In this document: piece by piece, positions 1 through 64,000 of the stretch
Layout of the letters: every line of letters starts with the position of its first letter
Numbering within the stretch: the first letter of the stretch is position 1
From: Marinobacterium profundum
GTDB taxonomy: Bacteria > Pseudomonadota > Gammaproteobacteria > Pseudomonadales > Balneatricaceae
Length of the DNA: 64,000 bases
Assembly: GCF_001528745.1 (NCBI RefSeq)
Contig: NZ_BCNS01000091.1
Location: 124,001 to 188,000 of the forward strand
Reading direction: 5' to 3'
The notes under the pieces: model-generated
Database searches by the model: none
What the model was told of the DNA's origin: nothing
What the model saw: the letters and a program-made list of their open reading frames with translations, nothing else
Program-made: the position numbers and the translations under genes

Positions 1-1471
<1,471 letters not shown>

Positions 1472-1490
1472 GAGTATTACCTGAGCGATA

Positions 1491-2615
1491 TTAAGTATCG
1501 GACGAGCAACGGAGGTAGCCCCCCGGTACGGGCTCGATAACGCCTTTCAATTCCAGAGAAACCAGTAGCGGCATTAGCTGTGCCGTCGGTAAACCCGTCA
1601 AGGCCACCAACTGGTCAATATCGGCGATATCATACCCCATTTTTTCCAGTAGTTGCGCCTCGGCCACGGGCAGAGCCGGGGCGGGAACTGGCTCAGGGGT
1701 ACTGCTTTGGGCGGCGAAAAAACCTAACAGCGAAGCCAGAGGTTCCAGAACGTGGGCCACGGTCTCAACCAGCACGGCACCTTCACGGATGAGCTGGTGA
1801 CAGCCATGGGCGGCTGGGTTCTGAATGCTGCCTGGAATGGCGAAAACCTCACGCCCCTGTTCCAGCGCCATACGGGCCGTTATGAGGGAGCCACTGCGGG
1901 GCGCCGCCTCGATCACCAGTACACCGGCACAAAGGCCGCTGATAATACGATTACGTTTGGGGAAGTTGCCAGGCAGCGGCTGGCTGCCCGGCAGGAATTC
2001 GGACACCCAGGCCCCGCCGGTGTCCAGGATGCGCTGCGCTAGAGATGCATGGCGCCGCGGATAGACCTCATCGAGCCCGGTACCGAACACAGCAATACTG
2101 ACGCCCTCACGATCGACCGCACCCTGGTGTGCCGCGCCATCGATACCCAGCGCCAAGCCGCTGGTTACAACCATGCCAGCCTCGCTTAACGCGGCGCTAA
2201 ACTTGTAGGCATTGGCAACACCGGAGCGGCTTGCATGACGGCTACCCACCAGTGCCATTTGCGGCATAGCCAGACAATCGGTATCACCACGTACAAACAG
2301 CAATGGCGGTGGATCCGGAATTTCCAGCAACAGGGCAGGGTATTTTGTGTGATCAGGTGTAAGGCAACAGGCATCACTGTCTTCGAGCCAGGCCAAGCAG
2401 CTCTCCAGGCGCTCGAACAGAGGCCCGCTGTTTTGATCAAGGGATTCCATTGCCCGCAGCGTAACGGTGCGGGCCCCGACAAGGCGCAGTGCTTCGGGGT
2501 CATGCAGGAAAAGTTGGGAAGGGGGAATTCCGGCTACCGCAAGCCTTTTGAGCCCTATGGCACCCACTCTGGGCAGGAGGCTTGCAGCAATCCAGTCCCT
2601 TGGATTGCTGCCCAT
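1491..2615 (-). CDS. dprA: DNA-processing protein DprA
   Basis: Cytosolic single-strand DNA-binding protein that loads RecA on incoming DNA during natural transformation. The 374 residues match the family: an N-terminal SAM-like region (1-80), then a Rossmann-type DprA domain with VGSRHASRSG (123-132), TSGLALGIDGAAHQGA (151-166), FGTGLDEVYP (177-186), FPKRNRIISG (218-227) and SGSLITARMALEQGREVFAIPGS (241-263). A C-terminal winged-helix-like region follows a Pro/Ala linker (about 305-374). It sits 14 bp after the LysM gene and 19 bp before tsaC. Presence of dprA alone does not prove competence. Confidence 0.95.
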   Translation of the reverse strand: MGSNPRDWIAASLLPRVGAIGLKRLAVAGIPPSQLFLHDPEALRLVGARTVTLRAMESLDQNSGPLFERLESCLAWLEDSDACCLTPDHTKYPALLLEIPDPPPLLFVRGDTDCLAMPQMALVGSRHASRSGVANAYKFSAALSEAGMVVTSGLALGIDGAAHQGAVDREGVSIAVFGTGLDEVYPRRHASLAQRILDTGGAWVSEFLPGSQPLPGNFPKRNRIISGLCAGVLVIEAAPRSGSLITARMALEQGREVFAIPGSIQNPAAHGCHQLIREGAVLVETVAHVLEPLASLLGFFAAQSSTPEPVPAPALPVAEAQLLEKMGYDIADIDQLVALTGLPTAQLMPLLVSLELKGVIEPVPGGYLRCSSDT

Positions 2616-2629
2616 AGATTATCTCTGGA

Positions 2630-3670
2630 TCAGGGTTCGAATACCTTGTCGCCCACCGACATCACGTTACTGGCGTTCAGCACCAGACCGTAGCTGACCT
2701 TGTCAAAAACCTTGAACAGCATCAGCAGACCGGCACGCTCATCCGGCAGGGCAATACGCTCGCCGGTGACCGGATCCCGTACATTTTCGCCGGTACGGTA
2801 GATTGACATAACGTTACCCGCTTCCACCGAGTCCCGTGCGCCCACATTGACCGCAACGGCGTTGAACTGACCAATTTTGGCCACACCGCCGAGTACCGAG
2901 AGGATCAGACCTTCGGTGCCTTCGGGCACAGCTGAAGGCTGGAACAGCGACTGAATACGGCTTTCCTCAATGGGGAGCAAGCGGTCCAGCAAACGAACTT
3001 CCTCACGTGTCTTGCGCAGATCCAGCGTGATTATGTCCTTCTCCTGAGCGGGAATCGTGGTATCGGCTATCTTGAGCATTTCATAGCCCAGGAATTCGCC
3101 GGTTACAGGATCACGATACTCGGTTGCCGGGCGATAGAGTGCCTGCACCAACTCGTCGGATTTCAGCTCGCCGCGGGCATAAACGCGATCGCCGGCACCG
3201 GCAAGTATCCGATCATTACGGCCACCGACCACATAAGGCGCGTTGTTGAGCAGGTCGTCGTCGGCCACCAGGTGGTCTGACAGGAAGGCAATGATATCCT
3301 TCAGCGGAATGGCAGGAATCGCATCATCCAGCGGCGAAACCCTTGCCTTGGGGCTCAGCCTGGCACCGCCCGGGCGCATCGACAAACGCGGCTGACCGTT
3401 AACCCAGCTCAGATAGATAATATCGCCGGGGTAAATCAGATGCGGGTTATAGATCTGCGGGTTTACGTCCCAGACATTCGGCCATTGCCAAGGGTGTTGC
3501 AGAAAGCGACCGGAGATATCCCAAAGCGTGTCGCCCTTTACGACAACATATTCAGTTGGATGATCCTCACGCAAGTGGATTCTGTCTTTTCGTACTTCGG
3601 CATTGGTAACCGATACGGTGAGAAGCAGCAGACAGGTAAACAGTCCGCACAGCAGTTTCTTCATACCCAA
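2630..3670 (-). CDS. Secreted LysM-domain protein
   Basis: A 346-residue exported protein with a signal peptide (basic MGMKK, hydrophobic stretch to about residue 20, VTNAEV cleavage region). One LysM module follows at about residues 41-90 (YVVVKGDTLWDISGRFLQ through NPHLIYPGDIIYL). LysM domains bind peptidoglycan, so the protein is probably periplasmic and wall-associated. The remaining 250 residues form the region usual for the pseudomonad LysM proteins encoded upstream of dprA, with no catalytic motif I recognise. It is the first gene of the leftward set and is divergent from def across a 153-bp gap that must hold both promoters. The exact function is unknown. Confidence 0.9.
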   Translation of the reverse strand: MGMKKLLCGLFTCLLLLTVSVTNAEVRKDRIHLREDHPTEYVVVKGDTLWDISGRFLQHPWQWPNVWDVNPQIYNPHLIYPGDIIYLSWVNGQPRLSMRPGGARLSPKARVSPLDDAIPAIPLKDIIAFLSDHLVADDDLLNNAPYVVGGRNDRILAGAGDRVYARGELKSDELVQALYRPATEYRDPVTGEFLGYEMLKIADTTIPAQEKDIITLDLRKTREEVRLLDRLLPIEESRIQSLFQPSAVPEGTEGLILSVLGGVAKIGQFNAVAVNVGARDSVEAGNVMSIYRTGENVRDPVTGERIALPDERAGLLMLFKVFDKVSYGLVLNASNVMSVGDKVFEP

Positions 3671-3823
3671 ATCCCTTGTTAGAACTACCCCAGAAGCGTC
3701 GCTATTCCAGTGTGGTCGATAATATCAGGTGCAATGCAATGAGCAGCGATATCAGTATAATAGGCTGATAGATGAATTTCGCCATTAACGGCTCACTTTG
3801 AACCCTAGTAATTATCGGACCTC

Positions 3824-4342
3824 ATGGCAAAACTACCGATCCTCGAATTTCCGGACCCGCGTCTGCGTACCATAGCAGAATCCGTCGAAACGGTTACTGA
3901 GAATACTCGTCAGTTGATCGACGATATGTTCGAAACCATGTACGACGCACCGGGTATTGGTCTGGCCGCATCCCAGGTCAATGTACATCAGCGCATCATC
4001 ACCATTGATATCTCCGAAGAGAGTGACGAGCCGCTGGTGCTGATCAATCCCACCTTCGAAGTGCTCGATAAAGAACTTGAGCGCATGCAGGAAGGTTGCC
4101 TGTCGGTGCCGGGCTTCTATGAGAATGTCGAAAGACCTAATCATATCCGCGTAAAGGCACTGGATCGCGATGGTAACGCCCTCGATTTCGAAGCCCGCGA
4201 CCTGTTGGCCGTGTGCATTCAGCATGAGATCGATCATCTCGATGGCAAGCTGTTTGTCGATTACCTGTCGCCTCTCAAGCGCACCCGGATTCGCAGCAAG
4301 CTGGAAAAGAAGCACCGTCTGGAAGAAGGCCAGCCGGTCTGA
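3824..4342 (+). CDS. def: Peptide deformylase
   Basis: Removes the N-terminal formyl group from new proteins; an Fe2+ metallohydrolase of the cytosol. The 172-residue protein carries all three family motifs: GIGLAASQV (about 45-53), EGCLSVPG (about 89-96, Cys metal ligand) and [12 protein letters not shown] (about 131-142, HExxH ligands and catalytic Glu). Length is normal. It starts a rightward set def-fmt-rsmB-trkA-trkH, 79 bp ahead of fmt, the standard pairing of formylation and deformylation. Confidence 0.98.
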
Positions 4343-4421
4343 TTTTCTGTGGCCTTTGTCAGACCGGCGGGGGAAGCCGTAACCAGGTCCCTGCCAGTCG
4401 ATTTCACGAGGTAGCCCCCTG

Positions 4422-5384
4422 ATGCCCGAGCCGCTGAGAATTGTCTTCGCCGGCACACCTGACTTTGCCGCAGCCAGCCTACAGGCCCTGCTTGAAACCC
4501 ACCATAAAGTTATCGCCGTTTATACCCAGCCCGACCGTCCCGCGGGACGCGGCCGCAAGCTGACCCCGAGTTCGGTCAAGAAGCTGGCACTGGAGCAGGG
4601 TATTGAGGTTTTCCAGCCATTGTCACTCAAGGATGCCGACGCCCAGCAGGAACTGGCAGCACTCAAGCCCGACTTGATGGTCGTGGCCGCCTATGGCCTG
4701 CTGCTGCCCAAGGTCGTGCTGGAAATACCACGGCTTGGCTGCATTAACGTGCACGCCTCACTGCTGCCGCGCTGGCGCGGTGCCGCGCCCATACACCGTG
4801 CGCTGCTGGCCGGTGACAGCGAAACCGGCATCACCATCATGCAAATGGATGTGGGCCTGGATACCGGCGATATGCTGCTCAAGACACAGTGCCCGATTCT
4901 GCCCGACGACAACAGCGGTGTACTGCATGATCGCCTGGCGGCGCTCGGTGCCAGCACCCTGACGCAAAGCCTTGCGGCCATCGAGGATGGCAGCATTAGC
5001 AGGGAAGTGCAGGACAACGATCTGGCCTGCTACGCCCACAAGCTCGAAAAACAGGAAGGCAACATCGACTGGCAGCAAAGCGCAGATTACCTCGCGCGCC
5101 AGGTTCGCGGCCTGTCTCCCTGGCCAGTCGCTTTCACCCAGCTTGAGGGCACGACTCTGCGCATCTGGGCCGCCAGCGCACAGAATAACGGCGAAAGTAG
5201 CAGTGACGCCTTACCCGGCACTGTGATCGAGGCAGACAAGGACGGCATTTGCATCGCCTGTGGACAGGGCACCCTTCGCATTACACGACTGCAATTACCC
5301 GGCGGAACCCCGCTCAACAGCGCAGACATTATGAATTCCAGGCGTGAGACTTTCCGCCTGGGCACGAGGCTTGGAGCCGCATGA
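4422..5384 (+). CDS. fmt: Methionyl-tRNA formyltransferase
   Basis: Transfers a formyl group from 10-formyltetrahydrofolate to Met-tRNAfMet for initiation. The 320-residue protein has the formyltransferase N-domain with [12 protein letters not shown] (9-20), the catalytic block [21 protein letters not shown] (N109, H111) and DVGLDTGDM with D147, matching the Asn-His-Asp triad of E. coli Fmt. A C-terminal OB-like tRNA-binding domain follows (about 210-315). The stop overlaps the rsmB start (ATGA), which implies translational coupling. Confidence 0.98.
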
Positions 5385-6679
5385 ACCTTAGAACACTGGC
5401 CGCCCAGACACTGGCCCCCCTGCTGCTGCATCGCGGCTCCCTCAGTGCAACGCTTCCGACCTCCCTCTACACCTGCGTTCCGCGAGATCGCGCGCTGCTG
5501 CAGCAACTTTGCTACGGCACCATGCGTTTCGAACCCAGGCTGGCCCTGATTGCCGAACACCTGCTGCAAAAACCGTTTCGTGACAAGGATGCAGACCTGC
5601 AGGCGCTTGTGCTGCTAGGGCTTTACCAGCTCGACCAGACCCGCATTGCCGACCACGCCGCCATCAGCGAAACCGTCGATGTCACCGAAGACCTGAACAA
5701 AAACTGGGCCCGCGGCCTGGTCAACGCCGTGTTGCGCCGCTTCCAGCGCGAGCGTGACAGCATAATGGAAACCCTCGGCGACAATCCTCGCCTGCAGTAC
5801 AACCATCCCGACTGGATGATTGGCAAGCTGCAGCAGAACTGGCCCGATCACTGGCCCCAGATCATGCTGGCCAACGATCAGCCCGCGCCCATGACGCTGC
5901 GCCTCAATACACGACTTAGTACGCGCGAAGCCTATATCGAGCAGCTCTACATCGCCGGCATAGAAGCGACCCCCGGTGCCTTCGCCAAAACCGCGATTTA
6001 TCTGAATCAGCCCTGTGATGTCAGTGAGCTGCCCGGTTTTGCTGATGGCCTGGTCAGCGTGCAGGACGAAGCTGCGCAGTTATCGGCTCCCTTGCTCGAT
6101 CTCAAGCCCGGCCAGCGGGTACTGGATGCCTGCGCGGCGCCCGGCGGCAAGCTGTGCCACCTGCTGGAACACGAACCCGGCCTGGATAGCGTGGAAGCGG
6201 TAGAGCTCGACTCACGCCGAGCCGAGCGCATTCAGCAGAATCTGCAACGCCTCAAGCTGAACTGCACCGTCACTTTGGGTGACGCCGCCAGCGAAAAATG
6301 GTGGGACGGCCAAAGTTATGACCGCATTCTGATTGATGCTCCCTGCAGCGCCACCGGCGTCATTCGACGCCACCCGGACATCAAATACCTGCGCCGCAAC
6401 GAAGACCTGAAGCGCCTGGCGGATCTGCAGCTGAGCATTCTGCGCAACTGCTGGCACATGCTCAGCCCGGGCGGCAAACTGCTGTACGCCACCTGTTCGA
6501 TCTTCCCGCAGGAAAACGAACGCTTGCTCGCCCGCTTCATCAAGGAGCAGCCGGAAGTCCGTCACCTGCCCATCGAAGCGGACTGGGGCCATGCGCGGCC
6601 ACTGGGTCGACAGTTGTTCCCACAGCAGGATGGACACGACGGTTTTTACTACGCTGTACTTGAAAAACCCGTCAACTGA
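5381..6679 (+). CDS. rsmB: 16S rRNA m5C967 methyltransferase
   Basis: SAM-dependent methylation of C967 of 16S rRNA. The 432 residues show an N-terminal NusB-like RNA-binding domain (about 1-130) and a Rossmann methyltransferase domain with the SAM loop [15 protein letters not shown] (about 247-261), the catalytic-cysteine motif [21 protein letters not shown] and a second Cys in [12 protein letters not shown]. Length equals the family norm. It overlaps fmt by 4 bp and precedes trkA by 22 bp, an operon order shared with pseudomonads and E. coli. Confidence 0.98.
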
Positions 6680-6701
6680 TCAGGGCAGGCCCCGCTGACC
6701 T

Positions 6702-8078
6702 ATGAAAATCATCCTACTGGGCGCCGGCCAGGTCGGCGGCACCCTGGCAGAAAACCTGGCCATTGAAGCCAACGATATCACCATTGTCGATACCGACAGC
6801 GCGCGCCTGCGCGAACTGCAGGATCGGCTCGATATCCGCACCATCGAAGGCAAGGCTTCCTACCCCAGCGTGCTGGAGCGCGCAGGCGCCAGGGATGCAG
6901 ACATGCTGATCGCCGTCACCAACAGTGACGAGGTCAACATGATCGCCTGCCAGCTGGCACACACCCTGTTCAATACTCCGACCAAAATTGCCCGTGTACG
7001 TGAGCACGACTACCTGCGCAAGGAAGGGGAAATTTTCAAGAACCAGGCCATCCCGGTGGATGTTCTGATCAGCCCGGAGCAGCTGGTCACCCAGCATATC
7101 CAGCGCCTTATTCAACACCCGGGGGCATTGCAGGTACTGGACTTTGCCGAAGGCCAGGCCCAGCTCGTTGCAGTAAAGGCTTATTACGGCGGCCCGCTGG
7201 TCGGGCGCGAAATATCCTACCTGCGCACCCATATGCCCGCCGTGGATACCCGCGTGGCCGCCATTTTCCGCCAGGACAGGCCTATCATCCCCCAGGGTAA
7301 TACGGTGATCGAGGCGGACGATGAAGTGTTCTTTATCGCTGCCAAACGTGATATTCGCTCCGTCATGAGTGAGTTGCGCAGGCTCGACAATCCCTACAAG
7401 CGCCTCATCATTGCAGGCGGCGGCAATATAGGCGCCCGTCTGGCCGCCAATATCGAAAACCAGTTCCAGGTCAAAATCATCGAGCGCGGTATTCAGCGTT
7501 GCAACACCCTGGCCAAGACCCTAGAGAACACTATAGTGCTGCATGGCAGTGCCTCGGATCGCGATCTGCTAATCGAGGAAAACATAGAAGATACCGATGT
7601 TTTCCTGGCACTGACCAACGATGACGAAGCCAATATCATGGCCTCGATGCTGGCCAAGCGGCTCGGTGCCCGCACCGTTATGACGCTGATCAACAACCCC
7701 GCCTATGTCGATCTGGTACAGGGTGGCGTGATCGACATCGCCATTTCGCCCCAGCAGACCACTATTAGCGCGCTCCTGACCCATGTGCGGCGTGGCGATG
7801 TGGCCGCCGTGCACTCACTGCGCCGCGGCGCTGCCGAGGCCATTGAGGCCGTCGCCCATGGTGACAGGCGCAGCTCCAAGGTAGTGGGGCGGGCGATCGA
7901 GGATATCGACCTGCCACCGGGCACAACCATAGGCGCCATCATCCGAAACGACGAGGTGCTGATCGCCCACGATGATGTCGTGATCGAGAATGGCGACCAC
8001 GTCATCCTGTTCCTGGTAGACAAGCGCCGTATCCGCGACGTCGAGCGCTTGTTCCAGGTTGGCCTCGCCTTTTTCTGA
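6702..8078 (+). CDS. trkA: Trk K+ uptake regulatory subunit TrkA
   Basis: Cytosolic NAD(H)/ATP-binding ring that gates the TrkH channel. The 458 residues contain two tandem RCK units. Each has a Rossmann motif, [17 protein letters not shown] (4-20) and [17 protein letters not shown] (about 236-252), followed by a TrkA-C domain (about 140-225 and 370-455). The acidic [11 protein letters not shown] after the first beta-alpha-beta unit fits NAD binding. trkH follows 14 bp downstream, so both subunits are made together; in E. coli these genes are unlinked. Confidence 0.97.
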
Positions 8079-8092
8079 GCGACTAGCACCCT

Positions 8093-9541
8093 ATGCGCTA
8101 TAGAGTCATTCTAAAAATCCTCGGCATTCTGCTGATGGTATTCAGCATTACCATGCTGCCGGCGCTACTGGTGTCCTATATCTACGAGGATGGGGCACAC
8201 CAGTCTTTCGTGGCTGGCTTTGCCATTACGCTGCTCACAGGTTTCTTTCTCTGGCTGCCGGTGTACCGCGTACGGGAGGATTTGCGCACCCGCGACGGCT
8301 TCCTGATTACGGTGCTGTTCTGGACCGTGCTGGGGCTGTTTGGCGCCGTACCGCTGATGCTGGCGGAGTACCCGCACTTGCGCGTTGTGGATGCGGTGTT
8401 CGAGTCCGTCTCGGGGCTTACCACCACGGGTGCCACCGTGATGACCGGCATCGACTGGCTGCCGCCATCCATACTGTTTTACCGCCAGCAACTGCAGTGG
8501 CTCGGCGGCATGGGTATCATCGTACTGGCCGTGGCGATACTGCCGATGCTGGGCATCGGTGGCATGCAGTTGTATCGGGCGGAAACGCCTGGGCCTGTAA
8601 AGGACTCGAAACTCACCCCGCGCATCACCGAAACCGCCAAGGCCCTCTGGTACATCTACCTGTCGCTGACAATAGCCTGTGCGCTGGGTTACTGGCTCGC
8701 GGGCATGACGCCCTTCGATGCCATTGCCCACAGTTTTTCGACCGTCGCTATCGGCGGCTTTTCGACCCATGACGCCAGCATTGGCTACTTCAACAGCCCA
8801 GTGATTGAGAGCATCGCGATCTTTTTCATGCTTCTGTCCGGGGTTAATTTCGGCCTGCATTTTTTTGCCTGGCGCCAGCGCTCAATCAGTCACTATTTCC
8901 AGGATCCGGAGTTTCGCTTCTACCTGACGGTTCTCGGCGGCACTGCCCTGATTACCTTTATGGTACTGGCGCTGACACAAACCTACGCCGTTAACGAAGC
9001 CCTGCGCCGGGCGGTATTCATGGTCGTGTCCATCGCCACTACCACCGGCTTCTCCACTTCAGACTTCGCCAACTGGCCCGTGATGCTCCCATTCCTGCTG
9101 TTTATTACCGCCTTTGTTGGTGGCTGTGCTGCCTCCACCGGCGGCGGCATGAAGGTAATCCGTATCCTGCTGATCCTCAAGCAGGGTTACCGCGAAATTA
9201 AACGTCTGGTACATCCCAGCGCAATCATCTCGGTCAAGGTGGGCAACAGACCCATCTCCGACCGGGTACTTGAAGCGGTCTGGGGGTTTTTCTCGGTCTA
9301 TCTGCTGGTATTTGTACTGATGCTCCTGGCACTGCTGGGCACAGGGCTGGATCAGGTTACGGCCTGGTCTGCAGTAGGCGCCACGCTAAACAACCTGGGC
9401 CCGGGTCTGGGGGATGTTTCAGTGCACTTTGGCGGCCTGAATGATACCGCCAAATGGATTCTGTGCTTTGCCATGCTGCTCGGGCGCCTTGAGGTCTTCA
9501 CACTGCTGGTACTCTTTACTCCCATCTTCTGGCGCCGCTAA
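8093..9541 (+). CDS. trkH: Trk K+ transporter membrane subunit TrkH
   Basis: Inner-membrane K+ channel subunit of the superfamily of K+ transporters. The 482 residues have the four-fold pore layout: SGLTTTGATV (about 102-111), HSFSTVAIGGFST (about 217-229), SIATTTGFSTSDF (about 312-324) and a fourth loop SAVGATLNNLGPGLG (about 427-441) with the selectivity-filter glycines. QWLGGMGIIVLAVAILPMLGIGG and GCAASTGGGMKVIR are family-specific. It is the last gene of the def-trkH run and ends at a bidirectional hairpin shared with the convergent lpxL-type gene. Confidence 0.97.
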   Translation: MRYRVILKILGILLMVFSITMLPALLVSYIYEDGAHQSFVAGFAITLLTGFFLWLPVYRVREDLRTRDGFLITVLFWTVLGLFGAVPLMLAEYPHLRVVDAVFESVSGLTTTGATVMTGIDWLPPSILFYRQQLQWLGGMGIIVLAVAILPMLGIGGMQLYRAETPGPVKDSKLTPRITETAKALWYIYLSLTIACALGYWLAGMTPFDAIAHSFSTVAIGGFSTHDASIGYFNSPVIESIAIFFMLLSGVNFGLHFFAWRQRSISHYFQDPEFRFYLTVLGGTALITFMVLALTQTYAVNEALRRAVFMVVSIATTTGFSTSDFANWPVMLPFLLFITAFVGGCAASTGGGMKVIRILLILKQGYREIKRLVHPSAIISVKVGNRPISDRVLEAVWGFFSVYLLVFVLMLLALLGTGLDQVTAWSAVGATLNNLGPGLGDVSVHFGGLNDTAKWILCFAMLLGRLEVFTLLVLFTPIFWRR

Positions 9542-9545
9542 AACA

Positions 9546-9570
9546 ACAGGGGCCGCAAGGCCCCTGTGTT
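9546..9570. terminator. Bidirectional terminator between trkH and lpxL-type gene
   Basis: Perfect 9-bp stem ACAGGGGCC / GGCCCCTGT around a GCAA tetraloop, 4 bp after the trkH stop and 26 bp beyond the end of the convergent acyltransferase gene. The following T-rich bases are short. Confidence 0.8.
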
Positions 9571-9592
9571 TCTCAAAGTAGTTCATCACCTA

Positions 9593-10495
9593 TCAGTAAC
9601 GTTTGGGCTGCCCCTCAGGGCGACTGCTGAAGCGACGGTACTCCCATTGGTACTGGCTGGGCAGGGCGCGTACACAGGCTTCCACCGAGCGATTCATCGC
9701 AGCGGTGGCCTGTTCCAGATCCGGATTATCCAGCCCGGCCTCGGCCTCACGAAAAAACACCTTGAACCCCTGACCGTCAGGCAGACGCTCGGCGTAGCCA
9801 CAGATCACCTTGGCTTTCGTCTGCCGTGCCAGCTGCGGCAGCAGTTTCATGGTGAGCGCATCAATTCCAAAGAAGGGTGCAAATACACCACTCTGATCAT
9901 CCGGCTCCTGATCCGGCAGTATACCCACCATCTCAGTACGCTTGAGCGCCTTCATCACCATACGCACACCCGAGGCATTGGCCGGCGCCATGCGGGTACC
10001 CAGACGCGCACGCATGCGCTTGACCAGATCATCCATCAATTTCAGGCGCGGCGGCTTGTACATCGCCGTAAAGGGGTAGCGCATGGACAAATACAGATTC
10101 AGCACCTCCCAGTTACCCAGGTGAGGCGCGATCAGAATGATGCCTCTGCCCGTCGCCAGGGTCTCGGTAATCAACTCCTCGCCCTCAACCGAGCGGATAT
10201 TCTTCAGGCTGCGCTGCGGTGACCAGAGCCAGGACATGCCCATCTCGGCCAGTGAACGACCAGTTTCGGCCAGGCTCGCGATTACCAGTTTTTCCTGCGC
10301 CTTCGCATCGAGTTCGGGAAAGCACATCTCAATATTGCGCCGGGTATTGTCCGCCAGCTTGCTGTTGGACTTGTGCACTTGCCGACGACCAAACCAGGCT
10401 CCCAAAGACTGGGCCCACTTAAGCGGCAGCAGGGCGAGCAAGCCGAGCACCAGTATGGCTAAAACAGCTTTTACTTTGTCCAATGCAATGCCCAT
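9593..10495 (-). CDS. lpxL: Lipid A biosynthesis lauroyl-type acyltransferase (HtrB/LpxL family)
   Basis: Inner-membrane enzyme that adds a secondary acyl chain to the lipid A precursor at the cytosolic face. The 300-residue protein has an N-terminal membrane anchor (about 8-25) and the HX4E catalytic motif HLGNWE (H125, E130), followed by MYKPPRLKLMDDLV, GILPDQEP and a C-terminal QWEYRRF (compare QYQWEYRRF in relatives). It occupies the place of P. aeruginosa PA0011 (HtrB1) near glyQ. Which acyl chain and position it uses cannot be told from the sequence. Confidence 0.93.
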   Translation of the reverse strand: MGIALDKVKAVLAILVLGLLALLPLKWAQSLGAWFGRRQVHKSNSKLADNTRRNIEMCFPELDAKAQEKLVIASLAETGRSLAEMGMSWLWSPQRSLKNIRSVEGEELITETLATGRGIILIAPHLGNWEVLNLYLSMRYPFTAMYKPPRLKLMDDLVKRMRARLGTRMAPANASGVRMVMKALKRTEMVGILPDQEPDDQSGVFAPFFGIDALTMKLLPQLARQTKAKVICGYAERLPDGQGFKVFFREAEAGLDNPDLEQATAAMNRSVEACVRALPSQYQWEYRRFSSRPEGQPKRY

Positions 10496-10641
10496 CCCAA
10501 GCGTTGTTCCCAGAGTGACACAGTATATCGAATATCTCGCAGCCTGCGGCAGTGACTGCCGTGTTCATCGGTTTTGACCAGAGCCAGGCATTTTCACAAT
10601 CACTCAGAAGGTGCTGCACCTCGGACGCGGCGCTTTTCGTG

Positions 10642-10647
10642 TATAAT
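10642..10647 (+). promoter_or_regulatory. Candidate -10 box of the glyQS promoter
   Basis: TATAAT, 34 bp before the glyQ start in the gap between the divergent acyltransferase and glyQ genes. I could not find a convincing -35 element at 16-18 bp spacing. Confidence 0.45.
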
Positions 10648-10680
10648 TTCGCTCTAATTTTGGCCAACCGACTATTAAAG

Positions 10681-11652
10681 ATGGTGATCTCCGTGACCGA
10701 AAAGGTGACCTCAGACGTCAGCACCTTCCAGGGTTTGATCCTGGCTCTGCAGCAATACTGGGCAGAGCAGGGCTGCGTAATTATTCAGCCGCTGGATATG
10801 GAAGTTGGTGCAGGCACCTTCCATCCGGCGACCTTCCTGCGCGCCATCGGCCCCGAGTCCTGGCGCTCCGCCTATGTACAGCCCAGCCGCCGCCCGACTG
10901 ATGGCCGCTATGGCGAAAACCCCAACCGCCTGCAGCACTACTACCAGTTCCAGGTCGTCATCAAGCCGTCGCCAGACAACCTGCAGGAGCTTTATCTGGG
11001 CTCTCTGAAACGCATGGGTCTGGATCTCAATGTGCATGATGTACGCTTTGTTGAAGACAACTGGGAATCGCCCACCCTCGGCGCCTGGGGTCTGGGCTGG
11101 GAAGTCTGGCTTAACGGCATGGAAGTGACACAGTTCACCTACTTCCAGCAGGCCGGCGGCCTGGAATGCTACCCAGTCACCGGCGAGATCACCTACGGTC
11201 TCGAGCGAATCGCCATGTATTTGCAGGAAGTCGACAGCGTCTACGACCTGGTCTGGGCACGCCATCCCGACGGCAGTGTTGTGACCTACGGCGATGTCTA
11301 CCACCAGAATGAAGTGGAGCAGTCGACCTACAACTTCGAACACGCCGACGTTGATACCCTGTTCGGCAACTTCGATTTCCACGAGCGCGAATGCAACAAG
11401 TTGCTGGCGCTGGAAACACCGCTGCCGCTGCCGGCTTACGAGCAGGTACTCAAGGCATCCCATACGTTCAACCTGCTGGATGCCCGCCATGCGGTGTCCG
11501 TTACCGAACGTCAGCGCTACATACTGCGTGTGCGGACCTTGGCTCGTGGCGTTGCCGCAGCCTATTTCAACACCCGCAAGGCTCTGGGCTTCCCGCTGGC
11601 AGCCGCTGATATTCGTGCAGAAGTACTCGCCGCCTGCGAGGAGTCGAAATGA
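10681..11652 (+). CDS. glyQ: Glycyl-tRNA synthetase alpha subunit
   Basis: Catalytic alpha subunit of the heterotetrameric bacterial GlyRS. Recognised by [60 protein letters not shown] and [35 protein letters not shown], nearly identical to E. coli GlyQ. The open frame extends upstream to 10552, but homology starts near STFQ, and upstream codons overlap the TATAAT box. ATG 10681 is therefore preferred; in-frame GTG at 10693 is an alternative. The product is 323 residues. Its stop overlaps the glyS start, giving strict coupling of the two subunits. Confidence 0.96.
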
Positions 11653-13730
11653 TGACCCAAGATTTCCTGTTTGAACTGGGCACCGAAGAGCTGCCCCCCA
11701 AGGCGCTGCTGAAACTGTCCCAAGCGCTGGAAAGCGAAGTTCGCAAGGGCATCGAAGCTGTGCTGGGGCAGGGCGCTGCCGAGCTGCTCAAACCCGCCGT
11801 CTTCCGTTCCTTCGCAGCACCGCGCCGTCTCGCGCTGCTGATCGAACAGCTGTGCACTGAAGTGCCGGCCAGTGAATTTTTCGTGCAGGGCCCTCCGGCC
11901 CGGATCGCCTTCGACGCCAGCGGCGCCCCCAGCAAGGCACTGGAAGGCTTTGCCCGCAAATGCGGCACCAGCGTTGATCAGCTGTCCGAAATGGACGGCA
12001 AGATGTGCTTTCGTCAACTATCGGCAGCAACGCCATTGACCGAAGCGCTGCCGGCTATTATCCAGCAGGCGCTCGACAAGCTGCCTATCCCCAAGCGCAT
12101 GCGCTGGGGCGCATCCCGTACCGAATTTGTACGTCCGGTGAAATGGGTCGCCATGCTGTTCGGTGACCAGGTACTGGACTGCGAGATCATCGGCCTCAAG
12201 GCTGGCCGTACGACCCGTGGTCACCGATTCCACTACAACCAGGATATCGAGCTGAAAGCCCCGGCGGATTACGAACAGGTGCTGCAGGAGCAGGGCTATG
12301 TCGTCGCCGACTTTGCCAAACGCCGCGAACTGATCCGTACCCAATTACTTAGCGAAGCCGCCAGGATCGGTGGCCAGGTTGTGATAGACCCTGCGTTGCT
12401 AGATGAAGTCACGGCACTCAACGAGTGGCCCGTAGCCCTGACCGGTCGCTTTGAGGAACGCTTCCTCGCGGTGCCATCCCAGGCACTGATTTCCAGCATG
12501 GCGGACAACCAGAAGTACTTCCATCTGCTGGATGCTGAAGGACAGCTGATGCCGTACTTCATTACCGTGGCCAATATTGAATCAACAGATCCGCAGCAGA
12601 TCATCCACGGCAATGAAAAGGTTATTCGACCGCGTCTGGCCGATGCTGCCTTTTTCTTCGAGAACGACAAGAAGGCCAGCCTGGCAGAGCGTTGCGACAA
12701 GCTTGAGTCCATCGTTTTCCAGAAGGACCTTGGCAGCCTGCATGCCAAGACTAAACGTGTCGCCCATTTGGCAGGCTTTATCGCCAGCCGTATCGGCAGC
12801 AACCCCGAGTGGGCAGAGCGCGCGGCCCTGCTGTCCAAGTGCGACCTGGTCACCGAAATGGTGCTGGAGTTCCCAGAACTGCAGGGTCTTATGGGCTATC
12901 ACTACGCGCTCAACGACGGTGAGCCAATGGACGTTGCCCTGGCGCAGAACGAGCAGTACATGCCCAGGTTTGCCGGCGACGAGCTACCCGAAAGCCTCAC
13001 AGGTGCCGCCGTGGCCATCGCCGACCGACTGGACACCCTGACCGGTCTGTTCGGTATCAATCAGCCGCCAACCGGCTCCAAAGACCCCTTTGCCCTGCGC
13101 CGCGCCACTGTCGGCGTATTGCGCATCATGGTTGAGAAGGAACTGGATCTGGATCTGAGCGAGCTGCTCAAGGTTGCCGCCGACGGCCACGCCAGCCTGC
13201 CGGCCCGTGACGGACTCGAAGAGCGGGTACTGGACTTCATGCTGGATCGCCTGCGCGCCTGGTACGAAGATCGTGATATCGCGGTTGAGACCTTCCTGGC
13301 CGTGCACGCGCTCAGGCCGACCCGCCCGCTGGACTTCGATCGCCGCGTACGCGCTGTTGCCCATTTCCGCACGCTGCCCGAAGCCGATGCCTTGGCTGCG
13401 GGCAACAAGCGCGTCAGCAATATCCTCAGCAAGCAGGAGTCCCAGGGCGACGCTGTTGTCTCAGAGGATCTGCTGCAGGAAGCTGCGGAGAAGGAACTGT
13501 TTACTCGCGTGCAGGCCATGCAGCTAGAACTGCAGCCGGCCTTCGAGTGCGGTGACTATCAGACGGCGCTGGAACAGCTGGCTGATCTGCGCGGGGTTGT
13601 CGATCGGTTCTTTGAGGAGGTTATGGTCAACGCCGACGACGAAGCCGTGCGCAACAACCGCCTGGCACTGCTGTCGCAGCTGCGCGGACTCTTCCTGGGC
13701 GTCGCGGATATTTCGGTCATCGGCAGCTAA
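11649..13730 (+). CDS. glyS: Glycyl-tRNA synthetase beta subunit
   Basis: Tetramer partner carrying the tRNA anticodon-binding region. The 693 residues are of normal length: [14 protein letters not shown] (7-20), [26 protein letters not shown] and an HD-like stretch near [24 protein letters not shown] and [11 protein letters not shown], then a C-terminal anticodon-binding domain. A GAGGAG Shine-Dalgarno within the end of glyQ precedes ATG 11649; the adjacent ATG at 11652 is also possible. A rho-independent terminator follows. Confidence 0.97.
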
Positions 13731-13754
13731 ATTCGGCTGCTATACCGGTCAGAC

Positions 13755-13785
13755 AAAACCCGCCATTCGGCGGGTTTTTCTTTTT
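13755..13785 (+). terminator. Terminator of glyQS
   Basis: Stem AAAACCCGCC / GGCGGGTTTT with an ATTC loop, then a T-rich run, 25 bp after the glyS stop. Confidence 0.9.
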
Positions 13786-13871
13786 CACGCATTCCCCCAA
13801 GCACACTTCAAACCTGGGGCAGGTAAGTCTTTCGAATCAAGGACACTGAAGTACATGTCCGCCAACAGGAA

Positions 13872-13887
13872 GGTTCCACGTGGAACA
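13872..13887. promoter_or_regulatory. parS: parS-like ParB-binding site 1
   Basis: GTTCCACGTGGAAC is a perfect 14-bp palindrome; with flanking bases it is a 15/16 match to the TGTTCCACGTGGAACA form of parS. It lies in the 265-bp gene-free gap between the glyS terminator and the EamA gene, about 26 kb from the oriC candidate in the same window as parAB. Binding by this ParB is inferred from the conserved consensus. Nothing else was recognised in this gap. Confidence 0.85.
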
Positions 13888-13995
13888 TCGCTGCCTGATC
13901 ACCGTCAGACAAAGACTGCCTACTTTGTCCGCTAGCGACTCAATGCCTCTATTGGAATAAACGAGGGGCAGGGAGAGCCTGCAACCTCACACCGG

Positions 13996-14934
13996 TCAAG
14001 CCTGGGCGCCCGACCTTCGCCCGCAGAAATTCGGAAGCGACACCCAGCTCGGCGGCAGGTTGCCCACCATCGACCCCAACATCACTAACACGATACTGAC
14101 CATTAGGGCCGGCGACAGCGCTTCACCGAACAACGGAACGGCAAGCCCAGCCGCAAGTACTGGCACCAACGCCATCAATGCCCCCATGCGGGTAGCGCCA
14201 AGCAATTGCACCGCCCGCACATACAGCAGCATTTGCACTATTGTTGCCAGCACACCCTGATAGAAGCCCTGGCCTGCAATCAGGGCCCAGCTCAAATCAC
14301 CAAAACCCTGGTAGAAGAGGCCCAGATAAAAAGGAACATAGAGGCCTCCCGCTACCATTACCACACCGACATTAGCGGTCCAGGCTGGCACTTTCCAGGC
14401 CCGCAGCAGCACCGTATAGATTGCCCAGAAGAAGCACGCCAGTACAAAGTACAGGTCGCCCAACCAGAAGCGCGTCGACTCCAGCAGAGTCGTGAGCAGC
14501 AAGAGTCCAATTCCCAGGCTGCTGACAGCAATGCCCAGCCAAACCACTCCAGTCTTGCGCTCGCCGGCAAACAGATAGGCCATCACGGCAATCATGACCG
14601 GCATCAGCCCGGGCAACAGCAGGGCCGCATGGGTTGCAGGCGCCCGCTCAAAACCGGCATAAACGAAGGCGCCATAGCCCAGGCCACCAATCAGTCCCAT
14701 CACCAGAATACGCAGGTTGAACAGATCCCCGCGCTTTATCCAGATCAGCGGCGCCAGCAACACCAGCGCAGTCCCAAAGCGCACTGCCAGCATGTCAGTC
14801 ATCGTCAGCGATGCCAAAGCGCCGGCCCTGGATACCAGAATAAATCCGCTCCAGATCAGCACTGCGCCCAGAGCATAAAGCAGACCTCGGGAGACTTCAG
14901 TGCTGATGTTACTTGTACCCGTGCTGTTCGCCAT
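13996..14934 (-). CDS. EamA/DMT-family transporter
   Basis: Inner-membrane permease of the drug/metabolite superfamily with ten predicted helices in two five-helix EamA repeats (about 10-140 and 150-300; the second includes the RMGALMALVPVLAAGLAVPLFGEALSP region typical of the repeat end). The frame opens at 14958, but ATG 14934 (MANSTGTS) has a G-rich purine stretch upstream and leaves a short hydrophilic N-terminus, so I prefer it. It is divergent from the LysR gene at 15058 and is the likely target of that regulator. The substrate is unknown; amino acids or related metabolites are usual for the family. Confidence 0.85.
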   Translation of the reverse strand: MANSTGTSNISTEVSRGLLYALGAVLIWSGFILVSRAGALASLTMTDMLAVRFGTALVLLAPLIWIKRGDLFNLRILVMGLIGGLGYGAFVYAGFERAPATHAALLLPGLMPVMIAVMAYLFAGERKTGVVWLGIAVSSLGIGLLLLTTLLESTRFWLGDLYFVLACFFWAIYTVLLRAWKVPAWTANVGVVMVAGGLYVPFYLGLFYQGFGDLSWALIAGQGFYQGVLATIVQMLLYVRAVQLLGATRMGALMALVPVLAAGLAVPLFGEALSPALMVSIVLVMLGSMVGNLPPSWVSLPNFCGRRSGAQA

Positions 14935-15020
14935 CACCCCAAACCCCTGTTGCCGCATTCAATGGAGATCAGTCTAGGCCTTGATGGGTTTCATAAATAC
15001 TGAATAATAAAGAATACTAC

Positions 15021-15037
15021 TGTCATATTTAATGACA
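15021..15037. promoter_or_regulatory. Candidate LysR-type operator
   Basis: Inverted repeat TGTCAT-ATTTA-ATGACA (6-5-6), containing a T-N11-A core, in the 123-bp divergent gap between the EamA gene and the LysR gene, 20 bp before the regulator start. This is the arrangement expected for an autoregulated LysR-type pair. Confidence 0.6.
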
Positions 15038-15057
15038 CATTAGCTTTCAGGAAAACG

Positions 15058-16002
15058 ATGATGGATATTTCAGACCTGCAGGTATTCAAGGCCGTTGTCG
15101 ACAACGGAGGTATTTCCAGGGCTGCGGAGCAACTCCACCGGGTGCCATCCAATGTGACCGCGCGCATCCAGAAATTGGAACAGACACTGCAGCAGCCACT
15201 GTTTCTGCGGGAGAAAAACCGACTCAAGATTACGCCGGCCGGCAAACGCCTGCTGATCTACGCCGAGCAAATGCTTAGGCTAAGGCAACAGGCCATTGAC
15301 GATCTGACGGATCCAGAGCCCAGTGGCACCCTGCGTATTGGTTCTATGGAAAGTACCTCGGCCGCCCACCTGCCGCCCATACTAAGCGCTTACCACCGCG
15401 AGTATCCCCAGGTTGATATGGAGCTGAGAACCGGCGCCTCAGGCACACTGGTAGAGCTGGTACTGGAAGGGGAACTGGATGTCGCATTGGCAGCCGACCC
15501 GGTACAGGATGATCGTCTCTGCATGCATCCCTGCTTTAAGGAGCAGCTGCTGATCGTCAAGCCTGCCGGACTTAGCCATACCCAAGGCGCGGCAGAGCTA
15601 CCCGCACCGCTGTCGGTCGTGACCTTCACACAGAGCTGCTCATACCGCAACCGGATTCAGCGCTGGCTCGATGGCGACAATCGAAGACCCGACAAGACCA
15701 TCGAAATCCCCAGCCATCACACCATGCTCGCCTGTGTGCTGGCCGGCATGGGCATCGCCCTGGTACCTCGCGCCGTGCTGGCTTTGCACCCTCAATTCAG
15801 CGAGCTGGCGACCGAAGACCCAGGCGCGGATATAAGCCTGGCAACCACCTGGCTGATCTGGCGCAAGGACTCGACACTGCCCAGCATCACCGCCTTCATG
15901 AACACCATCGATCACCACATCAAGACCACCTCTGTCGACAACCCTCAAGGCGATAGCATATCGAACCAGACTCGACTGCGGCCGCAGTCGCCTAGCACTT
16001 AA
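15058..16002 (+). CDS. LysR-family transcriptional regulator
   Basis: A 314-residue DNA-binding regulator. The N-terminal winged helix-turn-helix (about 3-62) reads DLQVFKAVVDNGGISRAAEQLHRVPSNVTARIQKLEQTL, typical LysR, followed by a linker helix and a substrate-binding domain (about 90-290). The PSNVTARIQKLE recognition helix resembles regulators of efflux genes such as PtrR/CysB-like YhaJ relatives, but I cannot name an orthologue. It is divergently arranged with the EamA exporter gene. The start has AGGA five bases before the first of two adjacent ATGs; 15061 is the alternative. Confidence 0.9.
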   Translation: MMDISDLQVFKAVVDNGGISRAAEQLHRVPSNVTARIQKLEQTLQQPLFLREKNRLKITPAGKRLLIYAEQMLRLRQQAIDDLTDPEPSGTLRIGSMESTSAAHLPPILSAYHREYPQVDMELRTGASGTLVELVLEGELDVALAADPVQDDRLCMHPCFKEQLLIVKPAGLSHTQGAAELPAPLSVVTFTQSCSYRNRIQRWLDGDNRRPDKTIEIPSHHTMLACVLAGMGIALVPRAVLALHPQFSELATEDPGADISLATTWLIWRKDSTLPSITAFMNTIDHHIKTTSVDNPQGDSISNQTRLRPQSPST

Positions 16003-16095
16003 TGGTATAAGCTTGGACGAGCCAAACAGGATGTAGTTGCAAAGTCTGCGACCTTTGCCAGGCTCCATGAATTCACCCAAAGGAACACTCAAATT

Positions 16096-17058
16096 ATGGC
16101 CGGCACAAGCCTTCTTGCCTTACTAGACGATATAGCCACAGTACTGGATGACATCACCATTCTGTCCAAGGTTGCGGCAAAAAAAACCGCAGGCGTACTG
16201 GGCGATGACCTCGCCCTCAACGCAGAGCAGGTGACAGGCGTGCGGGCGGAACGGGAGCTGCCGGTGGTTTGGGCGGTGGCCAAAGGCTCGTTCAAGAACA
16301 AGCTGATCCTGGTGCCGGGCGCGCTGCTTATCAGTGTTATCGCGCCCTGGCTTATCATCCCCATGCTGATGATCGGCGGCATCTATCTGTGCTTCGAAGG
16401 TTTTGAAAAAATTGCCCACGGCTTTTTGCATAGCAAGGAGGAGGAGGCCAGCCAGCACCTTGAAAAGATCAAGGCGCTGAGTGACCCCAAGGTCGACCTG
16501 GTGGCCTTTGAGAAGGCCAAGATTCAGGGGGCGATCCGCACCGACTTTGTGCTGTCCGCTGAGATCATCGTTATCGCGCTGGGCATCGTTAATGAAGCCA
16601 GCTTTACGACCCAGGTCGCTGTCGTCAGCCTGATCGCCTTTGGCATGACTATTGTGGTTTACAGCCTGGTTGCCGCTATCGTCAAACTGGATGACGCCGG
16701 CCTCTACCTGCTGCAACGCCACAAGGAAGACCCGGCACGCAGTCTGAGCCGCTGGTTCGGAACAGCGCTGTTGCGCTTTGCTCCGATACTGATGAAGACG
16801 CTGTCTATCGTCGGCACCGCCGCCATGTTCCTGGTCGGTGGCGGCATTCTGGTGCATGGCGTACCGGGCGCAAGCGCATTGCTGCACCCGGTCATTGAAG
16901 CGGCCTCAGCGCTGCCTGCAGGCGCGTTCTGGGCCTTTATCACTGAGCCTTTGATCAACGCACTCGTCGGTATACTGGCTGGTGCCATCGCCGTTCTGGT
17001 GCTGACTCCCATGCTGCGACTGTGGCAAAAGCTGCGCCCGAGCACCCCATCAGCCTGA
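16096..17058 (+). CDS. yedI: DUF808 family inner-membrane protein (YedI-like)
   Basis: A 320-residue membrane protein of the DUF808 family. MAGTSLLALLDDIATVLDDITILSKVAAKKTAGVLGDDLALNAEQVTGV is the conserved N-terminal signature, followed by WAVAKGSFKNKLILVP and about six hydrophobic segments (about 75-115, 155-200, 225-265, 285-310). Function is not known. E. coli YedI is also uncharacterised. It stands alone on the plus strand between the LysR gene and the parS palindrome. Confidence 0.88.
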   Translation: MAGTSLLALLDDIATVLDDITILSKVAAKKTAGVLGDDLALNAEQVTGVRAERELPVVWAVAKGSFKNKLILVPGALLISVIAPWLIIPMLMIGGIYLCFEGFEKIAHGFLHSKEEEASQHLEKIKALSDPKVDLVAFEKAKIQGAIRTDFVLSAEIIVIALGIVNEASFTTQVAVVSLIAFGMTIVVYSLVAAIVKLDDAGLYLLQRHKEDPARSLSRWFGTALLRFAPILMKTLSIVGTAAMFLVGGGILVHGVPGASALLHPVIEAASALPAGAFWAFITEPLINALVGILAGAIAVLVLTPMLRLWQKLRPSTPSA

Positions 17059-17073
17059 GCCATTCACAGAGTT

Positions 17074-17103
17074 CCCCCGGTGTTTCACGTGAAACACCGG
17101 GGG
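17074..17103. promoter_or_regulatory. parS: parS site 2 inside a 30-bp perfect palindrome
   Basis: TGTTTCACGTGAAACA at 17081-17096 is an exact match to the consensus bacterial parS. It is extended on both sides by CCCCCGG / CCGGGGG, making 30 bp of perfect dyad symmetry. It lies between convergent genes 16 bp after the DUF808 stop. There is no T-run on either side, so an intrinsic terminator is unlikely. It is about 22 kb from the oriC candidate. Confidence 0.93.
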
Positions 17104-17182
17104 GTCCTGAGTCGCCCTCTACAAGCCTAAACGGGTGCAGGGAGGTGACCCTTTCCATGGCTAGGCTCACACAATATTGCGG

Positions 17183-18628
17183 CTAGAGAATGCTGGCAGC
17201 CGCCCACCCAAACAGCAGCAAGGGCAGATTGTAGTGCAGGAAAGTAGGAACAACAGTGTCCCATATATGGTTATGCTGACCATCCACATTCAGCCCGGCC
17301 GTTGGGCCTAGGGTAGAATCCGATGCAGGCGAGCCCGCATCACCCAGCGCAGCTGCAGTCCCTACCAGCGCGACAATCGCCATGGCAGAGAATCCAAGCT
17401 CCATCGCCAGGGGTACATAAATAGCGGCAATAATCGGAATGGTCGAGAACGACGAACCGATTCCCAGTGTAATCACCAGCCCGACCAGCAGCATCGCCAG
17501 CGCTGCAAGTCCCCGATGGTCACCCACCAAAGCGGCAGAGGCACTTACCAGGGAAGCGATATGGCCGGTGTCCCGCAGCACCTGAGCAAAGCCGCTGGCT
17601 GCGATCATGATAAAGCCCACCATGGCCAGCATCTTCATGCCCTCGGTGAAGGCATCGTCACCTTCACTCCATTTCAGAACACCCGAGAGCGAGAAAATCA
17701 GGAAGCCAATCAGGCCGCCCAGAATCATCGAGTCGGTCCAGAGCTGAACAACAAAGGCCCCCAGAATTGCACCCAGCGCCACCAGCAGGGTGCGGCCACT
17801 ATAGGTTACTGTGCGACTTTCAACCCGAGCAATCAGCGCCTCATCGTAATCTCGCTTGCCGCGATAGCTGATAAAGACCGCAATCAGCAGGCCCGTAAGC
17901 ATGCCTAGAGCCGGTATCAGCATAGCTCTGAAGGGGTCTATGTTGGAGACATCAAGGCCACTCTTGCTGATGTTGGCCAGCAGGATATCGTTGAGAAAGA
18001 TCGATCCAAATCCAACCGGTAACAGCATATAGGGCGTGACCAGACCAAAGGTCAGCACGCAGGCCACCAGACGCCTGTCCATGCGCAGCTGCGACATAAC
18101 GAAAAGCAGTGGCGGGATCAGTAGCGGAATAAAGGCGATATGGATCGGGATAAGGTTCTGTGACGAAACCGACACCAGCATGATGACGCCGATCAGGCCG
18201 TAGCGGATCTGGCCGATACGCCGCGCGCTGCCACTCTGGCCAAGCAGGGTCGCAATGCTCTGGGCCAGCATATGGGGTATACCCGACTTGGAGATAGCCA
18301 CCGCGAAGGCGCCGAGCAGGGCATAACTCAACGCTATCTGGGCGCCACCGCCAAGGCCGCCATTGAAAGAACTCACCGTCTGCTCAATCGAGAGGCCACC
18401 GATAACGCCCCCCAGCAGGGATGCAGTAATCAGTGAAATCACCACATTGATGCGCGCCAGGCTAAGCAGCAACATCGAAAGCACGCTGACCAGAACAGCG
18501 TTCATGCCAAAACCGACAGGGTCAATCGTGCGGTACACCAGAAAGGCCGCAATAGTTGCAAAGAGTCCAACGACCAGCCGCGATACACCGCGGTCAGATG
18601 CCTCGGCGCAGGAAAGCTCATGGTTCAA
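17183..18628 (-). CDS. Na+/H+ antiporter family (NhaC/YuiF-like) carrier
   Basis: A 481-residue polytopic inner-membrane protein, about 11-12 helices, of the Na+/H+ antiporter family with the extra N-terminal domain (Na_H_antiport_2 then Na_H_antiporter). Helpful blocks are NLIPIHIAFIPLLIPPLL, PYMLLPVGFGSIFLNDILL, GIGSSFSTIPIIAAIYVPLA and the C-terminal GTAAALGDAGSPASDSTLGP. The start is a TTG preceded by GAGGA. Many members near amino-acid catabolism genes are thought to move amino acids. It lies 191 bp downstream of hutH on the same strand, so histidine or urocanate uptake is plausible but unproven. Confidence 0.85.
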   Translation of the reverse strand: MNHELSCAEASDRGVSRLVVGLFATIAAFLVYRTIDPVGFGMNAVLVSVLSMLLLSLARINVVISLITASLLGGVIGGLSIEQTVSSFNGGLGGGAQIALSYALLGAFAVAISKSGIPHMLAQSIATLLGQSGSARRIGQIRYGLIGVIMLVSVSSQNLIPIHIAFIPLLIPPLLFVMSQLRMDRRLVACVLTFGLVTPYMLLPVGFGSIFLNDILLANISKSGLDVSNIDPFRAMLIPALGMLTGLLIAVFISYRGKRDYDEALIARVESRTVTYSGRTLLVALGAILGAFVVQLWTDSMILGGLIGFLIFSLSGVLKWSEGDDAFTEGMKMLAMVGFIMIAASGFAQVLRDTGHIASLVSASAALVGDHRGLAALAMLLVGLVITLGIGSSFSTIPIIAAIYVPLAMELGFSAMAIVALVGTAAALGDAGSPASDSTLGPTAGLNVDGQHNHIWDTVVPTFLHYNLPLLLFGWAAASIL

Positions 18629-18819
18629 GATAGAGTCCTCATTATTGTTATGGTGTCACGGGTATTTGATAAGAGAGCATGGGGTACCTCTGCAGCGGAT
18701 TGCGCCTGATCAAAAAGGTGCCAATCGGCACCTGTTCAAAGCGCGCAAGAATGCCGGGACAGCGCACCTCATGCAATGGCTACCAGCGTAAAAATTCGAC
18801 GTAAAAGGGCACTGTAAAA

Positions 18820-20352
18820 TCAGAGGCTCGGCAGCAACGCCGGAGGCATATAGGCATTCAGACAGCCACTGCGAATAAGCTGCTGTGCATTTTCTATGTC
18901 GGGGGCAAAGTAGCGATCCTTGTCATAGAAAGGGACAAGGGCACGCAATTCGGCCTTGGCCGCTTCAATCAGTTCAGCCGCCTTGAGCGGCGCCCGAAAA
19001 TCCAGCCCCTGACAGGCCGCGAGATATTCCACCGCCAGAATACCGGAAGTGTTTTCGGCCATGTCGCGCAAACGCCGGGCGGCGAAGGTAGCCATGGAAA
19101 CATGATCTTCCTGATTGGCAGATGTCGGCAGGCTGTCGACGCAGGCGGGATGCGCCAGTGACTTGTTCTCCGAGGCCAGGGCGGCACCGGTAACCTGGGC
19201 GATCATAAAGCCAGAATTGACGCCACCGTTGTCCACCAGGAAGGGTGGCAGCTTGCTCAGGCTGGAGTCGATCAGCAGCGCCATGCGCCGCTCCGACAGT
19301 GAGCCAATTTCAGCCAGCGCCAGCGCCAGGTTGTCGGCCACCATGGCAACCGGCTCGGCGTGGAAGTTGCCGGCCGAGATAAACTCGTCGGTCTCGGTAA
19401 ACACCAGCGGGTTATCCGACACAGCATTGGACTCCACCAGCAATACCTCGGCGGCCTGACGGATCTGCTGCAGACAGGCACCCATGACCTGGGGCTGACA
19501 ACGCAGGGAATAGGGGTCTTGCACTTTTTCACAGCCCTGGTGGGAATCACCCAGCTGTGATGCCTCGCCCAGCAAATGCCGATAGGCCCGCGCTGCTTCA
19601 ATCTGGCCCAGCTGACCCCGCACTTCATGTACACGGGCATCAAAGGGGCGGCGACTGCCTAGCGCAGCTTCAACCGAAGACGCACCAGCGACTATGCCTG
19701 CGGCGAACAGATCCTCGGCGGCAAACAAACCTTCAAGGGCAAAGGCCGTTGACGCCTGGGTACCATTAAGCAGCGCAAGACCTTCCTTGGGTGCCAGAGT
19801 AATAGGTTCGAGGCCAGCAATACGCAGGCCTTCGGCACCGGACATGCGCTCGCCGCGATAGAGCACTTCGCCTTCACCCAGCAACACCGTACTCATATGG
19901 GCCAGGGGTGCCAGATCCCCGGACGCACCCACCGAACCCTTCTGCGGCACACAGGGATAAACCTGGGCGTTAACCAGCTGGATCAGCGCTTCGATGACTT
20001 GCAGCCGGATACCGGAATAGCCACGGGCCAGCGAGTTGATCTTCAGCGTCATCATCAGACGCACGGTATCTTCTCTCATCAGCGCACCAATGCCAGCGGC
20101 ATGGGACAACACAATACTGCGCTGTAGCAGCTCTAGATCTTCAGGAGCGATACGGGTATTGGCCAGCAGACCAAAACCAGTATTGATACCGTAAACCACG
20201 CGTCCCTGTCTAATGGCTCGGGACACGGCATCGGCGCTGGCCTTGATAGCAACGTGGCTGGAAGGCTCCAGCATCAACTCGACGGGAGACTGCGCCACAG
20301 CGCGCAGTTGCGCCAGTGTCATCTGGCCGGGCTGGATAGTCAGTGTAAACAT
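18820..20352 (-). CDS. hutH: Histidine ammonia-lyase
   Basis: Cytosolic enzyme converting L-histidine to urocanate and ammonia. The 510 residues show the MIO-forming triad Ala143-Ser144-Gly145 within [16 protein letters not shown], the active-site YGINTGFG (54-61), and [14 protein letters not shown] near 410, all classic HAL. The start ATG has AGGA eight bases upstream. No hutU, hutI, hutG or hutC is present in the window, so the rest of the pathway must lie elsewhere if it exists. A GTATATAC palindrome upstream resembles a HutC core. Confidence 0.97.
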
Positions 20353-20697
20353 CGTTCATTCCTGCGTACGGATTAGGTCATCAGCGCTGATCAAATCAGC
20401 GCTCACATATGTATATACCTATATATATTAACAACCCTGAGCATCGCAATAATGAAATTCAACAGCCTCCCTGAGCTTACCGCCAGGCAGCAGAGCCTGG
20501 AGGCGAGAAAAGCCAGCGTAGATTGACCAAGCTTTTTACTGTTATTCTTAATTAACAATCACTTATAGAACAAAAAAGCCCAGCACCCAAGCGCGCTGCC
20601 TGCCTCAAGCATAGCCCGACGTCGCCATTTGGAAGCGGATTCGAAAAATTGCAGCCCTATTAACCAAACTAATGCGCTGAGAGGCAGCAACAGGGGC
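20353..20697. promoter_or_regulatory. Gene-free 345-bp upstream region of hutH with HutC-like core
   Basis: No gene is seen here. GTATATAC at 20411-20418, in TGTATATACC, is a perfect 8-bp palindrome matching the core of the HutC operator known from Pseudomonas (TGTATATACA). It lies 59 bp before the hutH start in an AT-rich stretch. The rest, up to the nitroreductase end at 20698, holds no clear hairpin with T-tail. Confidence 0.45.
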
Positions 20698-21315
20698 TCA
20701 GGCGAATGTCATCACCTCATGCAACGGGCGGCGCGGCTTCTGCGGCCAGTTATTCGCCAGTCCGTAGCCTGCCGTCACCAGCATCACCGGTACTTCACTG
20801 GCATCAAGGCCAAAAGCCTTTGCCACCGCATCGGCGTCAAAGCCACTCATGGCACCGGTAGAAAGCCCCATACCCTCGGCCGCCAGCATCAGCGTCATGG
20901 CGGCCAGGGACGCGGATCGAAATGCTTCATCACGCTGCAGCTGCGGATTATCCCGGTGCGACTCTGCGGCCATAGCGACCCACCCATCAGCTACCGCCTG
21001 GGGGACTATGCCAGCATCAACGGATGTCTGCAGTATCCGGGGCATATCCAGGTGGGCGCCCAGAGTTCCGCAGACAATAAAGGTAACAGCCGCATCCTCA
21101 ACCTGTGGCTGGTTAAACGCCGCAGCCTTCAGCCGCGCCTTCGCTTCCTGGCTACGCACGGCAACGAACTTCCAGTTCTGTACGTTAAAGGCAGAAGGCG
21201 CTCGGGTCGCCAGCCTCACCAGTTCACTCACCTCATTCTCCGACAGCCCCCGAGCAGGATCAAAACGCCCCGTGGACGCACGGGATTCGATAAGCAGCTT
21301 AATTGGATTAGTCAT
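20698..21315 (-). CDS. Nitroreductase-family FMN oxidoreductase
   Basis: A 205-residue member of the nitroreductase fold, which uses FMN and NAD(P)H. The N-terminal RASTGRFD block (about 11-18), APSAFNVQNWKFVAVRS (about 39-55) with the FMN-contacting SxxNxQ-like pattern, and MLAAEGMGLSTGAMSGFD (about 143-160) followed by GYGLANNWPQKPRRPLHEVM support this. True substrates are not predictable. It lies 10 bp downstream of the EamA gene at 21326 on the same strand, so the two are likely one transcript controlled by the MarR protein. Confidence 0.9.
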   Translation of the reverse strand: MTNPIKLLIESRASTGRFDPARGLSENEVSELVRLATRAPSAFNVQNWKFVAVRSQEAKARLKAAAFNQPQVEDAAVTFIVCGTLGAHLDMPRILQTSVDAGIVPQAVADGWVAMAAESHRDNPQLQRDEAFRSASLAAMTLMLAAEGMGLSTGAMSGFDADAVAKAFGLDASEVPVMLVTAGYGLANNWPQKPRRPLHEVMTFA

Positions 21316-21325
21316 AAGGATTTCC

Positions 21326-22264
21326 TCATTTAGTTGATTGAGCAGGAACCTCAGCCGGGAAGCCCACTGCTGGCGAAACCACAGGGCCAGTCACAGGGCC
21401 TGAGCTGGATACCCACTGCACAGCGAGAATGCTGCCGAGCACTGCCACAAAGCCGAAGAGCGCAACGCCAGTCATGGCCTGGCCAAGCAGCGCCCAGCCC
21501 AGCACTACAGCCGTAAGCGGGCTCAGCAATCCCAGGGATGACACTGCCACGGGCGATAGCCGGGCAATACCGCGAAACCAGAGCACATAGGCCAGCAGGG
21601 CGCCAAACAGCGACAGATATACATAGCCCAGCAGCGCGCTGGTACTCAGAGGCGGCAGGGGCGGATCAACAAGCCAGGCAACCGGCAGCAGCATCAGCCC
21701 ACCCACCAATAGCTGCCAACCGGTAAAGGCCAGCAGGGGGACATCGGGCCTCCAGCGCCGCGTCAGAAAGGTACCACCGGCCATGCAGGCCGCCCCCACC
21801 AGTGCCGCCGCTATACCGACAAGATCCCAGTGGGCACCTGGCGCCAGCAGCAACGCAGCCATTCCCGCTACACCGATCAGGCTTGCCACAACCGCCAGCC
21901 AGGCCGGCTGGCGCCTGTCGACAGACCAGGCCAGACCCATAACCAGTAGCGGCTGAATAGCGCCCACAACGGCTGCCAGGCCACCGGGCAAGCGGTAGGC
22001 GGCGACAAAGAGTAACGCCTGAAAAACGCCAATATTGAGTGCGGCCAGTATAACTAGGCGCCCCCACTCAGGCCGGCGCAACAAATGACGCCCAAGCAGC
22101 ACCAGCACTATGCCGGCGGGAAGCGTGCGCAGCACCGCCGCGGTAAAAGGCCGGTCCGGCGGCAGCAGTTCGGTAGTCACTATATAGGTAGAACCCCAGA
22201 TGGCTGGCGCCAGGGCGGTGATCAGTACATCGATCCAGACGGGATGTTGTGTGCGATTGCTCAT
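21326..22264 (-). CDS. EamA/DMT-family transporter
   Basis: A 312-residue inner-membrane permease with two EamA repeats (about 10-140 and 150-285) and ten predicted helices. LAPAIWGSTYIVTTELLPPDRPFTAAVLRTLPAG is the typical first-repeat pattern, and SPVAVSSLGLLSPLTAVVLGWALLGQ the second. It is divergent from a MarR-family regulator and followed closely by a nitroreductase, an arrangement usual for inducible efflux or detoxification of small aromatic compounds. The substrate is unknown. Confidence 0.88.
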   Translation of the reverse strand: MSNRTQHPVWIDVLITALAPAIWGSTYIVTTELLPPDRPFTAAVLRTLPAGIVLVLLGRHLLRRPEWGRLVILAALNIGVFQALLFVAAYRLPGGLAAVVGAIQPLLVMGLAWSVDRRQPAWLAVVASLIGVAGMAALLLAPGAHWDLVGIAAALVGAACMAGGTFLTRRWRPDVPLLAFTGWQLLVGGLMLLPVAWLVDPPLPPLSTSALLGYVYLSLFGALLAYVLWFRGIARLSPVAVSSLGLLSPLTAVVLGWALLGQAMTGVALFGFVAVLGSILAVQWVSSSGPVTGPVVSPAVGFPAEVPAQSTK

Positions 22265-22269
22265 GATAT

Positions 22270-22330
22270 TATCTTCAATTCAAGATAAAAACCGAGTCTC
22301 GCATACAACTATCTTGATATCAAGATAGTT
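22270..22330. promoter_or_regulatory. Two MarR-type operators in the EamA/marR divergent gap
   Basis: A perfect 24-bp palindrome at 22307-22330 has the half-site ACTATCTTGA. A second, imperfect copy at 22270-22287 has TATCTT-N6-AAGATA and ends 6 bp from the EamA start. Both share the TATCTT/AAGATA arms, as expected for one dimeric MarR protein repressing both divergent promoters. Confidence 0.75.
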
Positions 22331-22378
22331 TCAACTGCGTAAGCCAAGCAATGAATTCGGCATTTAAGGAAGCCCAGC

Positions 22379-22900
22379 ATGAGTACAGAACGACAGCCCG
22401 ATGCCGTGGACGCCATCCTGAACCAATGGCGACGTGAGCGACCAGATCTGGACGTAAGCCCCATGGCCACCATAGGCCGCCTGAAACGTTGCTCTGCGCT
22501 GATGCAACGTCGACTGGATGAAGCCTTCTCGGCCTTTGGCCTGACTATCTGGGAATTTGATGTGCTGGCGACCCTGCGCCGCGCCGGCGCACCCCATTGC
22601 CTGGCCCCCACTGCACTGTTCTCAACCCTGATGGTCACCTCGGGTACCATGACCCACCGCATGCAGCGCCTGGAGGCCAGCGGCTGGGTAGAGCGGGTCG
22701 CCAATCCGGACGATGCCCGCGGCAAGCTGGTGCGGCTAACGCCGGCCGGGCTCGAATTGATTGATCGCGCAGTGGAGGCTCATGTGGAAAACGAGCATCG
22801 CATTCTGGCGCCTCTGAGTGCTGCCGAGCTGAACACTCTGGAAACCAGCCTCGCCGGGCTACTGGCAGTACTGGAACCCGGCAAAGACAGAGCCGATTAG
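22379..22900 (+). CDS. MarR-family transcriptional regulator
   Basis: A 173-residue dimeric winged-helix repressor. The core (about 35-150) contains LDEAFSAFGLTIWEFDVLATLRRAG, the recognition region LMVTSGTMTHRMQRLEASGWVER and the wing NPDDARGKLVRLTPAGLELIDRA. It starts 114 bp from the divergent EamA gene across two matched operators, so it probably represses both itself and the EamA-nitroreductase pair until a ligand binds. Confidence 0.93.
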   Translation: MSTERQPDAVDAILNQWRRERPDLDVSPMATIGRLKRCSALMQRRLDEAFSAFGLTIWEFDVLATLRRAGAPHCLAPTALFSTLMVTSGTMTHRMQRLEASGWVERVANPDDARGKLVRLTPAGLELIDRAVEAHVENEHRILAPLSAAELNTLETSLAGLLAVLEPGKDRAD

Positions 22901-23033
22901 CGTCTGCTGCAGTAGCAACCCTTGAGCAGCAACACACAGCTCCATCTCGCAGACGACATTGCTGTGAATGCTGCCGTCTTTAGGTGCGCAGACCATTCCA
23001 AATACAGGAACAATAAATTGCGTAGTTTGATTA

Positions 23034-23050
23034 TTCTATCGGTGATAGAA
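23034..23050. promoter_or_regulatory. Orphan LysR-type operator upstream of the GST gene
   Basis: Perfect inverted repeat TTCTATC-GGT-GATAGAA, with a T-N11-A core, 67 bp before the GST start. It resembles boxes of LysR regulators that control single GST or pirin-like genes. No LysR gene adjoins it, so the regulator would act in trans. Confidence 0.55.
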
Positions 23051-23116
23051 ACTATTTAGGCTGTAAGAACGCTCCAAAACGAGCGATCTGAATTTACCTG
23101 AACAGGAACTACGGCC

Positions 23117-23740
23117 ATGGCTATCAAGATTCATGATTTCCCGCTTTCGGGTCACGCCCATAGAGCGCGTCTGTTTGCGTCCCTGATTGGCGTTGATGTC
23201 GAACTTGTGTTCGTCGACCTGGCGGCAGGTGAGCACAAAACGCCTGAGTATCTGCACAAAGACAAATTCGGCCAGGTTCCCCTGCTGGAAGACGGTGACA
23301 CTATAGTCGCCGACTCAAATGCGATTCTGGTCTACCTGGCGAAGAAATTCGGCAAAACCGACTGGCTGCCGGAAGACCCAAAAGGCGCCGCCCAGGTGCA
23401 ACGCTGGCTTTCCATTGCCGCAGGCCAGATCGCGTACGGCCCGGCCGCCGCTCGCCTGATCACGCTTTTCGGTGCAAAACTGCATGCCGATGAAGTCATC
23501 GCGCGCGCCCATGCGGTGCTAAAGATTATTAACGAAGAGCTGCGGGAGCGTTTGTTCATCACTGGCAACAACATCACCATCGCGGACGTCGCCCTTTACA
23601 GCTATATAGCCAGTGCGCCTGAAGGCAATGTTGAGCTGTCACCCTATGGCAATATCAATAGTTGGCTGGCGCGCATAGAAGCTTTGCCAGGCTTTCTAGC
23701 CTTTCCCCAAAGCAACGTCGGGCTGCGCAAAAGCGCTTAG
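23117..23740 (+). CDS. Glutathione S-transferase family protein
   Basis: A 207-residue cytosolic protein with an N-terminal thioredoxin-like domain (about 3-80: [24 protein letters not shown], cis-Pro in [25 protein letters not shown]) and an all-helical C-terminal domain (about 90-200) with the [13 protein letters not shown]-capping box. Ser11 or His13 could play the catalytic role. Its substrate is unknown. It stands alone, with its own promoter region bearing a LysR-type box and a shared terminator with gyrB. Confidence 0.93.
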
Positions 23741-23799
23741 TTCCAAACTGACAACTACGCTCACCCGGCGCACTGGCAGCTCCGCCCAAAAACCCCAAA

Positions 23800-23843
23800 A
23801 AAAAGCCCTCCCATCATGCAGACGCACGATGGGAGGGCTTTTT
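23800..23843. terminator. Bidirectional terminator between GST gene and gyrB
   Basis: Sixteen-bp stem AAAAAGCCCTCCCATC / GATGGGAGGGCTTTTT around a 12-nt loop. It works in either direction because each arm ends in an A/T tract. It lies between the convergent GST and gyrB genes. Confidence 0.95.
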
Positions 23844-23885
23844 CATGCAGCCGGCTTCCCTTAGCGGGATCCGGCGCTGGCGTCA

Positions 23886-26309
<2,424 letters not shown>

Positions 26310-26411
26310 TTATCTCCTGTTAACCTGGCAATCAGGCAGACCGTCCCGACCTGCCTAACGTCGCCCACTTAATCGGGCGGAAAATTCTGCGCGCACCCAT
26401 AGGGCATTACA

Positions 26412-26448
26412 GCCCCGCCCCGGCGCCAGAAAAGGTGCCGGGCAGGGC
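26412..26448. terminator. GC-rich hairpin between recF and gyrB
   Basis: Immediately after the recF stop, read on the minus strand, GCCCGGCACC pairs with GGCGCCGGGGC across a T-rich loop, with outer GCCC/GGGC pairing. There is no T-tail, so it may be a 3'-end stabiliser or a partial attenuator rather than a full terminator. Confidence 0.4.
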
Positions 26449-26450
26449 AT

Positions 26451-27542
26451 TTAATCAATTTGTGTCAGCGTCCCTGCCTCAACCCGAAAACGGCTAACAT
26501 CCGTCTGGGGTAACCAGAAGCCACCAAGGGCTCCGGGATCAACACAGGTGATAAAGCACTGATTGGAGGTTTCCTCCAGAAACTGGCAAAACAAACGGCA
26601 ATGCTGTTCATCCAGTTCCGACGGCAAATCGTCGATCAGGTAAATACAGGGGCGGTTATTCAAACGATAGAACAGGGCACCCTGGGCCAGTTTCAACGCG
26701 CTGACCACCAGTTTTTTCTGGCCGCGAGACAGTCGCTCAGCGGCACTTTGTCCATCCGTACGTACCCGCAAATCAGCCCGCTGCGGGCCGCTGCCGGTAA
26801 AACCCTGCTTCAGGTCGCGTGCGAAACCTTCTTCGAGCAATTCATCCAGCGGGGTTTTCCGATCCCAGCCCTGGCTGAATTTAAGCTCTACCGGTACGCC
26901 CCCCAGCAAGCGACTGAGAGTGGTTTCAAAATCAGGTTTTAGCAGCTCGATATAGCGTGCACGCAACGCCGTCATGCGCTCGGCATAGGTGACAAATTCT
27001 CTGTCCCACACACGCCGTAGCCGAGGGTCGATTTTACCACATTTAAGCAGTGAGTTTCGCTGTTTCAATATGCGCCTGAAGCCGCGCCACAGCTGGATAA
27101 AACTCGGGTCGGCATGAAACACGCCCCAGTCGATAAACTGGCGCCGCACACCGGGACTGCCCTCTAGCAATTGGAAGGTATCGGAGTCTATAACCTGCAG
27201 GGGTAATAGCTGGGCCAGCTCGGACAGACCAAGCGTCTGGCCGGCATGGCGAATGCGCACATCACCGTCTGGACGCCGCTCCACCCCAAGGGGGTGCTGA
27301 TCGCCCTTGCCCATGGGATCAATCTGGGCGAATACCAGGCAGTTGTCAGCACCGCTTTGCAGCAAATGGCGGAACTGGCTGGTACGAAAGGATCGGGTCA
27401 TGCCCAGAAAGTGCAGCGCTTCCAGCAGGCTGGTTTTGCCACTGCCATTGTCGCCGCTGATAATGTTGATCCGCGGCGACGGCGTGATTCGCACATCCGA
27501 CAGATTGCGAACGTGCTGAACATGAAGGCTTTTTATCGGCAT
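26451..27542 (-). CDS. recF: Recombination mediator RecF
   Basis: SMC-like ATPase that works with RecOR to load RecA at ssDNA gaps. The 363 residues show Walker A SGDNGSGKTSLLEALHFLG (about 29-47), the ABC signature RLSRGQKKLVVSALKLAQG (about 277-295) and Walker B YLIDDLPSELDEQH (about 308-321). It is 46 bp downstream of dnaN in the same direction, as in nearly all gammaproteobacteria. Confidence 0.97.
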   Translation of the reverse strand: MPIKSLHVQHVRNLSDVRITPSPRINIISGDNGSGKTSLLEALHFLGMTRSFRTSQFRHLLQSGADNCLVFAQIDPMGKGDQHPLGVERRPDGDVRIRHAGQTLGLSELAQLLPLQVIDSDTFQLLEGSPGVRRQFIDWGVFHADPSFIQLWRGFRRILKQRNSLLKCGKIDPRLRRVWDREFVTYAERMTALRARYIELLKPDFETTLSRLLGGVPVELKFSQGWDRKTPLDELLEEGFARDLKQGFTGSGPQRADLRVRTDGQSAAERLSRGQKKLVVSALKLAQGALFYRLNNRPCIYLIDDLPSELDEQHCRLFCQFLEETSNQCFITCVDPGALGGFWLPQTDVSRFRVEAGTLTQID

Positions 27543-27588
27543 AAAGAAATAGCCGAGTCTCTCAACCCGGCCCTGCGAGGAACGCTGA

Positions 27589-28692
27589 TCACATGCGCAT
27601 CGGCATCACGACATAGAGGCTATCCGCCTCGTCGATACCTTCGATCAAGGCACTGCTGTTGGCATCGGACAGCGTGAAACGCACCGTTTCCGAATTCAGA
27701 ATCGACAGGCTGTCGAGCAGATAGTTAACGTTAAAACCGATTTCCAGCGACTCGCCATCGTAGTCCACCGCCACGGTTTCTTCGGCTTCTTCCTGTTCCG
27801 GGTTATTGGCCATAACCTGCAGGAAACCGCTGGTCAGCAGCAGACGCACACCGCGGTACTTCTCGTTCGACAATATGGCGATACGGCTCAACACCTGGCG
27901 CAGCACCTGGCGATCACCGAGCATGTATTTGTTGCCATTGCGCGGGATAACACGCTGATAATCCGGAAACTTGCCATCAACCAGCTTGGAGGTGAAGATG
28001 AAATCACCCACATGGGCGCGAATATGGTTGGCCCCAATCAGCAGGCGCACACCGTCTTCACCGCTTTGCAGCAGACGCGCCAGCTCAAGGATACCCTTGC
28101 GCGGCACTATGATCTGATGGCTGCTGTCGCTATCAGCCACAACATCGGCAACACAGGTCGCCAGACGGTGTCCGTCGGTAGAGACGGCGCGCAGCTGCCC
28201 GTTGGCGACTTCCAGCAACATGCCGTTGAGGTAGTAGCGTACATCCTGCTGCGCCATGGAGAAGCCGGTCTGATCGATGAGGTGGCGCAGGTGCCCCTGG
28301 GTCAGATTCAGATCCAGCGCCTGAGGGCTGTCTTCCACATTGGGGAACTCGGCCGCCGGCAGCGTCGACAGACTGAAGCGACTGCGCCCGGCCTTGATCA
28401 CCATCTTCTGGCCGCTCAGGGCAAGCTCAATGCGAGCATCGTCCGGCAGCGACTTGCAGATATCCATCAGCTTGCGCGCAGGCACAGTAATGGAACCCCC
28501 CTCGGCCGGCTCATCCAGCGTCACACGACCCACGAGCTCGACCTCAAGGTCGGTCCCGGTCATGGACAGCTGGTCACCCTCGGCTACCAGCAGTATGTTG
28601 GACAGCACCGGCAAGGTCTGACGACGTTCGACGACACCGGCGACCAGCTGCAGGGGTTTGATTAACGCTTCGCGCGATATGACGAATCTCAT
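27589..28692 (-). CDS. dnaN: DNA polymerase III beta sliding clamp
   Basis: Ring-shaped processivity clamp of the replicase. The 367 residues are the standard length and comprise three clamp folds (about 1-120, 125-245, 250-367). MRFVISREALIKPLQLVAGVVERRQTLPVLSNILL and the C-terminal LYVVMPMRM, which forms part of the partner-binding pocket, are unmistakable. It lies 28 bp after dnaA and is probably co-transcribed with dnaA and recF. Confidence 0.98.
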   Translation of the reverse strand: MRFVISREALIKPLQLVAGVVERRQTLPVLSNILLVAEGDQLSMTGTDLEVELVGRVTLDEPAEGGSITVPARKLMDICKSLPDDARIELALSGQKMVIKAGRSRFSLSTLPAAEFPNVEDSPQALDLNLTQGHLRHLIDQTGFSMAQQDVRYYLNGMLLEVANGQLRAVSTDGHRLATCVADVVADSDSSHQIIVPRKGILELARLLQSGEDGVRLLIGANHIRAHVGDFIFTSKLVDGKFPDYQRVIPRNGNKYMLGDRQVLRQVLSRIAILSNEKYRGVRLLLTSGFLQVMANNPEQEEAEETVAVDYDGESLEIGFNVNYLLDSLSILNSETVRFTLSDANSSALIEGIDEADSLYVVMPMRM

Positions 28693-28720
28693 GGCGATCT
28701 ACCTTGCTCCGATCCGATAA

Positions 28721-30292
28721 CTACGCCGTCAGGTGACGCAGCAGGTTCTGATAATCTTCTCTGATGTCCGTATCAATTTCCCGTAGCTCCTTGATCTTGC
28801 GACAGGCATGCAACACGGTAGTATGATCACGACCCCCAAACGCATTGCCGATTTCAGGCAGACTGTGGTTAGTCAGCTCTTTCGACAAACTCATCGCGAC
28901 CTGCCGGGGCCGGGCAATAGACCGGCTGCGGCGCTTGGAAAGCAGATCGGACATTTTAATCTTGTAGTAATCGGCTACAACCCGCTGAATATTATCAATA
29001 CTAACTTGTTTGTCCTGCAAAGCCAGCAGGTCTTTCAGCGACTCTTTAATGAAGGGCGTACTAATAACGCTGCCGGTAAAATGTGCGTTGGCAATAACGC
29101 GCTTTAAGGCACCTTCAAGTTCACGCACGTTAGAGCGGATTTTCTGCGCCAGGAAGAAGGCAGCATCATCCGGCAGGATAATCTTGGCTTCTTCAGCCTT
29201 CTTCATCACGATGGCAACGCGGGTTTCCAGCTCCGGCGGCTCAATGGCGACCGTTAGCCCCCAGCCAAAGCGGGATTTCAGTCGTTCTTCAACGCCATTA
29301 ATTTCCTTGGGGTAGCGGTCACTGGTCAGAATCATCTGCTGACCGCCTTCAAGCAGGGCGTTAAAGGTGTGGAAAAACTCTTCCTGCGAACGCTCCTTGC
29401 CGGCGAAGAACTGAATATCATCGATCAGCAACGCATCCACAGAGCGGTAATAGCGTTTGAAGTCATTAATCGCATTTAGCTGCAGCGCCTTCACCATATC
29501 GGCAACAAAACGCTCGGAGTGCAGATAAACGATACGGGCATTGGGATTGCGCTTGAGCATTTCAGCGCCCACGGCGTGCATCAAATGCGTTTTACCCAGA
29601 CCTACGCCACCATATATAAAGAGGGGGTTGTAGGAGCCGCCCGGATTGTCAGCCACCTGCTGCGCGGCCGCCAGCGCCAGCTGATTCGACTTACCACCCA
29701 CGAAGGACTGGAAGGTAAAGGACGGGTTGAGGTTGGACTGATGCCGCACACCGCCCTCAACCTCAACCACCTTGCGATCGTGTCGCGGACTCATGGTCGT
29801 CGCGAACACCGGCTCGGCAGGCGCCATATCCAGCTCTAGCTGTGGCTCTGGAACTCTGGGCAAAGCCTCGGGCTGATATTCCTGTTCCTGGGGCGCAGCA
29901 TTGTAACGTTGCTGCATCGGTGCCGAGGCCGGCTCGCTGCTATAGGCAGGCTCTGGATAGGCCGGTGCCGGGTCCCGCGGCGGTGCCGCCGGACGGGTAC
30001 GCAGTGGCGCCATGGCAGGGCGGGAAGGAGAACGCAAGGCTCCGCCTTGCTGGGCGACTTCCAGCCGCACATCGGCACCGACATCCCCGGTGACATCACA
30101 GACCACCTGGCGAATACGGTTAAGGAAACGGTCATTCACCCAGTCACGCACAAAGCGGTTCGGCGCCATGAGAACAAGCAGGCTGTCACGACCAGGCTCC
30201 GCCTTTAAAGGGCGAATCCAGGTGTTGTACTGCTGAGCCGGGAACTCCTCCTGCAGACTCTTCAAGCACTGTTCCCAAAGCTCGGTGGACAT
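28721..30292 (-). CDS. dnaA: Chromosomal replication initiator DnaA
   Basis: AAA+ initiator that binds DnaA boxes and opens oriC. The 523-residue product has domain I ([28 protein letters not shown], 2-29), a long Pro/Ala/Gln-rich domain II (about 90-185), domain III with Walker [16 protein letters not shown] and Walker [23 protein letters not shown], and domain IV ending in the box-reading signature [15 protein letters not shown]. The frame is open from 30331, but the ATG at 30292 has AGGAGA six bases upstream and starts exactly where homologues begin. A perfect DnaA box lies 75 bp upstream, suited to autoregulation. Confidence 0.98.
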
Positions 30293-31024
<732 letters not shown>

Positions 31025-31056
31025 TGCATACAACGCTTATGGTCTGGTAGCAGTGG

Positions 31057-31431
31057 ATGGCCGGATTCGAATATCCTCGCCAGCTCAGGATTCTGACTGG
31101 CGAGGGCTTTCAGAAGGTTTTTGATAAAGTCTCTCTGAAAGTCCCTGATCAGCCCATATTGATACTTGCCAGCTTCAACGAGCTCGATCACCCCCGTATC
31201 GGGTTTGTCATCTCCAAAAAAAATGTACGTCGTGCTGTGAAACGCAATCGTATTCGACGTATCATTCGCGAGTCATTTCGCCTTAATCAGCATAATCTTC
31301 CCCCGGTTGATCTCGTAATTCTGGCACGCAAAGGCCTGGATGAGCTTGAACCCGAAGAAGTGCATCAGCTAATGAAAAAATGCTGGTCACGGCTGAAACA
31401 CAAGGCAAAAAAAGCTAACCCGCAGAGATAA
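31057..31431 (+). CDS. rnpA: Ribonuclease P protein component
   Basis: Basic protein cofactor that assists the RNase P RNA in maturing tRNA 5' ends. The 124 residues carry the hallmark RNR motif ISKKNVRRAVKRNRIRRIIRESFR (about 52-75). The length is normal. It lies between rpmH and yidC with only 13 bp to yidC, leaving no room for yidD, which sits here in most relatives. Confidence 0.97.
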   Translation: MAGFEYPRQLRILTGEGFQKVFDKVSLKVPDQPILILASFNELDHPRIGFVISKKNVRRAVKRNRIRRIIRESFRLNQHNLPPVDLVILARKGLDELEPEEVHQLMKKCWSRLKHKAKKANPQR

Positions 31432-31444
31432 TGGTCCTTACGCC

Positions 31445-33127
31445 ATGGATGTAAAGCGAGTCATATCATTTGCTGCCCTTGCACTGATTTCCTATGTGCT
31501 GGTGCTGCAGTGGAACGAAGATTACGGGTCAAAACCCGTCGCTCCCGCAAGCCAGACATCCGTTTCGGCCTATAGCAGTCCTGACGGTGACGAACTGCCC
31601 TCGGCAGACGTAACCACCGCAATCCAAAATGCGGAACTCCCGGCGACAGGCACAGAAACCACCCCAACCGCCGCAGTCAAATCCCGTCTGATCAACATCA
31701 AGACTGATGTACTGGACGTGCTTGTTGACACTACCGGTGGCGACATCATTCAGGTTGCACTGCCCCAATACAAAGCGACAATCGACTCTGATGCGTCCTT
31801 CGTACTGCTGGAGCAAACTGCCAATCGAACCTATGTTGCCCAAAGCGGACTCGTTGGTGCCAATGGCCCCGACGCCGCCACTTCCGGCCGCCCGGTGTAT
31901 GCCGTTGAAGGCGCCGAGTTTGATTTAGGTGCCGCCGATACCCTGAACGTAGACCTGAGCTTCACCGATGCCGCTGGCGTCAAGGTGATCAAGCGCTACA
32001 GCTTCACCAAGGGTTCATACCAGATCGGCCTGGAATATATCGTCGACAACCAGAGCCAGCAGAGCTGGACCGCCAACCTGTTTGGCCAGATCAAGCGTGA
32101 CCGCAGTGAAGACCCTGCCGCCACTACTGATATGGGCATGCAGTCGTACCTGGGTCCGATATTCTCCACCGCCGAGAACAACTACCAGAAATATGATTTC
32201 GACGACATCGATGACGGCGCCTTCAAGCAGCGCTCCGCCGATGGCTGGGTCGCCATGGTGCAGCACTACTTCATCAGTGCCTGGATTCCGGCCCCAGGCG
32301 CCGAATACACCTACAGCACCCGCAAGCAGAACGGCAACTACATCGCAGGCTTCGTATCTCCTGCTATGACGGTAGCGCCTGGCCAGCAGCAGACAGTGAA
32401 AGCCACCTTCTTCGCCGGTCCCAAGGACCAGGAGCAGCTGGTTGCCGCGCAGGAAGACCTGCAGCTGACCGTCGATTACGGCTGGCTCTGGTGGATCGCC
32501 TCGCCGCTGCACTCGCTGCTGACATGGATTCACGGTCTGCTGGGCAACTGGGGTCTGGCCATCATCGCCATTACCATTCTGGTGAAGGGTGCGCTGTTCC
32601 AGCTTAATGCCAAAGCATTCAAATCCATGGCCAACATGCGCAAGTTTGGCCCGGAAATGCAGCGTCTGAAGGAACTCTATGGCGACGACCGCCAGAAGAT
32701 GTCCCAGGAAATGATGGCGCTGTACAAGAAAGAGAAGATCAACCCGCTGGGCGGCTGCCTGCCGATGGTTGCACAGATGCCGATCTTCATCGCCCTGTAC
32801 TGGGTTCTGATGGAATCCGTTGAGCTGCGCCAGGCTGACTTCCTCTATCTGGCTGACCTCTCCGCCAAGGATCCGTACTTCATACTGCCGATCCTGATGG
32901 GCGTGAGCATGTTCATCCAGCAGTCGCTCAACCCGTCTCCGCCGGATCCAATGCAGGCGAAGATCATGAAGATGCTGCCTATCGTCTTCACTTTCTTCTT
33001 CCTCTGGTTCCCCTCCGGTCTGACGCTGTACTGGGTGGTCAACAACATCCTGTCGATCGCACAGCAGTATGTGATCAACAAGCAGATCGAAGGCGGCGGC
33101 AAGAAAGAAGTCAAAGCCAGCAGCTAA
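31445..33127 (+). CDS. yidC: Membrane protein insertase YidC
   Basis: Inner-membrane insertase for Sec-dependent and Sec-independent proteins, including ATP synthase subunit c. The 560 residues have an N-terminal helix (about 6-24), a large periplasmic domain (about 60-335) and the conserved five-helix core (about 350-545: [32 protein letters not shown], with the lipid-facing hydrophilic groove Arg in this region replaced or shifted; and [23 protein letters not shown]). The C-terminus ends KKEVKASS. It is followed by a strong terminator, then mnmE. Confidence 0.98.
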
Positions 33128-33141
33128 CAGGCTGCATCAAG

Positions 33142-33166
33142 AAAGGCCCCTTCGGGGGCCTTTTTT
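33142..33166 (+). terminator. Terminator after yidC
   Basis: Stem AAAGGCCCC / GGGGCCTTT with a TTCG tetraloop and six T residues, 15 bp after the yidC stop. It separates yidC from mnmE, which therefore needs some read-through or its own promoter. Confidence 0.93.
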
Positions 33167-33248
33167 CGTTAGACGCGGCCCACGCAGAAGTACATCCTTG
33201 AGGTGCTCTGTGCATCACCGTACCTGCCCAAACCGGAACAGAACGCCC

Positions 33249-34616
33249 ATGAGCCCAATCAATCAGGACACCATCGCAGCCCAGGCCACAGCACCCGGTC
33301 GTGGTGGCGTCGGCATTATCCGCGTTTCCGGACGCAAGGCCGCCGCCATCGCCCAGAGCGTTCTCGGTCTGAGTCCCAAGCCACGCTATGCCCACTACGG
33401 CCCGTTCCGCGATACAGACGGGCAGGAGATTGATCAGGGCATCGCGCTATATTTCCCGGGGCCCAATTCCTTTACCGGCGAAGACGTACTGGAGCTGCAG
33501 GGTCATGGCGGTCCGGTAGTGATGGATTTTCTGCTTAAGCGAGTACTCACACTCGGCGCCAGGCTTGCCAAGCCTGGCGAATTTTCCGAGCGCGCCTTCC
33601 TCAATGACAAGCTCGACCTGGCCCAGGCAGAGGCGATTGCCGACCTGATTGACGCCAGCTCCGTGCAGGCAGCCCAAAGTGCGCTGCGCTCTCTGCAGGG
33701 CGAGTTCTCGCGCCGCATCCATGCGTTGGTCGAAGCCCTGATACAGCTGCGTATCTACGTTGAGGCAGCGATTGATTTTCCCGAGGAGGAAATCGACTTC
33801 CTTGCCGATGGCAAGGTACTGGGCGATCTGCTGCAGATCATCGATCAGCTGGAGGCGGTACAGAACGAAGCGCGCCAGGGCAGCCTGCTGCGCGAAGGCA
33901 TGAACGTAGTAATCGCCGGGCGCCCCAATGCCGGCAAGTCCAGCCTGCTGAATGCGCTGGCCGGGCGTGAAACCGCCATTGTTACCGATATCGCCGGCAC
34001 CACCCGGGATGTCCTGCGCGAGCACATTCATATCGATGGCATGCCGCTGCACATTATCGACACCGCAGGCCTGCGCGATGCACCCGATGAAGTTGAACGC
34101 ATAGGTATCGACCGTGCCTGGCAGGAGATTCGCAAGGCCGATCGCATCCTGATGATGGCCGACAGCACCCAGACCAGCGCCACCGAACCGGATGAACTCT
34201 GGCACGATTTCGTCGAGCACCTGCCCGATCTGTCGAAAGTTACAGTGATCCGCAACAAGGCCGATATCAGCGGTGAAGAACCAGGTAAAAAACAGGTTGG
34301 TGAGCACACGCTTATCTCTCTGTCCGCTAAAAGCGGGCAGGGTATAGAGGTACTGCGCGAGCATCTGAAAGACTGCATGGGTTTCCAGAGCACCACCGAA
34401 GGCGGTTTTATGGCACGGCGACGCCATCTGGATGCGCTTGAGCGTGCCCATGAACTGCTGCACACCGGCCGCGACCAGCTTGAACATATGGGGGCCGGCG
34501 AACTGCTGGCCGAAGACCTGCGCCAGGCCCAGCAGGTGCTGAACGAGATCACCGGCGAGTTCAGTTCCGATGACCTGCTCGGGCGTATCTTCTCGAGCTT
34601 CTGTATCGGCAAGTAA
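33249..34616 (+). CDS. mnmE: tRNA modification GTPase MnmE
   Basis: Works with MnmG to place cmnm5 groups on U34 of certain tRNAs. The 455-residue product has an N-terminal formyl-THF-binding domain (about 1-118), helical domain, G domain with G1 [16 protein letters not shown] (about 223-238), G3 DTAGL and G4 NKAD, and the C-terminal FCIGK with its functional Cys. The open frame extends upstream to 33198, but [20 protein letters not shown] at 33249 is where homologues start. Its partner mnmG lies 5.3 kb away beyond an accessory insert and the oriC candidate. Confidence 0.98.
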
Positions 34617-34630
34617 GACTGTGAACACAG

Positions 34631-34670
34631 AAAAGCCCGCGACCGGCATAGCACCGGTCGCGGGCTTTTT
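34631..34670. terminator. Bidirectional terminator between mnmE and BCCT gene
   Basis: Sixteen-bp stem AAAAGCCCGCGACCGG / CCGGTCGCGGGCTTTT with a 7-nt loop, between convergent mnmE and the BCCT transporter gene. Confidence 0.95.
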
Positions 34671-34696
34671 AATGCGTTACCTTTTCAGGCAAGGAT

Positions 34697-36331
34697 TCAG
34701 GCGCCGGATGTCGATAGCTGCTCATCCACACCCACTGTAAGCCCTGCGATTGGCTCCAGGCGCAGCGCACGGTGCACCGATATCGCCATCAGCAAGACCA
34801 GAATGGCTGCTGGCAATGCCGCGCAAATGGTGGCGGTCTGCACGGTTTTGAGCCCCCCCGCCCAAAGCAGGCCCGCCGCTATGGCGCCCACCATCAGCCC
34901 CCAGAGAATACGGCTCGCCTGGGGCGGCTCCAGACTGCCACGACAGCTCAGCGTACAAAGCACCAGGGTGCCCGAATCTGCCGAGGTGACGAAATAGGTG
35001 ACCAGCAGCAGGGTCGCCAGGGCGCTCAGCAGCGTGCTGACCGGCAAGCCGGATGCCACCTCGATCTTGTCAAACAAGGTAAAAATGGCCAGGGTGGAAT
35101 CCGTCTTGGTGGCCAGCAGAATATCGCCGCCCTCAAAGGCAGCCTGCTCGACCTGCAGCGGTGCTGCTTCAACCTGCGCCTGGTGTGCCGCCCGATCGGC
35201 ATGTTCATAGCTCAGGGCGGCGCCGCCAAAGGTAGCGATCCAGAAAAAACCAAACAGGGTGGGTGCCAATAGTGCGCCACCGATCAGTTCGCGGATGGTA
35301 CGCCCCCGGGATATGCGGGCGATGAACATGCCGACGAAGGGCGCCCAGGTCAGCCACCAGGCCCAGTAAAAGGCCGTCCACCAGTTCTGCCACTGGGTAT
35401 CATCCTGAGCATCGCTCCACAGGCTCAGGCCAATGATGTTCTGGGCGTAATCGGCGGTGCCTTCAAGGTAGGTATTGAGAATGTAGCGGGTGGGGCCGAA
35501 CAGCAGTACGGCGGCGAGAATCACCAGCGACAGCACCATGTTCCACACCGACAGCAGCTTGATACCGCGCCCGACACCGGACATAACCGACAGTATCGCT
35601 ATCACCGAGATACCACCGATCATGGCGATCTGGCTACCGATGCCCACCTCCATGCCAAACAGCCGCTCCACACCGGTACTCATCTGCACAACGCCAAGAC
35701 CAAAGGAGGTCGCAATACCAAAAGCCGTGATCACCACGATCAGCACATCCAGCATGTGACCAAACCAGCCGTTCAGACGAGCTTCGCCAAACACAGGTGT
35801 AAGGGCTGCACGAATTGTCAGCGGTTTACCCTTGCGGTACGAGAAGTAAGCCAGCGCCAGGGCGGTCATGATGTACAGCGCCCAGGGGTGCAAACCCCAA
35901 TGAAAGAAGCTGATGCGCATGGCGGTCTGAGCCGCTTCATTACTCAGGCTGGTAGCCGAAAAGGGGTTACCGGCGTAGTGCCACATGGGTTCTGCCACTG
36001 ACCAGAACAGCAGGCCTATACCCATGCCGGCGCTAAACAGCATGGATAACCAGGAGCCGAGGCTGAATTCAGGTTTTTCGTTGTCCAGCCCCAGGCGGAT
36101 ATTGCCGAATCGACTCGCCATCAAATACAACAGGAAGATCAGTACCACCGACGCCATCGCCAGGTAGAACCACTTGAAGTGATGCAGGATATCGGTCGAT
36201 ATGCTGCTGAACAGGGCGCCGGCCTTTTCCGCCATCACGGCGCAAACGACGACGAAGCCGATAATCAGTATTTTCGAGATCAGAGTGACAACGGGATCTA
36301 TCCCGCTGAACAGGCCAGTGTTGCTACGCAT
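34697..36331 (-). CDS. BCCT-family betaine/carnitine/choline-type transporter (possible DMSP carrier)
   Basis: A 544-residue, twelve-helix secondary carrier for trimethylammonium or dimethylsulfonium compounds. It has AGMGIGLLFWSVAEP (101-115, the GMGIG ion/substrate loop of BetP-like carriers) and the helix-8 signature FYWAWWLTWAPFVGMFIARISR (321-342) with the aromatic box tryptophans, then GRTIRE. The C-terminal tail is short, about 30 residues, so osmotic-sensor activity as in BetP is doubtful. It lies downstream of an EamA gene and a DddP-type DMSP lyase on the same strand; Halomonas uses a BCCT protein (DddT) next to DMSP genes. Uptake of DMSP is therefore a reasonable guess, glycine betaine the main alternative. 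Confidence 0.92.
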   Translation of the reverse strand: MRSNTGLFSGIDPVVTLISKILIIGFVVVCAVMAEKAGALFSSISTDILHHFKWFYLAMASVVLIFLLYLMASRFGNIRLGLDNEKPEFSLGSWLSMLFSAGMGIGLLFWSVAEPMWHYAGNPFSATSLSNEAAQTAMRISFFHWGLHPWALYIMTALALAYFSYRKGKPLTIRAALTPVFGEARLNGWFGHMLDVLIVVITAFGIATSFGLGVVQMSTGVERLFGMEVGIGSQIAMIGGISVIAILSVMSGVGRGIKLLSVWNMVLSLVILAAVLLFGPTRYILNTYLEGTADYAQNIIGLSLWSDAQDDTQWQNWWTAFYWAWWLTWAPFVGMFIARISRGRTIRELIGGALLAPTLFGFFWIATFGGAALSYEHADRAAHQAQVEAAPLQVEQAAFEGGDILLATKTDSTLAIFTLFDKIEVASGLPVSTLLSALATLLLVTYFVTSADSGTLVLCTLSCRGSLEPPQASRILWGLMVGAIAAGLLWAGGLKTVQTATICAALPAAILVLLMAISVHRALRLEPIAGLTVGVDEQLSTSGA

Positions 36332-36477
36332 GTAAGCTCTCCGCTTTTATTCTTAGATGGAGAGAACCGAGGCCCAAAGCCTGCAGGGCCGTTCAGCTTC
36401 TCCTGCAGGCATAGTGTGGAAATAGACCCCGGGCTTCAAACGACTTTTTAGCCCAGGGCTAATGAGTTTTGATCATG

Positions 36478-37350
36478 TCAGGAAACACAGGCAGGCTGAG
36501 ATCGAGACTGTGACCAGATCATCAGCAAGGCGGCTCCAAGCACCATGACTCCGCCCAGCAGGCTGTTTTCACTCAGGGTTTCATGCAGTATCAGCCAGGC
36601 CCAGAAGATTGAAGCCACCGGCTCCAGCGTCGAGAATATGGCCACATCAAACTGACGCCTGAGCATGCCGATGCCCTTTATCAGCAACAGAAAGGGAATG
36701 AAGGTCGAAACAATGCCAAGCGCGAGTACCGCACTCCAGCCTCGTACCGTCTGGGGAAGGTCGGCGTACCCCAGAATGGCCGGCACCGAGAACACCAGCG
36801 CCGCCCCGATCAGTGTCCAGGCAGAGGAGCCCAGCGCATCACCAACGGGCATCCAGCGCGGCGCCCCCACCAGATAGGCGCTGTAAAACAGTGCCGCCCC
36901 CAGGCCAAACAGGATGCCAACCCAGGAACCGGCGAAGTCGCCATCCAGGGTGAAATACACCCCCGCCAGGGCACCAATCAGCGCCAGCAGGCGAGACCCC
37001 GTAAGGCTTTCCTGGCGCCGTGCCCAGCCCTGCAGAAACACCAACAGTGGGAACAGGCTGAGCAGCATGACGGTCAGACTCACGGTGACCTGTTGTAGCG
37101 CAATGAAATAGCACAGCGATGCCATGCCGTTAATCATTCCCAGCACTCCAGCACCCGGTCTCAGTCGCCGGGTTTTAGCGGGAATAAACACTAACAGCAG
37201 GACGCTGGGCACCAGGAAACGCAACCACACCAGCCCCAGCGCATTGGCACCGTCTGCATAGACTTCGCGGGCAAACAGCGGCTGCAGGCTAAAGCCCAGC
37301 GCCGCCAGCAGTACCAGGGATGCACCCTGCAGATAAAACTTGATTGGCAT
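36478..37350 (-). CDS. EamA/DMT-family transporter in the dddP cluster
   Basis: A 290-residue permease with ten predicted helices in two EamA repeats (about 5-130 and 145-285). GASLVLLAALGFSLQPLFAREVYADGANALGLVWLRFL is the usual first-repeat pattern. The second ends in TLEPVASIFWAWLILHETLSENSLLGGVMVLGAAL, typical of the family. An in-frame GTG at 37365 is possible; ATG 37350 better matches homologue starts. It lies between dddP and the BCCT gene on the same strand. A role in moving a DMSP breakdown product or an amino acid is possible, but not shown. Confidence 0.87.
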   Translation of the reverse strand: MPIKFYLQGASLVLLAALGFSLQPLFAREVYADGANALGLVWLRFLVPSVLLLVFIPAKTRRLRPGAGVLGMINGMASLCYFIALQQVTVSLTVMLLSLFPLLVFLQGWARRQESLTGSRLLALIGALAGVYFTLDGDFAGSWVGILFGLGAALFYSAYLVGAPRWMPVGDALGSSAWTLIGAALVFSVPAILGYADLPQTVRGWSAVLALGIVSTFIPFLLLIKGIGMLRRQFDVAIFSTLEPVASIFWAWLILHETLSENSLLGGVMVLGAALLMIWSQSRSQPACVS

Positions 37351-37365
37351 GATTAAGGTGTCCAC

Positions 37366-37611
37366 AAAGGAAAAAGGGACTCACCGGTCAATGCGATGAA
37401 TCCCAAAAAAAGTGTTTCTGACCCGGCGACTCTCACCGCAGGGTTATTAGCTTGGGTAAACGGTGCGATTTGCTTCGCTCATCAGCACCCGACAAAAGCC
37501 GCTAACTCCAGACCTGGAGATCCCTCCGATCTGGCAGAACAGCTCATGTTGAGTCGTGGCGTGATCGCACACACGCGTCCAAGCGTATGCGTATGCGTCA
37601 TCTCCGACAGG
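37366..37611 (-). promoter_or_regulatory. Structured 246-nt leader/spacer between dddP and EamA gene
   Basis: No credible gene is present. Read leftward, it contains repeated GCATAC units (37585-37600), a CTCCA/TGGAG hairpin near 37505-37520, a GGTGC/GCACC stem enclosing about 18 nt (37462-37489), and an ACCC-GCG/CGC-GGGT hairpin (37419-37445) followed about 10 nt later by seven U. It may end the dddP transcript or act as a leader of the EamA gene. I could not match it to a known riboswitch. Confidence 0.35.
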
Positions 37612-38865
37612 TTAAGCGCGCAGCCAGTCGTCCTGCCACGGATAATGTGACAGCGGCTCGCAGCCATCGGCGGTAATCAGTACCTGCTGTTCCAGCTTGA
37701 TACCTTCAGCGCCACCCTTGGCACCTATGTAGCTCTCAACGCAGACCACCATATTCTCCTCGAACAGGCCATCGTAGCCGCCGCTATCCCAGTCCTTGCC
37801 GGCATGGGCTACGGCCGGAAACTCATCCGCCAATCCGACGCCATGCACCAGGCAGCAATAGCGGTTGTGATGAAATTCTGCCGGAATCGGCCAGGCACTA
37901 TGGGTAAAATCCCGATAACTGAGCCCGGCCCTGAGAAGCTCCATATTGGTATGGATTTGTTCATGGGCCAGACTATAAAGCCTGCGCTGCTCATCCGTAG
38001 GGGCAACATGGCCGACCGTCCAGGCCCTGGAAATATCCGCGCAGTAGCCGTAGGGGCCAATCAGGTCGGTGTCAAAAGACACTATCTCGCCGGCCTGCAT
38101 AACCCTGTCACTGGACTCCTGCATCCAGGGGTTGGTGCGCGGCCCTGAGGCCAAAAGCCGGGTCTCGATCCACTCGCCGCCATTGCGGATATTCTCGTAA
38201 TGCAGCCAGGCCCAGAGTTCGTTTTCCGTCATGCCTGGGCGCAGCTCATCGTGCATGCGGACGATTCCCTGCTCGCAGACATTGATGGTCCAGCGCATCA
38301 GCGCCAGCTCGTCCGTCGACTTGATGCGACGGGCTTCCTCCATCAGGCTATGGCCTTCAACAACCTTCACATCCAGACGCTGTAACAGTTCAAGCCCTTC
38401 GAACTCGGCTTTGTCTACCGCCAGGCGCGCACCCTTGCCACCATAATGACGTAGCAGATCCGCGATTTCGGCGGCCCAGAGCGCGGCTTTCTCACCCATG
38501 CGCGAACCCGCACCGAAGTAGCTCCAGTTCAGCGCCGGACGAATCTCGTCGATCAGCTCATTGCCGTGCTGCAGATGCTCGCAGTTGTGGAACTCCCACA
38601 GGATCACCGGACCCTCTGCAAACACCAGCGCATAGCGGGCATAGTTGTGCAGCGTCCAGACCTGCATGTTCGAACTGTCGGTGGCGTAACGTATATTCAC
38701 CGGGTCGTACAGCAGCATGGCGGTGCAATCATTTGCCCGCAGTTGCTCGCGCACACGCTGCAGACGATAACGCTTGGCCGCACTGTGCGTCTCTGGCGTG
38801 ACAGGGTTGCGCAGCGGCGCCTCTACGACAGATAGCTTTTCACTGCACTGGTTTTTGTCGGGCAT
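37612..38865 (-). CDS. dddP: DMSP lyase DddP (M24 metallopeptidase fold)
   Basis: Probably cleaves dimethylsulfoniopropionate to dimethyl sulfide and acrylate in the cytosol. The 417 residues follow the pita-bread M24 fold. YDPVNIRYATDSSNMQVW (53-70) and ENIRNGGEWIETRLLASGPR (224-243) resemble alphaproteobacterial DddP much more than ordinary Xaa-Pro peptidases. By comparison with the Ruegeria DddP numbering I recall, all metal ligands are present (D265, D267, D277, H341, E377, E392), as are the residues matching catalytic Asp377 (D347, in HGVGLADEF) and Tyr366 (Y336); offsets are a constant 29-30. An AAAGGTGAG sequence precedes ATG 38865. Alternative: an M24 creatinase or aminopeptidase. Confidence 0.82.
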   Translation of the reverse strand: MPDKNQCSEKLSVVEAPLRNPVTPETHSAAKRYRLQRVREQLRANDCTAMLLYDPVNIRYATDSSNMQVWTLHNYARYALVFAEGPVILWEFHNCEHLQHGNELIDEIRPALNWSYFGAGSRMGEKAALWAAEIADLLRHYGGKGARLAVDKAEFEGLELLQRLDVKVVEGHSLMEEARRIKSTDELALMRWTINVCEQGIVRMHDELRPGMTENELWAWLHYENIRNGGEWIETRLLASGPRTNPWMQESSDRVMQAGEIVSFDTDLIGPYGYCADISRAWTVGHVAPTDEQRRLYSLAHEQIHTNMELLRAGLSYRDFTHSAWPIPAEFHHNRYCCLVHGVGLADEFPAVAHAGKDWDSGGYDGLFEENMVVCVESYIGAKGGAEGIKLEQQVLITADGCEPLSHYPWQDDWLRA

Positions 38866-39903
38866 AACTCACCTTTAAAGGCAGCATATTGTCGTTGTTC
38901 TGGCGTCAAAAATACGCTAATCAGAGGCGCTGTAAATCGACAAATACTCACCGGGTCATTACCAAAAATCACCCTGCTCAGAGCCCCGTCATAACCCGGT
39001 ACGCGTGACGCCCAAGCGGATCAATCGACGGTCATCACCACAGTCGATAGCAACAGAGAATTCAGCAAAATATCGAATTTGGAATCTTCAATACAGGATT
39101 TTGATTTATACAGGCAAGATCTGCACAGCCAGAAAAGTATCCACAGGAAATAACTGCAAAATAGTTATTCACTGATATAACTTTACTCACAGAGAAAAGC
39201 GCCGCAGCCGGTAAAACAAGGTTATTCACAGGCGGTTATTTAGTGACTATACAGCTGCTATCCCACTATGAAACAACAGCTATTCAACCAGGTTGTTCAA
39301 TATACAAATAGCTGTTTTATATAGATTTATACCAATTACGCACAGAAACTATCAACATAGCCAGACTAGGTGCCCAGGGTGACGGCTGTAAGATATAGGG
39401 AAGGCGCACTGCGAATTGAGTCACTGTGGATAGAACCTCATCTTGCCAACAGCTTATTGACAGAAAGGGCACAGCAGCGGCAAATATCCGTGTGAACTGC
39501 CAGGCTCGATTTTATCCTGTGCATAGCTACGGGATAGACCTTTGGATATCACTGTGTGTAACTACCCCTGTGCATAACCACCTGTTTCATCAACAGCCTA
39601 TGCAACGCTTGCTCCCCCATCCGATAGCACCTTCATAACAACCTAGCAACTCTCGCAACATATTGTTTTATATAGATAATAATGCCTTTTAAACAGAAGA
39701 GGCCTTTACTAATAACAACAACAATTACTAAACACATATATAAAGAAAAATATATTTAACTCTTTAAGATCTAAAAGCGTTGAACAAAGGGAGTGTTCAT
39801 TTTTTGAACATTTTCTAATCGACAACATGGGAGTATACTTAGCGCCCATTTTACGACTGGCTCATCTGTCAGGCGGGCAATACTCAACCAGAGGTAATCA
39901 TCG
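38866..39903. other. oriC: Candidate origin of replication (oriC) upstream of mnmG
   Basis: This 1,038-bp gap has no credible gene and is much more AT-rich than its surroundings. DnaA-box-like 9-mers match TTATNCACA on the plus strand at 39222-39230 (exact) and 39137-39145 (one mismatch), with weaker copies at 39165 and 39183. On the minus strand they are at 39569-39577 (exact), 39425-39433, 39518-39526 and 39553-39561 (one mismatch each). An unwinding-element-like stretch, nearly all A/T with TATATA tracts, spans about 39655-39780, next to mnmG. The layout resembles E. coli and Vibrio oriC beside mnmG. parAB, gyrB, dnaA and dnaN are all within 16 kb. Confidence 0.8.
39794..39839 (+). promoter_or_regulatory. 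Palindrome and candidate promoter of mnmG
   Basis: Inverted repeat TGTTCA-N5-TGAACA at 39794-39810, followed by TATACT at 39834-39839 as a candidate -10 box, 65 bp before the mnmG start. The repeat sits where a -35 region or operator would be. The -35 box itself is unclear. Confidence 0.45.
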
Positions 39904-41798
<1,895 letters not shown>

Positions 41799-41799
<1 letters not shown>

Positions 41800-42425
41800 T
41801 GGACGCAAAATTCAAGGAACAGCTATTGCGCCAAAGCGGTGCAATGGGAATCGAACTGACCCAGCAACAGGCAGACCAGTTGATGGCCTATCTGGCATTG
41901 CTGGTGAAATGGAACAAGGCTTACAACCTCACCGCCGTGCGTGATCCGGCGCAAATGGTAACCCGCCATCTGCTCGACAGCCTCAGTGTGCTGCCCCATA
42001 TCCAGGGGCCCCGTCTGATCGATGTGGGCAGTGGCCCGGGCCTTCCCGGCATACCCCTGGCGATCTGTCGCCCCGATATAGCGGTAACCACGCTGGACAG
42101 CAACGGCAAAAAGACCCGTTTTCAGCAGCAGGTAAAGGCGGAACTGGGGCTCGATAACCTTGAGGTGATCAATGCCCGGGCCGAAAACTGTGACCGGCCG
42201 CCATTTGATCAGGTGATTTCCCGCGCCTTCGCCTCGCTGGAGGCCATGCTGCACTGGACCTCCCACCTGTGCCGCGAAGATGGTGTTTTTCTTGCAATGA
42301 AAGGTCTGTATCCTGATGACGAACTCCAGGCACTCACGCCTGGAATCGAACTCAAGGCCAGTCATCCCCTGCGGGTGCCGGGCAGTGAGGGTGCACGTCA
42401 TCTGCTGATTCTCGGGAGAGCCTGA
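41799..42425 (+). CDS. rsmG: 16S rRNA m7G527 methyltransferase
   Basis: SAM-dependent methylation of G527 in 16S rRNA; loss gives low-level streptomycin resistance in many bacteria. The 208 residues show [25 protein letters not shown] (about 46-70), the SAM loop [21 protein letters not shown] (about 73-93) and [15 protein letters not shown]. It overlaps mnmG by one base (TAATG) and lies 2 bp before the parA start, so mnmG-rsmG-parA-parB is likely one operon. Confidence 0.98.
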
Positions 42426-42427
42426 CC

Positions 42428-43258
42428 TTGGCGAAAATCCTCACCATCACCAACCAGAAAGGCGGGGTGGGCAAGACAACGACCTGCGTCAATCTGGCAG
42501 CGTCACTGGCGGCGACCAAAAAGCGCGTGCTGATGATCGACCTGGACCCCCAGGGCAATGCCACCATGGGCAGCGGTATCGACAAACATACCCTCAAGCT
42601 GTCGGCCTATGATGTACTCACCGACCAGGCCAGCGCCGCAGAGGCGCGTCTGACCGAGGTGCCGGGTGGCTATCATGTAATCGGTGCCAATGGCGATCTG
42701 ACTGCCGCCGAGGTTGAGCTGCTGAGCCTGCCACGGCGCGAGTTCCGCCTCAAGATGGCGTTGCTCGAAGTGGTGGATGAGTATGACTATATACTGCTCG
42801 ACAATCCGCCCTCGCTGAACCTCCTGACCGTCAATGCCCTGGCCTGTTCCAGCGGCGTGATTATCCCCATGCAGTGCGAGTACTACGCGCTTGAGGGGAT
42901 CAGCGCTCTGGTGGGCACCATCAACAAGATCAATCAGCGTCTTAATCCGGAACTGAAGATTGAAGGCATTCTGCGTACCATGTTCGACCCGCGCATGAGC
43001 CTGACCCGCGATGTCTCCAACCATCTGGTGGACTACTTCGGTGATCAGGTCTATCGCACTGTAATTCCGCGCAATGTACGTCTGGCCGAGGCACCCAGTC
43101 ATGGGCTGCCGGCGCTGATGTACGATAAAAGCTCCCGCGGCGCTCTGGCTTACCTCGCGCTGGCGGGTGAGCTTATTCGCAAGACGGCGCAGGTTAAGGC
43201 GGCCGAGGCTGCCGATACCACGGCGGCTGATAAAGCACAGGTACAGGAAACAAACTGA
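42428..43258 (+). CDS. parA: Chromosome-partitioning ATPase ParA (Soj)
   Basis: Walker-type ATPase that forms nucleoid gradients moved by ParB-parS complexes. The 276 residues start with a TTG codon and read MAKILTITNQKGGVGKTTTCVNLAA, the deviant Walker A motif with its signature lysine (K11/K16). LLIDLDPQGNATMGSG-like (RVLMIDLDPQGNATMG) and DYILLDNPPSLNLLTVNAL are the switch motifs. The Ala- and Asp-rich C-terminal tail (about 258-276) is variable in the family. The TTG lies 2 bp after rsmG, and the stop overlaps the parB ATG. Confidence 0.97.
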   Translation: MAKILTITNQKGGVGKTTTCVNLAASLAATKKRVLMIDLDPQGNATMGSGIDKHTLKLSAYDVLTDQASAAEARLTEVPGGYHVIGANGDLTAAEVELLSLPRREFRLKMALLEVVDEYDYILLDNPPSLNLLTVNALACSSGVIIPMQCEYYALEGISALVGTINKINQRLNPELKIEGILRTMFDPRMSLTRDVSNHLVDYFGDQVYRTVIPRNVRLAEAPSHGLPALMYDKSSRGALAYLALAGELIRKTAQVKAAEAADTTAADKAQVQETN

Positions 43259-44136
43259 TGGCTGCAATGAAACGGGGCCTGGGACGCGGGCTGGATGCGT
43301 TACTGTCCACGGTGGAACAGGTACATGAACCGGTGAGCCGGGAAGCGGCCGCGCCGCTGGAGGGCTTTCGACTGCTGTCGGTCGACGCCATTCAGCGTGG
43401 CCGCTATCAGCCCAGGCGTGATCTGGAACCCGGTGCCCTGGAAGAACTGGCCGATTCAATTCGCGCCCAGGGCATCATGCAGCCGATCGTGGTGCGCTCG
43501 GTGGACGGCAAGGACCGCTTCGAGATTATTGCCGGTGAGCGCCGCTGGCGCGCCGGCCAAATGGCGGGCCTGACCGAAATCCCGGTGCTGGTGCGCGAAG
43601 TATCCGATGAGTCTGCCATCGCCATGGCACTGATCGAAAACATTCAGCGCGAAAACCTCAATCCCATCGAAGAAGCCGTGGCACTGCAGCGGCTGCAGCA
43701 GGAATTCGAGCTGACACAGCAGCAGGTCGCCAAGGCTGTAGGCAAATCACGTTCGACTATTGCCAATCTTCTGCGGCTGATGAAGCTGGAGGAAGAGGTC
43801 AAGAAGATGCTCGACTACGGCGACCTCGAAATGGGCCATGCCCGTGCGCTGCTGTCACTGGAAAGCGAAGCTCAGCTTGAAGCCGCCAGAGAGGTGGTTG
43901 CCCGCGGCCTCACCGTACGTCAGACGGAAGCTTTGGTGCGCAAACTGCAAGCTCCGGAAACCCCAAGTGCTGCACCTGCAAAGCCCGATCAGGGACTGGA
44001 ACAGCTGGCCGGCGAGCTGTCGCAGCGCTTTTCGACGCCCGTTACCATCAGTCGCAATGCCCGCGGCAACGGCAAGATCACTATTGCCTACAGTGGCGAA
44101 GCCGAGCTGGATGCCATTCTGAAGACCCTCAAATAA
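43258..44136 (+). CDS. parB: Chromosome-partitioning protein ParB (Spo0J)
   Basis: CTP-dependent DNA clamp that loads at parS and spreads. The 292 residues contain the ParB/Srx CTPase domain (about 40-130) with IMQPIVVR and the C-box GERRWRAGQMAGLTEIPV, ENIQRENLNPIEEAVALQRLQQEFELTQQQVAKAVGKSRSTIANLLRLM (central helix-turn-helix region, about 130-190) and a C-terminal dimerisation domain (about 245-292). It overlaps parA by one base. Two parS-like sites are present in the window at 13.87 and 17.08 kb. Confidence 0.98.
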   Translation: MAAMKRGLGRGLDALLSTVEQVHEPVSREAAAPLEGFRLLSVDAIQRGRYQPRRDLEPGALEELADSIRAQGIMQPIVVRSVDGKDRFEIIAGERRWRAGQMAGLTEIPVLVREVSDESAIAMALIENIQRENLNPIEEAVALQRLQQEFELTQQQVAKAVGKSRSTIANLLRLMKLEEEVKKMLDYGDLEMGHARALLSLESEAQLEAAREVVARGLTVRQTEALVRKLQAPETPSAAPAKPDQGLEQLAGELSQRFSTPVTISRNARGNGKITIAYSGEAELDAILKTLK

Positions 44137-44287
44137 GTTGCTGCTTTTTTGCACACTCAGGCCCGGCGCGGCTTTGCCGGCCGGGGCGGGTGGCAAAACA
44201 CAGAGAATAGCCGCAGCGCAGCCCCTGTAAGCCGTATTCGCAAGGGGTGATGCTCTAGTACCTTAGTGCAAAAGGCGCTGACTTCGG

Positions 44288-44316
44288 TTGATGCCTTACA
44301 GCAATACCCCTATAAT
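44288..44316 (+). promoter_or_regulatory. Sigma70 promoter of the atp operon
   Basis: TTGATG, exact 17-bp spacer, TATAAT, 63 bp before atpI. It is the best sigma70 match in the window and sits in the 243-bp gap after parB. Confidence 0.8.
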
Positions 44317-44379
44317 CGGCACGCTGTTTAGGGGGTAGTCGCCAAAACAGTCTAGGCTGATCGGGTTGAACTCGGGGAT

Positions 44380-44790
44380 ATGATGGGAAACCAGCGCACA
44401 GGTGCCCAGTCCCGGGATACAGGGAAAGATGTCCTTGGCATTCTGTTAATTCAGGCTATTGTTGTACTGCTGCTGTCGGCGGCACTGCTGCTGAAAGGGA
44501 ATGTTCTGGCATACTCGGCACTGCTGGGTGGGCTTATTTATCTGATTCCCAATCTGTACGTGACGTTGCGTACACTACCCCACCGCGCAGGCTCCACCGC
44601 TGGAATGGTGCTTGCGCAGTTGTATATCGGCCAAATATGGAAAATGGCACTGTCAGTCGCAGGGTTCACCGCGACCTTCATCTGGGTTAAACCCCTCAGT
44701 CCATTTTCCATATTTGGTACATTCATTCTGTTGCAGCTGCTGGGTATGCTGCTGCTGATGATGTCCAGACAACGGTTCCTGAAACTTTAA
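44380..44790 (+). CDS. atpI: ATP synthase subunit I
   Basis: A 136-residue membrane protein with four predicted helices (about 22-42, 46-65, 80-103, 106-130), thought to aid c-ring assembly or Mg2+ uptake. Residues ALLGGLIYLIPNLYVTLRTL are typical for AtpI. It is the first gene of atpIBEFHAGDC. Two adjacent ATGs are possible starts (44380, 44383). Confidence 0.92.
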   Translation: MMGNQRTGAQSRDTGKDVLGILLIQAIVVLLLSAALLLKGNVLAYSALLGGLIYLIPNLYVTLRTLPHRAGSTAGMVLAQLYIGQIWKMALSVAGFTATFIWVKPLSPFSIFGTFILLQLLGMLLLMMSRQRFLKL

Positions 44791-44794
44791 GTGA

Positions 44795-45628
<834 letters not shown>

Positions 45629-45656
45629 TTGAAGTATTGGTCAGGGAAAATTGTAA

Positions 45657-46470
<814 letters not shown>

Positions 46471-46482
46471 GCGAGGTTTATG

Positions 46483-47019
46483 ATGGCTGAACTTAATACA
46501 GTCGCTCGGCCCTATACAAAAGCTGCGTTTGAATTTGCGCTGGCTGAGGGAACCCTTGACGCCTGGTCCGACATGCTCCGTCTTGCTGCCACTGTGGCGC
46601 AGGATGGGCATATGGCCCAGGTGTTGGGTAACCCCGCACTGACCAGTAAGCAGAAAGCGCAGGCGATGCTCGGTGTCTGTGAAGACAGCCTGAGCGCAGC
46701 CGGCAGGAATTTCATTACTCTGCTGGCAGAAAATCGCCGTTTAGCTCTGCTGCCGGAAATCCTGGCGCAGTTCGAGCAGCTGAAAGCCAATCAGCAACAG
46801 TCCGTCGATATAGACGTGACTACGGCTTTCGAACTGGACGAGCAGCAGCAACAGAAACTTACTCAGGCAATCGGCGCCAAGCTGGGCCGCGAAGTGAAAA
46901 TGACGACTCAGGTAGATAAATCTATCCTGGGTGGCGTTGTTATTCGTAGCGCAGACCTGGTGATCGATGGTTCGGTCCGCGCCCGATTGGCGAAACTGAC
47001 CGAAGCGATGAGCTCCTGA
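46483..47019 (+). CDS. atpH: ATP synthase F1 subunit delta
   Basis: Joins the peripheral stalk to the top of F1. The 178 residues start MAELNTVARPYTKAAFEFA, the usual delta N-terminus, with six-helix N-domain (about 1-105) and C-terminal DKSILGGVVIRSADLVIDGSVRARLAKL (about 145-172), the family signature. GAGG lies six bases before ATG 46483; the neighbouring ATG 46480 is too close to it. Confidence 0.96.
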   Translation: MAELNTVARPYTKAAFEFALAEGTLDAWSDMLRLAATVAQDGHMAQVLGNPALTSKQKAQAMLGVCEDSLSAAGRNFITLLAENRRLALLPEILAQFEQLKANQQQSVDIDVTTAFELDEQQQQKLTQAIGAKLGREVKMTTQVDKSILGGVVIRSADLVIDGSVRARLAKLTEAMSS

Positions 47020-47034
47020 GGGTGAGGTAAAATC

Positions 47035-48579
47035 ATGCAGCAACTGAATCCATCTGAGATCAGCGAGATTCTCAAGAAGCGCATCGAGAAACTCGATGTG
47101 TCTTCTGAAGCCCGCAACGAGGGCACTATTGTCAGCGTTTCCGATGGTATCATCCTGATCCACGGTCTGGCTGATGTCATGTACGGGGAAATGATCGAAT
47201 TTCCCGGCGGCGTTTACGGTCTGGCACTGAACCTGGAGCGTGACTCCGTCGGTGCTGTTGTACTGGGTGACTACCAGAAACTGGTAGAGGGCATGACTGC
47301 CCGTTGCACCGGTCGTATCCTGGAAGTACCTGTTGGTCCGGAACTGCTCGGTCGCGTTGTAGACGCCCTGGGTATCCCGATCGATGGCAAGGGTCCGCTC
47401 GAAACCAAAATGACCGATGCAATTGAAAAAGTTGCACCGGGCGTTATCGATCGTCAGTCAGTTGATCAGCCGGTTCAGACCGGTCTGAAAGCCATCGATG
47501 CGATGGTACCAATCGGCCGTGGCCAGCGTGAGCTGATCATCGGTGACCGTCAGATTGGTAAGACTGCGATCGCTATCGATGCGATCATCAATCAGAAAGG
47601 TACAGGCATCAAGTGTATCTACGTCGCAATCGGACAGAAACAGTCCACTATTGCCAACGTAGTACGCAAGCTGGAAGAGCATGGCGCGATGGATCACACC
47701 ATTGTTGTCGCTGCCGGCGCATCTGATCCTGCTGCCATGCAGTTCCTGGCGCCTTACGCCGGTGCAACCATGGGTGAGTACTTCCGCGACCGCGGTCAGG
47801 ACGCCCTGATTGTATTTGACGACCTGACCAAGCAGGCCTGGGCTTATCGCCAGATCTCCCTGCTGCTGCGTCGTCCGCCGGGCCGTGAAGCATACCCGGG
47901 TGACGTCTTCTATTTGCACTCCCGTCTGCTGGAACGTGCTGCGCGCGTTAACGCTGATTACGTTGAGAAGTTCACCAATGGTGAAGTGAAAGGCCAGACT
48001 GGCTCGCTGACGGCTCTGCCGATCATCGAGACTCAGGGCGGCGACGTATCTGCGTTCGTACCGACCAACGTTATCTCCATCACCGATGGTCAGATCTTCC
48101 TGGAATCGAGCCTGTACAACTCAGGTATTCGCCCGGCGATCAACGCAGGTCTGTCTGTATCCCGTGTAGGTGGTGCAGCCCAGACCAAGATCATCAAGAA
48201 ACTGGGTGGCGGTGTGCGTCTGGCACTGGCTCAGTACCGTGAGCTGGCTGCGTTCGCGCAGTTTGCTTCCGACCTTGATGACGTGACCCGCGGTCAGCTG
48301 GAACACGGTCAGCGCGTTACCGAGCTGATGAAGCAGAAACAGTACTCTCCGATGTCGGTTGCCGATATGGGTCTGAGCCTGTATGCCGCGAACGAAGGTC
48401 ATCTGAACGATGTTGAGCTGAACAAGATTGGTGCCTTTGAATCGGCCCTGATCTCTTACTTCAGGTCCGAACATGCGGATCTGATGGCTCAGGTTAACGT
48501 TGCCGGTGCCTACAACGACGAGATTTCAGCGCAGTTCAAGGCCGGAATCGAGAAGTTCAAGTCAACCCAGACCTGGTAA
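47035..48579 (+). CDS. atpA: ATP synthase F1 subunit alpha
   Basis: Non-catalytic nucleotide-binding subunit. The 514 residues show the N-terminal crown (about 1-95), Walker [16 protein letters not shown] (about 169-183), Walker B region [47 protein letters not shown], and the C-terminal helical domain. It has the classic alpha insertion pattern and the arginine finger near [10 protein letters not shown]. Length is normal. Confidence 0.98.
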
Positions 48580-48652
48580 CAGCCCTAGGGCAGAGGGTCT
48601 GCGGGCTTAACCCCGCAGACCGATAACCGGTTCAAGGTATAAAGGCGGAACT

Positions 48653-49516
48653 ATGGCAGTCGGAAAAGAGATAAAGACGCAAATTGCGAGCATCAGCAGC
48701 ACGCGCAAAATTACTAGCGCCATGGAAATGGTGGCCGCCAGTAAGATGCGCAGGGCTCAGGATCGCATGCAGTCGTCCCGACCGTACGCTCGCAGTATCC
48801 GTGGCGTTATTCAGCATCTGGCGAAATCCAATCCTGAATATTCTCACCTGTACATGCAGGAACGTGAGGCCAAGCGCGTCGGCTACATAGTTGTAGCCAG
48901 TGACCGCGGTCTCTGTGGCGGCCTGAACACGAATGCGTTCAAGGCCACCATCGCCAGCATGAAGGGTTACCACGACAAGGGCGTTGCGATCGATGTCTGT
49001 GCGCTGGGCACAAAGGCACTGACCTTCTTCAAGAGCTACGGCGGCAACGTAGTAGCAGCAAAAACGCATCTGGGTGACGCACCTGTACTGGCGGAGCTGA
49101 TTGGCTCGGTCAAGGTGATGTTCGATGCGTTTGCAGAAGGCAGGCTGGATCGCCTGTTTGTGGTGTCGAACGAATTCGTTAACACCATGACACAGAAACC
49201 CGTGGTTGAGCAGATTCTGCCACTGCGGGCTGAAGACGACGACAAACAGCTGAGCCATCACTGGGATTACATCTACGAACCGGAAGCGAAAGAGCTGCTC
49301 AACGGGCTGCTCCAGCGCTATGTCGAGTCGGTAGTCTACCAGTCGGTGGTCGAGAACAATGCCTGTGAACAGGCAGCCCGTATGCTGGCGATGAAGAGCG
49401 CAACTGATAACGCCGGCGACCTGATAGACGAGCTTAAGATGGTTTACAACAAGGCTCGTCAAGCTGCGATTACTCAGGAAATTTCCGAGATCGTTAGTGG
49501 CGCCGCTGCAGTTTGA
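48653..49516 (+). CDS. atpG: ATP synthase F1 subunit gamma
   Basis: Central rotor shaft. The 287 residues start [36 protein letters not shown] and end with [11 protein letters not shown]-type residues ([15 protein letters not shown]), the two coiled-coil ends that enter the alpha-beta ring. The middle Rossmann-like domain (about 80-210) has [10 protein letters not shown]. Confidence 0.97.
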
Positions 49517-49524
49517 TGCAGTAA

Positions 49525-50931
<1,407 letters not shown>

Positions 50932-50965
50932 GGTTCTGGTCGGAAACCTTTAAGAGGTAATAAGC

Positions 50966-51391
50966 ATGGCTATGACTGTTCATTGCGATATCGTGAGTGC
51001 CGAGGGCGAAGTTTTCTCCGGCCTGATCGAGTTCGTATCGGTAACAGGTAGCCTGGGTGACCTGGGTATCTACCCCGGTCACGCTCCGCTTCTGACGGAA
51101 CTGAAACCAGGCCCTGTCGAGCTGCGCAAGCAGGGCGGCCAGGAAGACGTTTTTTACGTCTCCGGCGGCTTTCTCGAAGTGCAACCGCACAAGATCATAG
51201 TGCTGGCAGACACCGCTCTGCGCGCCAATGATCTGAGTGAAGCGGCGGCAATCGAGGCTCAGACGCATGCGCAACAGGAGATGGCTGATAAGTCCGCCGA
51301 GTTTGAATACTCGCGGGCGGCCACGCAGCTGGCGGAAGCTGCTGCGCAGCTCCGCACACTGCAGCAGCTTCGCAAGAAAGGTAAACACTGA
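50966..51391 (+). CDS. atpC: ATP synthase F1 subunit epsilon
   Basis: Rotor-foot subunit that also inhibits ATP hydrolysis. The 141 residues have the N-terminal beta sandwich (about 1-86; [37 protein letters not shown]) and a C-terminal helical pair (about 90-138). It is the last gene of the operon, 34 bp after atpD, followed by a strong terminator. Confidence 0.97.
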
Positions 51392-51412
51392 TCCTGCGAA
51401 CTGATCTCGATT

Positions 51413-51444
51413 AAAAAGGGGTAGCCATTGGCTACCCCTTTTTT
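51413..51444 (+). terminator. Terminator of the atp operon
   Basis: Stem AAAAAGGGGTAGCC / GGCTACCCCTTTTT with a 3-nt loop, then T residues, 21 bp after atpC. Confidence 0.95.
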
Positions 51445-51478
51445 GTGGACGCGCGGCTACGCCTAGCGGCGAATATTT

Positions 51479-51502
51479 TTTCAGCTTTCAGCTTTCAGCT
51501 TT
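51479..51502. repeat. 7-bp tandem repeat TTTCAGC, 3 copies
   Basis: Three exact head-to-tail copies of TTTCAGC and a partial fourth (TTT). It is the first of three neighbouring arrays with the same 7-bp period but unrelated units, lying between the atp terminator and the TrmB-type gene. Confidence 0.95.
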
Positions 51503-51508
51503 TATCTT

Positions 51509-51535
51509 GCCCCTAGCCCCTAGCCCCTAGCCCCT
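51509..51535. repeat. 7-bp tandem repeat GCCCCTA, nearly 4 copies
   Basis: Three exact copies of GCCCCTA and a 6/7 fourth copy. The unit reads TAGGGGC on the other strand. It begins 7 bp after the TTTCAGC array. Confidence 0.95.
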
Positions 51536-51547
51536 TTCCTCTTTAAT

Positions 51548-51575
51548 CTCGCACCTCGCACCTCGCACCTCGCAC
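51548..51575. repeat. 7-bp tandem repeat CTCGCAC, 4 copies
   Basis: Four exact copies of CTCGCAC, followed by a degenerate CTCAC. The array ends 2 bp before the stop codon of the convergent TrmB-type gene. Confidence 0.95.
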
Positions 51576-51576
51576 C

Positions 51577-52317
51577 TCACAACAACCCCCAGAGCGTATC
51601 GAAGACTATCTTCTGCGCGGCTGACACTTCCCGTGAATCAATCACCACGGCGGTGGGGTAATTCTCCGAGGCCAGCGAGATGATAGCTACCTTGGGTGGA
51701 TAGATGGCGATATAGGCCGCATCTACCGGGCCTTGGGTACGAATCCATTTGCGCTCCGATAGCTCAGCATCCTCACCGCCCTCGCCGATGGCGATGACCC
51801 GCACCTGGATACCGCGGGCGATGCGCTGCACCGTATAGGTCGGGAAGGGACGGTACAGGTGACGCCGAATGGGCTTGGATGAAAATACCGAATAGGCCGG
51901 GTTGGGCTGGCCAGACACCGTATTGAGAATATCCCGCAGCACAAATTCGATACCGTCGTCACCTTCATAGAACTGTACATTGGCGGCGCTGAAATCGGGC
52001 TTGAGATGATTCAGTTCGGGGATTATCTTGCCGCGCAACTGGCCCACCGCATTGTCCAGCGAAGCCTGACGTTCCTGTGCCATCTGCAGCAGCACCTCGG
52101 GATCGCGGGGCGAGAAGTAGCGTCGTTTGCCCTTGGGCAGGTAGGTGACAACTCCCTTGCTCTGCAGGCTCTTGAGGCACTCGTAGGCGGTGCCGCGATT
52201 GATGCCGGCCTTGTCGGCAATGGTACGTATGGCGCTGGGGCCCAGACTCAGCAGGGCACGGTAAATACGTACCTCGCGTTCTTCCAGGCCGAGCAGACTA
52301 AAGATTGAATCGGTCAT
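51577..52317 (-). CDS. TrmB-family (sugar-sensing type) transcriptional regulator
   Basis: A 246-residue regulator. The N-terminal winged helix (about 3-68) reads FSLLGLEEREVRIYRALLSLGPSAIRTIADKAGINRGTAYECLKSLQSKGVV, diagnostic of the TrmB family. An amphipathic linker (about 78-110) and an alpha/beta effector domain (about 115-246) follow. Archaeal members sense sugars; bacterial members are scattered and poorly known. The divergent position to glmU-glmS suggests control of amino-sugar synthesis, which would take the place of the DeoR-type GlmR found between glmU and glmS in Pseudomonas. That role is inferred. Confidence 0.88.
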   Translation of the reverse strand: MTDSIFSLLGLEEREVRIYRALLSLGPSAIRTIADKAGINRGTAYECLKSLQSKGVVTYLPKGKRRYFSPRDPEVLLQMAQERQASLDNAVGQLRGKIIPELNHLKPDFSAANVQFYEGDDGIEFVLRDILNTVSGQPNPAYSVFSSKPIRRHLYRPFPTYTVQRIARGIQVRVIAIGEGGEDAELSERKWIRTQGPVDAAYIAIYPPKVAIISLASENYPTAVVIDSREVSAAQKIVFDTLWGLL

Positions 52318-52318
52318 T

Positions 52319-52354
52319 TTGTCAAAATTTTACTGACAACTAATATTGAATTAG
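52319..52354. promoter_or_regulatory. Two candidate operators in the TrmB-glmU gap
   Basis: TTGTCA-N9-TGACAA at 52319-52339 begins 1 bp upstream of the regulator start, and CTAAT-ATTGA-ATTAG at 52340-52354 adjoins it. Their overlap with the regulator's leader fits autoregulation; the glmU start is 85 bp further on. Confidence 0.55.
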
Positions 52355-52438
52355 AGTTTGTATCAGCTAAAGTCTGCAACAACCAGTTTTACTTCAGTTA
52401 ACCGGATAAAACGCGCAGCGCGCAGGATTAGCGTAACG

Positions 52439-53806
52439 ATGTCATTGGATGTGATTATTCTGGCGGCCGGACAGGGCAGCCGCATGAAATCGAAGAAACC
52501 CAAGGTGCTGCACGGCATCGGCGGCAAGCCGATGGTGCAGCATGTCATCGACTGTGCACTTGAGCTGGATGCACCGCGCATACATGTAGTGGTGGGGCAT
52601 GGCGCCGAGCAGGTGCGCGAAGCCCTGGGCGATCAGGCACTCAATTTTGCCCTCCAGGCTGAACAGCTGGGCACCGGCCATGCCGTAGCCCAGGCGCTGG
52701 ACGGCACCGAAGCTTCCGGCATCAGTCTGGTGCTGTACGGCGATGTCCCCCTGACCCGCAGCGAGACCCTGCGTCAGCTGGTTGCTATAGCTGCCCAGGA
52801 CAAGCTCGGCCTGCTGACGGTGAAGCTGACCGATCCCAGCGGTTATGGTCGTATCATCCGCAACGATGCCGACCAGGTAGTGGCCATCGTCGAGCACAAG
52901 GATGCAACCGAGGCGCAGCGCGAAGTGGATGAGGTCAACACCGGCATAATGGCGTTGCCCACACGACTGCTGGCCGACTGGCTACCCAAACTCTCGAGCA
53001 ACAATGTCCAGGGCGAGTATTACCTCACCGATGTCATTGCCATGGCGGCGGATCAGGGCGTGCTGATCGAGGCGATTCAGCCTGAACACGAACAGGAAGT
53101 GCAGGGCGTGAACAACCGCCTGCAGCAGGCCGAGCTGGAGCGCTGGTATCAGCTGCGTGAAGCGCAGCGCCTGATGCACCAGGGTGTGACCCTGCTGGAC
53201 CCGTCGCGGCTGGATGTGCGCGGCAACCTGAGTGTCGGCCTCGATGTGGTGATCGATATCAACTGTCTGTTCGAAGGCAAGGTCACTCTGGGTAACGATG
53301 TCACTATCGGCGCCAACTGCCATATCAGCGATGCGGTGATTGGCGATGGCTGCCATATCAAGGCCAATTCCGTGATCGAACAGGCGACTATGCAGGAAAA
53401 CTGCGATATCGGGCCTTTTGCGCGGCTGCGTCCGGGCACGGTACTGGCGGCAGGGGTCAAGGTTGGCAACTTCGTTGAAACCAAGAAAGCCCGTATCGGC
53501 GAAGGCTCCAAGGTCAGTCACCTGAGCTATGTGGGCGATGCCCTGATCGGCAGTGGCGTCAATGTCGGCGCCGGCACCATTACCTGCAACTATGATGGCG
53601 TCAACAAGTCACAGACCGAGATCGGCGATGGCGCCTTTATCGGCTCCAACAGCGCCCTGGTGGCACCGGTGAAGGTAGGAGCGGGCGCAACCGTGGGCGC
53701 AGGTTCTACTATTACCAAGGATGTGGCCGACGATCAGCTGTCGGTGGCCCGGGCCAAGCAGCGCAATCTCGATGGCTGGCCGCGCCCGACTAAGCGCGAA
53801 AGCTGA
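52439..53806 (+). CDS. glmU: Bifunctional GlmU: GlcN-1-P acetyltransferase / UDP-GlcNAc pyrophosphorylase
   Basis: Makes UDP-GlcNAc for peptidoglycan and LPS. The 455 residues comprise an N-terminal uridylyltransferase domain with [24 protein letters not shown] (about 8-31) and [10 protein letters not shown], then a left-handed beta helix (about 250-430) of hexapeptide repeats with [26 protein letters not shown] and [16 protein letters not shown]. The frame is open upstream to 52358, but [16 protein letters not shown] at 52439 is the family start. glmS follows 82 bp downstream. Confidence 0.98.
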
Positions 53807-53888
53807 ACGCGCGCAGCGACGGCATTTGGCCTGCAGTACTCAATATTCGTTATATAAGCTGTACCCGTTTTAACGGAAGGATCGAAAC

Positions 53889-55715
53889 ATGTGTGGAATC
53901 GTAGGGGCTATCGCCGCAAGGCCGGTATCGGAAATACTGCTCGAAGGCCTGCGTCGGCTGGAATACCGCGGTTATGACTCCGCCGGCATGACGGTGTGGG
54001 ATGGCAGCCAGATCAATCGTTTGCGCCGCGCCGGCAAGGTACAGGCGCTGGGTGATGCCCTGGCCGAAACCCCGCTGGACGGCCAGCTGGGCATCGCCCA
54101 CACGCGCTGGGCCACCCACGGCAAGCCCACCGAGAACAATGCGCATCCGCATATGTCCGGCACCCGCGTGGCGGTGGTGCACAACGGCATTATCGAAAAC
54201 TACGAGAGCATCAAGCGTGACCTGATCGCCAGGGGCTACGAGTTCACCTCTGACACCGATACCGAAGTCATCGCCCACCTGCTGGACAGCGCCATCTCCG
54301 CCGGCGCCAGCGTGCTGGATGCGGTGCGCGATTCGGTGGCGCAGCTGCACGGTGCCTTTGCCCTGGGCGTGATGCACCAAGATTATCCCGGCGAGCTGAT
54401 CACGGCGCGCAAGGGCAGCCCGCTGGTTATAGGTGTGGGGATCGGCGAGAACTTTATCGGCTCAGATCCGCTGGCGCTGCTGCAGGTCACCGACCGTTTC
54501 ATCTACCTGGAAGAGGGCGATGTGGCCCGTCTGCGTCGCCTTGGCATCGAGATATGGAACAGTGCCGGCGAGTCCGTCGAGCGCCCGGTACTGCGGTTTG
54601 AGTACGGTTCCGGCAGCGTCGACAAAGGCGAATACAAGCACTACATGCTCAAGGAAATCTACGAGCAGCCCAGGGTCGTGCACGCCGCCATGGAAGGGCG
54701 CCTGGGTGCCGAACGGGTGCTGGAAGAAGCCTTTGGCGTCACCGCGCCGGCCATCTTTGATCAGGTCAAACAGGTGCAGATCGTGGCCTGCGGCACCAGC
54801 TATCATGCCGGCCTTATCGCCAAGTACTGGATCGAGGATCTGGCGGGGATTCCCTGCATGGTGGAAGTGGCCAGTGAATTCCGCTACCGCAAGGTGGTGC
54901 TGCCCAAGGGCACGCTCTTTATCAGCATTTCCCAGTCGGGCGAAACCGCCGATACCCTGGCGGCGTTGCGCGAGGTGCGTGATCGCATTCTGGCCAGCCT
55001 GACCATCTGCAACGTGCCGGGTAGCTCCCTGGTGCGCGAATCCGATCTCTGCCTGATGACCAATGCCGGCCCCGAAATCGGCGTGGCCTCCACCAAGGCC
55101 TTTACCACCCAGCTGGTCGCGCTGCTGATGACCACCCTGGTGCTGGGGCGTCGCCATGAGCTGAGTCCTGAGACCGAGGCGCGGATAGTGGCTGATCTTA
55201 AAACACTGCCGGGGCTGCTGGAGCAGGTACTGGGGCTGGATTCTGCCATCGAGAAAATGGCTGAAGCCTTTGCCGAGAAGCAACACGCCCTCTTTCTGGG
55301 CCGCGGTACCCTGAACCCTGTGGCGATGGAAGGGGCCCTCAAGCTCAAGGAAATCTCCTACATTCACGCCGAGGCCTACGCCGCCGGTGAGCTCAAGCAT
55401 GGCCCGCTGGCACTGGTCGACAAGGACATGCCGGTGGTCACAGTCGCGCCGCGCAACGAGATGCTCGACAAGCTCAAGGCCAACCTGCAGGAAGTGCGCG
55501 CCCGTGGCGGCGAGCTGTTCGTCTTCGCCGGCAGCCGCCAGGAAGTACAGCCCGAAGAGGGCGTGCAGGTGCTGGAATTGCCGCCGATGCCGGGCATTCT
55601 GGAGCCCATCGTCTACACCCTGCCGCTGCAGCTGCTGTCCTACCACGTCGCCGTACTCAAGGGCACAGACGTCGATCAACCGCGTAACCTGGCCAAGTCT
55701 GTCACGGTGGAATAA
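53889..55715 (+). CDS. glmS: Glutamine-fructose-6-phosphate aminotransferase
   Basis: First enzyme of amino-sugar synthesis: fructose-6-P plus glutamine to glucosamine-6-P. The 608 residues start [33 protein letters not shown], with Cys2 as the N-terminal glutaminase nucleophile, and have two SIS isomerase domains (about 285-420 and 455-595), with CGTSYHAG and [14 protein letters not shown]. The C-terminus [13 protein letters not shown] is universal. The 82-bp gap to glmU has no clear riboswitch or ribozyme. Confidence 0.98.
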
Positions 55716-55770
55716 CGGCTTTTGCCCGGTCGACTCAAGCGGAGTCGAGCGCCAAGGTGAAACGCAACGC

Positions 55771-55798
55771 AAAAGCCCGACAGCAATGTCGGGCTTTT
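55771..55798 (+). terminator. Terminator of glmUS
   Basis: Stem AAAAGCCCGACA / TGTCGGGCTTTT with a GCAA tetraloop, 55 bp after glmS. Its core is nearly the same as the gcvP terminator at 60839. Confidence 0.95.
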
Positions 55799-55822
55799 GT
55801 CGTTTTGGGGTTATTTTGTGGA

Positions 55823-56040
55823 TCAGTACTCGACGATATTGACCGCCAGGCCGCCGCGGGAGGTTTCCTTGTACTTGTCGAGCATGTCGCGACCGGTTTC
55901 GCGCATGGTGCGGATCACCTTGTGGGGGGGGGGGGGGCAAAATGCTGGCCGTCGCCGCGCAAGACCAGAGCGCGAAAGCCCATGCCGTTGGCGTGCAGCG
56001 GTAGGCTTTCCTTGCGGTGGTAGGTCAGGTGTTCTTAAAA
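55823..56040 (-). pseudogene. sdaA: L-serine dehydratase (sdaA) remnant with internal deletion at a G14 run
   Basis: The minus strand encodes the exact C-terminal end of L-serine ammonia-lyase ([20 protein letters not shown] and then [13 protein letters not shown], stop at 55823-55825). Immediately upstream, in a different frame, is a segment like its residues about 135-155 ([20 protein letters not shown]). In an intact SdaA of about 455 residues these are some 270 residues apart. The join is a run of 14 G at 55924-55937. The 5' third of the gene is not found: an in-frame stop lies just before EHLTYH and lipA begins about 100 bp on. So the gene is broken, or the contig has been misjoined here. 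Confidence 0.8.
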
Positions 56041-56147
56041 CCGATCTTTTGTCGCCCGTGCCGGTGGCACCGAGGGAGCCGTACAGCTGGGTCTGCACCG
56101 CAGCGACTCGGGGCCGCCCGGTTTCCCGGAGCGACCCCGGGTGCGCG

Positions 56148-57092
56148 TTACTTCAAAGGGCTTCCCGAGGCTTGCAGGTCCGCATGGTAGGAGGACCGCA
56201 CCATGGGGCCGCTGGCGACGTTGCGAAACCCCAGTTGGTTGCCGATCTCTTCGTAGGCCTTGAATTCGTCCGGCGTCACGTAGCGCTCGACCGCCAGGTG
56301 GTGTCGGCTCGGCTGCAGGTACTGGCCGATCGTCAGCATGTCGACGCCCTGGTTGCGCAGGTCCTGCATGACCGCGACTATCTCGTCCCGGGTTTCGCCC
56401 AGGCCCACCATCAGGCCGGACTTGGTGGCGACCTCGGGGTGCTGATGCTTGTAGCGCTGCAGCAGGTCGAGGGAGTTGCGGTAGTCGGCGCCCGGTCGCA
56501 CTGTTGCGTAGAGGCGCGGCACGGTTTCCATGTTGTGGTTCAGGACATCGGGCAGGTCGACGGACAGGGCTGCCAGCGCGGTATCGAGCTTGCCGCGAAA
56601 ATCCGGTACCAGAATCTCCACCGTCAGGCCCGGATTCAGCGCCCGGGACTCGCGCACAGTGGCACTGAAGTGGGCGGCTCCGCCATCGCGCAGATCGTCA
56701 CGATCGACGGAGGTAATCACCGCATAGCGCAGGTTCAGCTGCTGAATGCTCTGGGCCACGTGGCGCGGCTCGTCCGGGTCGAGCCCCAGAGGCTTGCCGT
56801 GGGCGACATCGCAGAAGGGGCAGCGGCGGGTGCAGATTCCGCCCATGATCATAAAGGTGGCGGTGCGCTTGCTGAAGCACTCGGCCAGATTCGGGCAGGA
56901 GGCCTCCTCGCACACCGTATGCAGTTTCAGCTCGCGCAGCTGTTTCTTCACCTTGGCGACGTTGCTGTTGCTGCGCGGATCAATGCGGATCCACTCCGGC
57001 TTCGCCAGGCGCGTACGGCTGGGATCGGGCTTGTGGCGCAGGCGCGCCATCTTGGATTCGCCCTTCAATTCTTTTAACGGAATGAGTTCCAT
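56148..57092 (-). CDS. lipA: Lipoyl synthase
   Basis: Radical-SAM enzyme that inserts two sulfurs into protein-bound octanoate, for example on GcvH. The 314 residues show the auxiliary cluster motif [12 protein letters not shown] (about 61-72) and the radical-SAM CTRRCPFC (about 87-94), plus [11 protein letters not shown] and a C-terminal VRSSYHAD with the conserved RSSYHA serine ligand. AGGTGA lies seven bases before ATG 57092. It is divergent from gcvH, so it likely serves glycine cleavage here. A second lipA beside lipB elsewhere would be usual. Confidence 0.97.
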
Positions 57093-57473
57093 CCTGTCAC
57101 CTCTGCTTGCGGAGTTCTGCCGTAATCGGGTTCATTGGGCCGTGGTGATAGCGCATGTTCCATCAGGAACACGGCTGTCACGGCCTTCGATTGTTGCCTA
57201 ATCATGCACCAAGCAAATAAAGTTTCCAATAGGAAACAGTGTTTCTTTGTTTTCAAGCCTGGCCGTGCATCTATAACGCGCACCTGATCAACAGCCTGAT
57301 GAGTAGCTGTGCCGGTTGAGGCTAGTCAGTCCCAATACGGGTAAAGTATGTTTCGTTAGTTTCCAATAAGAAATTTTTGTTGAAAGCGGGAAATCGTGTT
57401 GCTAGTCTGTGGCTGTCACCGGTTCAGGGCGATAGCCGCCGGACCCTCGATGAACAGCAGAAGGAAAATAACG
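57093..57473. promoter_or_regulatory. Divergent lipA/gcvH control region with three inverted repeats
   Basis: No gene lies in these 381 bp. Three related inverted repeats occur: TGTTCC-ATCA-GGAACA (57156-57171), GTTTCC-AATA-GGAAAC (57222-57237) and the imperfect GTTTCC-AATA-AGAAAT (57359-57374). A GG-N10-GC pair with TTGC (57389-57402) fits a sigma54 -24/-12 element, about 70 bp before gcvH. P. aeruginosa uses the sigma54 activator GcsR at its gcv operon with three operator repeats, a similar plan; the site sequences differ. Confidence 0.55.
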
Positions 57474-57866
57474 ATGAGCAAGGTCCCGACAAATCTGAAA
57501 TATGCCGCCTCCCATGAGTGGGTACTCGACAACGGTGACGGTACCGTGACCCTGGGCATCAGTGATCATGCCCAGGAGCTGCTGGGTGACGTGGTTTTCG
57601 TGGAGCTGCCGGACCTGGGTCGCCAGATCAGCAAGGGTGAGGAGTTCTCGCTGGTGGAGTCCGTCAAGGCGGCCTCCGACATCTACTCGCCGGTCAGCGG
57701 TGAGGTGATCGAGGTCAACGGCGCGCTGACGGATACACCGGAAATGGTTAATGAAAACCCCTACGAGGGGGCCTGGATCGCCAAAATCAAGCTGTCCGAG
57801 GTTGCTGAACTGGCGGATCTGCTGAGTGCCGTGGAATACGAGGCCACCGTCGCCGAAGACGCCTGA
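57474..57866 (+). CDS. gcvH: Glycine cleavage system H protein
   Basis: Carries the aminomethyl group on a lipoyl arm between P, T and L proteins. The 130 residues have the lipoyl-lysine K65 in LVESVKAASDIYSPVSGEV (60-78) and DHAQELLGDVVFVELPDLG. The frame is open from 57396, but ATG 57474 has AAGGAAAA eight bases upstream and gives the typical MSKVPTNLKYAASHEWV start. gcvP follows 51 bp later. Confidence 0.97.
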   Translation: MSKVPTNLKYAASHEWVLDNGDGTVTLGISDHAQELLGDVVFVELPDLGRQISKGEEFSLVESVKAASDIYSPVSGEVIEVNGALTDTPEMVNENPYEGAWIAKIKLSEVAELADLLSAVEYEATVAEDA

Positions 57867-57917
57867 TCCGCCCACGCCCGGCAGGTGTACCGAGAATAAA
57901 AGAGCAGGTAGAAGACT

Positions 57918-60800
<2,883 letters not shown>

Positions 60801-60838
60801 GACGGCGCGTTAGCCCTCGTTTGGTTAGAAGCACTACC

Positions 60839-60868
60839 AGGTCCGGCAGCAATGTCGGGCCTTTTTTG
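60839..60868 (+). terminator. Terminator after gcvP
   Basis: GGTCCGGCA / TGTCGGGCC stem with a GCAA loop and six T, 38 bp after gcvP. Nine base pairs include two G-U pairs. Core sequence close to the glmS terminator. Confidence 0.85.
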
Positions 60869-61408
60869 GCTTCCCCAGCGGCACCGGAGCGACTCGTACC
60901 GGTGCGCCCGTCGACGTTAACCCGCCCCCCCTTTCCCTTCCTGGGGGATTCACTTTCCTTGCTCGCACGAAGTAAAAGCAAGCGGCTCCCTGCAACAAGT
61001 GGCGCCCTCAGACGCCCTCTCACTGCGCCCTGAAGCGACTTTCTGCGTTACGCCCTTGTACCGTAGCGCCAGCTCGACACCCATGCCCCGCCCCTGACGA
61101 GCCTGACCCTGACTGTGCCATGGATCCGTCACGCTTTGTCGCCGCTGCCAGGCCGTTGTGCTGTTGCCCCTCCAGTTCTGCTGTTCGTGCTACCCGACCG
61201 TCCACCCCGGTTCGTATTACTGACAGCAGCAACGCTTGCAATGGTCAAAAGGTTGCGGTATAACTCGTGAAGTTCCCATAATGTTCAAAAAGGTGTGTTA
61301 ATATGAACAAATCGAGAACTGCCGGGAGGTTTTTTTTGGATTTAAGTCGTTTTTACGGCCTAACCCCTTGAAGAACCTAGAATAACTATTAGAAACCAGG
61401 AGATGACA
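60869..61408. other. Gene-free 540-bp spacer before the permease gene
   Basis: No supported gene lies here; open frames on both strands lack recognisable motifs. The notable element is an inverted repeat of TGTTCA and TGAACA at 61282-61309, spaced by 16 bp, about 100 bp before the permease start; it may be an operator. Composition changes from GC-rich to AT-richer near 61,240. Confidence 0.5.
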
Positions 61409-62719
61409 ATGTCTGATAAAACGACAACATTCGCGGAGGCGGGCGACGATAACGCCAGAGTGGTCGTGCCGCTGTCCGAACGCAGAGCAACATGGGACGT
61501 TTCGCTTGTGGCTGCCGGCTACTGCATCGCAATGTCCGGCTTGTTTACCGGAGCCGCGCTCATGGCCGGTATGGAGCTGTTCCAGGTAATCATTGCAGCC
61601 CTGATCGGCAATACCGTCCTGGCGCTGTATGGCGGATTGCTGGGTGCCGCGGGTGCCCGGGAAGGTGTGGGTACGGCAATGCTTGCGCGTCATGCTTTCG
61701 GGCGGGAAGGCTCCAAGATTGTCGGCCTGGTGCTGGCGATCACCATGCTGGGGTGGTTTTCTGTTCAGGTGGGCTTTTTCGGAAACACCATCAATGCGCT
61801 TTTCCCTGAAGGCGGTATTTTGACCCAGCCCAAAATAGCGGCATTCTGGGGAGGCATCCTGATGATAGGTACAGCCTATCTCGGCTACAAAGGCCTGTCG
61901 CTGGTTAGCCGGATCGCGATCCCTGCCGTGGTTATTACTGCCGCCTGGGGGGCACTCACGGCGGTGAACAGCGCCGGCGGCTGGGAACATATCGCGAGCA
62001 TAGTGCCGCCTGAGAGTTTCGGTCTGGGAACCGGTATTGTTATCGTGGTTGGTTCCTTCGCCGCAGGGGCTTCTGCCCAGGCGGATATCACCCGCTACGC
62101 AAAAGACGAAAAAGCCGCATGGATTTCTACGGTCTTTGGATACATGTGCGCCAATGCCTTCGTTATTCTGGCTGGATTCTTGACCAGCGTTTCCACCGGC
62201 ACCGGTGACCTGCCTTCGGCAATGGTCAGCCTTGGTTTGGGGGCTCCGGCTCTGGTGGTACTGATCGCCGCTCAGTGGACTACGAATGACAACAATCTTT
62301 ATACCTCGTCACTGGGCCTGTCGGCGCTGGTCAAGCTGAAAAAGTCGGTCATCGTATTAATCACCGGATTGTTCGCCACTGCCATCGGGGTTCTGGGTAT
62401 GGCGGATTACTTTATCAACTGGCTTATCATTCTGGGTATTGCCATCCCGCCGATGGCTGGGATATTAATTGCCGATTACTATGTTTTGAATGGTCGTAAA
62501 TATTCCTTTGGCGAAGGTGTTCGTTATAACAAGTGGAACTTGACGACCTTTGTGTCCTGGGGCTTTTCGTCTGTCGCCGCTTACAACATCGAGTGGGGAT
62601 CCGGTGCAATTAATTCGCTATTCCTTGGGTTTGTCGTTTATATAATTCTGTCGAAAATAGAATCCTTGCGAGTGATGGGTAATGTTGGCGAATGCCACGA
62701 AGACTCGGCCGGATTTTGA
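61409..62719 (+). CDS. NCS1-family permease (CodB/cytosine permease-like)
   Basis: A 436-residue inner-membrane carrier with about 12 helices, of the nucleobase:cation symporter-1 family. Typical pieces are SGLFTGAALMAGMELFQVIIAALIGNTVLALYGG, FSVQVGFFGNTINALFP, FAAGASAQADITRYAKDEK and QWTTNDNNLYTSSLGLSAL; the last two match CodB closely. AGGAG lies seven bases before ATG 61409, whereas the upstream ATG 61403 is too close to it. The next gene encodes a NicX/M29-like enzyme 34 bp downstream, so the pair probably imports and breaks down a nitrogen heterocycle or similar compound. The true substrate is unknown. Confidence 0.9.
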   Translation: MSDKTTTFAEAGDDNARVVVPLSERRATWDVSLVAAGYCIAMSGLFTGAALMAGMELFQVIIAALIGNTVLALYGGLLGAAGAREGVGTAMLARHAFGREGSKIVGLVLAITMLGWFSVQVGFFGNTINALFPEGGILTQPKIAAFWGGILMIGTAYLGYKGLSLVSRIAIPAVVITAAWGALTAVNSAGGWEHIASIVPPESFGLGTGIVIVVGSFAAGASAQADITRYAKDEKAAWISTVFGYMCANAFVILAGFLTSVSTGTGDLPSAMVSLGLGAPALVVLIAAQWTTNDNNLYTSSLGLSALVKLKKSVIVLITGLFATAIGVLGMADYFINWLIILGIAIPPMAGILIADYYVLNGRKYSFGEGVRYNKWNLTTFVSWGFSSVAAYNIEWGSGAINSLFLGFVVYIILSKIESLRVMGNVGECHEDSAGF

Positions 62720-62753
62720 GTTATTAAATAAAACAGATTAAGAGGAAATTCTA

Positions 62754-63800
62754 ATGCCTACTTACCTGGATATGGAGCTTACCAAAGCTGCTTACAAATT
62801 AATTCATGACCAGATTAAGCTTAAAAAAGGCGAAAGCGTCCTGATCACTACGGATTCAATCAGTAACTTCCGTGTGGCTGAGGAATTAGCAAAAATGGCC
62901 GACGCTCTTGGCGGAAAGGTCATGCTGGCATGGCATAGTACGCCAAAAGGGTATGGCGAAGTCACGATTCCCTATCTGCCTGAGCCTTTAATCGCCTGTG
63001 CTGATAAGACGGACGTGTGGATTGAACTCAATAACCAGTGGCTGTTATACAGCAGTTTCTGGAATAAGGCTGTCACCAATGGCCGTACACGACAGGTAAT
63101 GCTCGGTGGATTATCGGTAGAGCAAATTGTTCGATGCATTGGCATGGTGGATATCGATGTTCAGGCAGAATTTCAATCTCGTGTTGTCGAGATGACAAAA
63201 GCGGCGTCCCACGTCCGTATCACCAACAAGGCGGGTACTGATGTTGAATTTAACAACGATCCGAACCGGCCCATGAATAGCGAGATTCTGCATGACAAGC
63301 CGGGTGCCAATTTTTTGCTTGGTCAGATCGGGTGGGCGCCCATTGAAGAAAGCATCAACGGCATTATCGCTATTGATGGCGCCATAAGTGGCGGGGGGGA
63401 TGCAGAGCTTGGTGTTCTGGATGAAACGATCAGCTACCATGTGGAAAAGGGGCGCATAAAGGATATTACCGGTGGCAAGAAAGCCAAGATAATTCGGGAC
63501 TGGTTTGCCGGACTCGATGACCCGAACATGTATATTGCTGCTCATGTCTGTTATGGCTTCAACCCGAATGCCCGCCTCGAAGGGACCACCACGGAAGATG
63601 AACGCGTATGGGGATCCACGGAGTGGGGCTTCGGTTACCAGGGTCCTAATTTCTCCGGTGGCGCGCCTCGGGAAGCGAAAAGCCATATTGATGGTATCTG
63701 CCTGGATTGTACCGTCTACCTGGACGGACGCGTTATCATGGAGGATGGCAATGTCGTCGCGCCGGAGCTTGTGGAGCTTGCAAAACAGCTCGGTCACTAG
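62754..63800 (+). CDS. M29 aminopeptidase / NicX-like dioxygenase family protein
   Basis: A 348-residue cytosolic metalloenzyme-like protein. Its C-terminal half has the shared layout of 2,5-dihydroxypyridine 5,6-dioxygenase (NicX) and aminopeptidase T: GVLDETISYHVEKGRIKDITGG, then IAAHVCYGFNPNARL, WGFGYQGPNFSGG, and SHIDGICLDCTVYLDGRVIMEDGNVV. The conserved Glu and His residues (in H-x3-G-x-N, H-x-D) could bind the metal. NicX-type proteins open pyridine rings; others in the family are peptidases. Beside a CodB-like permease, ring cleavage or amide hydrolysis is plausible, but I cannot choose. Confidence 0.8.
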   Translation: MPTYLDMELTKAAYKLIHDQIKLKKGESVLITTDSISNFRVAEELAKMADALGGKVMLAWHSTPKGYGEVTIPYLPEPLIACADKTDVWIELNNQWLLYSSFWNKAVTNGRTRQVMLGGLSVEQIVRCIGMVDIDVQAEFQSRVVEMTKAASHVRITNKAGTDVEFNNDPNRPMNSEILHDKPGANFLLGQIGWAPIEESINGIIAIDGAISGGGDAELGVLDETISYHVEKGRIKDITGGKKAKIIRDWFAGLDDPNMYIAAHVCYGFNPNARLEGTTTEDERVWGSTEWGFGYQGPNFSGGAPREAKSHIDGICLDCTVYLDGRVIMEDGNVVAPELVELAKQLGH

Positions 63801-63856
63801 CACCTCCTTGGGTTGAAAATAATCATTCCTACTAATGTTGGCTTGATGGATTCATG

Positions 63857-63893
63857 CTATTGAGGCCATCACCGGTGGCCAGGCAATCAATAG
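63857..63893. terminator. Nested hairpin after the NicX-like gene
   Basis: CTATTGA and TCAATAG (63857-63863, 63887-63893) enclose a second stem GGCCA / TGGCC (63864-63868, 63876-63880). There is no T-run, so it may be a processing or regulatory element rather than a strong terminator. Confidence 0.4.
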
Positions 63894-63936
63894 GGCCGCG
63901 AATCTTTCAAGCCACTTCCAGTATGGAAAGAGAGCG

Positions 63937-64000
63937 ATGAATACAATAAACCTAGTTGCGGACCCCTTTCCTCCGTATCAGTATATGGACATAAACGGCC
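63937..64000 (+). CDS. Start of a solute-binding (SBP_bac_3-like) protein, cut by the window end
   Basis: Only 21 codons are visible: MNTINLVADPFPPYQYMDIN and one Gly. The LVADPFPPYQYMD pattern is the first strand and loop of family 3 amino-acid-type binding domains. GAAAGAGAG precedes the ATG. There is no signal peptide, unlike a periplasmic binding protein; the domain could belong to a larger sensor or a cytosolic variant, or the start may lie further upstream in a different reading. Confidence 0.55.
   Translation, partial: MNTINLVADPFPPYQYMDING

Follow-up and report, generated by a model that had tools for sequence, protein, structure and literature searches.

Among solved structures, the closest to the protein examined here are two DddP lyases of roseobacters, RdDddP (4b28) and RlDddP (4rzy). 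In DddP, a tryptophan binds the sulfur of DMSP together with a tyrosine (PMC5395565), and the structure titles describe crystals with acrylate for the RlDddP mutants Y366A and D377N. DddP1 and DddP2 of Oceanimonas (Aeromonadaceae) are also ratified in the literature; DddP2 of O. doudoroffii was described as phylogenetically distinct and as surpassing DddP1 in efficiency, and DMS is released by a scallop-symbiont protein that shares 55% identity with DddP2 (PMC10989825). Ocean surveys count dddP among the most abundant DMSP lyase genes. Here we describe a gene of Marinobacterium profundum which, judged from its sequence, is a real DddP-type gene encoding a sister-clade protein rather than canonical DddP.

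The lyase gene and its place in the window

The window, a stretch of 64,000 nucleotides, carries a three-gene insert between mnmE (trmE; 33198..34616, plus strand) and the putative origin of replication preceding mnmG (gidA; 39904..41799, plus strand), both landmarks being named from their translations alone, as are rsmG, parA and parB downstream of mnmG. The insert lies entirely on the minus strand. It consists of the gene for the DddP-like M24-fold lyase (P0001; 37612..38865), a gene for an EamA-family (DMT) transporter recognized by Pfam (PF00892) and synteny (36478..37365), and a gene for a BCCT-family transporter (34697..36331; PF02028, 576 bits). The lyase reading frame, the subject of an earlier note on this DNA, starts with ATG and encodes 417 amino acids without any internal stop. 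A terminator-like hairpin on the minus strand (37376..37404; 11-bp stem and T tract, a consensus match only) separates the lyase gene from the EamA gene, so that the two may be transcribed separately here. At 5 of the 32 related loci an EamA gene goes with the lyase gene; in L005 the two apparently overlap start to stop. The order mnmG-lyase-EamA is common to M. sedimentorum, whose lyase is 92% identical to that of the window, and M. rhizophilum; compared with both, the window has an extra BCCT gene after EamA.

The 1,038-bp gap between the lyase gene and mnmG (38866..39903) contains 10 DnaA-box-like sites with at most one mismatch, against 0.52 expected, and at 42% GC is the GC minimum of the window. 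The cumulative GC skew reaches its minimum at 43156, and only two DnaA-box-like sites are found in the dnaA/rnpA region of the window. The cluster of sites, the AT-rich gap and the nearby skew minimum indicate that this gap is probably oriC, directly abutted by the lyase gene, whose start codon lies about 270 bp from the first site. The location beside the origin claimed in the earlier note is thus borne out; its suggestion of a raised gene dosage takes this position as its only basis.

Fold, active site and family placement

Matches to PF00557 and PF01321 assign the protein to the M24 "pita-bread" fold with a creatinase-type N-terminal domain. In a phmmer search of the PDB, 4b28 and 4rzy scored 333-342 bits, while no other M24 protein exceeded 70 bits, a similarity well past chance and past that general to M24. 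The sequence blocks cited in the earlier note are real; those shared with roseobacter DddP, to which overall identity is 44%, include GGEWIETRLLASGPR and NIRYATDS-NMQ-W. An AlphaFold2 model (pLDDT 88) superimposes on the DddP structures with Z 45 and TM 0.87-0.88, while Z does not exceed 34 for other M24 structures (prolidases, creatinases, DoeA). The window protein differs from roseobacter DddP by an N terminus about 30 residues shorter and by one extra residue ahead of the glutamate ligands.

All residues named in the earlier note are present. The six metal ligands D265, D267, D277, H341, E377 and E392 correspond to D295, D297, D307, H371, E406 and E421 of RdDddP, and Y336 and D347 to the catalytic Tyr366 and Asp377. 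The offset is not constant as had been stated, being -30 for positions 295, 297, 307, 366, 371 and 377 and -29 for 406 and 421, because the extra residue precedes the two glutamates; the span from the first aspartate to the last glutamate is consequently 127 in the window protein and 126 in canonical DddP. The counterpart of W70 in 4rzy is residue 95 (numbering from the alignment). This tryptophan, the metal ligands and the Tyr366 and Asp377 equivalents are invariant among 29 aligned proteins from both clades, and the same pocket residues are retained in nearly every member of the two. In many deeper paralogues, several of which adjoin MttB or glycine-betaine genes, Tyr or Phe replaces the tryptophan and Gly the aspartate. 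Although complete, the metal ligands are weak evidence alone since they are common to much of M24. The informative residues are Trp70, Tyr336 and Asp347, whose retention favours beta-elimination of an onium compound without naming that onium.

By homology with DddP, the six ligands would coordinate a pair of metal ions, probably iron, to which the carboxylate of the substrate binds; W70 and Y336 would hold the positively charged onium group of the substrate, and D347 would take the proton from the alpha carbon, so that beta-elimination releases the onium group. The products predicted for DMSP as substrate are DMS and acrylate.

The label DddP stands only in part. Fold and active site agree with it, but against NF043017, the NCBIfam equivalog for DddP with a cut-off of 600 bits, the protein scored 420.4 bits (419.6 in the genome search). 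In a tree of 92 proteins it falls in a separate 40-row clade (SH-aLRT 99) beside the canonical clade, which includes both solved DddP proteins, and an AU test rejects nesting the three Marinobacterium proteins within the latter (p = 8e-46). This sister clade, hereafter the window clade, comprises proteins from Marinobacterium, Oceanospirillaceae, Pseudomonas, Halomonas, Aeromonadaceae, Burkholderiaceae and rhizobia, and is frequent among soil and plant bacteria, in whose settings DMSP is mostly scarce. Its rhizobial and burkholderial members are 52-58% identical to the window protein and keep the pocket residues, but differ in their soil and plant hosts and, in Burkholderiaceae, by an Arg in place of His73.

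The supposed rarity of DddP in gammaproteobacteria did not survive examination. Canonical DddP exceeds the cut-off in 9 of 369 sampled gammaproteobacterial genomes and, within the Zobellella family, in 7 out of 75, and dddP had already been listed, by homology, for M. rhizophilum D13-1 and M. profundum at an identity of at least 50% to ratified proteins (PMC9327192). The canonical gammaproteobacterial proteins are 49-50% identical to the window protein; they differ from it by their scores (626-635 bits in Aeromonadaceae), by their clade and by coexisting with a member of the window clade in one genome (G054), which has two canonical copies and one window-clade protein. Such coexistence could reflect a split of function. 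The setting of the second canonical copy of G054 (L131:9457-17186) is unusual for canonical DddP: the neighbouring genes encode a proline-racemase-family protein, a Lyase_1 protein, an aldehyde dehydrogenase, a DddC-like dehydrogenase (84%) and BCCT transporters.

DddP2 of O. doudoroffii (G5CZE7), described as distinct and active, may belong to the window clade. Since canonical Aeromonadaceae DddP is also about 50% identical, the threshold of at least 50% (PMC9327192) cannot place DddP2 inside or outside it. For the scallop-symbiont enzyme, the published numbering implies an aspartate-to-glutamate span of 127 (263 to 390) as in the window clade, although one number looks misprinted (PMC10989825); this gives only an indirect hint of a tie between that enzyme and the window clade.

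Gene neighbourhoods of the window clade

We examined the flanks of 32 loci from named genomes carrying relatives of the lyase; many are from Pseudomonas and hence not independent. A BCCT gene was found in 24 of them, aldehyde dehydrogenase, rubredoxin reductase and FAD oxidoreductase (DAO) genes in 21 each, a Rieske oxygenase in 18 and a GcvA-like LysR regulator in 15, whereas 20 control stretches from the same or related genomes yielded one BCCT, one Rieske match (25% identity) and no MttB. ABC-ATPase and enolase were left out of the evidence, as low-identity matches to them also occur in random stretches. A search of these flanks that covered dddD, dddB and dddC found none of the three in any of the 32 loci. 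The neighbours point to onium or betaine uptake and oxidation more than to a canonical ddd/acu operon. In two Pseudomonas genomes the lyase has as neighbour a long protein that could pass for DddD by its length but proved to be PqqF.

The pairing of Rieske oxygenase and lyase turns up again in numerous alpha-, beta- and gammaproteobacterial genera, and in Rhizobium and Paraburkholderia Rieske, reductase and M24 genes form one run. The closest solved relative of the Rieske proteins of the clade is carnitine monooxygenase, and that of a second Rieske type is the demethylase 3vca/4qup, known as stachydrine demethylase. Rieske oxygenases of the type seen in the carnitine monooxygenase (CntA) and stachydrine demethylase (Stc2) systems accompany the clade, as partners and not as lyase homologues; no M24 protein is known to belong to these systems as described. 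Formaldehyde oxidation genes are part of one Rhizobium cluster, and 4-hydroxyproline epimerase and glycine-betaine ABC transporter genes lie near another. Deeper paralogues adjoin genes for MttB, sarcosine oxidase and glycine-betaine transporters. Our literature search found no paper joining DddP with Rieske oxygenases; the homarine operon was considered as parent pathway, for which no usable paper was found.

Two observations bring this cluster closer to DMSP. Three Aeromonadaceae genomes (L132, L134, L145) have a canonical DddP, and no window-clade protein, in the same slot of a cluster made up of LysR (family c5), BCCT, Rieske (family c8), aldehyde dehydrogenase, rubredoxin reductase, DAO and EutQ genes, the BCCT being 56-61% identical to that of the window. 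That both kinds of protein replace each other in one conserved cluster suggests that they share a reaction, or failing that a pathway, and on this comparison of gene order canonical DddP and the clade protein look functionally interchangeable. In addition, on plasmid pMPC6-328K of Pseudomonas sp. MPC6 the lyase cluster of the clade adjoins a dddD-T-B-C-R-like cluster with genes for a DddD-like CoA transferase, a BCCT transporter, an iron alcohol dehydrogenase and a methylmalonate-semialdehyde dehydrogenase. This region of the conjugative plasmid (L043:7781-46781) forms an osmolyte island, holding also a gene for a choline-binding protein, several BCCT genes and two mandelate-racemase-family genes.

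The host genome has a single DddP-family gene. It also encodes a DddD 86% identical to the plasmid protein, together with dddT/B/C/R-like genes, and a YhdH/AcuI-family reductase scoring over the cut-off. On another contig (L141:7010-14761) lies a Rieske-aldehyde dehydrogenase-rubredoxin reductase cluster that has its own LysR and BCCT genes, the latter 64% identical to the window BCCT, but lacks a lyase; the lyase is thus no longer together with Rieske genes in this host. We infer that the lyase-EamA-BCCT block split from the Rieske genes and then settled at oriC. The BCCT proteins of complete lyase/Rieske clusters in Oceanospirillaceae share 74-82% identity with the window BCCT, the probable importer of the onium substrate, which would enter the cell by this route. 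Full-length DddD was not found in M. sedimentorum or in M. rhizophilum DSM 18822, both of which have the lyase; dddD has been reported for one M. rhizophilum isolate (PMC9327192). A search of seven genomes for cupin DMSP lyases (PF16867) gave no match, but it was run without a positive control and we do not claim their absence.

DMSP or a betaine as substrate

The reading we favor, with some reserve, is that the window gene encodes a dinuclear-metal enzyme of the DddP family, from a clade next to canonical ratified DddP, that would convert DMSP to DMS and acrylate; as far as sequence comparison can tell, it is probably a lyase for small imported onium carboxylates, with DMSP cleavage predicted. 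In favour of this reading stand the nearness to DddP in sequence and fold, the retained pocket residues, the cluster slot also held by canonical DddP, the DddD set and YhdH/AcuI-family reductase of the host, the dddD-like cluster beside the lyase cluster on the Pseudomonas plasmid, and the published accounts of DddP2 and the scallop-symbiont enzyme. That it could be an ordinary M24 Xaa-Pro peptidase, as the automatic annotation of relatives ("Xaa-Pro peptidase family protein") and the common fold would have it, is highly improbable: the DddP model scores 420 bits and the best peptidase model 58, the nearest fold is DddP by 11 Z units, the DddP-specific Trp, Tyr and Asp are kept, and the neighbours are genes for small-molecule transport and oxidation. 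A C-N hydrolase resembling creatinase or the ectoine hydrolase DoeA would suit the osmolyte context and has the same fold (Z about 32), but we give it slightly less credence still, given that creatinase is metal-independent whereas the metal ligands are complete in the window protein, that the DoeA models score 39 and 23 bits, and that identity to these structures is 15-19%. Profile scores and fold comparison thus lead us to reject the peptidase, creatinase and ectoine-hydrolase identities.

A more serious alternative, which we consider possible though the less probable course, is that the clade acts on a quaternary-ammonium betaine, either an N-methylated amino-acid betaine or a compound like beta-alanine betaine. 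In a pathway made up further of a BCCT importer, a Rieske N-demethylase or monooxygenase, an FAD oxidoreductase and an aldehyde dehydrogenase, the enzyme would then catalyze a single C-N cleavage or elimination, and any activity on DMSP would be a side reaction. The recurrence of these genes, with BCCT and Rieske genes scarce in the control stretches, speaks for it, as do the kinship of the Rieske partners with carnitine monooxygenase or the 3vca/4qup demethylase, the Rieske-reductase-M24 runs with betaine-related or formaldehyde oxidation genes near some of them, the company kept by the deeper paralogues, and a published DddP Km for DMSP of 14-17 mM (PMC5395565). DMSP cleavage is weighed down further by the score below the cut-off, the separate clade, the 0/32 count for dddD, dddB and dddC, the spread in soil and plant bacteria and the coexistence in G054. 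Against the betaine, the protein retains the residues thought to bind a sulfonium and to eliminate it, which many MttB-linked paralogues do not; the Rieske cluster of the host lies on a different contig, where it has a separate BCCT; and canonical DddP occupies the same cluster, which hence does not exclude DMSP. With the active site intact, we retain DMSP cleavage as the predicted activity, but the place of the gene in a sister group usually found among genes for the breakdown of nitrogen-containing betaines suggests that DMSP may be neither the sole nor the main substrate.

A broader and more speculative view, to which we attach less weight than to the betaine pathway itself, is that the DddP family consists at its root of metal-dependent onium lyases with which many proteobacteria of soil and sea break down betaines, DMSP cleavage being one specialization. 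The window clade would then act on a betaine that BCCT transporters import and that CntA- or stachydrine-demethylase-like Rieske proteins help to process, and part of the dddP counted in surveys would not be DMSP lyase. The homology thresholds in use (an E value of 1e-30, or 40-50% identity with ratified proteins) admit window-clade proteins. Should DMSP be cleaved by the clade, many members of Pseudomonas, Halomonas, Burkholderiaceae and the rhizobia would count as DMS producers; should the substrate be a betaine instead, the survey counts would be too high and there would be a new betaine pathway to describe. Two things make the question directly testable, namely the cluster slot that canonical DddP also occupies and the existence of Marinobacterium genomes where full-length DddD was not found.

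Two further loci deserve mention. Marinobacter sp. X15-166B has a window-clade copy with an in-frame TAA (L028/L051) and a second DddP-like gene split in two (L057/L061), both in apparent decay. On a plasmid of Rhizobium leguminosarum WSM1689 (L034:15279-20415), two cupin DMSP_lyase proteins (PF16867) are encoded close to the Rieske-reductase-M24 run, accompanied by ETF subunits, an NADH:flavin oxidoreductase and formaldehyde oxidation genes, which places two unrelated "DMSP lyase" families near one another in a soil symbiont.

Follow-up and report, generated by a model that had tools for sequence, protein, structure and literature searches.

A predicted chromosomal replication origin in the gap upstream of mnmG in Marinobacterium profundum

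The gap upstream of mnmG and its sequence elements

The region analyzed here, referred to as the window, is a stretch of 64,000 nucleotides of Marinobacterium profundum, corresponding to bases 124001-188000 of a 253,785-bp contig within a draft assembly of 5.64 Mb in 226 contigs. The genus is placed under Oceanospirillaceae in the NCBI taxonomy, and the genome is close to Marinobacterium sedimentorum, the MnmG protein encoded in the window sharing 98% identity with its counterpart in strain OS208. An intergenic gap of 1,038 bp (38866..39903) separates an M24-peptidase gene, located on the minus strand (37612-38865), from mnmG (gidA), which extends on the plus strand from a GTG start at 39904 to position 41799 and constitutes the conserved right flank of the gap. 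The left edge aligns poorly in genomes G004 and G005, the mnmG side well. The dnaA gene occupies, by ORF extent, positions 28721..30331 on the minus strand; its actual start codon is probably the ATG found at 30292-30294, because the annotated-looking start in the complete chromosome of a congeneric strain (G001) coincides with residue 14 of the ORF. Rfam and tRNA scans of the 64-kb window returned zero matches. A perfect parS 16-mer, the sole perfect copy on the 254-kb contig, is found at 17081-17096, at a distance of 22 kb to the predicted origin. A palindrome, TGTTCA-N5-TGAACA (39794-39810), precedes mnmG by about 100 bp; it is largely conserved in 5 of 7 genomes of the genus and may be a regulator site.

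DnaA boxes were searched on both strands with TTATNCACA as consensus, up to one mismatch being allowed. Ten such 9-mers, two of them exact copies, form an array of 441 bp (39137..39577) within the gap: boxes on the plus strand start at 39137, 39165, 39183, 39222, 39336 and 39454, those on the minus strand at 39425, 39518, 39553 and 39569, so that the left group is on the plus strand and the right group mainly on the minus strand. The array includes the exact box TTATTCACA (39222..39230, plus strand) and a pair of minus-strand boxes, TTACACACA at 39553 and TTATGCACA at 39569, spaced by 16 nt (39553..39577). A sequence-only reading of this DNA had noticed at least eight box-like 9-mers in two opposed groups; this is confirmed, and the number found is well above chance: when the gap is shuffled 1,000 times with its dinucleotides preserved, ten is never reached (mean 1.5, maximum 6). 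The gap is also the densest 500 bp of the whole contig, where the runner-up holds 4 boxes and the total is 100 matches. From 8 to 10 boxes are present at the same place in all 7 genomes of the genus; the minus-strand pair is kept in each of them, 334-353 bp upstream of mnmG, with 9 of its 14 boxes exact and 5 carrying one mismatch.

Moving toward mnmG, the box array and its minus-strand pair are followed by a weak plus-strand box, TTTTAAACA (39687..39695, two mismatches), at the position of the E. coli R1 box, then by a spacer of 14 nt (39696-39709), by TAATAACAACAACAA and by AT-rich DNA. The triplet run, TAA TAA CAA CAA CAA (39710..39724, plus strand), resembles a DnaA-trio and was reproduced in 0 of 100 shuffles. 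The AT-rich stretch already remarked upon in the gap turned out to be a predicted DNA unwinding element (39706..39765, no strand assigned), having the lowest nearest-neighbour stability of any 60 bp in the window. A box followed at 14 nt by [TC]AATAA occurs in 7 of 7 genomes of the genus, in two of them as CAATAA. The box at the R1 position (39687-39695) is degenerate throughout the genus, with two mismatches in 6 of 7 genomes and one in G004, and about 115 nt separate it from the strong boxes.

GC skew and the position of the replication start

The GC skew of the contig changes sign only once, describing a single V with its cumulative minimum at window position 43,156, and not at 30.3-30.9 kb, the location that would have spoken for dnaA. 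By 5-kb steps, the skew is negative throughout up to about 41 kb and positive in all steps but one beyond this point. A least-squares fit to the raw values sets the change-point at 43.0 kb (95% interval 40,250-45,750 on the contig data); forcing the switch onto the mnmG gap costs 9.1 units of log-likelihood, onto the dnaA gap 37.7. When third codon positions are used to correct for gene strand, the change-point moves to 41.25 kb (interval 37,750-45,250, which now covers the mnmG gap); this correction, noisy because of crude ORF calls, was used as a secondary check only, and agrees in most relatives, with the exception of G017 and G006, where it shifts the switch 19 and 8 kb off the gap, respectively. 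The dnaA gap falls outside both intervals. The raw minimum lies 3.3 kb past the mnmG gap, on the downstream side of this gene, and the gap falls just outside the raw interval, which speaks against a perfect fit; the resolution of the method is about 3-4 kb. The skew intervals therefore exclude the dnaA gap, and are consistent with the mnmG gap at this resolution.

These data bear on two other placements of the origin. Clusters of DnaA boxes can have roles other than initiation, as in datA and in dnaA autoregulation, and the mnmG array might thus merely titrate DnaA or regulate mnmG, the origin being at dnaA. This is highly improbable, as the skew excludes the dnaA gap and the mnmG gap contains, in addition to the array, a core of E. 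coli type, made of box, 14 nt, triplets and AT-rich DNA. Taking the raw change-point of 43.0 kb at face value, the origin could instead lie 3-4 kb beyond the gap, near rsmG/parA (about 42-43 kb), and offsets of 1.6-3.8 kb in the same direction are indeed seen in G001, G006, G009 and G012. That region, however, is without a box cluster, only single matches being found at 42861 and 43173; the switch is no more than 0.5 kb away from the mnmG gap in G015, G017 and G024, and likewise in the E. coli control; the coding-strand bias of mnmG and rsmG could account for the offset. We consider an origin at this place extremely unlikely.

Among relatives, the distance between dnaA and mnmG ranges from 9 to 34 kb, which amounts to a natural experiment. 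Eight genomes are resolvable, having a cluster upstream of mnmG on a sufficiently long contig (G000, G001, G006, G009, G012, G015, G017 and G024), and in all of them the raw switch follows mnmG: its distance is 0.4-3.8 kb to the mnmG gap, against 11-36 kb to the dnaA gap. In the E. coli control, 360 bp separate it from the annotated oriC. The complete chromosome G001, whose skew was thinly sampled (nineteen pieces of 20 kb each, and a further 200 kb about the ends of the record), consists of one positive and one negative arm, joined at the mnmG region. Its record begins at dnaA, with the switch about 12 kb away, near mnmG, and the numbering of a chromosome from dnaA does not, therefore, mark its origin. 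G023, which is without an mnmG cluster, has its switch near dnaA: the distance is 0.9 kb to the dnaA gap and 35 kb to mnmG.

The dnaA side and conservation among relatives

The gap between rpmH and dnaA contains a single DnaA box, exact and on the plus strand (30368..30376), as the sequence-only reading had stated. One box in this gap is unremarkable, 425 of 1,000 shuffles reaching that count, and the 28-bp dnaA-dnaN gap has zero boxes at up to one mismatch. The cluster expected here for an origin of the Pseudomonas type is absent, the gap holding one box. A perfect box is found at the corresponding place upstream of dnaA in 7 of 7 genomes of the genus, and the box at 30368 probably serves dnaA autoregulation.

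It had also been proposed that the two gaps might work jointly, as the halves of one bipartite origin. The conserved box upstream of dnaA, together with the occurrence of clusters in both gaps in a few relatives (G010 and G025), could be read in this sense. The second of the two box clusters that a bipartite origin would require is, however, absent in the sequence studied here, where the dnaA gap holds one box. A single switch, at mnmG, is seen in relatives whose dnaA is 20-34 kb away from mnmG. Furthermore, bipartite origins are described in a review (PMC4285127) as spanning up to about 2 kb, usually with dnaA between the two halves. A split origin is accordingly very unlikely.

Box clusters upstream of mnmG are not peculiar to this species. 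They exceed all of 200 shuffles (0/200) in 22 of 28 genomes, including the one studied here (a further genome, G020, was dropped from the initial 29 because its contig is cut), and specifically in 7 of 7 genomes of the genus and 17 of 19 of the family. By the same test, 34 of 80 named loci pass, among them all 11 Pseudomonas loci, while none of 29 beta-, chromatial and other loci does, the groups having been drawn up from record titles. The mnmG-side cluster is common to many other Gammaproteobacteria, E. coli included. With clusters so widespread on the mnmG side, the sample shows no sign of origin movement in this lineage, and the suggestion that the origin had shifted by 9 kb from dnaA is not borne out.

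Taken together, box clustering, conservation, the core shared with E. coli, the minimum of helix stability and the skew switch indicate, with high confidence, that the chromosome starts replicating in the gap upstream of mnmG, at a predicted origin of the mnmG-adjacent type known from Gammaproteobacteria and exemplified by E. coli oriC. The initial proposal of an oriC candidate at this gap rather than at dnaA is thus sustained by both the box cluster and the skew. The gap displays several features of the mnmG type, namely adjacency to mnmG, a box cluster above chance, a skew switch at this site (within about 3-4 kb) rather than at dnaA and a core made of box, 14 nt, triplets and predicted unwinding element, in which the box has two mismatches. 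We infer that DnaA binding, melting and initiation take place here. DnaA would occupy the array at 39137-39577; starting on the weak box in the R1 position, at 39687, a filament would then extend over the 14-nt spacer to the triplet run at 39710-39724; the neighbouring AT-rich DNA would open, and helicase loading would give rise to two forks. The most likely replication start in the genus Marinobacterium is now located in the mnmG gap.

Clusters in both gaps were observed in G010 (loci L026 and L057), where the two gaps lie on separate short contigs, and in G025 (L029 and L059), where the switch falls between the two gaps of a 47-kb contig. It is conceivable, if rather doubtful, that origin position in Pseudomonadales is a switchable trait based on two sites: an ancestor might have had full box fields at both mnmG and dnaA, of which lineages such as Marinobacterium would have kept only the former and others, like G023, only the latter, while Pseudomonas, G010 and G025 would have kept both, some perhaps using both. 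Relatives having mnmG-only, dnaA-only or both clusters provide a ready comparison set for origin use.

Comparison with known origins

The gene neighbourhood of the gap is like that of the Pseudomonas origin region, and in 11 of 11 Pseudomonas loci (L075-L079, L081-L085 and L090) box clusters are found upstream of mnmG, as in Marinobacterium; in 5 of the 11 the mnmG gap contains a box followed at 14 nt by TAA. The two differ on the dnaA side, where the rpmH-dnaA gap holds 4-10 boxes in Pseudomonas (10 of 10 measured) and one in Marinobacterium. The premise that the Pseudomonas origin lies between rpmH and dnaA is too simple, given the mnmG-gap cluster present in 11 of 11 loci. The rpmH-dnaA interval is given as oriC in passages of papers on P. 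putida and Pseudomonas sp. UW4 (PMC3056050, PMC3596284), and those of PMC3596284 do not treat the Marinobacterium origin; for P. aeruginosa, two autonomously replicating elements are mentioned in part of a 2015 opinion paper (PMC4403523). In the two Pseudomonas genomes analyzed for skew (G030, G031) there is no clean V, and the two gaps are not separable. The Pseudomonas R1 motif of gammaBOriS, as given in a portion of PMC7174414, is found in 5 of the 11 Pseudomonas loci, always in the mnmG gap.

According to the Ori-Finder paper (PMC2275245), only about 60% of 568 chromosomes have an oriC that adjoins dnaA and is close to the skew switch. DoriC 10.0, in the part of its description concerned, reports some Gammaproteobacteria with two candidate oriCs, retaining the gidA-side one; the choice is made there by GATC enrichment, which is absent in the Marinobacterium gap.

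The gap differs in several respects from E. coli oriC, located between mioC and mnmG. The Marinobacterium gap has 3 GATC sites in 1,038 bp, hence no enrichment, against 14 in 379 bp in E. coli; SeqA gave no match in a search of the draft genome, in which the E. coli control was detected, and zero matches to the strict IHF consensus WATCARNNNNTTR are present in the gap. With GATC unenriched in the gap and SeqA not detected in the draft, timing by sequestration in the E. coli manner is unlikely in this bacterium. Both are traits of an enteric subset, and do not define the class of gammaproteobacterial mnmG-type origins. E. coli oriC measures 232 bp, as compared to an array of about 440 bp with ten box-like sites; the R1-position box is weak in Marinobacterium, unlike that of E. 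coli; the left neighbour is an M24 peptidase instead of mioC; and dnaA is 9 kb from the origin region, instead of 42 kb.

The likenesses involve the core itself. Both regions lie directly upstream of mnmG, with the AT-rich side toward this gene, and in both mnmG is followed by rsmG and then by the atp genes. In the annotated E. coli record, the plus-strand box TTATCCACA is separated by exactly 14 nt from TAATAAGAG, which provides the TAATAA, in the same orientation as in the Marinobacterium gap. This spacing was surveyed in 108 sequences, as the distance from a box (up to two mismatches, ending in ACA) to [TC]AATAA: the distribution has a sharp peak of 25 loci at 14 nt, the second most frequent value being 26 nt (13 loci). 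With groups assigned from record titles, and 13 named loci belonging to no group left out of the counts, the 14-nt arrangement followed by AT-rich DNA is found in 17 of 24 Enterobacterales/Alteromonadales-like loci versus 0 of 29 others; among the named Nitrincolaceae-like loci the arrangement is found in 0 of 3 at one mismatch. Origins on the mnmG side are common in Gammaproteobacteria, and the site seemed odd because Pseudomonas had served as model: measured against E. coli oriC instead, the predicted Marinobacterium origin is very probably an ordinary one, of the known mnmG-side type.
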